The translations under genes and the position numbers were made by a program. A model generated the notes under the pieces. That model saw only the letters and a program-made list of their open reading frames with translations, did no database searches and was not told the DNA's origin. A DNA stretch of 40,456 bases from Bacteroidales bacterium (GTDB lineage: Bacteria; Bacteroidota; Bacteroidia; Bacteroidales; ML635J-15): the NCBI GenBank assembly GCA_017645925.1, contig JAGCNN010000103.1, forward strand, positions 1-40,456, given 5' to 3'. Position 1 is the stretch's first letter; the number at the start of each line of letters is the position of its first letter. Positions 1 through 40,456 of the stretch are shown here, piece after piece.

Positions 1-31
1 ACTGAAAACATTTTAAACACCTCCACCATCA

Positions 32-1423
32 ATGCACAAGTTTCTTACACTTGAAGGCATACTACTCATATTGGGGTATTTGGCATTGTCCTTCCTAATT
101 GTGTGGTTCATATCGCTTTTCAAGTACAAGAACGATGATGAGACAAGGCGGTATTTTTATTTGGGATTCTTCTATAAGATAGCTTGTTGCATAGGGTTTG
201 CTGTCATCTACGATTTCTATTATCATTGGGCAGGAGATACGTATTATTACTATCTGGCTTCGACTAGACTTGGTCAGGTGCTTTTCCAAGATCCGTCATC
301 CTATTTTAGAATAATGCTTGATAGTATAGATTATACTAATATTCAAACACTTTCGCCTGGATTGGCCTACTATCCAGTGTTACGCGACCCATCGAGATAT
401 GCTGTGCATAGGTTCTTGTCTCCATTTGCAATCTTGGGCGGAGATAACTACTATACCATAAACATCTGCTTGTCGCTTTTCCTGTTCTTGCTCAACTGGG
501 AATTTTTCCAATACATACGAAAGAAAATAAACTGCGACGACAAGATTACTTTTATATGTGTAATGCTAGTCCCTTCGGTTGGCTTCTGGAGTTCGGCACT
601 TATGAAAGACAGCTTTACTTTTACTTTTAACCTTGTGTTCATAATGTGCTTTGCCAAGATATTCTTTGATAGGAAAATACGCATATCAACAATTCTGGGG
701 CTTATTCTAAGCGCGTACATTGTGAAGGAACTAAAGGTATATATATTATATGCTGCAATAGCAGGTTGTATGGTATGGCTTGGTAGCGGTTACCTTAAGA
801 GGGTAAAAAGTGTATTTTTCAAGTTTATTGTTGCTCCACTACTTGTAGTTACAGTTGCGTTTGGCGGAATGTATGCATTAAGGTTTTTAAGTAGCAATGT
901 TGGTGGTAATTATGGCGACGTTGACTCAATGCTATCCCAGGCAAGTGTAACGCAGCAGGATTTGAAGCAGGAGTACTACGAGGGGCACTCGTTTGACATA
1001 GGCGACTTTGACGGTTCTTTGGGAGGTCTTATAACCATGGGACCAAAGGCTGTAATAGCAGGATTGTACCGTCCTTTCATTTTTGAAAGCGAAACTGCCG
1101 TAATGCTTTTGTCAGGATTGGAAAACACTGCTCTTTTGCTATTGACGCTTTATGTATTTTTCAAGGCTGGTATAAAATACACAATAAAACAAATTTTAGG
1201 CAACCCGTTTGTGAGCATGTGCTTGTTGTTTTCTGTTGTGCTGGCTCTGGGTATCGGTATTTCCACATCGAACTTTGGTGCATTGGTAAGATTCAAGATT
1301 CCGCTTATCCCATTTTTTGCCTTGGGTTGGTTTGAAATACTGGCATCAAAGCGGAAAGAGGACGAAGCCGCCGCTGTAGAAGAAAAAAGCAACGAGGAAG
1401 AAACACCCATAAATCATGAATAA
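32..1423 (+). CDS. Polytopic inner-membrane protein, possibly polysaccharide-related
   Basis: A 463-residue protein with roughly ten hydrophobic segments spread over residues 8-430 and a short charged, Glu-rich tail after residue 440, as expected for an integral inner-membrane protein. The Gly-Asp-Thr followed by a Tyr-rich stretch near residues 69-75, and the motif around LVRFKIPLIPFF near residue 420, resemble the layout of membrane proteins often found in Bacteroidetes surface-polysaccharide loci (polymerases or membrane glycosyltransferases), but I do not recognise a specific family. The ATG at 32 gives a hydrophobic N-terminus starting near residue 8. The stop overlaps the start of the acetyltransferase gene by 8 bases, so the two are probably co-transcribed. 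The upstream neighbour is outside the window. The coding call is firm; the function is a guess. Confidence 0.85.
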   Translation: MHKFLTLEGILLILGYLALSFLIVWFISLFKYKNDDETRRYFYLGFFYKIACCIGFAVIYDFYYHWAGDTYYYYLASTRLGQVLFQDPSSYFRIMLDSIDYTNIQTLSPGLAYYPVLRDPSRYAVHRFLSPFAILGGDNYYTINICLSLFLFLLNWEFFQYIRKKINCDDKITFICVMLVPSVGFWSSALMKDSFTFTFNLVFIMCFAKIFFDRKIRISTILGLILSAYIVKELKVYILYAAIAGCMVWLGSGYLKRVKSVFFKFIVAPLLVVTVAFGGMYALRFLSSNVGGNYGDVDSMLSQASVTQQDLKQEYYEGHSFDIGDFDGSLGGLITMGPKAVIAGLYRPFIFESETAVMLLSGLENTALLLLTLYVFFKAGIKYTIKQILGNPFVSMCLLFSVVLALGIGISTSNFGALVRFKIPLIPFFALGWFEILASKRKEDEAAAVEEKSNEEETPINHE

Positions 1424-1985
1424 CATAATTATCCGCCAGGCTACCCAAAAAGATACACAAATTGTTGCACGATGCGTATTGGCAGCAATGGAAATCCTTG
1501 ACATTGACGACGTTCTTCCCCTTGGAATGGAAAAACCATTTCATAATCTTGAAGCAGCAGCACTAGACAGCACTCGCCTTTATAGTTGCCAAAACAGCCT
1601 TATTGCCGAAATCAATGGAGAACCTGCCGGATGTATTATTTCGTACAGCGGTGACAATTATGCAGAAATGCGCAAACGAACCTTCGACATTCTATACGAG
1701 CAAAGTGGTCTTGACCTGCGCGACAATCCTATGGAAACTGGTCCGGGCGAATATTATCTCGACTGTATGGCAATTAAAGCAAAATTCAGAGGGCATGGCA
1801 TCGGACATCTGCTAATGCGTAGGGCTATCGAAAAAGGCAGGGCGTTGGGAATAAGTCGTTTTGTGCTATTGGTCGAAAAGTCGCATTGCCATTTGCAGGA
1901 ATACTATTCGCGATTAGGTTTTGCCCCCAAGCATACATTGTTTGCATTCGGCACAGAGTATGTCAAGATGGAACTGTTGTCATAA
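1416..1985 (+). CDS. GNAT-family N-acetyltransferase
   Basis: A 189-residue protein of GNAT architecture. The acetyl-CoA pyrophosphate-binding loop is visible as RGHGIG near residues 125-130, preceded by a beta-strand (YYLDCMAIKAKFRG) and followed by a helix (HLLMRRAIEKGRALG), the classical motif A of the family. Motif B follows as EYYSRLGF near residues 167-174. Members transfer acetyl groups from acetyl-CoA to amines of small molecules or proteins; the acceptor cannot be told from sequence. The ATG at 1416 lies inside the end of the preceding membrane-protein gene (8-base overlap), which suggests translational coupling. The length is usual for a single-domain GNAT. Confidence 0.9.
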   Translation: MNNIIIRQATQKDTQIVARCVLAAMEILDIDDVLPLGMEKPFHNLEAAALDSTRLYSCQNSLIAEINGEPAGCIISYSGDNYAEMRKRTFDILYEQSGLDLRDNPMETGPGEYYLDCMAIKAKFRGHGIGHLLMRRAIEKGRALGISRFVLLVEKSHCHLQEYYSRLGFAPKHTLFAFGTEYVKMELLS

Positions 1986-2053
1986 AAACTTGTTTAACAT
2001 CCAATGTTTCATAAGTTTAAAGATGCTGCAATTCGGTGTTGCCATTAAAATTT

Positions 2054-2061
2054 TATATTTG
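2054..2061 (+). promoter_or_regulatory. Bacteroides-type -7 element
   Basis: TATATTTG matches the TAnnTTTG -7 consensus of Bacteroidetes promoters. It lies 23 bases before the ATG at 2084. It also falls downstream of an in-frame GTG at 2036, which argues that this GTG is not the start. A good -33 TTTG is not evident. Confidence 0.55.
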
Positions 2062-2083
2062 CAAGTCGAAAAACATATATGTT

Positions 2084-3508
2084 ATGCATGAATATGTAAA
2101 AAAAGTTTTGTTGTGCTGTCTTTGCCTGATGTGCCTTGCTGTTTCGTCGGCATGGGCGACAAGGGTATTTGGTAATGCCAAGGATTATGCCAACAGCGAA
2201 ATTGTTTTCTACCGCTATCAGGACAGGATAACCTACATGAAAGAAGAAGTTTTCCGCCTTAAAATTGATGGGGAAGGAAACTTCGAGGCCAATTTCGGAA
2301 TAGACAAGATTACATATATATTTGCCGAATTTGGCGTGTACTATGTATATTTCTACGCTGAACCCAATGGCAACTACGAACTTTTGTTGCCTGAGTACGT
2401 TGAAAGAACCGAAGGCGATTTGTTCAACTCCTATTTCGAGCCTACCGAAATGCAGCTTGGAATAAAAAACATGAAAAATACCGATTTGAACTATCTCATC
2501 ATGGACTTCGACTACTACTATTACCGCTACTACGATTTGAAACTTGACGAATTGTATGCGAAAGGTCTGAAGTCGGATGTTGATACCTTTATAAATAATA
2601 TTAATGCGCGCTACAAGAAGTACAACAACGATTATTTCCAGCAGTACAGGCGCTATCGCATTGCTGCGCTTAAAAATATGGTTACCAAGCATGAGTACGA
2701 ATCGGCACTTGTGTATTCGTATTTCTCCAACAAGGATATTCTCTACGACAATCCGGCATACATGGATTTGTTCAATTCAATATACCGCAACTATTTCGAT
2801 AATTGTCTTGTTTCGGCTGGTGGCGCCGACTTGTATCGGGTGATAACTTACGGACACAGCATTTCTCTGTTGCACAAGCTGATAGGCTCAAATCCCAAGC
2901 ACAAGCGCAAGCAGTTCCGTGAGCTAGTTATGCTTAAGGGGCTGAACGATGCTTTTGCAAACGACAACCTTCAATGGCTTCCGCTGCTGCTTACACTTGA
3001 CTCGCTGTATATAACCACCGAATATCCTATTCATCAGCAGATTGCGCAAAATATTGCCGACAATTCGCTGACTATGGCTAAGGGGACTGTTGCGTTGCCG
3101 TTTTCCTTGCCCGACACTATGGGAAACATGATGTCGCTTGAGGATTTCCGTGGCAAGTACCTCTATTTGCAGTTTGCAAACACGCAGACATATTCGTCGG
3201 CAGCCGAATTCGATGTGCTGAAACGTGTTTACAACCGCTACAAGGGTTTGTGCCTGTTTGTAACTATCCTTACCGACACCGACAAGGAAAAAGCCAAGAA
3301 GTTCATTGCCGACAATTCGCTCAACTGGACATTTCTCTTTTCCGAAATCAACGGCAAGGTGCTGTCCGACTACAAGGTAAGTGCATATCCAACCTATTAT
3401 CTCATCGATCCGCACGGCATGTTGGTAATGTCGCCAGCCCCGTCGCCATCCGAAAACATTGAGAAATACCTGTTCAATATAATAGAGAAGCAAAAGAAGA
3501 AAAAGTAG
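2084..3508 (+). CDS. Secreted thioredoxin-fold (TlpA-like) protein lacking the CxxC motif
   Basis: A 474-residue exported protein. The first 25 residues (MHEYVKK, a Cys- and Leu-rich core, then SSAWA) form a signal peptide, so the product is periplasmic or surface-exposed. Residues about 340-470 are an AhpC/TSA-TlpA-type thioredoxin domain: a PLP-type entry, LEDFRGKYLYLQFAN, then the cis-proline region SAYPTYYLIDPHG. Where TlpA and ResA carry WCxxC, this protein reads Q-T-Y-S-S (the cysteine positions are Thr369 and Ser372), so it cannot do dithiol chemistry. The Tyr-rich N-terminal region (about 26-330) is unassigned but resembles the N-terminal extensions of Bacteroidetes TlpA-family proteins. 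An upstream GTG at 2036 would add 16 residues before the signal peptide and is rejected because the promoter lies inside it. Confidence 0.85.
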   Translation: MHEYVKKVLLCCLCLMCLAVSSAWATRVFGNAKDYANSEIVFYRYQDRITYMKEEVFRLKIDGEGNFEANFGIDKITYIFAEFGVYYVYFYAEPNGNYELLLPEYVERTEGDLFNSYFEPTEMQLGIKNMKNTDLNYLIMDFDYYYYRYYDLKLDELYAKGLKSDVDTFINNINARYKKYNNDYFQQYRRYRIAALKNMVTKHEYESALVYSYFSNKDILYDNPAYMDLFNSIYRNYFDNCLVSAGGADLYRVITYGHSISLLHKLIGSNPKHKRKQFRELVMLKGLNDAFANDNLQWLPLLLTLDSLYITTEYPIHQQIAQNIADNSLTMAKGTVALPFSLPDTMGNMMSLEDFRGKYLYLQFANTQTYSSAAEFDVLKRVYNRYKGLCLFVTILTDTDKEKAKKFIADNSLNWTFLFSEINGKVLSDYKVSAYPTYYLIDPHGMLVMSPAPSPSENIEKYLFNIIEKQKKKK

Positions 3509-3789
3509 GCTACTCGCTGAATGGCTTGCAGGCTTGTCGGCTAACAGTCATACAGGCTTGCGGTCTTCCTGCCTTTTAGCCTGTCGCCCAATAGCCTTCA
3601 GCCTTGAACGTTGAATTTTTGAACTTTGAACTTGAAACCCAGAAACAATTAGAAACGGCGTCAGCCATAGAAACGTCGTAGGCATAGAAACATTGCCTCA
3701 TTTCCCCTTGATTTTTACGCATTTACCCTTTCTTTCCCTACCACTAATCTAAAATCGTAAATCCCAAATCGTAAATCGTAAATCTTTTA
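3509..3789 (+). repeat. Gene-free intergenic region with degenerate GGCTTG/AGCC repeats and heptamer repeats
   Basis: About 280 bases with no credible ORF. The first part (3520-3605) is packed with short GGCTTG, AGCC and TTGCAGGC-like words that can pair locally; ACAGGCT at 3552-3558 is perfectly complementary to AGCCTGT at 3578-3584. The middle (3630-3690) repeats variants of AGAAACGGCGTAGCCATAGAAAC. The end (3752-3784) is a near-tandem array of AAATCGT. Similar words occur at 29683-29790 and 34800-34960, so these look like a dispersed non-coding family. Confidence 0.5.
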
Positions 3790-3797
3790 TATCTTTG
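3790..3797 (+). promoter_or_regulatory. Bacteroides-type -7 element
   Basis: TATCTTTG, an exact TAnnTTTG match, followed by GC and lying 35 bases before the ATG at 3832. It sits directly after the AAATCGT heptamer array. No clear TTTG is seen at the -33 position. Confidence 0.6.
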
Positions 3798-3831
3798 CCG
3801 TTCTAATTTTGAATTTGAATTTAAGTTTTAT

Positions 3832-6800
3832 ATGAATACAATACATTCAGTATCAAATACTTCGCGTATGCGTAGCAGCGAAGCAGTTGCAGTGCGCAAC
3901 AGTTTTTCATTCCGTACCTTTATGATGAGGGTGATGTTGGTGGTGGGGATGATGATTTGCTGTGGAAATTTGGTGTGGGGAGAAACTGATATTTTGAATA
4001 GAACATTAACAGGTGTTTCTGGAACTTCTTATACTGATTGGTCAGGCAAAACCAGTAATTCCGATGCAGTCTTTGCAGGTAATAGTGCAGGAGGAAATGA
4101 TGCTATTCAGTTGAGGACAACTAATAGTAATTCTGGTATTATTACCACAGCTTCTGGTGGTAGCAGAGTTGCAAAAATAAAAATTATATGGAATTCTAAT
4201 ACGGCATCTGGAAGAACATTGGACATTTATGGAAAAAACTCTGCATATTCATCGGCTGCAGATTTATATAATAGTAGTACGCGTGGAACAAAAATAGGAA
4301 GCATTGTTTGTGGTACATCAACCGAACTCACCATTACTACAGGCGACTATGCATATATAGGATTGCGTTCAAATAATAATGCCTTATATATTGATGAAAT
4401 AAGGATAACTTGGGAGATTTGTGGTTCAATCACTTTTTCTGCCCTATATACATCTAATACAGTCTTAACTAATACGTCAGTAAGTGTAAATAGTGATATT
4501 AGTGTTACGTTTTATAAAAATAATGGGACTGCTCCACAATATTACACAACGGGTACTGCTGTAAGGGCATATGCAAAAAATACCTTTACAGTGACCGCCA
4601 CTTCTGGTTCTGACCCGATAACCTCAATCTTCATTACTTTTGGTTCTAGCGATGGCAGCAATGTAATAAGCACCGATGTCGGTACGTACAGCAATGGTTC
4701 GTGGACTGGTTCTGAAAGATCTGTAACATTTACTATTGGAGGTAATAGTGGTAACCGTAGAATAGCGGGCATAGAGGTATGTACAACAACTACATATACC
4801 GTTATCTGCACCGATTCTGACAACGGAACAATTAGGGCTACTCCAGATACAGACTTGTTGGTTGGCGAAACGATTACCGTAACAGCAACGCCGAATGATG
4901 GATACGTCTTATCCTCAATAACGGCAACCGATGAAAGTTCCAATTCTTTAACACTCAGTGGTTCCGGAAATACCCGTACCTTCACTATGCCTGCAAGCAA
5001 TGTTACGGTGTCGGCTACATTTACTCCCATTGCTTCCTATACTATCACATGGTCTGTGAACGGTACTACAAGTAGCGGGGTGTATAATTCTGGACATACT
5101 CTTAATGGAGGCGAAATTCCAAGTCCTTCCAAAAGTGACTGTGATGCAATAAAAGTTTTCGTTGGATGGACTACTTCGCCTATATCTGATGAGACCGATG
5201 AAACGCCTTCTCCATTGTATTCAAATAGTACTTTGCCAACTGTTACGGCTGCGGCTACTTATTATGCTGTATTTGCCAAAATGAGTAATTGTTCTTTGTA
5301 TAGTGGATCTTTGACGGAGGGTGACTATGTCATATATTATTCGGGAAAAGCAATGGATACTGTTGTTTCTTCAAATCGGTTGGGATATGTAGAAGTTACA
5401 CCTGTTAATAATATAATTTCAAATCCCGACGTATCAATGATTTGGCATATTGCTCCAAGTGGAGATTATTGGACTATATATAATGCCGAGGAAGGAAAAT
5501 ATGCGGCGGCAACAGGCACAAAAAATCAAGCAAAAATGATTGTGGATGGAATGGATGACAAATCATTATGGACAGCATCAGGTAGTTCTACATACGAATT
5601 CGTAAACAAAAATAATGCAGCCCATAGTGTTAACGCAAATCTTAGAAATAATGACATATATGGTTTTGCTTGTTATGGAACAGGAACAGGAGGTGCGCTG
5701 TCATTGTACAAAGTATCGTATTTGGCATATTCCACGACTTGTGGAGTTTCTGTCATATACGATGCCAATGGAGCCACATCTGGTTCTGCGCCAATTGATG
5801 AGAACAGCCCATACACGCTAGTAAATGGAGAAGCAAGTGTAACTGTTCTTGGCAACACAGGTAACCTTATAAAAACAGGACATACTTTTGCAGGTTGGAA
5901 TACTGCTGTAGATGGTAGCGGAACTTCGTATTTGCCAAACAGAGAATTTACAATAACAGAAAATATCACATTATATGCACAATGGACACCTAATCAATAT
6001 ATAGTAGCTTGGTATGCAAATGGGTCACTAATAGAAAGTATACCAATTGATTATGGTAAAAGTTTTTTGGACGATGGTTATGAAATTGATGGTTTAGAAT
6101 ATCTTGACGGAGATGCAGAAGGAAATGCTTGTGATGAAATGCACTTTGTAGGATGGAGCGAAGAACGATTCGATGCATACGAAGGCGCACCAACTTTGCT
6201 TCAATATTACGATATTGTAGGTATAGAAGTTACAGACAACAAAAATTACCATGCGGTATTTGCTAAAGTCACACCTGGAACTTCTGTGACATGGAATTTG
6301 GTTGAGAATGTTTCTGAATTAAATGTTAACGATTCTATAATAATTGTTTCGGGAGATTATGCTCTCGGTACTACGCAGAATACAAACAATAGGGATGCTG
6401 TTGGGATAACAAACAACGGTGATGATGTTGAATTTGATGAACAAACTGGAGTACAAGGTCTCAAACTTGTAGCAGGAACAGTTAATAATACATTTGGATT
6501 ATATACTGGTAGTGGATATTTATATGCGGCAAGTTCAAGTAACAATTATTTGAGAACAAAAAATGAATTGGACGATAATGGTTCTTGGCTTATAAATATT
6601 GTGAATGGAGAAACAACTGTAGAAGCACAGGGTACAAATACTCGTAATAAACTTAGAAAAAATTCAAGCAGTGCGCTTTTCGCTTGCTATAGTTCTGATC
6701 AAGATGCAGTTTCCATTTATAAGAAATATGGAGAAGGTGACACATATTCAAACTACACCACTTTCTGCCCTTGCAACTACGGCACAATAACTGGCATTGC

Positions 6801-8223
6801 TAACGGTGATATGGTTTGGGCAGGCAAAAACGTTGGAGCAGAATGGAATGATAAAGACAACTGGGTGGTTTACAATTCTAGCGAGCCAAAATATCACCTT
6901 GCATCAGAAGCACCATCAACTGAAAACAATGTGTTTGTCGTTCAAAAAGGAGAGTGTGGAATAACTGTAAGTCCTAACATATCAGAAAACATTACCTGCG
7001 GTAACCTTACAATGTTTAATGGACTAAGCCTGGCAATTGCCGAAAACAAAAACCTTACAATCAACGGCAAAGCAACATTTACCAACGGTATAATAAACGG
7101 TAATGTAACCTTTGGCTCAAATGCTACCATAAGCGGTGTAAGCAGAAGCAGCCACGTGGATGGCATTGTTACAAAGAGTGGTGCTGCCAACTCCACAGGA
7201 TTCTATTTCCCTACAGGTAGCAATGGCAATCTCGGCAAGGTTGTTGTAACGGATGGTCCTGCAACAAATGTTTCCGTGCAGTATTTCTGCAATCCTGATG
7301 GCTTCGGCACAAACGATTTGCCACGCTGGTGGAATGCCGCCGACATGAGCGGCGAAAATCCGTTCAACCACGTATCGAATGTGGAATACTGGCGAATTTC
7401 GTCAAACGAAGCTATAACAGCAAACTTCGTTGCAGTGGCTAGCGCAGGTATGCAGCACTTCAATAGCGAAACGGCAGAAGAAGACAAAATCCCAACCAAC
7501 ATCCAGATGGCGTTCTACGACAACAAACGCTGGACAAATGTAGGGGGGTCAGCTTTTATTAATGACAGTACGCTTACAATAACAGGTGCAGAAATTCCCG
7601 CAAGCGCAACAAGGGACATCTCGGGCAACTATACCACATTCGGTTCAAAGTCGAAGAGCACCGTCCTTCCTATCGAACTCGTATCCTTCACCGCCAACTG
7701 CAACGGTCGTTCATCAATCATCGAATGGACTACCGCCACCGAAAAGAACAACGATTTCTTTGTGCTAGAACGCTCAAACGATGCAATAAACTTCAAGGAA
7801 ATCGCACGAATCGCTGGCGCTGGCAACTCAATAGAACCGCTCAACTACGTCTATACCGACTACGGCATTCGCAGTGGCGACAACTACTACCGCCTCGTGC
7901 AGGTTGACTACGACGGCACAAGCACCGCATCGGAAATCATCGTGGCAAACTGTCCTGCCGAAACTTTGGGCGAACCCGATGTACTGGCATTCCCCAATCC
8001 TTTCGACGACAACCTAACATTGCATTTCGAGAACTTCGGCAATGTGCAGGCAACCGTCGAGGTGTACGACATGCTCGGCAGAATGGTGCAGACACAGAAG
8101 GTCAACTGCTCGCAGAACGACTATGAAGTTGTGCTTCGCCTTGCAGGGTTGTCGGACGGAACTTACAATGTTCGCATATCCACAGCAGATTTTGTTGTAA
8201 CACGTATGGTTGTAAAGGAATAG
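3832..8223 (+). CDS. Large T9SS-secreted surface protein with InlB-type repeats
   Basis: A 1463-residue exported protein. The N-terminus has a long polar lead (about 30 residues) before the hydrophobic core MMRVMLVVGMMICC, so a start at the ATG at 3922 is also possible. Residues about 50-195 and 215-320 look like related beta-sandwich units. Near 322-400 there is a bacterial repeat domain (TATPNDGYVLSS), then two Listeria-Bacteroides (InlB B) repeats around 400-480 and 640-720 (GHTFAGWNTAVDGSGT, ITLYAQWTP). Two similar beta-trefoil-like regions flank the second repeat (about 483-635 and 820-970). Residues about 1030-1110 resemble a beta-helix. An FN3-like unit (about 1280-1370) precedes the C-terminal type A sorting domain (FPNPFDDN, VEVYDMLGR, LSDGTYNVRI). 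Such domains direct export through SprA and anchoring or release at the surface. A role as adhesin is inferred. Confidence 0.88.
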   Translation: MNTIHSVSNTSRMRSSEAVAVRNSFSFRTFMMRVMLVVGMMICCGNLVWGETDILNRTLTGVSGTSYTDWSGKTSNSDAVFAGNSAGGNDAIQLRTTNSNSGIITTASGGSRVAKIKIIWNSNTASGRTLDIYGKNSAYSSAADLYNSSTRGTKIGSIVCGTSTELTITTGDYAYIGLRSNNNALYIDEIRITWEICGSITFSALYTSNTVLTNTSVSVNSDISVTFYKNNGTAPQYYTTGTAVRAYAKNTFTVTATSGSDPITSIFITFGSSDGSNVISTDVGTYSNGSWTGSERSVTFTIGGNSGNRRIAGIEVCTTTTYTVICTDSDNGTIRATPDTDLLVGETITVTATPNDGYVLSSITATDESSNSLTLSGSGNTRTFTMPASNVTVSATFTPIASYTITWSVNGTTSSGVYNSGHTLNGGEIPSPSKSDCDAIKVFVGWTTSPISDETDETPSPLYSNSTLPTVTAAATYYAVFAKMSNCSLYSGSLTEGDYVIYYSGKAMDTVVSSNRLGYVEVTPVNNIISNPDVSMIWHIAPSGDYWTIYNAEEGKYAAATGTKNQAKMIVDGMDDKSLWTASGSSTYEFVNKNNAAHSVNANLRNNDIYGFACYGTGTGGALSLYKVSYLAYSTTCGVSVIYDANGATSGSAPIDENSPYTLVNGEASVTVLGNTGNLIKTGHTFAGWNTAVDGSGTSYLPNREFTITENITLYAQWTPNQYIVAWYANGSLIESIPIDYGKSFLDDGYEIDGLEYLDGDAEGNACDEMHFVGWSEERFDAYEGAPTLLQYYDIVGIEVTDNKNYHAVFAKVTPGTSVTWNLVENVSELNVNDSIIIVSGDYALGTTQNTNNRDAVGITNNGDDVEFDEQTGVQGLKLVAGTVNNTFGLYTGSGYLYAASSSNNYLRTKNELDDNGSWLINIVNGETTVEAQGTNTRNKLRKNSSSALFACYSSDQDAVSIYKKYGEGDTYSNYTTFCPCNYGTITGIANGDMVWAGKNVGAEWNDKDNWVVYNSSEPKYHLASEAPSTENNVFVVQKGECGITVSPNISENITCGNLTMFNGLSLAIAENKNLTINGKATFTNGIINGNVTFGSNATISGVSRSSHVDGIVTKSGAANSTGFYFPTGSNGNLGKVVVTDGPATNVSVQYFCNPDGFGTNDLPRWWNAADMSGENPFNHVSNVEYWRISSNEAITANFVAVASAGMQHFNSETAEEDKIPTNIQMAFYDNKRWTNVGGSAFINDSTLTITGAEIPASATRDISGNYTTFGSKSKSTVLPIELVSFTANCNGRSSIIEWTTATEKNNDFFVLERSNDAINFKEIARIAGAGNSIEPLNYVYTDYGIRSGDNYYRLVQVDYDGTSTASEIIVANCPAETLGEPDVLAFPNPFDDNLTLHFENFGNVQATVEVYDMLGRMVQTQKVNCSQNDYEVVLRLAGLSDGTYNVRISTADFVVTRMVVKE

Positions 8224-8308
8224 CAGCAGTATTTTTTGCCAGCTCAAAATAACATTAGATTGTTGGTACTTTTTCTCATTTGTGTCCGAAGCGACAAAAT
8301 AAAACACT

Positions 8309-8316
8309 TAACTTTG
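8309..8316 (+). promoter_or_regulatory. Bacteroides-type -7 element
   Basis: TAACTTTG fits TAnnTTTG and lies 29 bases before the ATG at 8345. A -33 element is not clear. The in-frame TTG at 8321 would leave almost no leader, which favours the ATG at 8345. Confidence 0.5.
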
Positions 8317-8344
8317 GCGTTTGTTTAATGCTAAGATTAAGTTA

Positions 8345-11314
8345 ATGAGAAAGATAATTGCTGTACTGATATTTATATCCGCCTTCTCGTGCATAGGAAT
8401 GACCGTGGCAATAAGCGAAGTGGAAAAGACCAATTTCGTGCCTACCGATGAGCCTTGGTTCTGGAATGTTGACATTTCGTGGGTTGATTCCGTGATGAAC
8501 CAGATGACTCTTGACCAGAAGATTGCCCAGTTGATAATGATTCCCGTATATTCCAACAAAACAGCATCTTACAACTCCGAGGTCGTCGCTCTTGTCGAGA
8601 AATACCAGCTTGGCGGTGTGATTTTTATGCAGGGAGGTCCAGGTCGTCAGATAAATCTTGTAAACCGTTTGCAGAAGGTCAGCAAAGTTCCGCTTTTGGT
8701 TGGTATGGATGCCGAATGGTCGCTTAGCATGAGGCTCGACAGCGTGGTGTTGTACCCGAGGCAGATGCTTGTGGGGGCAATTTCAAACAATGCACTTGTT
8801 TACGACATGGGTGCCGAATATGCGCGTCAGCTCAAGCGAGTTGGGGCAAATGTGAATTTTGCGCCTGTTATTGATGTAAATGTAAACCCAGCAAATCCCG
8901 TCATCAACGACCGTTCGTTTGGCGAAAACAAGCGCAACGTGGCCGAAAAAGGCTGGATGTATGCCAAGGGAATGCAGGACAACGGCGTATTGGCTGTTGG
9001 TAAGCATTTCCCAGGTCATGGCGACACTAATGTCGATTCGCACAAGGCAATGCCAGTAATAACCCACGACCGTGCGCGTCTTGATTCCATCGAACTGTAC
9101 CCCTTCCGCTATTTGTCCGAAAAAGGCGTTGGCGGAATGATGGTTTCGCACCTTTTTGTCCCCGCGATAGATTCAACCGAAAATCTTCCTGCATCGCTTT
9201 CGCCAAAGGCAGTGAAGCAAGTGTTGCGCAAGGATGTAAATTTCAACGGAATGGTCTTTACCGATGCAATGAATATGGGCGGAATCACAACCAACTACAA
9301 GGGCAACGAGGCCGATGTCATGGCTTTGCTTGCAGGCAACGACATGATTATGTTCCCAACCGATGTGAAGGATGTGATAGAAAAGTTGAAATCAGCCATA
9401 AGCGAGGGAAAAATTTCCGAAAGGGAAATTGACGAGGCTTGCAACCGTGTGCTGCTTACAAAGTTGCGCCTTGGATTGAACAAAGGCTACGAACCTATTT
9501 CTACAAAGAATGTTTATGTCGACCTCAACGATGTGCAGGCACGCCTTATGCAGCAGAAACTGATTGAAAATGCGATGACTCTTGCAAAAAATCAGGATTC
9601 GCTGGTGCCGCTTATGAGACTTGATTCTGTAAAGATTGCTTCGGTGTCGTTTGAAAGCACTGCCGAAACTTTTTTCCAGAAGCGTTTGCGTTATTATGCC
9701 GATGTCGAAAATTTTGTTTACTCCCGCGACCTGAAGGGTTTGTCGGCTGAACAGCGCAAGAAAAAACTTTCTTCGTATGATATTGTCATAGTGAGTGTTC
9801 ATGGTAAGAATCAGCGGTCGGCAGCCAAGAAATTTGGAATATCGCAGGCTACAGTTGACGGTGCAAACGAAATTCTTGCAAGTTGCCGCAATGTGGTGTT
9901 CGACCTGTTTGCAAATCCATACGGACTGGCTTATTTCAGCAATATCGACAGTGCCAAGTCGGTAATAGTTTCGTACAACGACTGGGAGATAACAAACGAT
10001 TTTTCGGCGCAACTGATATTCGGCGGCATTCCTGCCAATGGTGTATTGCCGGTTTCTGCTACCGAAAATATCAAGGAGGGTATGGGCGAGAAAACTCAAA
10101 AGATACGTCTCAAATATTCAAAGATACCAGAGGATGCTGGTGTTAAGTCGGAGGTGATACAAAAGGTGGATTCTATTTTCCGTAGTGGTCTCAATACCAA
10201 GGCTTACCCCGGCGGTCAGGTGGTTCTGGTGCGGAATGGAATCGTAATATACCAGAAATCAATGGGTTATCATACTTACGAAGAGAAGACAAAAGTGGAT
10301 GATTTTGATGTCTATGACCTCGCTTCGCTAACAAAGGTAATTGCAACAACATCCGACATTATAACACTTTACGATGAGGGTAAGTTCACCATAAAGGACA
10401 AGGTTTCGGACTATTACGATTTGTGGAAAAACTCAAACAAGTCGCATCTCACTTTTGAGCAGGTGCTTACCCATCGTTCGGGTTTGCGCTCATGGATTCC
10501 GTTCTACAAGAAAACAATGGCCGAGGAAGTGTATCCAACTGTTTACAGCTATACAAAATCGGAAAAGTTTTCCATTCAGGTAGCCGAGAATATGTATATG
10601 GCTAAGTCGTACAAGGACGAAATGTTCAGGCTGATAAGGGAATCGGCACTCGAAAACAAGGGCAAGTACGTTTACTCCGACTTGGGTTTCATTGTGATGC
10701 CGTATGTGATAGAAAACCTTACTGGTGAGAAATATGTTGAATACACCTACAGGAAAATATTTGCGCCATTGGGAGCTTATTCACTGTGCTTCAATCCATT
10801 GGATAAGTACGATAAGGAGAATATTGTTCCTACCGAGGATGATAACTATTTCCGTATGCAGCTGCTTCACGGGCATGTGCACGACCAGGCGGCGGCAATG
10901 CTTGGCGGAGTGTCGGGACATGCAGGTTTGTTTGGTACGGCAAACGACCTTGCCAAGATAATGGAAATTTATCTTGAAAATGGCAAGTATGGCGGAGTGC
11001 AATATTTTTCCGACACAGCAGTTCAGCGTTTCACCGAATACCACTACGAGCCAACCTTCTGCCGCAGGGCATTGTGCTGGGACAAGCCGGTGCCCGACCG
11101 CACAAAAGGAAACGGCAGCAAAAGTTCTTCCGACAAGTCGTTCGGACATACGGGCTACACCGGCACTTTGGTATGGGCCGACCCCGAATACAATATGGCT
11201 GTCGTGGTGCTTACCAACCGTGTCCATACAACTTCGGAAAACGGAAAAATCATGAAGCAGAATATTCGCACCAATATCGAGGAGGCTTTGTATAATGCAA
11301 TAGTTAACAAGTGA
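8345..11314 (+). CDS. GH3 beta-N-acetylglucosaminidase (NagZ-like) fused to a class C beta-lactamase-like domain
   Basis: A 989-residue protein with an N-terminal signal peptide (MRKIIAVLIFISAFSCIGMTVA). Residues about 45-385 are a GH3 catalytic domain: the motif KHFPGHGDT at 220-228 leads to the Asp231-Ser-His233 dyad typical of NagZ enzymes, and Asp307 in VFTDAMNMGG is the expected nucleophile. Residues about 400-590 look like a GH3 C-terminal domain. From about 600 a serine hydrolase follows: SLTK at 661-664 (Ser nucleophile and Lys), Tyr777 in YSD, and HTG at 935-937. NagZ removes GlcNAc from muropeptides; the second domain may act on peptide bonds or esters of cell-wall fragments. This two-domain architecture recurs in Bacteroidetes. 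The ATG at 8345 is preferred over the TTG at 8321 because it begins the signal peptide. The stop overlaps or nearly abuts the next gene. Confidence 0.92.
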   Translation: MRKIIAVLIFISAFSCIGMTVAISEVEKTNFVPTDEPWFWNVDISWVDSVMNQMTLDQKIAQLIMIPVYSNKTASYNSEVVALVEKYQLGGVIFMQGGPGRQINLVNRLQKVSKVPLLVGMDAEWSLSMRLDSVVLYPRQMLVGAISNNALVYDMGAEYARQLKRVGANVNFAPVIDVNVNPANPVINDRSFGENKRNVAEKGWMYAKGMQDNGVLAVGKHFPGHGDTNVDSHKAMPVITHDRARLDSIELYPFRYLSEKGVGGMMVSHLFVPAIDSTENLPASLSPKAVKQVLRKDVNFNGMVFTDAMNMGGITTNYKGNEADVMALLAGNDMIMFPTDVKDVIEKLKSAISEGKISEREIDEACNRVLLTKLRLGLNKGYEPISTKNVYVDLNDVQARLMQQKLIENAMTLAKNQDSLVPLMRLDSVKIASVSFESTAETFFQKRLRYYADVENFVYSRDLKGLSAEQRKKKLSSYDIVIVSVHGKNQRSAAKKFGISQATVDGANEILASCRNVVFDLFANPYGLAYFSNIDSAKSVIVSYNDWEITNDFSAQLIFGGIPANGVLPVSATENIKEGMGEKTQKIRLKYSKIPEDAGVKSEVIQKVDSIFRSGLNTKAYPGGQVVLVRNGIVIYQKSMGYHTYEEKTKVDDFDVYDLASLTKVIATTSDIITLYDEGKFTIKDKVSDYYDLWKNSNKSHLTFEQVLTHRSGLRSWIPFYKKTMAEEVYPTVYSYTKSEKFSIQVAENMYMAKSYKDEMFRLIRESALENKGKYVYSDLGFIVMPYVIENLTGEKYVEYTYRKIFAPLGAYSLCFNPLDKYDKENIVPTEDDNYFRMQLLHGHVHDQAAAMLGGVSGHAGLFGTANDLAKIMEIYLENGKYGGVQYFSDTAVQRFTEYHYEPTFCRRALCWDKPVPDRTKGNGSKSSSDKSFGHTGYTGTLVWADPEYNMAVVVLTNRVHTTSENGKIMKQNIRTNIEEALYNAIVNK

Positions 11315-11316
11315 TT

Positions 11317-11877
11317 ATGAAGAAACTGATGCTGTTCATATTTCTTGCTTTTGCAGTGCATGGGCTTAGGGCGCAGTACCTTGAAACCGAGCCGCCACCC
11401 ACACCATTGCAGCGCATATTTTATGGCGGCGACCTTGATTTGGCTTTTGGTTCGGTAACACAGATTTCAATATCTCCCGAAGTAGGTTACCGCATTGCAA
11501 ATAGGTTTTCGGCGGGGGTAGGAATCGACTATATGTTTGTATATTCCGAAGCATACAATTTCAAGGGCAGCATTTTTGGCGGCAGTGTATTTGCAAGTTT
11601 TACTGCGATAAAGAGCCTTGGAAACCTCATCCCGTTCCTTAGAACCGATATGGGGATACTGATATACGGGCAGTTCTCCTATACCAATATGGGGCGGTTT
11701 TATACTGCAATTTCAGCCGAAGAACCTATGTGGATAGCTTCGCCCATGCTTGGAATCGGCTTTCAGGTACCGATAGGGCAGAGGTCTTATATGGTTATGT
11801 CGGTAATGTACAATTTCAACGAAACTTTGTACTCCCTGTATTCCAATCCGGTGGTAAAAATTAGCTATCAGTTTTGA
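11317..11877 (+). CDS. Small outer-membrane beta-barrel protein
   Basis: A 186-residue protein with a signal peptide (MKKLMLFIFLAFAVHGLRAQ) and then alternating amphipathic strands ending in KISYQF, a terminal aromatic residue typical of outer-membrane barrels. Strand-like stretches include ISISPEVGYRIANRFSAGVG and the region around GIGFQVPIGQRSYMV. It resembles the small porin-family or OmpW-like proteins of Bacteroidetes, with no enzymatic motif. The ATG at 11317 is 2 bases after the stop of the GH3 fusion gene; a GTG at 11311 would overlap that stop by 4 bases. The two are therefore one operon, and the barrel may serve the same cell-envelope process, which is inference. Confidence 0.8.
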   Translation: MKKLMLFIFLAFAVHGLRAQYLETEPPPTPLQRIFYGGDLDLAFGSVTQISISPEVGYRIANRFSAGVGIDYMFVYSEAYNFKGSIFGGSVFASFTAIKSLGNLIPFLRTDMGILIYGQFSYTNMGRFYTAISAEEPMWIASPMLGIGFQVPIGQRSYMVMSVMYNFNETLYSLYSNPVVKISYQF

Positions 11878-12266
11878 TAGGTTTTGGTTCTTCTGTATTG
11901 TCCGGTAAAGTACCAAGCCCGTCATTTACTTGCTTCGCTGCGTGAGCTAAAGGTACGGAAGACAAAGCGAACAGGCGCAGCGGACACACTTTTTTGCTTA
12001 CTTTTTTTGGGCGACAATTGTCGAAGACAATCATGAGCACCGCTGAAAATCAATTGTAGGGGCGAATAACAAAGTAAAAGCCCTCGCGGCTTGAGCGAAA
12101 CCTAAAAAAGCGAATCATTATTTTCCTTTATGTTTGATAGGATATTCTTATCGCTTAACTCCTCCAGATATGTTGTCTAAACCATTTATTTTATTTGATA
12201 TTAGACACTTATATTTTTATTAATCTACCCTTTTTTTATTTGTTGTAAGATGAACAAAAAAATTAT
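11878..12266. other. Gene-free region before ruvA
   Basis: About 390 bases without a credible ORF. It holds the shortest copy of the inverted-repeat element (11897-11990), then a perfect 12-base palindrome CGACAATTGTCG at 12012-12023, a run of short GCG-rich words (12080-12120), and an AT-rich stretch leading to the ruvA promoter. No terminator with a strong stem and T-run is evident after 11877. Confidence 0.5.
11897..11990. repeat. Short degenerate copy of the TATTAGTGTCCGCTAAA inverted-repeat element
   Basis: It starts TATTGTCCGGTAAAGTACC and ends CAGCGGACAC, degenerate forms of the ends seen at 20871 and 25951. Inside is the shared module GCTTCGCTGCGTGAGC followed by TAAAGGTACGGAAGAC, also found at 20912-20944 and, in variants, at 26048-26075 and 26244-26270. 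There is no ORF. Confidence 0.65.
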
Positions 12267-12274
12267 TAAATTTG
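12267..12274 (+). promoter_or_regulatory. Bacteroides-type -7 element upstream of ruvA
   Basis: TAAATTTG fits TAnnTTTG and lies 26 bases before the ruvA ATG. GTTG at 12242-12245 is 21 bases upstream and may be the -33 element. Confidence 0.55.
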
Positions 12275-12299
12275 CGCCTCATTTTATTTTAGGATAATT

Positions 12300-12887
12300 A
12301 TGTACGAATATATAAAGGGACTTGTCGCTGAGCTTAATCCAGCATATGCTGTGGTTGAGGTTAACGGCATAGGTTACTTTGTCAATATAAGCCTAACTTC
12401 ATACTCTGCTTTGAGACTTGAAGAACAGACTCAATTGTTTTTGCATCAGGTTGTTAGGGAGGATGCGCATTTGCTTTTTGGTTTCACGACCAAGATTGAG
12501 CGCGAACTTTTCCGCCAGTTGATTACTGTGAACGGAGTTGGACCTAACACTGCCCGTCTTATACTGTCGTCACTTACACCGCAGGAACTTACAAATGCAA
12601 TCCTCAGCGAAAATCTTGTCAGGCTGAAAAGTGTGAAAGGTATAGGCGCAAAGACTGCTCAGCGCATTATTCTTGACCTGAAGGACAAGATAAATCTATC
12701 GGGAGAAATCGACACTGCAGAAATTTTTGCCGATTCAAACAATACAATCAAGAAAGATGCGTTATTAACCTTAACCACTCTTGGATTTTCGAAGACAGCA
12801 GTGGAGAAAGTGCTTGACAAGGTGCTCAAGGAAAAGCCAGATGCTTCGCTTGAAACCGTTATCAAGCTGTCGTTGAACTATTTGTAG
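12300..12887 (+). CDS. ruvA: Holliday junction branch-migration protein RuvA
   Basis: A 195-residue protein, the normal RuvA length. It forms the tetramer that binds the four-way junction and loads the RuvB motor during recombinational repair. The N-terminal OB-fold (MYEYIKGLVAELNPAYAVVEVNGIGYFV) covers about 1-65. Two helix-hairpin-helix motifs follow, seen as LITVNGVGPNTARLIL and LKSVKGIGAKTAQRII, and a small C-terminal domain (about 150-195, LTTLGFSKTAVEKVL) contacts RuvB. sprA starts 9 bases after its stop, so the two genes share a transcript; ruvA next to sprA is a known Bacteroidetes arrangement. Confidence 0.97.
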   Translation: MYEYIKGLVAELNPAYAVVEVNGIGYFVNISLTSYSALRLEEQTQLFLHQVVREDAHLLFGFTTKIERELFRQLITVNGVGPNTARLILSSLTPQELTNAILSENLVRLKSVKGIGAKTAQRIILDLKDKINLSGEIDTAEIFADSNNTIKKDALLTLTTLGFSKTAVEKVLDKVLKEKPDASLETVIKLSLNYL

Positions 12888-12896
12888 AATTGAACA

Positions 12897-15800
12897 TTGT
12901 TCGGTAGAATATTAAAATATACTTTGGTCGGTGGACTTATGGCTGCAATGATGGTTGTGGCTTTTGTGCCGTCTAATGCAAGGACAGGAGGTTCTAACCG
13001 CTATTCGTCACCGAAAGCAATTTCGGCTGAAGTTCCTGGTCCCGATGACGATACCACCAAGACCGAGGGTAATGCAAAGTTCCCTCTGCCGAAAGAAAAT
13101 GTCAACCCCTCCGACAATACCGACAACAGCCCGCTATATGGTTCCGACCCGTCAAACGTTAGCACTTCGGTGGAATACGATCCCGAAACCAATAGCTACA
13201 ACTTCCAGAAAAACGTTGACGGTATGCCAATAGGAACGCCCTACAGTATGCCTTTTGATGATTATGTAAACTACAACTTCGAGAAGGCCATGAACTCCTA
13301 TTGGCATCAGAAAGCCAAGGCAAACCGTCAGCAGAATCAGGAAATGAACAGCAACCTCATCCCGAAGCTTGAAGTCGGAGGCGAAATATTCGACCGTATT
13401 TTCGGCGGTAATGTAATTGACATAAAGCCGCAAGGTTCGGCTGAACTTACCCTCGGATTGGAATACACTCGTACCGACAATCCCGCCCTTGATTCAAAGC
13501 AGCAGCGTCAGGTGAATCTTGACTTCGACGAGAAAATTCAGATGAACGTAGTCGGACAGATTGGTACGAAGATGAAGGTCAACATTTCGTATGATACCGA
13601 GGCTTCGTTTGATTTTGAAAACAATGTAAAACTTGAATATACTGGTGACGATGACGACATCATACAGAAGATAGAGGCTGGTAATGTGTCGCTTCCGCTT
13701 ACGGGAACGCTCATTCAAGGAAGCCAGAGCCTTTTCGGTGTGAAAACGGAACTGAAATTCGGAAAGTTGACTCTTACAGGATTGCTGTCGCAGAAGAAGA
13801 GCGAAACCTCAACCATCAATGTTGAAGGCGGAAGCACCACCAAGGAATTTGAAATCAAAGCCGACAACTATGAGGAAAACAAACACTTCTTCTTGTCGCA
13901 CTATTTCAAGGAGAACTACGACCGCGCAATGGCAAACCTGCCCGTAATTGCAGGCGGTGTTACAATCAACCGAATTGAAGTGTGGGTTACAAACAAGACC
14001 GGCAATTACACCGATTCCCGTAACATTGTGGCTCTGGTCGATTTGGGTGAATCCAACAGCAACGACATACAATCGTTCTACGTAAGCAGTTCGCTTCACA
14101 ACACTACCACAGTTCCGCCATACAACGACGTGAACATTCTTGGTAACATTGCGCTTGATTATCCCGACATCAGGGACATAAATACGGTTAGCAGTACCTT
14201 GCAGAACTTGCAGATGGCTGGCGGAACCGATTTTGAAAAAATTGAGTCTGCAAGGAAACTTAATGCATCGGAATATACTCTCAATGCACAGTTGGGTTAC
14301 ATTTCTCTTAATTCAAAACTTAATGCCGACCAAGTTTTGGCGGTGGCATACGAATATACGGTAGCCGGTGAAGTTTATACTGTAGGTGAATTTTCCAATT
14401 CGGCAATAGCTGCGCCACAAACACTTGTCGTAAAGTTGATAAAAGGAACATCGTTTACACCTAGCAAGAAGAACTGGGACTTGATGATGAAGAACATTTA
14501 CAACATCGGAGCCTTCCAGATTACCCGCGAAGATTTTACTCTCGACATACTTTACACCAACGACAAGACCGGTACCGACCTCACCTACATTCCAGCAGGC
14601 GAAATTGACAGCGTACAGCTTTTGCGTGTCATGGGACTTGATAACTTGAATACAAACAACGACCCTTATCCCGATGGATTGTTCGACTTTGTGGAAAATT
14701 ATACCATCAGTTCTTCGGGCGGACGAGTCATTTTCCCTGTGCGCGAACCATTTGGTTCCTACTTGTATGAGAAGATTACTGGCGGAAACAGTTCGTTAAA
14801 CAATATCGCCGAGAGTTACGTATTCCCCGAACTATACGACAGTACCAAGAGCAAGGCGCAGCAGATGGCCGAGAAAAACAAGTTCAAGCTGAAAGGTCGT
14901 TACAAGTCAACTAGCAGCAGCGAAATTTCACTAAATGCGATAAATGTTCCGCAGGGAAGCGTTTCTGTTACGGCTGGTTCAACTTTGCTGGTCGAAAACG
15001 TGGATTATACGGTTGACTACAACCTCGGTAGGGTAAAAATATTGAATCAGGGCATTTTGGAGGCAGGAACACCTATTTCAATTTCACTTGAAAGCAATTC
15101 GGTGGGAACAATGCAGACGAAAGTGCTCACTGGTTTGCACGCCAACTACGATTTCTCCAATAACTTTAATGTCGGAGCAACAATTCTTCATCTCAAGGAA
15201 AAACCGATTACACAGAAAGTCAACATTGGTGAAGAACCGCTTTCAAATACCATCTGGGGTGCAAATCTGTCGTACAGGACCGATGCTCCGTTCCTGACAA
15301 AGGCAATCGACTTCCTGCCGCTGATACAGACAAAGGAAATGTCAACGATTACTTTCAACGCCGAATTTGCCCAGCTTTTACCCGGACATTCAAAGGCTAT
15401 AGGCAAGGAAGGTGCTGCATACATCGATGATTTTGAAAGTTCCAAGATTACAAACGATATCAAGAGCTATGTGAGCTGGTCGATGGCAAGTACACCAACC
15501 GATTCGGTACTCTTCCCCGAAAGCTCGCTGATAAACAACCTTGAATATGGCAAAAACAGGGCAAGGCTTTCGTGGTTCGTTGTTGACCAGACACTGCACG
15601 AAAGTACGTCGCCTATAAGCATTGATGACAGGTCGAGCCATTACACTAGATTGGTTTACGAAAAGGAGCTTTTCCCCAATCGCGAAAGTGAAAGCGCTAA
15701 CCTTGAAAAGAACATTGCTCCTCTCAATGTCGTGTTCTACCCGAATGAGAAAGGTCCTTACAACTACGATGTGGCAGGAATGAACTCGCATGGCGGACTT

Positions 15801-18800
15801 GAAAATCCTCGCAAGCGTTGGGCTGGTATCCAGAGGCAATTGACTACTACCGATTTCGAGGATGCCAATATCGAGTACATTGAATTCTGGATGATGGATC
15901 CATTCGTTGAAGATTCATTGAACCCAGGCGGCGACCTCTACTTCAACCTCGGCGATGTAAGCGAAGATATCTTGAAGGATGGTAGAAAGTCGTTTGAGCA
16001 GGGACTTCCGGCGCCTTCCCTCGACAATCCTATTGATACTACGGTTTGGGGTATTGTGCCTAATAGCCAAGCACTTGTCAGCGCATTCGACAACAATGCA
16101 GAAATAAGGTTTGCACAGGATGTCGGTTTTGATGGTTTAAGTTCCGAAAACGAAGTTACTTTCTTCAGCGATTATCTCGAGCAGGTGAAAAATATGTTCG
16201 GTGAAAATTCGGAAGCTTACCAAATGGCTCTTGCCGACCCTTCGTCCGACAACTACCACCACTACAAAGGCAGCGACTACGACCAGCTTGGGTTGAACAT
16301 ACTTGATAGGTACAAATATTTCAACGGATTGGAAGGCAACTCTATACCACGCGAATACCAGACCGAAACCTATATAACAAATTCAACCACTACTCCCGAT
16401 GTCGAGGACATAAACAGGGACAACACCTTGAGCGAGTCGGAAAATTTCTTCCAGTACCGTGTAAGTATTCGTCCGCAGGACTTGGTTGTAGGTCAGAACT
16501 ACATAGCCGACAAGACCATAGTTTCGGTAACTCTTGCCAACGACGAAACCTCGCAAGTAACTTGGTATCAGTTCAAAATTCCAATTTCGGAATATTCAAA
16601 AAGGATAGGTTCTATTTCCGACTTCAAGTCGATTCGTTTCATGCGTATGTTCATGACCAATTTCGACACAACAACTTGCTTGCGTTTCGGAACACTTGAC
16701 CTTGTGCGTGGCGAGTGGCGTAAATATGACGATTCGTTCATGCAGCCGGGTGAATATGTTGTCAACGAACTTGAAAACACTTCCTTCGACGTTTCTGCAG
16801 TAAACATTGAGGAAAATTCGAGCCGCCGTCCAGTCAACTACGTGCTGCCTCCGGGCGTTACCCGCGAACAAAATACCATGAACCCGCAGTTCCAGCAGCT
16901 CAACGAGCAGGCTATGACAATAAAGGTAATCGACCTTGCCGATGGTGATGCGCGTGCAGTTTACAAGAACGTTTACCTTGACGTTAGGAAGTATTTGCGT
17001 ATGCAGATGTTTGTCCACGTTGAATCGGTTGTCGGCAAGGACGAAATCAAGGATGGCGATGTAAGCGTATTCGTACGACTTGGAACCGACTACAAGAACA
17101 ACTACTACGAATTTGAAGTGCCGCTGACGGTTACACCCGAGGGCTACTATTCGGGCGATGACCTTGAATCTCCAGACAGGTATGTTGTATGGCCGTCGGA
17201 AAACGACATAAATATTGTATTCGAAGACCTTACGAAGGTAAAGGAGAACCGAAACGAGCTTATCCGTCTTGGAAACCAGAACGTGGGACTTACAAAATTG
17301 TACTACGAGATGAACGAACGCGGCAAGATTAGCGTCATGGGTAACCCGAACCTTTCCAATGTACAGACTATTATGATAGGTGTGCGCAATCCTAAGCAGG
17401 TAACTCTAAACGGTACTGACGATGGTTTGCCAAAGAGTGCCGAAGTTTGGGTTAACGAGTTGCGTCTTACCAACTTCAACGAGAAGAGTGGTTGGGCGGC
17501 AACAGCCCGTGCAACTGCCAAACTTGCCGACTTTGGAACTGTTACCCTTTCGGGAACGACAAAGAAACCTGGGTTTGGAGCACTTAATTCCACTATCAAG
17601 GATCGTCTCACCGAGGAAATCAACCAGTACGACTTCTCGTCAAGCTTCGAGTTCGGAAAGTTCTTCCCCGAACGCTTCAACGTTAGGATTCCTTTGTATG
17701 TGGCAGTTTCCGAAAATGTTTCAAATCCTGAATACGACCCGTTAAGCCCCGATGTCCTTATGAAGAATACACTTCGTAATCCAGACCTGTCAAAGGAATA
17801 CAAGGACAGCATCAGGCATCTGTCGCAGGACTATGTGAAACGTACAAGCATCAACCTTACCAATGTGAAAGTCAACGGAAAGCAGGGACAGAAACCGCAT
17901 ATTTATAACCTTTCGAACTTCTCGTTGAGCTACGGTTACAACAATGTTTTCCAGCGTGACCCGAATACGGTGTTCCGTACAAACATAACACATACGGCTT
18001 CGGTATTCTACAACTACAACGCTACGCCAAAGATTGTGGAGCCATTGAAGAATGTCAAGCTGTTCAAGAAAAAGGCATTCCAGATTCTGCGCGATTTCAA
18101 CTTCTACTATTTGCCATCGCAGATTTCGTTCCGTTCAAATCTTAATCGTCAATATGGCGAAACCCAGATACGAAATGTTTACGATCCCTCTTATACTTTG
18201 CCAATCAGTGTAATAAAGGATTTCACAATAATACGTCAGTACGATTTGAAGTATAACTTCTCGAAGAACCTGAAATTTGAATACACAGCAACCAACAATG
18301 CCCGAATCGATGAGCCGGAAGGCCGTATCTTCAAGGGTGATCCTGAGTATGAGCAAAAGAGGGATTCAATCTGGAACAACTTCAAGACATTCGGCAGAAA
18401 TACAAGCTACTACCAGCAATGGAGCGCATCTTACACCTTGCCAATCAACAAGATTCCTATTTTCAACTGGATTTCAGCAAGTGTAAGGTATCAAGGTTCG
18501 TACAATTGGACGGCAGGAGCAATTACAGCCGACACGCTTAACATTGGAAACGTGGTGCAAAACGCCAACACAATGTCGGCAAGCACGCAGTTCAACCTGC
18601 TCAACTTATATAATAAGGTAAAGTACCTGAAGGATGTAAACAACAAATACCGCGGTCGTGCCTCTACAAAGAAGAAGGAAACCGAAAATGTTACATACAG
18701 CGAGGACATTGGCAAGTTGACGGCAGGAAAGAAGAAAACAATAACCCACAAGCTGAAGACCAAAAACGTAACTATAAAGGTTACCGATGACAAGGGACGT

Positions 18801-20366
18801 CCTATCAAGTCGGAAATGCAGGTGATTGACGACAACAAGGTTTCGTTTACCGTAGAAAAGGATGTTGAAAATGCTAAGGTGCAAGTTAATGGCAAGCGCG
18901 ACAAGAAGGAGTCTGTTGCAAAGAAGATTGCCGACAATATTCTCGTATTGCTCATGAGCGTTAAGAACGTTTCGGCAAACGTAAGTGAAACCAATGGTAC
19001 TCTGCTTCCTGGTTATATGGGCAAGACTAGGTTGCTTGGTATGTCGAAATATACTCCCGATGAGGCAATGTTCGGACAGCAGCCTTCGCTTATAGCACCA
19101 ACTTTCCCGTTTGTAATAGGCTGGCAGGTACGAAATTTCGGTGAGTGGGCTTGCGAACACAACCTCGTAACCAAGGACACGACCTCAATTCAGGCATACA
19201 CGCAGACACATTCGCGCAATTGGAACTTCAGGGCATCTATAGAGCCTGTCCGCGACTTGAAGATAGACCTTACGATGCTGCACAACTATTCCGAAAATCA
19301 GACCAAGTATTACCGTTATGGCATTGACCCTGCAACAGGTGTAGGAACATTCCGCGGGCTTAATCCTTCAATGACTGGAACATTCTCAATGTCAACTGTT
19401 ACAATAAAGTCGGCTTTCGAGAAATTTAAGTCGGAAAACTATGTTTCGGAAACTTTCGCACAATTCTCCGACAACAGAATAATAATAGCCGAACGTTTGG
19501 CAAAGGAACGTCCCGATTATAATCCATCGGACATTGACGAAGATGGTTTCCCAAGCGGATTTGGTCGCACTTCGCAGGATGTACTTATTCCGGCATTCTT
19601 TGCAGCATACACGGGACAAGACCCCAATACGGTAAAGCTGAACACTATTCCTGGACTTTGGTCGGCACTTCCAAACTGGCAGGTTGTTTATGATGGCCTG
19701 GGCAAGATTCCAAAGCTTAAGAAGGTTTTCCGTTCCGTAAGCCTCAAGCATTCGTATCGTTCTACGTACAACATCGGTTCGTTCCAGACACGTCTGGCCA
19801 ACGAGTACGACCCCGACGACAACGGACTAAACCAGATTCGCGACCAGCTCAACAATTTCTACTCGCGGTATGTAATCAATGGTATCAGCATCAGCGAACA
19901 GTTAAGCCCTTTGATTTCGTTTGACATGATGCTTGTCAACAGTATGACAGTGAAGGTGGAAGTGAAGAAAACACGTAATCTCACTATGAGTTTCTCCAAC
20001 AACCAGCTTACCGAAGTCAAGAACAATGAATTAATAATAGGTGCAGGCTATCGTTTCAAGGATGTAGCGCTCACTATAAATATTGGTAGCAGGAAACGCG
20101 ACCTCAAGAGCGACCTTAACCTTCGTTTCGACTTCTCTGCCCGCAAGCAGATAACCATGATACGAAAACTTGAAGAATCGCAGGATCAGCCTACATCAGG
20201 AAACATACAATATACTATCAAATTATCGGCTGACTATGTGCTTAGCAACAGATTTAACGTAAGTTTGTTCTACGACCAAAGCATTAACAATCCGATAGTT
20301 GGCACATCTTTTAAGACCATTACGGCAAAAGTTGGAATTATGATGAGATTTACTCTTGCTACATGA
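12897..20366 (+). CDS. sprA: T9SS outer-membrane translocon SprA (Sov)
   Basis: A 2489-residue protein, close in size to Flavobacterium SprA and Porphyromonas Sov. It is the very large outer-membrane beta-barrel through which T9SS cargo passes. A signal peptide (FGRILKYTLVGGLMAAMMVVAFVPSNA) is followed by an N-terminal plug-like region, SprA repeat regions (for example GSAELTLGLEYTRTDNPAL near 180 and ITFNAEFAQLLPGHSK near 820), and a long series of amphipathic strands ending MMRFTLAT. A Lys-rich segment near residues 1910-2010 interrupts the barrel region. The start is the TTG at 12897, because the only nearby ATGs lie inside the signal peptide. It follows ruvA by 9 bases and precedes gcvH, the order seen in Flavobacterium. 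The sorting-domain proteins at 3832 and 31674 are probable substrates. Confidence 0.96.
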   Translation: MFGRILKYTLVGGLMAAMMVVAFVPSNARTGGSNRYSSPKAISAEVPGPDDDTTKTEGNAKFPLPKENVNPSDNTDNSPLYGSDPSNVSTSVEYDPETNSYNFQKNVDGMPIGTPYSMPFDDYVNYNFEKAMNSYWHQKAKANRQQNQEMNSNLIPKLEVGGEIFDRIFGGNVIDIKPQGSAELTLGLEYTRTDNPALDSKQQRQVNLDFDEKIQMNVVGQIGTKMKVNISYDTEASFDFENNVKLEYTGDDDDIIQKIEAGNVSLPLTGTLIQGSQSLFGVKTELKFGKLTLTGLLSQKKSETSTINVEGGSTTKEFEIKADNYEENKHFFLSHYFKENYDRAMANLPVIAGGVTINRIEVWVTNKTGNYTDSRNIVALVDLGESNSNDIQSFYVSSSLHNTTTVPPYNDVNILGNIALDYPDIRDINTVSSTLQNLQMAGGTDFEKIESARKLNASEYTLNAQLGYISLNSKLNADQVLAVAYEYTVAGEVYTVGEFSNSAIAAPQTLVVKLIKGTSFTPSKKNWDLMMKNIYNIGAFQITREDFTLDILYTNDKTGTDLTYIPAGEIDSVQLLRVMGLDNLNTNNDPYPDGLFDFVENYTISSSGGRVIFPVREPFGSYLYEKITGGNSSLNNIAESYVFPELYDSTKSKAQQMAEKNKFKLKGRYKSTSSSEISLNAINVPQGSVSVTAGSTLLVENVDYTVDYNLGRVKILNQGILEAGTPISISLESNSVGTMQTKVLTGLHANYDFSNNFNVGATILHLKEKPITQKVNIGEEPLSNTIWGANLSYRTDAPFLTKAIDFLPLIQTKEMSTITFNAEFAQLLPGHSKAIGKEGAAYIDDFESSKITNDIKSYVSWSMASTPTDSVLFPESSLINNLEYGKNRARLSWFVVDQTLHESTSPISIDDRSSHYTRLVYEKELFPNRESESANLEKNIAPLNVVFYPNEKGPYNYDVAGMNSHGGLENPRKRWAGIQRQLTTTDFEDANIEYIEFWMMDPFVEDSLNPGGDLYFNLGDVSEDILKDGRKSFEQGLPAPSLDNPIDTTVWGIVPNSQALVSAFDNNAEIRFAQDVGFDGLSSENEVTFFSDYLEQVKNMFGENSEAYQMALADPSSDNYHHYKGSDYDQLGLNILDRYKYFNGLEGNSIPREYQTETYITNSTTTPDVEDINRDNTLSESENFFQYRVSIRPQDLVVGQNYIADKTIVSVTLANDETSQVTWYQFKIPISEYSKRIGSISDFKSIRFMRMFMTNFDTTTCLRFGTLDLVRGEWRKYDDSFMQPGEYVVNELENTSFDVSAVNIEENSSRRPVNYVLPPGVTREQNTMNPQFQQLNEQAMTIKVIDLADGDARAVYKNVYLDVRKYLRMQMFVHVESVVGKDEIKDGDVSVFVRLGTDYKNNYYEFEVPLTVTPEGYYSGDDLESPDRYVVWPSENDINIVFEDLTKVKENRNELIRLGNQNVGLTKLYYEMNERGKISVMGNPNLSNVQTIMIGVRNPKQVTLNGTDDGLPKSAEVWVNELRLTNFNEKSGWAATARATAKLADFGTVTLSGTTKKPGFGALNSTIKDRLTEEINQYDFSSSFEFGKFFPERFNVRIPLYVAVSENVSNPEYDPLSPDVLMKNTLRNPDLSKEYKDSIRHLSQDYVKRTSINLTNVKVNGKQGQKPHIYNLSNFSLSYGYNNVFQRDPNTVFRTNITHTASVFYNYNATPKIVEPLKNVKLFKKKAFQILRDFNFYYLPSQISFRSNLNRQYGETQIRNVYDPSYTLPISVIKDFTIIRQYDLKYNFSKNLKFEYTATNNARIDEPEGRIFKGDPEYEQKRDSIWNNFKTFGRNTSYYQQWSASYTLPINKIPIFNWISASVRYQGSYNWTAGAITADTLNIGNVVQNANTMSASTQFNLLNLYNKVKYLKDVNNKYRGRASTKKKETENVTYSEDIGKLTAGKKKTITHKLKTKNVTIKVTDDKGRPIKSEMQVIDDNKVSFTVEKDVENAKVQVNGKRDKKESVAKKIADNILVLLMSVKNVSANVSETNGTLLPGYMGKTRLLGMSKYTPDEAMFGQQPSLIAPTFPFVIGWQVRNFGEWACEHNLVTKDTTSIQAYTQTHSRNWNFRASIEPVRDLKIDLTMLHNYSENQTKYYRYGIDPATGVGTFRGLNPSMTGTFSMSTVTIKSAFEKFKSENYVSETFAQFSDNRIIIAERLAKERPDYNPSDIDEDGFPSGFGRTSQDVLIPAFFAAYTGQDPNTVKLNTIPGLWSALPNWQVVYDGLGKIPKLKKVFRSVSLKHSYRSTYNIGSFQTRLANEYDPDDNGLNQIRDQLNNFYSRYVINGISISEQLSPLISFDMMLVNSMTVKVEVKKTRNLTMSFSNNQLTEVKNNELIIGAGYRFKDVALTINIGSRKRDLKSDLNLRFDFSARKQITMIRKLEESQDQPTSGNIQYTIKLSADYVLSNRFNVSLFYDQSINNPIVGTSFKTITAKVGIMMRFTLAT

Positions 20367-20385
20367 TAAAAATGTGTTATTTTTG
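20356..20385 (+). promoter_or_regulatory. Promoter of gcvH
   Basis: TTG at 20356-20358 and TATTTTTG at 20378-20385 are 19 bases apart, the Bacteroides -33/-7 arrangement. The promoter overlaps the last codons of sprA and gives a leader of about 35 bases, so gcvH can be transcribed independently. Confidence 0.6.
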
Positions 20386-20424
20386 GCGTTCAAATTTTGT
20401 ATTAATATTAAAAATAAAATAAAA

Positions 20425-20805
20425 ATGGCATTTCCAAAAGAATTAAAGTACGCAGAATCACACGAATGGCTGCGCGTTGAAGGCGAAGAAGCATACATTG
20501 GTATTACCGATTTCGCAGTATCTGAATTGAACGACCTTATTTACATTGAAATTGAGGTTGAAGGTGAAACTCTTGAAAAGGGTGAAGAATTTGGTGTTAT
20601 CGAAGCATCAAAGGTTGCATCAAAGGTTTACATGCCGGTATCTGGCGAAGTTCTCGAAGTAAATCAGGACGCTCTTGACAATCCTGAAATGTTGAAGGAC
20701 GACGCATATCAGAATGGCTGGTTGATTAAGATTAGAATGACCGACCCGTCACAGGCTAACGCTCTTCTCGATGCTGCAGCTTACGAAGCATTGACAAAGA
20801 AATAA
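20425..20805 (+). CDS. gcvH: Glycine cleavage system H protein
   Basis: A 126-residue lipoyl carrier that shuttles the aminomethyl group between the P, T and L proteins of the glycine cleavage system in the cytoplasm. The lipoyl-domain hairpin is clear: the attachment lysine is Lys63 in the motif EASKVASKVYMPVSGEV, where other H proteins read ESVKA. The N-terminal YAESHEWLRVEG and the tail with NGWLIKIRM are typical. The ATG at 20425 is chosen over an in-frame start at 20356, which would lie inside sprA and add residues unlike the family. It follows sprA as in other Bacteroidetes and is closed by a clear terminator. Confidence 0.97.
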   Translation: MAFPKELKYAESHEWLRVEGEEAYIGITDFAVSELNDLIYIEIEVEGETLEKGEEFGVIEASKVASKVYMPVSGEVLEVNQDALDNPEMLKDDAYQNGWLIKIRMTDPSQANALLDAAAYEALTKK

Positions 20806-20840
20806 TCGTCATATTTTGTCATATAACATGATTTAACATG

Positions 20841-20871
20841 TGCCGCGCTTCTTAGGTGCGGCATTTTTTTT
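20841..20871 (+). terminator. Rho-independent terminator after gcvH
   Basis: TGCCGC and GCGGCA form a 6-base-pair stem around an 11-base loop, followed by eight T residues. It ends where the inverted-repeat element begins. Confidence 0.85.
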
Positions 20872-21131
20872 ATTGGTGTCCGCTAAAGTATCCTGCTCGT
20901 CATTTACTAGCTTCGCTGCGTGAGCTAAAGGTACGGAAGACAAAGCAAACAGGCGTAGGAACGAGCCTTGTGAGCCTGTCTGCCCGAAATCTGTTAACTG
21001 ATTATTAGAGAACAGATTACTCACTTCGTTTCGTGAGAAAGTTCAGGACAAGTGAACTCACAAGCAACGTTCCTTATGCTGTTCGTTCTACTTTTCGGAA
21101 TGATTGGCTGGGACTTTATCGGACACTAATA
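20871..21131. mobile_element. Transposase-less inverted-repeat element, about 260 bases
   Basis: The ends TATTGGTGTCCGCTAAAGTA (left) and TTTATCGGACACTAATA (right) are near-perfect inverted repeats. Inside are the module GCTTCGCTGCGTGAGCTAAAGG and a 105-base block (20989-21095) that is almost identical to 26130-26242, including the hairpin CTCACTTCGTTTCGTGAG. No ORF of useful length is present. It lies between the gcvH terminator and the pgk promoter. The structure is that of a MITE-like element or of an IS relic without its transposase; target duplications are not clear in the T-rich flanks. Confidence 0.7.
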
Positions 21132-21165
21132 ATATTTTTTCTTTCGTGCGAATGATAATTTTTAT

Positions 21166-21173
21166 TAAGTTTG
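21166..21173 (+). promoter_or_regulatory. Bacteroides-type -7 element upstream of pgk
   Basis: TAAGTTTG fits TAnnTTTG, 32 bases before the ATG at 21205 and 35 bases after the end of the inverted-repeat element. No strong -33 TTTG is present. Confidence 0.5.
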
Positions 21174-21204
21174 TGGGATAACAAAAACAATAAAAATATA
21201 TTGT

Positions 21205-23118
21205 ATGGATAAGTGTAATAATCTGAAAATGATGCTACAGAATGTTGAGCATCCAGTTACCGTCCTGCTCGGTGGCGATAAGATAAAAGAACAACTCGAA
21301 GCTATTGATGGAATTCTAGAAGGTGTTGATAATGTACTCGTTGCAGGTGCAGTGATTGCTCCTTTTGCAAAGGCAAGCGGACTAAATGTCGGTGATTCGC
21401 CAGTTTGCGACGGTTGCGTTGCAAAGGCAAAGGAAATATTGGCAAAGGCCGCTGGCAAAATTTGTATGCCTGTTGACTGCTACATTGCCGACAAGCCGGA
21501 AAACGATTCCAACATCTCCCATCTTGAACTCAAGGACGTCCAAAACGGATTCATCATGGACATTGGTGTTAAAACCGTTGATATTTTCGCAGAAAAAATC
21601 GAAGGCGCAAAGACTTTTGTATGGAACGGAACCTTGGGACATTCCGAAATGCCACACTTTGCTTACGGAACCTACAAGACAGCCCTCGCTGCTGCCCGTG
21701 GCACTGCAAACGGACTGAAAACTATGGTTGATGGCGACGACACAAAGGCTGCAATCTTGCGCTATGGTCTCGAAGGTGGAATGTTTTTCCTTGAAGATGG
21801 CAAGCTGATGAAAAAAGCTGAACGCAAAGTTGTTCACACTGACGAGGCACCAAAGGACGGCTACACAATCGACCAATACAACTTCAACGGAAAGAAAGTT
21901 TTGCTCCGCGTTGATTTCAATGTTCCGCTGGACGAAAACTTCAACATTACCGACGATACCCGTATAGTTTGCGAAGTTCCTACAATCAAGAAGATTCTGA
22001 AGGATGGCGGTGCTGTAATTATCATGTCGCATCTTGGTCGTCCCAAGAAGGTTGACAATAAGTTCTCGCTCAAGCACATCGTTAAGCACGTAAGCGAATG
22101 TCTTGGTGTTCCAGTTCAATTTGCCGACGACTGCCAGAAGGCTCAGGCACAGGCTGCTGCACTGAAGTCGGGCGAAGTGCTTTTGCTTGAAAACTTGCGT
22201 TTCTACGCCGAAGAGGAGGGTAAGCCACGCGGATTGGCAGACGATGCTACAGACGAGGAAAAGAAGGCTGCAAAGGCTGCCATAAAGGAATCACAGAAGG
22301 AATTTGTTAAGACTCTTGCTTCGTATGGCGACTGCTACGTAAACGATGCTTTCGGCACAGCACATCGCGCTCATGCTTCAACGTACTATGTTGCAAAGTA
22401 CTTCCCGAAGGACAAAATGTTGGGTTATTTGGTTGAAAACGAAGTAAACAACATCAACAAGGTGCTTACTACTGGCGAAAAGCCTGTTACGGCAATAGTT
22501 GGCGGTTCAAAGATTTCGACCAAGATTGATATTATTAAGTCGTTGATAACCAAAGTTGATAACCTTATTGTTGGCGGTGGAATTTCCTATACTTTCATCA
22601 AGGCTATGGGCGGCAACATCGGACGTTCGTTGGCTGAAGACGATTGCATTCCTATTGCAAATGAAATTCTTGATATGGCCAAGAAGCTGAATGTAAACCT
22701 TTATCTGCCGGTTGACTGCATGATTGGAGACAAGTTCGACAACGAAGCCAACATTCACATGGCCGATGTTCGCAACGTTCCCGATGGCTGGGAAGGCATG
22801 GATATGGGTGTCAAGACCATACAGAGATACACCGAGGTTATAGAAAATTCGAAGACTATCCTTTGGAACGGTCCTATGGGTGTATTCGAAATGGAGCATT
22901 TCAGCAACGGAACCATGAAAGTTGCCTTGGCGGTTTGCCGCGCTACCGAACTTGGCGCATTCACCCTCGTAGGTGGCGGCGACAGCATTGCTGCTCTCAA
23001 CAAGTTCAACCTAAGCGAGAAAATCAGCTATGCTTCCACAGCAGGCGGAGCATTGCTCGAGTACATCGAAGGCAAGGAACTTCCAGGACTGAAGGCTATT
23101 TCATCAGACGAAATTTAA
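21205..23118 (+). CDS. pgk: Phosphoglycerate kinase with an extra N-terminal half-PGK domain
   Basis: A 637-residue protein; ordinary PGK is about 390-420. Residues 220-637 are a complete [12 protein letters not shown] at 235-243, SHLGRP at 275-280, GGSK at 433-436, WNGPMG at 554-559 and the nucleotide loop GGGDS at 590-594. It makes ATP and 3-phosphoglycerate in glycolysis. Residues 15-210 are a second, diverged copy of the C-terminal (nucleotide-binding) lobe: GGDK at 23-26, [10 protein letters not shown] at 88-97, WNGTLG at 140-145, then VDGDD where GGGDS should be. The extra lobe has thus kept its fold motifs but lost the nucleotide loop. There is no stop or frameshift between the two parts. 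The nearest in-frame internal ATG before the full PGK is at 21808 and might give a normal-length product. A regulatory or structural role for the extra lobe is inference. Confidence 0.93.
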
Positions 23119-23139
23119 TCATTATTTCTTCGTTTTAGG

Positions 23140-23170
23140 AGGAGGCATATCCACATTGCCTCCTTTTCTT
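23140..23170 (+). terminator. Rho-independent terminator after pgk
   Basis: AGGAGGCA and TGCCTCCT form a perfect 8-base-pair stem with a 9-base loop, followed by TTTCTT. Confidence 0.85.
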
Positions 23171-23173
23171 GTA

Positions 23174-23204
23174 TTTGCACAAAACAAAATAAATGATACC
23201 TTTG
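23174..23204 (+). promoter_or_regulatory. Promoter of thiL
   Basis: TTTG at 23174-23177 and TACCTTTG at 23197-23204 are exactly 19 bases apart, the full Bacteroides consensus. It is 23 bases before the thiL ATG. This is the best promoter match in the window. Confidence 0.75.
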
Positions 23205-23226
23205 CAAGGTTTTTGAACAACAAGTC

Positions 23227-24267
23227 ATGGAAAAGAAAGAAGAAAAGAAACCCCTTGAAATATCGGAACTTGGAGAATTTGGACTGATAGAACACCTTAC
23301 AAAGGACCTTACTGTAATCGACAAGAATCTCATCAAAGGAATTGGAGACGACTGTGCTGTATTCGAATGTGGCGACATCTGCAATCTTGTTACTACCGAC
23401 CTGCTTGTCGAAGGTGTGCATTTCAATTTGATATACACGCCGCTTAAGCATCTTGGTTACAAGGCAGTTGCTGTAAATCTCAGCGACATATATGCCATGA
23501 ACGGAACGCCAAAGTACATTACCGTATCTATAGCGCTTAGCCGCAAATTCTCGGTCACGGCAGTCGAGCAGCTTTACGAAGGCATAAAACTCGCTTGCGA
23601 CCGCTTTGATGTAGAGCTAATTGGCGGTGATACAACCAGTTCGATGTCTGGACTTTTCATCAATATTACAGCAATAGGTCAGGCCAAGAAAGAGGACATT
23701 GCCTATCGCAGCGGAGCAAAAAAGAATGACCTGATATGCGTCAGCGGAGACCTTGGAGGCGCTTATATCGGACTGAATGTCCTTGAGCGTGAAGCTAAAA
23801 TATACATGGATGATAAGGATATGCAACCCGAACTCGAAGGATATGAATACGTAATCGAAAGGCAGTTGAAACCCGAACCACGTCGCGACATTGTACGCGA
23901 ACTTGCAAAGCTGGGAATCGTGCCTAATTCCATGATTGACATTTCTGATGGTCTTTCGTCAGAATTGCTGCATATTTGCAAGGAATCAGGTGTGGGATGC
24001 AGGGTTTACTAGGATAAAATTCCAATACATGAGCAAACCGAATTCGTATCCGAGAAATTCCGCCTCGACCCAAGCCTTGCAGCCATGAACGGTGGCGAAG
24101 ACTACGAACTTCTGTTCACCATACCGCTGGAGAAAAAGGACCTCGTGGAAGAAATCAACGATGTGTCTATTATAGGTTACATCTGTGATGCCGGACAAGG
24201 AGGAAAATTTGTAGCTCGCAATGGCGTGGAACTTGAACTGAAAGCCCAGGGCTGGAACGCGTTCTAG
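23227..24267 (+). pseudogene. thiL: Thiamine-monophosphate kinase interrupted by an in-frame TAG
   Basis: The reading frame encodes ThiL, which phosphorylates thiamine monophosphate to the active diphosphate. Motifs: GDD at 40-42, TTDLLVEGVHF at 56-66, NLSDIYAMNG at 84-93, GGDT at 133-136 and MIDISDGLSSELLHI around 239-253. Codon 262 (24010-24012) is TAG, in the stretch CRVY-stop-DKIPIHEQT. The frame then stays open to 24267 and contains the essential MNGGEDYELLFT (287-298), giving 346 codons in all. One base change, probably from GAG (Glu), explains it. Both parts have kept coding character, so the change is recent, a sequencing error, or the codon is read through. TAG ends normal genes here (ruvA, tgt), so general recoding is unlikely. 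A stop at 262 would remove the GGEDYE motif and should inactivate the enzyme. Confidence 0.88.
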
Positions 24268-24292
24268 CGAGCCATCAATCTATTTATAAAGC

Positions 24293-24339
24293 GTACAGCT
24301 GCAAAATTTTGCAAAGTACAGCCGCAAAATTTTGCGGCT
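24293..24339 (+). terminator. Palindrome with direct repeats after thiL, possible terminator
   Basis: GTACAGCTGCAAAATTTTGC (24293-24312) is repeated as GTACAGCCGCAAAATTTTGC (24316-24335). The second copy runs into a perfect 20-base palindrome centred on AAAATTTT (24320-24339). There is no following T-run on this strand, so a terminator role is uncertain. Confidence 0.4.
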
Positions 24340-24352
24340 AAACAAAATAAAT

Positions 24353-24383
24353 ATTGCCGCTAACAAAACTAATTGTATCTTTG
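24353..24383 (+). promoter_or_regulatory. Promoter of the lipoprotein gene
   Basis: ATTG at 24353-24356 and TATCTTTG at 24376-24383, 19 bases apart, match the Bacteroides -33/-7 layout. The ATG at 24411 is 28 bases downstream, which excludes the in-frame TTG at 24354 as the start. Confidence 0.65.
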
Positions 24384-24410
24384 CATTTAATATTTTTAAA
24401 ATTATGTAAT

Positions 24411-25859
24411 ATGAAGAAGACATTAATTATTGTCATGGCGTGCATTATGGGAATGTTTGCCATGAATTCGTGTGTTAAGGAATACACGATTAAGGTTGGA
24501 ACCAACAATGCTGAATGGGGTTCTGCAACAGGTTCAGGAACATACATTGCAAATTCAGAAATTACAATTTCTGCAATTCCAGCAGCAGGCTATTATTTCA
24601 TTAAGTGGGACGATGAAAACACTGACAATCCACGTACAATCACAGTAACTGGAGACAAGACTTACACTGCTATCTTCTCCAACACCCCTAATGGTGGCGG
24701 ACAAGGCGGAAACGGCACTTCCATGAACATTAGCGACAACATAAGTGAAAACACCACTTGGCCAGACCTTGGTCTCGATGTTGACTACATCATTGACGGC
24801 TGGATTAACATCGAAGGTAACGCACTGCTTACTATCGAACCAGGTGTAACGATCATGTTCACAGGCGAAAATGGTGGTATGACAGTACACGGAGATGCTG
24901 GTTTGCGTATGGTTGGTACTGCCGACAAGCCTATCAAGTTTGTAGGTCCTTTAAACAATCCTAACAATGGCTCATGGGGCAGAATCGAAATCCAATCGAA
25001 GCGCAACGACAACGTTTGGGAATACGTACAGTTCCTCCGTGGCGGAAGCAGCGATTACGTATGGGATGGTGTCATTAACGTTTATGATGCAAAACTTGCA
25101 ATGCGCAACTGCACAATCGATGGATCCCTCGGCTATGGACTTGTTCTGGAATACGGCACACGTCTAACTGCTTTCGAAGGCAACACAATAAAGAACTGTG
25201 CACAATATCCAATTGTCGGTGAATACTGGGTAAACTTGCTCGACCTTACTGCCAACAACACTTTCGTAAGCAACGGTCATAACTTTATTGACGCAAGATG
25301 CCGCGACATCAGTATGGAAGACCACACCACAATAAAGGCTATGCCTATACCTTATTGTCTTGAATATGGCTTACATTTCGATGGTGGTTATAAACTTACC
25401 ATAGAACCAGGTACACAGTTCTACATAAGGCCAGGCCAAAATATTGATATGGACGAAAACAGCACTTTAATTGCAGATGGTACTGCCGAAAAACCTATTA
25501 TTTTCCGGGGCGTTGAAGATGAACCTAGTTATTGGATAGGTATTAAGTACCACAGCACTAAGCAAGCATCGATTATGAACTATTGTACAGTGGTTAACTG
25601 TGGTGAAGACGATGAATACTTCCACGGTGGATGCCTTTGCATATATGCTAATTCGCGCCTCACGCTCACTAACTGTACAATTGGCAAGAGCCTCCATTAT
25701 GGTATCACATTGGACGATGTAGAACTTTTTGGTCGCATTACACACAGCAACAATACTTTCACAGGTTGCGGTGTTGGCAATGTATGGATCGAAAGTGGTG
25801 GCGAATACAATGGAACAGAGTACGAATCTGGTCAGATACTTACCGACCTTCCAGAATAA
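24411..25859 (+). CDS. Surface lipoprotein with a repeat domain and a probable parallel beta-helix
   Basis: A 482-residue protein. MKKTLIIVMACIMGMFAMNSC is a lipoprotein signal peptide with the lipidated residue at Cys21. Residues about 25-90 form one bacterial repeat unit (ISAIPAAGYYFIKWDDENTDNPRTITVTGDKTYTAIF), the same type as in the M14 protein and the large InlB-type protein of this window. After a Gly-rich linker, residues about 105-480 show short repeating strands such as LTIEPGVTIMF, IKFVGPLNN, LAMRNCTIDGSLGYGLVLEYG and LTLTNCTIGKSLHYGITLDD, the pattern of a right-handed parallel beta-helix. No polysaccharide lyase active site could be identified, so binding or structural roles are as likely as catalysis. 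It is a single-gene unit with its own promoter and terminator. Confidence 0.87.
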   Translation: MKKTLIIVMACIMGMFAMNSCVKEYTIKVGTNNAEWGSATGSGTYIANSEITISAIPAAGYYFIKWDDENTDNPRTITVTGDKTYTAIFSNTPNGGGQGGNGTSMNISDNISENTTWPDLGLDVDYIIDGWINIEGNALLTIEPGVTIMFTGENGGMTVHGDAGLRMVGTADKPIKFVGPLNNPNNGSWGRIEIQSKRNDNVWEYVQFLRGGSSDYVWDGVINVYDAKLAMRNCTIDGSLGYGLVLEYGTRLTAFEGNTIKNCAQYPIVGEYWVNLLDLTANNTFVSNGHNFIDARCRDISMEDHTTIKAMPIPYCLEYGLHFDGGYKLTIEPGTQFYIRPGQNIDMDENSTLIADGTAEKPIIFRGVEDEPSYWIGIKYHSTKQASIMNYCTVVNCGEDDEYFHGGCLCIYANSRLTLTNCTIGKSLHYGITLDDVELFGRITHSNNTFTGCGVGNVWIESGGEYNGTEYESGQILTDLPE

Positions 25860-25882
25860 GGAATAGAATACAACAAATAATC

Positions 25883-25909
25883 AAAGGCAACTTTCGGGTT
25901 GCCTTTTTT
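25883..25909 (+). terminator. Rho-independent terminator after the lipoprotein gene
   Basis: AAAGGCAAC and GTTGCCTTT form a 9-base-pair stem with a 6-base loop TTTCGG, ending in a run of six T residues. It is the strongest terminator in the window. Confidence 0.9.
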
Positions 25910-25950
25910 GTTTGTAGTAAGGAGTGGAATTTTTGAAATGCAATGTAAAT

Positions 25951-26305
25951 TATTAGTGTTCGCTAAAAAAACAGAATGTTACGCGTAATTATGATGTTAT
26001 CAGGTATTTATGCAACAATACAAACAAAGGGGCATGTCATTTGCTCACTTCGTATCGCGAGCTAAAGGTACGGAAGCTAGTCGTAACACGCGATACGGAA
26101 CGTGGAGCGTTGTGAAGACTGCTGTCCGTAATCTGTTAACGGATTTATTATTAGAGAACAGATTACTCACTTCGTTTCGTGAGAGAGTTCCGGACAAGTG
26201 AACTCACAAGCAACGTTCCTTATGCTGTTCGTTCTACTTTACTTGCTTCGCTGCGTGAGCTAAAGGTTCCGGATGACGGGCTGGGTACTTTAGCGGACAC
26301 TAAAA
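25951..26305. mobile_element. Transposase-less inverted-repeat element, about 350 bases
   Basis: The ends TATTAGTGTTCGCTAAA (left) and TTTAGCGGACACTAAAA (right) are inverted repeats with one mismatch over the inner 15 bases. AATGTAAAT occurs at 25942-25950 and again at 26305-26313, a possible 9-base target duplication. The interior is a mosaic: two copies of the GAGCTAAAGG module (near 26060 and 26262) and the block 26130-26242 shared with the element at 20871. The only ORF (26010-26201) has no family character and lies across the modules. Confidence 0.72.
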
Positions 26306-26346
26306 ATGTAAATCTAAAATCGTAAGTCTAAAATCTAAATTTAGCT

Positions 26347-26354
26347 TATCTTTG
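26347..26354 (+). promoter_or_regulatory. Bacteroides-type -7 element upstream of tgt
   Basis: TATCTTTG fits TAnnTTTG exactly but ends only 5 bases before the tgt ATG, so the message would be leaderless or nearly so. AATCTAAAAT/AAATCGTAAGTC repeats lie just upstream (26310-26342). Confidence 0.5.
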
Positions 26355-26359
26355 CGGCT

Positions 26360-27490
26360 ATGAATTTTAAAATTTTAAATAGAGACGATAAGACCAATGC
26401 CCGCAGGGGTGTTATAAGCACTGACCACGGAGAAATACAGACACCGATTTTTATGCCTGTAGGTACATGTGGAACTGTAAAAGGTGTTCATACATACGAG
26501 ATTAAGAACGAAATAAATGCACAGATAATTCTCGGTAATACCTATCATTTGTACTTGCGCCCTGGAATTGAGATTATAAATAAGGCAGGCGGTCTTCACA
26601 AGTTCAACGGCTGGGACAAGCCGATTCTTACCGATAGTGGCGGTTTTCAGGTGTTTTCGATGGCCGATTGCCGCAAACTTACTGCCGATGGTGCAATATT
26701 CAGAAGTCACATCGACGGTTCGAAGCACATTTTTACGCCTGAGCGTGTTGTTGATATTCAGCGCAACATCGGAGCCGACATAATGATGGCTTTCGATGAA
26801 TGCACACCTTATCCATGCGACTACAAATATGCCTCCAAGTCGCTGAAACTTACCAATTCGTGGCTTTCGCGCGGATGGAAGCACTTTAACGAGACCGAAG
26901 GCCTTTATGGTTATAGGCAGGCGTTTTTTCCCATTGTGCAGGGTTCTACATACGAGGATTTGCGCGTGGAGTCGGCAAAATATGTTGCCGACATTGGCGC
27001 CGAGGGAAATGCAATAGGCGGATTGTCGGTAGGCGAACCAACCCAGCAGATGTATGATATGATTGAAATCGTGAACGAGCATTTGCCGCAGGACAAACCT
27101 CGTTACCTTATGGGAGTTGGTACGCCTGAAAATATTCTCGAAGGAATTGCTCGCGGAATAGATATGTTCGATTGTGTGATGCCAACCCGCAATGCCCGCA
27201 ACGGTATGCTGTTCACCATGGAAGGCACAATGAATATGCGCAACGAAAAATGGAAGGATGACTTTTCGCCCCTTGATGAAAACGGAACTACAATTGTCGA
27301 TTCGTTCTACTCGAAGGCTTATTTGCGTCATCTTGTCATTGCAAAGGAAATGTTGGCGGCACAAATTGCAAGTATCCACAATTTAGGATTTTACCTGCAT
27401 CTCGTAGAACTTGCACGCGAGCATATTGCTGACGGAACATTTTCGGACTGGAAGAAAATGATGCTTGAAAAATTGGGAAGGAGACTGTAG
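26360..27490 (+). CDS. tgt: tRNA-guanine transglycosylase without the usual zinc cysteines
   Basis: A 376-residue bacterial Tgt, which swaps guanine-34 for preQ1 in tRNAs with GUN anticodons during queuosine synthesis. Catalytic Asp92 lies in TDSGGFQVFS, substrate residues in MMAFDECTPYP (142-152), GGLSVGE (220-226), and the nucleophile Asp271 in MFDCVMPTRNARNG. The C-terminal region keeps FYSKAYLRHL and the zinc-ligand His340 in IHNLGFYLHL, but the three cysteines of the CxCxxC site are absent; the aligned positions are Gly309, Thr311 and Asp314. The length is normal, so this is a changed zinc site rather than a truncation. The start at 26360 matches the family N-terminus. The lptF/lptG-type gene follows with no gap. 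Confidence 0.95.
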   Translation: MNFKILNRDDKTNARRGVISTDHGEIQTPIFMPVGTCGTVKGVHTYEIKNEINAQIILGNTYHLYLRPGIEIINKAGGLHKFNGWDKPILTDSGGFQVFSMADCRKLTADGAIFRSHIDGSKHIFTPERVVDIQRNIGADIMMAFDECTPYPCDYKYASKSLKLTNSWLSRGWKHFNETEGLYGYRQAFFPIVQGSTYEDLRVESAKYVADIGAEGNAIGGLSVGEPTQQMYDMIEIVNEHLPQDKPRYLMGVGTPENILEGIARGIDMFDCVMPTRNARNGMLFTMEGTMNMRNEKWKDDFSPLDENGTTIVDSFYSKAYLRHLVIAKEMLAAQIASIHNLGFYLHLVELAREHIADGTFSDWKKMMLEKLGRRL

Positions 27491-28570
27491 TTGAAAAAAC
27501 TTGACTGGTATATTCTGCGGAAATTCATGGGCACATTCTTCCTTGCCCTGTTCCTCATAGTCTGTGTGGCTGTGGTGTTCGATATTTCCGAGAAAATAGA
27601 TAACTTTATTGACAAAGGCGCTACGGTAGGCGACATAATCATAAAGTATTACCTCAATTTCATTCCCAATTTTGCCAATTTGTTCTGTGCATTGTTCGTG
27701 TTCATTTCCGTGATATTCTTCACTTCGAAGATGGCTGGCAAGTCGGAGTTCATTGCAATGTTTGCCAGTGGCATAAGCAAGTTCAGGTTGCTAAAGCCTT
27801 ATTTTGTAGGAGGTATTCTAATTACTGCATTTTCGTTTATACTGGGCTATTATGTAATTCCCGATTGCAACAAGGAAAGGCTTGCATTTGAGGAAAAGTA
27901 CGTATCAAGGACAGGAAACCGAATCAGCTTGTTCAATATTCACAGGCAGCTTGAGCCGGGAGTTTATTTCTACATTGAAAGCTACAACAAGGAGCATAAT
28001 GTCGGACTGCGTATGTCGCTTGAAAAGTTTGATGGTGTAACCTTGAAATCGAAGACGACAGCCGATATGTTGCAATGGAACAGCGAAAAGCAGTCGTGGA
28101 AGATTAAGGATTATTGCATACGGACATTTGAGGATGGAAAGGAAAGTATTGAAACTGGAGCAGAGAAAGATACCGTGTTCCGTATTACTCCCGACGATTT
28201 CTTCAAGAAGACAACGACTGTAGAAGCCTTGAATTCAAGGGAATTGCGTGAATACATAGCCGAGCAGAAACTGTCGGGAACTTCGGCGGTAATATCAAGC
28301 GAAATTGAGTTGTACAACCGAATGGCAACGCCGTTTTCCACTTTTGTGCTGACAATAATCGGATTTGCCTTGTCGGTAAAGAAACGCCGCGGAGGTTTGG
28401 GCTTAAACATAATATTGGGAATGTTGCTTAGTTTCTCGTATATTTTGTTCCAGAGGTTTTCCACAACCTTTGCTTTAAGCGGACTCTTGAGTCCTGTGCT
28501 TGCAGTATGGGTTCCTAATTTTATCTTTGCCTTGATTGCGATAGTCGTTTATTTTACCGCAGCAAAATGA
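27491..28570 (+). CDS. LPS export permease of the LptF/LptG (YjgP/YjgQ) family
   Basis: A 359-residue inner-membrane protein that, with LptB and its partner permease, extracts lipopolysaccharide from the inner membrane and hands it to the periplasmic bridge. The family topology is clear: three N-terminal transmembrane helices (about 13-35, 55-80 and 98-120), a periplasmic beta-rich domain (about 125-265), and three C-terminal helices (about 278-355). The N-terminus MKKLDWYILRKFMGTFF matches family starts. The start codon is TTG immediately after the tgt TAG stop, which implies translational coupling. Whether it is LptF or LptG cannot be settled from this sequence alone. Confidence 0.93.
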   Translation: MKKLDWYILRKFMGTFFLALFLIVCVAVVFDISEKIDNFIDKGATVGDIIIKYYLNFIPNFANLFCALFVFISVIFFTSKMAGKSEFIAMFASGISKFRLLKPYFVGGILITAFSFILGYYVIPDCNKERLAFEEKYVSRTGNRISLFNIHRQLEPGVYFYIESYNKEHNVGLRMSLEKFDGVTLKSKTTADMLQWNSEKQSWKIKDYCIRTFEDGKESIETGAEKDTVFRITPDDFFKKTTTVEALNSRELREYIAEQKLSGTSAVISSEIELYNRMATPFSTFVLTIIGFALSVKKRRGGLGLNIILGMLLSFSYILFQRFSTTFALSGLLSPVLAVWVPNFIFALIAIVVYFTAAK

Positions 28571-29682
28571 GAAATTTGTTGCTCATATTTGCAATCCTCT
28601 TGCTTTGTTTTAACACGTATGGGCAAAGAACTCACGGACTTGAAGTTAGATTGTACGGAGGGCGTATTATTCCGCACCGTATAGGAATGGATGCACTCGC
28701 ACAGCCTTCGGCATCTGGCGAAATAAACTACTATTTTTCTACCCGAACCGACAATTTCTATGATGTCAAATACCGTTTCCCAAAGCATGGTTTTGGTGTT
28801 AACTACAATTATTTCTGGAATCACAAAGTGTTGGGTTCTGCTCTTGCCGCCTATTCGTTTATGGACTTTTCGCTTTTCGAGAAGCAATGGTTTGGACTGG
28901 GCTTGCGCGTAAATGCTGGACTTGCCTATATGTCGAGCAAGTACGATGCTGTCAGCAATCCCGACAACATAGCTGTAAGCACTAGCATGTGCTTTTATTT
29001 CAACCTTAGCATCAACGAGGTTTTCAATTTGCCGGCGGGTTATGGACTTAAGCTTTCACAGGGGTTTCTGCATTATTCAAATGGCAATGTAAAGAAGCCA
29101 AACTTAGGGCTCAACAACATTTTTGTTTCAATAGCTTTGTCAAAGGATATACTAACCCGCGATTATACAAGGGAACGTGTTGATTATCAGGAAAAACTTT
29201 CGCCGCATGAGGCTTGGATAATGGGTACATGCACTACTTCCGATGAGTTTTCTGAAGGTTATAATGGACGGGGCGGCGGATTTATATGCAGCACTGCGGC
29301 TGTAGGATACAGTTACCAGTATGGCAAAATAGGAAAGGTTGGCGCATCGTTTGACATGTTCTACAACGACAATATGAAATATTTTTACTATCCCGATGAG
29401 CGTGGCTTGGTGCAGTTGTACGACAAGTTTTCCGACATAATTAAGTTTGGATTCTGTGTTGGCCATCAATTGGTTTATCACAGGTTCGAGCTTGCGACCT
29501 ATATTGGTGTCTATGTTTACAATAAGGTGTGGGCCTACGACTGGGTTTATACGCGTTTTGGTGCGCGCTATTATGTTGCCGATTTTATGTTCTTGAATCT
29601 GACGCTTCATGCTAACGGCATGAAAGCCCGTTATATTGAGTGTGGGATAGGTTTTTCGTGCCGAAGGTGGGGGAGGGACTGA
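28567..29682 (+). CDS. PagL-like lipid A deacylase (acyloxyacyl hydrolase family)
   Basis: A 371-residue outer-membrane protein with a signal peptide (MRNLLLIFAILLLCFNTYGQ). The PagL hallmark is present as LHYSNGNVKKPNLGLN: His169 and Ser171 correspond to the catalytic pair, Asn172 follows, and PNxGxN is at 179-184. PagL removes an ester-linked acyl chain from lipid A in the outer leaflet. The protein is about twice the length of Pseudomonas PagL, with an extra barrel-like region after residue 200, a size seen in Bacteroidetes members. The ATG overlaps the stop of the LPS permease gene by 4 bases, so LPS export and lipid A remodelling are made together. Substrate and position of deacylation are untested. 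Confidence 0.82.
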   Translation: MRNLLLIFAILLLCFNTYGQRTHGLEVRLYGGRIIPHRIGMDALAQPSASGEINYYFSTRTDNFYDVKYRFPKHGFGVNYNYFWNHKVLGSALAAYSFMDFSLFEKQWFGLGLRVNAGLAYMSSKYDAVSNPDNIAVSTSMCFYFNLSINEVFNLPAGYGLKLSQGFLHYSNGNVKKPNLGLNNIFVSIALSKDILTRDYTRERVDYQEKLSPHEAWIMGTCTTSDEFSEGYNGRGGGFICSTAAVGYSYQYGKIGKVGASFDMFYNDNMKYFYYPDERGLVQLYDKFSDIIKFGFCVGHQLVYHRFELATYIGVYVYNKVWAYDWVYTRFGARYYVADFMFLNLTLHANGMKARYIECGIGFSCRRWGRD

Positions 29683-29792
29683 CAAGGCAGAAGGGCTAAC
29701 AGGCTTGCTGGCTGACGGGTTTGCGGTCTTTTCGCCTTTTTGCCTTCAATCCTTTCCGCCTTTTGGCCTTTTCGCCTTCCAGCCATAAATCG
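29683..29792. repeat. Intergenic GGCTTG/GCCTTTT repeat region between convergent genes
   Basis: 110 bases of short, repeated words (CAGGCTTGC, TTTCGCCTTTT, TTGGCCTTTTCGCC) like those at 3520-3605 and 34800-34910. It separates two convergent genes and may serve as terminator for both, but no single strong stem-loop stands out. Confidence 0.45.
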
Positions 29793-30827
29793 TCAATCCA
29801 TTTGTTGTTCCCGTATTGATTCCTTGTGTATTTCGGAAAACAGTGCAGCAATCAGTTCGCGCGACAAACCCAAATCTTCGCCATATTTGCTTCTCGATTC
29901 CAAAACTTTTTTCCATCGGTCGATTTGCAGGACGGCAACGTTGCGTGACTTTTTTATTTTCCCAATTTCGTTCGTTATGGCAAATCTCTGTTTTAAAATG
30001 TCAATAAGTTGGTAGTCAAGTACGTCAATTTTGCTTCGCAACGATTCAAGTTCCATTTCAATGTTTTGGTCGTTGATGGCGGAACTTTTCATTTTTAGGC
30101 TGCTGATAAGATTTTGCACTTCATCGGGCGTAAGTTGTTGGCTGTTGTCGCTCAATGCCTGTTGGGGATTGCAGTGCGATTCTATCATCAGTCCTGCCAT
30201 ATTGAGGTTTAGTGCCTGTTGTGCAATTTCGGCAATGTATTTTGTGTTGCCTGCAATGTGGCTTGGGTCGCAGATAATTTTTATGTCGGGCATTCGTCGG
30301 GCTAGTTCTATTGGTATTTCCCAGCAGGGCAGGTTGCGCAGTTTTGTTTCGGCAAATGGGTAGAAACCACGGCTTACGGCAATTATTTCGTTGATACCTA
30401 TCTTTTTGAATCGTTCAATTGCTCCGCACCACAAGTCAATGTCGGGATTGGTCGGGTTTTTTACAAAAACCTTGAAATCACCGCCTTTTGCAGCATCGGC
30501 AATTTCCTGTACCGAGAATGGGTTGGCAACAGTCCGTGCTCCTATCCAAAATGCCTTGAAGTTGTACTTTGCAATTGTTTCGACGTGTGAAGCATTGGCT
30601 ACTTCGGTGATTACAGGAATGTTAAGCTCGTCTTGTACTTGTTTCATCCAAGCAAGTCCCTTTTCGCCCACGCCCTCAAACGAATCGGGACGGGTACGCG
30701 GCTTCCATATTCCTGCACGGTAGTAGTCAAGACCGACAAGTTCTTTCAGCTTTTGCGCTGTTTCAAAAACCTGTTCCTCGCTTTCGGCGCTGCAAGGTCC
30801 GCATATCAGTATAGGTCGTTTTGCCAT
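29793..30827 (-). CDS. Bifunctional DAHP synthase / chorismate mutase
   Basis: A 344-residue cytoplasmic enzyme and the only minus-strand gene here. Residues 1-260 are a type I-beta DAHP synthase, joining phosphoenolpyruvate and erythrose 4-phosphate in the first step of aromatic amino acid synthesis: ICGPCSAES at 8-16, KPRTRPDSFEG, GARTVANP, VKNPTNP, RGFYPF, CDPSHIAG and the metal site MIESHCNPQQALSD. Residues about 265-344 are an AroQ-type chorismate mutase (LRSKIDVLDYQLIDILKQRFAITNEIGKIKK). The mutase at the C-terminus is the arrangement of Porphyromonas and Prevotella; in Bacillus it is N-terminal. Such fused mutases act as feedback sensors for prephenate or chorismate in related enzymes. 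The start at 30827 gives the normal short N-terminus. Confidence 0.95.
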   Translation of the reverse strand: MAKRPILICGPCSAESEEQVFETAQKLKELVGLDYYRAGIWKPRTRPDSFEGVGEKGLAWMKQVQDELNIPVITEVANASHVETIAKYNFKAFWIGARTVANPFSVQEIADAAKGGDFKVFVKNPTNPDIDLWCGAIERFKKIGINEIIAVSRGFYPFAETKLRNLPCWEIPIELARRMPDIKIICDPSHIAGNTKYIAEIAQQALNLNMAGLMIESHCNPQQALSDNSQQLTPDEVQNLISSLKMKSSAINDQNIEMELESLRSKIDVLDYQLIDILKQRFAITNEIGKIKKSRNVAVLQIDRWKKVLESRSKYGEDLGLSRELIAALFSEIHKESIREQQMD

Positions 30828-30844
30828 CTGTCAGCAATTTTGCG

Positions 30845-30852
30845 CAAAAATA
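30845..30852 (-). promoter_or_regulatory. Bacteroides-type -7 element for the DAHP synthase gene
   Basis: On the minus strand this reads TATTTTTG, a TAnnTTTG match, 17 bases before the ATG at 30827. No -33 TTTG is found at the expected distance. Confidence 0.4.
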
Positions 30853-30957
30853 ATTTAATTTCAAATACGGAAACGGCATTTTTTACGTTATTGAGACAAT
30901 GGTTTGTTCAAAAAAAGGCATCTGAACTTTTTTGGAATGTACCTCAAATAAAAGTAT

Positions 30958-30965
30958 TAACTTTA
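30958..30965 (+). promoter_or_regulatory. Possible -7 element for the PASTA operon
   Basis: TAACTTTA differs from TAnnTTTG only at the last base and lies 18 bases before the ATG at 30984. TTTG at 30931-30934 is 23 bases upstream, a little far for -33. Confidence 0.35.
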
Positions 30966-30983
30966 CGGCTCAATTTTTTTGTT

Positions 30984-31658
30984 ATGAAGAAGTTTTTTAG
31001 ATTCATATTCAGCGGGGCTTTTTGGCTTAATATTCTTGGAATAATAGTGTTTTTTGTTGTCGTCGTATTAGCGCTAATGTATTTTTTGAAATCATATACG
31101 CGGCACGGAGAATCGGTAACTATTCCTACTGTGGTTGGAATGGATTCCGAGGAGGCTATTGCTTTGCTTGAGAACGAAAATTTCAAATACGAGATAATTG
31201 ATACAATGTACATCGACTCGTTGCCCAAGGGCGTTGTGGTGGAACAGAATCCGCAGAAGGAATCTCTTGTAAAGCACGGACGCACCGTATATTTGAAGGT
31301 AAATACATACGGAGATATTTTGGTAAAAATGCCTGATTTGGTGGGTGAGCAATATAAAACATTGTCGGTTAAATTGAATCATGAAAAATTGAAGATGGGA
31401 AACGTAACTTGGCAGAAAGATGGTGATATTGTAAATATTGTGCTTAAGCAAATGTACAACGGTCGCCCGATAGAGCCAGGAAGCGAAATAAAGCAAGGTT
31501 CGCGTATCGACTTTGTGATTGCAGGTCGCGACCCAAATTCGGATGAGGAGGAAGACGAGGAGGAAGATTCCGGCTATAATTTTGATGAATATTTAAATGA
31601 TAATGCTTCGGAGCCAGCTTCTGAAACACAATCCGGAGGAGCAAATTCTGATGAATAA
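30984..31658 (+). CDS. Membrane-anchored PASTA-domain protein
   Basis: A 224-residue protein: a short cytoplasmic start, one transmembrane helix (about 13-35), two PASTA domains (about 43-108, beginning ESVTIPTVVGMDSEEAIALLE, and about 113-182, beginning VKMPDLVGEQ), and an acidic, Ser/Glu-rich tail (183-224). PASTA domains bind peptidoglycan fragments or muropeptide-like ligands, so the protein is likely periplasmic and tethered to the inner membrane. It lacks the kinase or penicillin-binding domain that carries PASTA in Gram-positive bacteria. The ATG at 30984 is chosen because an in-frame start at 30633 would run antisense through the DAHP synthase gene. It heads an operon with the T9SS protein and rluD; PASTA next to rluD is common in Bacteroidetes. 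Confidence 0.9.
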   Translation: MKKFFRFIFSGAFWLNILGIIVFFVVVVLALMYFLKSYTRHGESVTIPTVVGMDSEEAIALLENENFKYEIIDTMYIDSLPKGVVVEQNPQKESLVKHGRTVYLKVNTYGDILVKMPDLVGEQYKTLSVKLNHEKLKMGNVTWQKDGDIVNIVLKQMYNGRPIEPGSEIKQGSRIDFVIAGRDPNSDEEEDEEEDSGYNFDEYLNDNASEPASETQSGGANSDE

Positions 31659-31673
31659 ACTAAAATGCTTTGT

Positions 31674-33560
31674 ATGAAAAAGTTAATTTCAATAATATTA
31701 TTTGTAGTTGCTACAATCGGTCTATATTCGCAGGAAGTTGTGATTGATTGTGGAAATCCGGCACTTAGCGACTATAGCGTAAAGTATTTCCAGAAGTATG
31801 GCGAAAAGATAGCCACTTCCGACACGCTTGAGCTGCCGTTTTTCGACGACTTTTCGGCTTCGTACATTTATCCCGACTCGTCCAAATGGTCTGACAGATA
31901 TGCATATATCAACAATTCATGCGCTAAAAACCAGATTTCAATAGGTGTTGCAACCCTTGATGCACTCGACCAGTACGGGAAAGTTTACGCGACACTTCCG
32001 ATAGGAATGTCGGATGTTGCCGACTACTTGACATCCAAGCCGATAAACCTTCAGCGCAATGCTTCCGATTCGATTTATCTGAGTTTCTTCTACCAGTGCG
32101 GCGGCAACGGCAATATGCCCGAATACCGCGATTCGCTTGTATTGCAGTTCTATTCTGTTGATAATGACGAGTGGCGCAGTGTATGGAGAGCTGCCGGAGG
32201 CGAACTTATGACAACTTTCGAGCAGGTTCTTTTGCCTATCAAAGATTCGATGTGGCTGAAAAAAGGCTTTAGGTTCCGCTTTCTCAACTATGTGAGTATC
32301 AGTTCAAACTACGAACCAAGCTGGCAAAGCAACGTTGACCAGTGGAATCTTGACTTTATTATCCTTGATGCAAACCGTACTTGCAACGATACAATCATCG
32401 AGGATGTGGCTATGATTAGGAATGTAGGTCCGTTCTTGAAGGACTACACCGCTGTGCCATGGAAGCATTTCTTGGAAAAAGGTCGCAGCGCGGTTTACGA
32501 TTCCATTACTTTTTCGTATGTCAACTTGCAGGACGCAACCCACAACATAAATCGTCAATATGATGTTTTTGATAAGGACGAAACATCATCGCTGATACCT
32601 TCGCGTACTTACATCGACTATCATTGCGGCGATGATAGCGAAAACATTGGAGCAAACGAGGAGGAAAAATACACCAAGAAGTTCTGCTATTTCTTCAACG
32701 AGGAAAGTTATCTGGCCGAAGATTCTGCAAAGTTCCTCATTCGAGCCAACATCAAGACCGATGTGGCTCAAGTGCGTGAGTATTACCGTTGGAACGATAC
32801 CGTTAGGTTTTATCAGGATTTCAAGAACTACTATGCATACGACGATGGTTCTGCCGAAAAGGGCTACGGATTGTCGGGGCAGGGGACTGCCAATGCAAGC
32901 CTCGCCTATAGGTTCGAGCCTTATATGACAGATACGCTATTTGGCGTTTACATTTATTTCAACCGCACACAAGGCGATGGCAATGTAAAGTATTTCTACT
33001 TAACGGTTTGGGAGGATAACAATGGAATACCGGGCGATACGATTGTAAGCAGGCTGGGTGTTCGTCCGTCTTTCTTGAACGAGATAAACGGTTATGTTTA
33101 TTATCCACTTGATACGGCAGTGGTTATCAGCGGCCCTTTCTATGTAGGATGGATAAAGACTACCAACGACATGCTCAACTGTGGTCTTGATATGGAAAAC
33201 AATGCACGGAACAAGATTTTCTACAATGTTTCTGGAACATGGGAGAACTCGATAATTTCGGGAGCCTTGATGATTCGCCCTGTGTTTGGTTACGAGGTTA
33301 GGGACTATGCGTCTGTTCCTGCTACGCCCATCACGGAAACGTGCAGCATTTACCCAAATCCAGCATCCACCGAGATAAACATTGACGGCAATGCGGAGTT
33401 CAGTAGCGTGATGATTTACGACAGTCTTGGCCGCTTGGTAATGCAGTCGGGCAGTAACAATGTGATAAATGTTTCGGCATTGCCCGAAGGAACATATTTC
33501 GTGAAGCCATTTTCTGATAAAAAAGTCTTCGAAACAGTCAAAATACTAATAATGCGATAG
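31674..33560 (+). CDS. T9SS type A sorting-domain protein
   Basis: A 628-residue exported protein. A signal peptide (MKKLISIILFVVATIGLYSQ) is followed by a beta-sandwich region (about 45-235) starting LPFFDDFSASYIYPDSSKW, then a middle region rich in short strands, and a C-terminal sorting domain (about 558-628): CSIYPNPASTEINI, VMIYDSLGRLVMQSG, LPEGTYFVKPF. The tail directs export by SprA and surface attachment. No catalytic motif is visible. The ATG at 31674 begins the signal peptide; the ATG at 31665 would add three residues and cannot be excluded. It starts 15 bases after the PASTA gene and ends 5 bases before rluD, so it is co-expressed with them. Confidence 0.88.
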   Translation: MKKLISIILFVVATIGLYSQEVVIDCGNPALSDYSVKYFQKYGEKIATSDTLELPFFDDFSASYIYPDSSKWSDRYAYINNSCAKNQISIGVATLDALDQYGKVYATLPIGMSDVADYLTSKPINLQRNASDSIYLSFFYQCGGNGNMPEYRDSLVLQFYSVDNDEWRSVWRAAGGELMTTFEQVLLPIKDSMWLKKGFRFRFLNYVSISSNYEPSWQSNVDQWNLDFIILDANRTCNDTIIEDVAMIRNVGPFLKDYTAVPWKHFLEKGRSAVYDSITFSYVNLQDATHNINRQYDVFDKDETSSLIPSRTYIDYHCGDDSENIGANEEEKYTKKFCYFFNEESYLAEDSAKFLIRANIKTDVAQVREYYRWNDTVRFYQDFKNYYAYDDGSAEKGYGLSGQGTANASLAYRFEPYMTDTLFGVYIYFNRTQGDGNVKYFYLTVWEDNNGIPGDTIVSRLGVRPSFLNEINGYVYYPLDTAVVISGPFYVGWIKTTNDMLNCGLDMENNARNKIFYNVSGTWENSIISGALMIRPVFGYEVRDYASVPATPITETCSIYPNPASTEINIDGNAEFSSVMIYDSLGRLVMQSGSNNVINVSALPEGTYFVKPFSDKKVFETVKILIMR

Positions 33561-33565
33561 CCCGT

Positions 33566-34654
33566 ATGGATAAGGATTTTGAAGAACTTGAAGAATTGGA
33601 AGAACTTGACGACCTTGATTTTGATGAAGAATCGGGCGGTCAGGTAACGGGGGAGGAAAGGTACGAGCATAAGCATTTGGAAGTTGAGTCGGGGCAAAAG
33701 TCGATGCGAATAGACAAGTATTTGTCGCTTCGTTTGCCAAGCACCTCGCGCAACAGGATACAATCGGCTGCCGAGGGTGGCTGTGTATATGTGAACGGCA
33801 AGCCTGTACGCAGCAGCTATAAGATTAAGCCCAACGACGACATTAGCATAATGCTTTCATTTCCTAAGCGCGAAACAGGTATTGTGCCGCAGGACATTCC
33901 GCTTGATGTTGTTTATGAGGACGATGACCTTATAGTCGTGAATAAGGCTGCGGGAATGGTTGTGCATCCTAGTCTGGGGCATTTCGAGGGCACTTTGGTG
34001 AATGCTCTTGCATATCGGTTCAAGGATTTGCCCATGTTCAATGCCGACACTTTTCGTCCTGGACTTGTACATCGTATCGACATGAATACTTCGGGACTGC
34101 TTGTGGTGGCCAAGTCGGAAGTTGCACGCGAAGGACTTGCGAGCCAGTTTTTTTACCATACTTGTAAACGAGCCTACAATGCGTTAGTATGGGGCAATAT
34201 GCCCGAAGACGAGGGGACGATAATTGGCAATGTGGGGCGCAACCTCAAGAATCGCAAGATTATGGACGTTTTCCCCGATGGAGATTATGGAAAGGAAGCC
34301 ATAACGCATTGGCGCGTACTGGAAAGGCTGGGTTATGTGAACCTTGTAGAATGCCGCCTTGAGACTGGTCGTACGCATCAGATTAGGGTTCATTTCAAGC
34401 ACATTGGACATCCGCTGTTCAACGACTGGGAATATGGTGGCGACCAAATACTAAAGGGGACTACGTTTACAAAATACAAGCAGTTTGTGGAGAATTGCTT
34501 CAAGATACTTCCGCGACAAGCCCTGCACGCCAAGTCGCTTGGCTTTGTACATCCCGTTACACGAAAGGAACTATATTTTGAGTCTGAGCTTCCCGAAGAT
34601 ATGACAAAGTGCATAGAAAAGTGGCGTAACTATGTTGCTGGACGGGATGAGTAG
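33566..34654 (+). CDS. RluA/RluD-family 23S rRNA pseudouridine synthase
   Basis: A 362-residue cytoplasmic enzyme. After an acidic N-terminal stretch (1-30, many Glu and Asp), an S4 RNA-binding domain covers about 47-105 (MRIDKYLSLRLPSTSRNRIQ). The catalytic domain follows, with Asp172 in HRIDMNTSGLLVVAKS and the conserved GRTHQIRVHFKHIGHPLFND. The C-terminal RQALHAKSLGF is typical. It isomerises uridines in 23S rRNA, most likely the positions of helix 69 as for RluD. The acidic N-terminal extension is longer than in E. coli. It begins 5 bases after the sorting-domain gene. Confidence 0.93.
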   Translation: MDKDFEELEELEELDDLDFDEESGGQVTGEERYEHKHLEVESGQKSMRIDKYLSLRLPSTSRNRIQSAAEGGCVYVNGKPVRSSYKIKPNDDISIMLSFPKRETGIVPQDIPLDVVYEDDDLIVVNKAAGMVVHPSLGHFEGTLVNALAYRFKDLPMFNADTFRPGLVHRIDMNTSGLLVVAKSEVAREGLASQFFYHTCKRAYNALVWGNMPEDEGTIIGNVGRNLKNRKIMDVFPDGDYGKEAITHWRVLERLGYVNLVECRLETGRTHQIRVHFKHIGHPLFNDWEYGGDQILKGTTFTKYKQFVENCFKILPRQALHAKSLGFVHPVTRKELYFESELPEDMTKCIEKWRNYVAGRDE

Positions 34655-35032
34655 AAGATGCTTCCGACTATAGTTTTATTGTTGTCCACTAAATCCCCTA
34701 ACATATTATGGACAGGAATCAAAAATTATAAATTATTAGTGTCCGCTAAAAAAATACTCAAACGTCATAAAATCCTTGTTGTCAATGTCTTATGCAAGAA
34801 GATTGATGATGGCTTGAAGGCTCACAGGCTTGAAGCCATAACGTATTGAACGTTATTACGACTTTGGCTGTTAGCCTATAAGCCTGTTCGACTTTTAGCC
34901 CCTTAAACGCCGAAGGCATAGAAACTCAGAAACGGCGTAGCCATTGAAACAATACAAAAAGTCCCTTTCAAACATAACATGAGCATTTTATGAGCAGATG
35001 CATTGTTTTTGTCTAAAAACAACAAATCACAT
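34655..35032. other. Gene-free region with solo element ends and degenerate repeats
   Basis: About 380 bases with no credible gene; a 63-codon ORF at 34658 crosses the repeats and has no family features. Two element ends lie in the same orientation (34677-34693 and 34734-34750). From 34800 to 34960 it carries GGCTTGAAGGC, AGCCTATAAGCC and GAAACGGCGTAGCCATTGAAAC words, matching the region at 3520-3690. An AT-rich stretch leads to the promoter of the M14 gene. Confidence 0.5.
34677..34750 (+). repeat. Two solo ends of the inverted-repeat element
   Basis: TATTAGTGTCCGCTAAA at 34734-34750 matches the left ends at 20871 and 25951 exactly or within one base. A weaker version, TATTGTTGTCCACTAAA, is at 34677-34693 in the same orientation. 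No right end was found nearby, so these are probably remnants. Confidence 0.6.
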
Positions 35033-35062
35033 TTTGTCGTTAACATTTTTTTATTAAATTTG
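35033..35062 (+). promoter_or_regulatory. Promoter of the M14 carboxypeptidase gene
   Basis: TTTG at 35033-35036 and TAAATTTG at 35055-35062 are 18 bases apart, close to the Bacteroides consensus. The ATG at 35090 is 28 bases downstream. Confidence 0.65.
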
Positions 35063-35089
35063 AAGTTCGTAATTTAAACTTTTGACTAT

Positions 35090-38000
35090 ATGAAAAAGTT
35101 ATCTATTATAACTGTCTTATTACTAATAGTATCGGCAGTTTGGGGACAAACAAAATCCGACCTTCAATTCATAGAGCAGACTCTTGAAAATCGTGGTGAA
35201 ATAGTGCTTAGATTCCCACATAATGGAAATCGTGAACTCGTTCGCGAACTTAGCCACATAATGTCAATTGACAAGGTGAACGATACATACGTTGAGGCAT
35301 ACGCAAATGCCAGAGAATATGAGCAGTTCAAGACTTATAACATTGAATACGAGCCTGTTTACGAGTATTACACACAGACCCGAGCCTTGAATATGGCGAA
35401 TACGGTTGCCCAGATGGCAAACTGGGATAGATACCCGACTTACGCCGTATATCTGGAGTTGATGCGCAACTACGTACGGGATTATCCATCATTGTGCAAG
35501 ATGGACACCATCGGCTATTCGGTTTACGGTCGCCCGATTATAAACATGACTATTTCTGACAATGTCGGCGTTGACGAAGACGAGCCTGAATTCTGGTGGA
35601 GCAGCACCATGCACGGCGATGAAACTTCGGGCTGGTACTTCCTTATCCGACTTGTCGATGACCTGCTGACAAACTACGGCACCGACCCGCAGATTACAAA
35701 CCTTGTGAACAATGTAGAGATATACATTTCTCCGCTTACCAACCCAGATGGCACATTCGCAAACTCGAACGACGGAACAAGCATCTCTACTGCCACCAGA
35801 TACAATTACAATAGCGTTGACCTTAACAGGAACTTCCCGTTTGTGACTAATACTGCAAGCCACACGGCAGCATACCCTAACGAACCGGAAATTACAATGA
35901 TGACAGCTTACGCCGATGCGCACAGCTTTGTGATGTCGGCCAACTGCCACGGCGGCGATGAATGTATGAACTACCCGTGGGACGAAGACGGCTGGACACA
36001 CGCACGACACCCGAACCCCGACGACGACTGGTGGGAATATGTATCGTGGATGTTTGTCGATACCGTACATGCAATAAATGCCAGCAGGTTTACTGGTCCG
36101 TCGGATGTAAGCGGCTCGAACGGTGTTACCAAAGGTAGCGAATGGTATTCGATTGATGGCGGTCGTCAGGACTATATGAACTACTACAAGCACATCAAGG
36201 AAACTACCGTTGAATTCACCACTACAAAGAAATTAGGAACAGAAAACCTGACCACATATTGGGGATACTACCGAAAGTCAATTCTTAACTATACCGAGCA
36301 AGTTCTTTATGGTTTCCGCGGAATAGTAACCGACGGCTGTACAAATCAGCCTCTTACTGGAGTAAAAGTCTTTATAAATAACCACGATGCCGATGGTACG
36401 GAAGTTTACACATCGGCTCCAATCGGCAATTACCACCGCCCAATCTATGCTGGCACTTATAGTGTTACATTCTCGAAGGAAGGCTATACTTCGCAGACCT
36501 TTGAAATTACCACTCAGAACATGGCTTGCCAGCGACTTGATGTCACCATGTATCCCGAAGGCACAATAGTCCCAACCTTTACCGCAAACCCAACGACATT
36601 GTACGAAGGCAGCAGCGTACAGTTCAACAATACCACTTCGGGCAACTATGTTTCTGCATCGTGGACTTTCGATGGCGGTTCGCCTGCAACAAGCACTGCA
36701 ACAAGTCCAACCGTAACCTACAACACACACGGCACTTACGATGCAACACTTACCATAGTTAATACAAATGGCTGTTCGTCATCGGCTACAGAACACATAA
36801 CCGTTTATGAAGCCGTGCCGCCAGTTGCAGACTTCTCGGCATCGGAAACATACATTATGGCAGAAAACTCGGTAACTTTCACCGACTTGTCAACCAATAT
36901 GCCAACGTCGTGGTCGTGGACTTTCGAAGGTGGAACACCAGCAACATCAACCGAACAGAATCCAACCGTAACCTACAGCGAAGCCGGAGAATACACGGTA
37001 ACGCTTGTTGCAACAAACGCATTTGGCTCAGGCACGGAAACAAAAACAGAATACATAAGCGTTGCTGCCGTATATGATATGAGCAACGAAACAATTTATG
37101 CTTGCGGCGGAACATACAAGGACCCGGGAGGTGATGGCAACTATGGAAACAACGCCAGATATACACAGACAATCTATCCTAGCACTGAAGGTGCTTACGT
37201 TAGACTTACATTTACCCAGCTTGGGCTACAGCAGACGACAAACTGGAATACCACAACTTGCAACGACTATATCACAATATACGATGGCACAAGCACATCG
37301 GCTACACAGATTGGTCAATATTGTGGCACCAACCCATCCTCGATAGGAACAAACGGTGTTGTAACTGCCACAAATGATGATGGTGCACTTACAATTTATT
37401 TTTACTCCAACAACCGCACAACAAACACTGGTTGGGAAGCCGAAATTAGTTGCTATGTACCTGAGCCAGAAGTCGCCGTACAAAGTTATACTCCAGCAAC
37501 GGCACACTACGGCACGACCAATGACCTCTCGGTTACATTCGTAAACAATGGTGGCGTATCAACAAGTGCAAGCACAACAGCAACTCTTTCAACCACAGAC
37601 GAGTACATTACACTTAATACTGCAGAGCAAACAATAGGGGCAATCGCTCGCAACGCAACAGCCAGCACAACATTCAGTTTCACCGTTGCAGAAAATGTTC
37701 CCGACGGCCATGTTGCTACAATAAATGTTGCGATTGCAGACGGCAACAGAACTTGGAACGAAACGCTGACAATCACCGCAATCGGACCATCGTGCGAACA
37801 GCCAACTGGATTGCAGGTCGCCCTTAACGGCACAACAGCGACAATTACCTGGGATGCACAGGCAAACACTCAGTTTGCCATCAGCGATGACTTCGAAGGA
37901 CATACATACGGAACTATCAACTCGCCCGGAACTGTCGGTTGGACCTACATCGACGGCGACAACTTGGATACAAACGATTTCAGTACAATAAACTTTACAA

Positions 38001-40456
38001 ACGAAGGCTCGAAGATGGCGTTCATAGTTCTTGATGACGAGCAGGTAACAGGTTCATCAGCAAATGCAAACGCATATTCAGGCGACAAATTCATCGGCGC
38101 ACCATACGTTAGCCAGAACGACGACTGGATTATCAGTCCGGAACTTAATTTTACCGATGATTTTACCTTCTCGTTCTTTGCCCGTTCGTATTCTTATAAT
38201 TATACAAACGAACAATTCTATGCGGCATACTCCACAACTGGAAATTCTGCAAGCGACTTTATGAATCTGGACGACGTAACAACAACCACAACAACTTGGA
38301 CAGAATACTCCTATACCGTTCCTGCAGATGCAAAATATGTGGCAATACATTGCGTATCGACCGATGTGTATATGTTCTGCGTTGACGACATAAGCATAAG
38401 CGGAAACGTAGTTTCTGACGTTGTTGTCAACTTATATGATAATGGTGTTCTCGTAGCCTCGAATGTCAATGGCGGAACATACACCGCAACCGGCCTTTCG
38501 GCAGGCGAACATTGCTTCAGCATACGTGCCGTATGTGACGACGACAGCGAGTCGCTTGCTGCACAAAGTTGCGTAAATGTCGAAAACATTGCACCAACGC
38601 CAACCTACACGATAACAGTAAATGCTGGCAACGGCGGTTCGGTTTCTCCGAATGGAACCCAGACTGTTAATGAGGGTGGGAACTTCACATTCATCGTTAC
38701 ACCAAACGACTGCTACGAAGTTGCATCGGTTACTGTAAATAGTACGCCTGTTACTCTTACAGCAAACAACCAATACACCATTAATAATATTACAGCCAAC
38801 CAGAATGTTAATGCAACATTCAGCCAGATTAGCTATTTGGTAACCGCTTCGGCTGGCAATGGCGGCACAATCAATGGCGCACCAAGTTCTGTCAACTGTG
38901 GAGAAGGCTTTACCTTCACCGTTACACCAAACGACTGCTACGAAATTGCTTCGGTTACTGTAAATGGTACGCCTGTTACTCTTACAGCAAACAACCAATA
39001 CGCCATTAATAATATTACAGCCAACCAGAATGTTAATGCAACATTCAGTCGGATTAGCTATTTGGTAACCGCTTCGGCTGGCAATGGCGGCACAATAAAT
39101 AACGCACCAAGTTCTGTCAACTGCGGCGAAGGTTACACATTTACCGTTACACCAAACGACTGCTACGAAATTGCTTCGGTTACTGTAAACGGCACGCTCG
39201 TTACACCAACAAACAACATCTACACAATCGCCAATGTAACCGAACCACAAACCATTAACGCAACATTTAGCCTGATTTCGTACACAATCACAGCTTCGGC
39301 TGGAAATGGCGGTTCAATCACACCTGATGGTGTCGCAACTGTTAACTGCGGAGAAAGCAAGACTTACTCGATTGTTGCAAACGAAGGCTATATGATTTCC
39401 GATGTCCTTGTCGATGGACTGAGCGTAGGCACAGTGGCAGCCTACCGCTTCAGCAATGTTAACGACAATCACATCATTTCGGCAACTTTTGCTGAAATAC
39501 CACCAGAGCAGATTGCGATTATTGTGACTGCCGATGCCGAAGGCGGTACTGTTTCTCCATCGGGCACACAGACCGTTGATGAGGGCGGAAACTTTACTTT
39601 CTTCGTTGCTCCCGACAACTGCCATACAATTGGAATGGTAACCGTCAATGGAAATGAAGTTACGCTTGATGCAAACAACTCGTTCACAATAACTAACATA
39701 ACTACGGAGCAGACTGTAAATGTTACGTTCAGCCAGATTTCATATCAAATAGTCGTTTCTGACGGAAACGGCGGAACAATCAATGATGTGCCAACTTTGG
39801 TAAACTGCGGCGAAGGCTACACATTCACCGTTACACCCAACGACTGCTACGAAATTGCATCGGTTACAATTAACGGAACGCCAGTTATACCGACAAACAA
39901 TATCTACACAATAGCAAACGTAACTGAACCGCAAAGCATCAACGCAACTTTCAGTCAGATTTCATACACAATCAATGCTTCGGCAGGAAATGGCGGTACG
40001 ATTTCAAATGCAGGCAGCACAACAGTCAATTGTGGCGACGACATTACCTATACAATCACTCCTGACGAAGGCTATATGATTTCCGATGTTCTTGTTGACG
40101 GACAAAGCGTTGGCTCGGTAAGTTCGTACCAATTTACAAATGTAATTGCAAACCACATCATTTCGGCAACTTTTGAAATTATACCTGCTGGCGAAGTCGT
40201 AATTGTTGTGAATGCCGATGCTGAAGGAGGTTCTGTAGATCCGACAGGAACACAGACAATCACTGAAGGTGGTAACTTTACATTCACTGTAACTCCCGAC
40301 AACTGCTACGAAATTGGCATTGTTACCGTCAACGAAACAGAAGTTACACTTGACGAAAACAACTCATATACAATTGAAAATGTAAGCGAACCGCAAAACA
40401 TCAACGTAACATTCAACCGATTGTCGTACATAATTACGGCAAGTGCAAGCGAAGGC
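35090..40456 (+). CDS. Giant secreted M14 zinc carboxypeptidase with adhesin-type domains (3' end outside window)
   Basis: An open frame of 1789 codons with no stop before the edge. A signal peptide (MKKLSIITVLLLIVSAVWGQ) is followed by an M14 peptidase (about 100-400): zinc ligands His175 and Glu178 in MHGDETSG, NPDG, substrate-binding Asn246-Arg247 in DLNRNFP, third ligand His287 in NCHGGDE, catalytic Glu375 in TTVEFT. It should remove C-terminal residues from peptides outside the cell. Then come a carboxypeptidase regulatory-like domain (about 405-480), two PKD domains (about 497-575 and 577-660), a CUB-like domain (about 663-790), a CARDB-like domain (about 794-900), an FN3-like unit (from about 901) interrupted by a gingipain-type cleaved-adhesin domain (about 931-1104), and from residue 1172 eight full bacterial repeats of about 75 residues plus the start of a ninth. 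A C-terminal T9SS sorting domain is expected but not seen. Confidence 0.93.
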   Translation, partial: MKKLSIITVLLLIVSAVWGQTKSDLQFIEQTLENRGEIVLRFPHNGNRELVRELSHIMSIDKVNDTYVEAYANAREYEQFKTYNIEYEPVYEYYTQTRALNMANTVAQMANWDRYPTYAVYLELMRNYVRDYPSLCKMDTIGYSVYGRPIINMTISDNVGVDEDEPEFWWSSTMHGDETSGWYFLIRLVDDLLTNYGTDPQITNLVNNVEIYISPLTNPDGTFANSNDGTSISTATRYNYNSVDLNRNFPFVTNTASHTAAYPNEPEITMMTAYADAHSFVMSANCHGGDECMNYPWDEDGWTHARHPNPDDDWWEYVSWMFVDTVHAINASRFTGPSDVSGSNGVTKGSEWYSIDGGRQDYMNYYKHIKETTVEFTTTKKLGTENLTTYWGYYRKSILNYTEQVLYGFRGIVTDGCTNQPLTGVKVFINNHDADGTEVYTSAPIGNYHRPIYAGTYSVTFSKEGYTSQTFEITTQNMACQRLDVTMYPEGTIVPTFTANPTTLYEGSSVQFNNTTSGNYVSASWTFDGGSPATSTATSPTVTYNTHGTYDATLTIVNTNGCSSSATEHITVYEAVPPVADFSASETYIMAENSVTFTDLSTNMPTSWSWTFEGGTPATSTEQNPTVTYSEAGEYTVTLVATNAFGSGTETKTEYISVAAVYDMSNETIYACGGTYKDPGGDGNYGNNARYTQTIYPSTEGAYVRLTFTQLGLQQTTNWNTTTCNDYITIYDGTSTSATQIGQYCGTNPSSIGTNGVVTATNDDGALTIYFYSNNRTTNTGWEAEISCYVPEPEVAVQSYTPATAHYGTTNDLSVTFVNNGGVSTSASTTATLSTTDEYITLNTAEQTIGAIARNATASTTFSFTVAENVPDGHVATINVAIADGNRTWNETLTITAIGPSCEQPTGLQVALNGTTATITWDAQANTQFAISDDFEGHTYGTINSPGTVGWTYIDGDNLDTNDFSTINFTNEGSKMAFIVLDDEQVTGSSANANAYSGDKFIGAPYVSQNDDWIISPELNFTDDFTFSFFARSYSYNYTNEQFYAAYSTTGNSASDFMNLDDVTTTTTTWTEYSYTVPADAKYVAIHCVSTDVYMFCVDDISISGNVVSDVVVNLYDNGVLVASNVNGGTYTATGLSAGEHCFSIRAVCDDDSESLAAQSCVNVENIAPTPTYTITVNAGNGGSVSPNGTQTVNEGGNFTFIVTPNDCYEVASVTVNSTPVTLTANNQYTINNITANQNVNATFSQISYLVTASAGNGGTINGAPSSVNCGEGFTFTVTPNDCYEIASVTVNGTPVTLTANNQYAINNITANQNVNATFSRISYLVTASAGNGGTINNAPSSVNCGEGYTFTVTPNDCYEIASVTVNGTLVTPTNNIYTIANVTEPQTINATFSLISYTITASAGNGGSITPDGVATVNCGESKTYSIVANEGYMISDVLVDGLSVGTVAAYRFSNVNDNHIISATFAEIPPEQIAIIVTADAEGGTVSPSGTQTVDEGGNFTFFVAPDNCHTIGMVTVNGNEVTLDANNSFTITNITTEQTVNVTFSQISYQIVVSDGNGGTINDVPTLVNCGEGYTFTVTPNDCYEIASVTINGTPVIPTNNIYTIANVTEPQSINATFSQISYTINASAGNGGTISNAGSTTVNCGDDITYTITPDEGYMISDVLVDGQSVGSVSSYQFTNVIANHIISATFEIIPAGEVVIVVNADAEGGSVDPTGTQTITEGGNFTFTVTPDNCYEIGIVTVNETEVTLDENNSYTIENVSEPQNINVTFNRLSYIITASASEG
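38606..40456 (+). repeat. Tandem array of about 225-base coding repeats
   Basis: Eight full units and the start of a ninth encode the pattern (N/D)GG(S/T)(I/V)...NCGEGYTFTVTPNDCYEIASVTVNG...NATFS. Units fall into three types by sequence, in the order A-B-B-C-A-B-C-A. Copies at 38828 and 39053 share more than 40 consecutive identical bases around ATTAGCTATTTGGTAACC, exactly 225 bases apart. Confidence 0.9.

Follow-up and report, generated by a model that had tools for sequence, protein, structure and literature searches.

A MITE family with IS4-type ends and tagged palindromic cargo in a Bacteroidales genome

The stretch of DNA analysed here (the window) comprises 40,456 nucleotides of contig JAGCNN010000103.1 from a Bacteroidales bacterium (assembly GCA_017645925.1). 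Direct reading of the window revealed a complete element of 354 bp at positions 25951-26304 of the forward strand, and BLAST, end pairing and alignment of copies likewise identified this segment as a complete MITE. An exact 9-bp target duplication, AATGTAAAT, flanks the element on both sides (25942-25950 and 26305-26313, forward strand), which bears out a preliminary description of inverted ends with a flanking 9-base duplication. The start given in that description is also correct, but its end at 26305 is not; this base, the last A of the right end as then quoted, already belongs to the right-hand duplication, which begins with it, and the true end is 26304. Window reading and end-sequence searches placed a 17-bp left terminal inverted repeat at 25951-25967 on the forward strand (TATTAGTGTTCGCTAAA) and a 16-bp right one at 26289-26304 on the reverse strand (TTTAGTGTCCGCTAAA, read inward); the two match at 14 of 16 aligned bases, with the right end being one base short. 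Alignment of copies further divided the forward strand between these ends into a left arm common to most copies of the family (25968-26035), a cargo segment of the form GTCAT...ATGAC (26036-26277), and a right arm of about 11 bp that leads from the cargo to the end (26278-26288). The cargo consists of head-to-head tagged palindromic units flanking a central AATCTGTTAACG...AGAACAGATT hairpin, and its modules recur in other families with terminal inverted repeats (TIRs). No open reading frame of at least 80 amino acids and no similarity to transposases was found inside the element, whose lack of a transposase had been noted earlier, and no Rfam family matched it.

Across the aligned copies the ends are fixed; beyond them the left arm runs for about 65 bp and the right arm for 9-12 bp, and some copies carry a short right-type arm on both sides. 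The unit between the arms starts with GTCAT, ends with ATGAC, and ranges from 44 to about 283 bp. It is usually a head-to-head pair of different GTC-tagged palindromes with a small AATCTGTT...AACAGATT hairpin between them, and units of the form GTCATTCCG...CGGAAT in these pairs combine a GTC tag with an AT-starting stem of 8-9 bp. Because this outer stem closes a loop of about 40-50 nt, far above the 4-5 bases of the REP criterion, we call the cargo REP-like and do not class it with CGTC-tagged REPs. Two single palindromes fold far better than shuffled sequences (z of -3.9 and -5.9), the same comparison for the whole element gave z of -2.8 as DNA and -3.5 as RNA, and the minimal 44-bp unit of one copy (L019) folded no better than shuffles. 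A search for an IS4-type MITE free of cargo, with its arms joined, found none. A separate subfamily (L076, L072, L074, L067, L101 and the outer elements of L103 and L111) has the same ends and an unrelated interior, CGCGTTGTCACAATTTTTG..., that holds no GTC-tagged cargo.

Other copies in the window are all intergenic, as previously described. The relative at 20871-21131 (forward strand; BLAST and end pairing) was confirmed as a second complete element, 261 bp long, with right-type arms at both ends and cargo at 20899-21104; it sits between gcvH (ending at 20805) and pgk (starting at 21205), and its target duplication is imperfect. A shorter relative reported at 11897-11990 does exist, at 11893-11990 of the forward strand, but end search and inspection of the sequence showed a damaged partial copy with a single recognisable TATTGTCCGGTAAA-like end, a right arm and the start of a cargo. 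The solo ends placed at 34677-34750 proved to be two left ends on the forward strand, a degenerate TATTGTTGTCCACTAAA (34677-34693) and an TATTAGTGTCCGCTAAA (34734-34750) that continues into the left arm of a second subfamily (34734-34820); end searches found no matching right end for the latter. In total, the window holds 7 end matches with up to 3 mismatches compared to 1.08 expected, a count that none of 100 shuffles reached.

The family extends well beyond the window. In the genome bin (3.09 Mb in 311 contigs, 75% complete), the genome-wide search with the 17-base end that had been proposed earlier returned 73 matches with up to 2 mismatches, compared to 8 for the reversed pattern, and BLAST of the whole element returned 52 homologous matches. 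Among 393 sampled genomes of the order, the exact 17-mer was present only in the source genome, G006 and G031, with one more occurrence in G007; the exact end is therefore lineage-restricted, confined to a few relatives. Many of the bin's contigs stop within a copy of the element (e.g., C28, C129, C213, C281 and C286), so the repeats evidently break the assembly, and an autonomous IS may be absent from the bin because of these breaks. G031, which belongs to a different family of the same order, has dozens of copies with TTACTGTCCGCTAAA ends (e.g., L127 and L145), which suggests that the ends multiplied independently in this distant relative; the only IS4 sequence seen there is a broken fragment (C36), with no family ends near it.

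This repeat family is a MITE, a non-autonomous mobile element as the preliminary description held, and copy number, TIRs, duplications, nesting, empty sites and intergenic placement all support this assignment. Pairing of facing ends yielded 38 pairs in the source genome and 27 in relatives, and most of the convincing copies measure 154-400 bp end to end. For 42 pairs with good ends, exact 9-bp duplications were present in 13 (e.g., ATTTTGAAT, ATTCGTTTT and ATTGCAGAA) and duplications with at most one mismatch in 23, compared to 2 and 19, respectively, of 1706 control pairs in which the flanks of different copies were crossed. Many copies have imperfect duplications, and much of the family may therefore be old. 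Nesting was found in G006, where an outer element of L103 (1222-1607, duplication GATTAAAAC) encloses another (1362-1517, duplication ATATAATAG); L111 holds a second copy of this host element, interrupted elsewhere by yet another MITE. Because the two hosts are interrupted at different points, each represents the empty site of the other.

Comparison with relatives also revealed insertion polymorphism. Empty gcvH-pgk sites corresponding to the 261-bp copy, conserved on both sides, were found in four genomes (G008, G016, G022 and G023). In six relatives the same spacer (L373-L384) carries a single shared, older insertion that belongs to another MITE subfamily, and in G002 and G006 a different inserted sequence; given these varied inserts, this spacer takes repeated insertions. 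Upstream of tgt, G013 carries its own element at a different distance. Because the relatives have another gene to the left of the tgt-side copy, a clean site without this copy could not be demonstrated. Open reading frames of at least 120 amino acids were avoided by 16 of 19 copies, compared to 889 of 950 random placements that overlap one. A mobile origin had been said to become doubtful if the ends were rare or confined to orthologous places; copies are many and their sites are not orthologous, and mobility is thus not refuted.

The preliminary description also proposed that the transposase is encoded elsewhere. Our results support this and, through the ends and the length of the duplication, point to the IS4 family (DUF4372 group). 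Elements of the same genus that encode a DUF4372 + DDE_Tnp_1 transposase (NF033592, IS4 family; PF14294 and PF01609) have similar ends. A protein-guided scan of named genomes recovered 80 loci, and an order-wide search found IS4/DUF4372 transposases in 196 of 393 genomes. Among the IS4/DUF4372 transposases compared, the residues Y302, R305, E309 and K316, which fit the published YREK motif, do not vary. A scan for IS ends whose sole requirements were an inverted repeat and a 9-bp duplication, with no motif demanded, recovered dozens of complete IS4 elements of about 1.3-1.45 kb whose duplications are exactly 9 bp, the same length as in the MITE. The ends of IS4 elements across the order and phylum are mostly CAYTANTGTCC(G/A)NTAAA; examples include CATTAGTGTCCACTAAA with duplication TTTTCGTAT (L279), CACTAGTGTCCGATAAA with duplication GATTTAATT (L181), CACTAGTGTCCGGTTAA with duplication AATAGATAC (L161, from the same genus as the source), and CATTAGTGTCCGATAAA (L255). 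The MITE consensus TATTAGTGTCCGCTAAA differs from the nearest full IS ends at 2 of 17 bases, and certain single MITE ends agree with single IS ends at 16-17 of 17; copy C17 and IS loci L243-L245 have 20 of 20 end bases in common, and copy C263 has 17 consecutive bases in common with L267, L279 and L290.

None of the scanned IS loci carried exactly TATTAGTGTCCGCTAAA at both ends, and we therefore assign the parent to a family and not to an individual element; the proposed search for an IS with the same terminal repeats thus succeeded at the level of similar family ends, but did not recover an exact autonomous partner. Beyond about 20 terminal bases the MITE interiors have no sequence in common with the IS, and they contain no transposase remnant. 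No IS4/DUF4372 transposase was found in the near-complete relatives G007 and G013 or in the source bin, which is incomplete and breaks at repeats, and because of its absence from the bin we infer, rather than observe, that this family moved these copies. Other candidates were ruled out on the basis of their ends, including an ISAs1-family transposase that is the only DDE_Tnp_1 hit in the bin (C256; its surroundings contain no matching ends) and the IS982 of G006 (L156). Viral contigs with the end pattern gave three single matches, with no paired ends and no transposase in the open reading frames read. Several IS4/DUF4372 loci (L311 1733-1859, L315 491-617, L317 1742-1869 and others) have an extra inverted end motif, e.g. 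TGTCCGCTAAA, at the start of the transposase gene, a position that hints that the transposase might bind the start of its own gene.

The cargo is not confined to IS4-type elements. A search of the genus with the gcvH-pgk copy showed that most close relatives contain numerous copies of the cargo modules, which often lack IS4-type ends. Other inverted repeats enclose the same dimer in G017 and G015: at L400 and L403, GGCTCTAGTTTTA is paired with GGCTCTAGTTCGA or GGCTATAGTTTGA and flanked by 8-bp duplications (TTTAATTT and TTAATTGT), at L405 GGAAACTATATAC is paired with GGTAACTATATAC with an 8-bp duplication (AATTTTAT), and L415 is a weaker, poly-T case. Loci L398-L417, drawn from G013, G015, G016, G017 and G022, comprise two further MITE-like families with ends GGCTCTAGTTTTA.. 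and GGNAACTATATAC.., 8-bp duplications and the same tagged dimer. The cargo therefore occurs, with defined boundaries, in more than one TIR system, and it seems that several transposition systems carry the tagged palindromes along as cargo. A broader reading, which we put forward tentatively as quite possible though somewhat short of probable, is that the GTC-tagged dimers of palindromes form discrete units of cargo and spread inside unrelated MITEs, with at least three TIR systems in one Bacteroidales genus (IS4-type with 9-bp duplications, GGCTCTAGTTTTA-type with 8 bp and GGNAACTATATAC-type with 8 bp).

One may postulate alternative scenarios for these repeats. They could be conserved, immobile non-coding elements, such as a regulatory RNA, a terminator or structural repeats, a view that would fit their intergenic placement, their strong predicted folding and the one gcvH-pgk insertion that several sister species have at a single site. 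The lack of an Rfam match, the duplications, nesting and empty sites in relatives, the different insertion upstream of tgt in G013, and the unrelated interiors found under the same ends in some copies (L076) all argue against it; insertion polymorphism already contradicts this scenario, which we consider extremely unlikely. If the elements are mobile, their mover could still belong to another transposase family that generates 9-bp duplications (e.g., IS1-like or IS10/IS50-like), with the likeness to IS4/DUF4372 ends being due to convergence, and it is true that no cognate autonomous element was found in the source bin. Convergence would nevertheless have to account for 12-15 of 17 end bases being common to many independent IS4/DUF4372 elements with 9-bp duplications, and for the 16-17 matching bases of single copies; moreover, IS10/IS50 ends start with CT or CW, unlike most MITE ends here. 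We regard this scenario as improbable.

The interior raises a different possibility, in which the terminal repeats are incidental and a Y1 (RAYT) transposase has spread the whole element as a palindromic repeat of the REP/BIME type. GTC-tagged head-to-head palindromes that fold better than shuffles are what such an origin would lead one to expect, and 10 of the 11 genomes checked, the source among them, have Y1 transposase genes. Y1 transposases make no target duplications and need no inverted ends, however, and 9-bp target duplications are present here. The module in the source genome is also nearly always found between IS4-type ends (both ends in 24 cases, one end in 10, cut by a contig end in 8 and neither in 2), and the flanks of all 12 Y1 loci examined lack it, which counts against a RAYT origin of the cargo as well. 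A Y1 origin of the whole element is therefore strongly disfavoured, and we give it very little probability.

The explanation that we favor, and consider highly probable, is that the MITE is mobilised in trans by an IS4-family DDE transposase and carries an exchangeable REP-like cargo. A DUF4372 + DDE_Tnp_1 transposase, most like those of the IS4Sa subgroup, would recognise the 17-bp ends and mobilise the element, which would then insert into AT-rich intergenic DNA with a 9-bp duplication. Two fixed arms enclose the exchangeable GTCAT...ATGAC cargo, which may pass between MITEs by insertion into a MITE or by recombination between copies. The cargo is probably a passenger that is amplified by the MITE and not needed for transposition.

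These features can be placed among known systems. Members of the IS4Sa subgroup of the IS4 family have CA------T ends, 8-10 bp duplications and a YREK motif (De Palmenaer et al. 2008, PMC2266710); the family described here resembles them in end pattern and duplication length, and its ends are common to Bacteroidota DUF4372/DDE_Tnp_1 elements, whereas it lacks a transposase, most of its ends start with T rather than C, and its exact end was present on no IS found. The MITEs of P. gingivalis (MITE239, MITEPgRS and BrickBuilt; PMC4596501) are likewise intergenic Bacteroidales elements with IS-like ends and repeated or modular interiors, although their ends are of the IS5 family (GAGACC... and ACGTCA...) and not IS4-type ends enclosing tagged palindromic cargo. 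In Cardinium, the parent of another Bacteroidota MITE, MITECca01, was similarly assigned from its ends, but that parent is an IS982 that is intact in the same genome (PMC9769881). With CGTC-tagged REPs (PMC3733652) the cargo has in common a GTC tag, an AT-starting stem (ATTCCG.../...CGGAAT), head-to-head dimers and intergenic location; it differs in its loops (about 40-50 nt compared to 4-5) and in lying inside TIR-bounded elements with target duplications. The same survey reported CGTC repeats without a dedicated transposase, some of them located inside palindromes, and left open how such repeats spread (PMC3733652).

As a MITE family, these elements are of an ordinary kind, with a transposase family named by the evidence, and they carry a practical warning that such repeats break assemblies; the cargo adds more. 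Similar units with exact tag boundaries occur in several TIR systems, each with its own duplication length, which makes the idea of hitch-hiking directly testable. If true, it would provide an answer to how CGTC-type REPs that have no dedicated transposase multiply.
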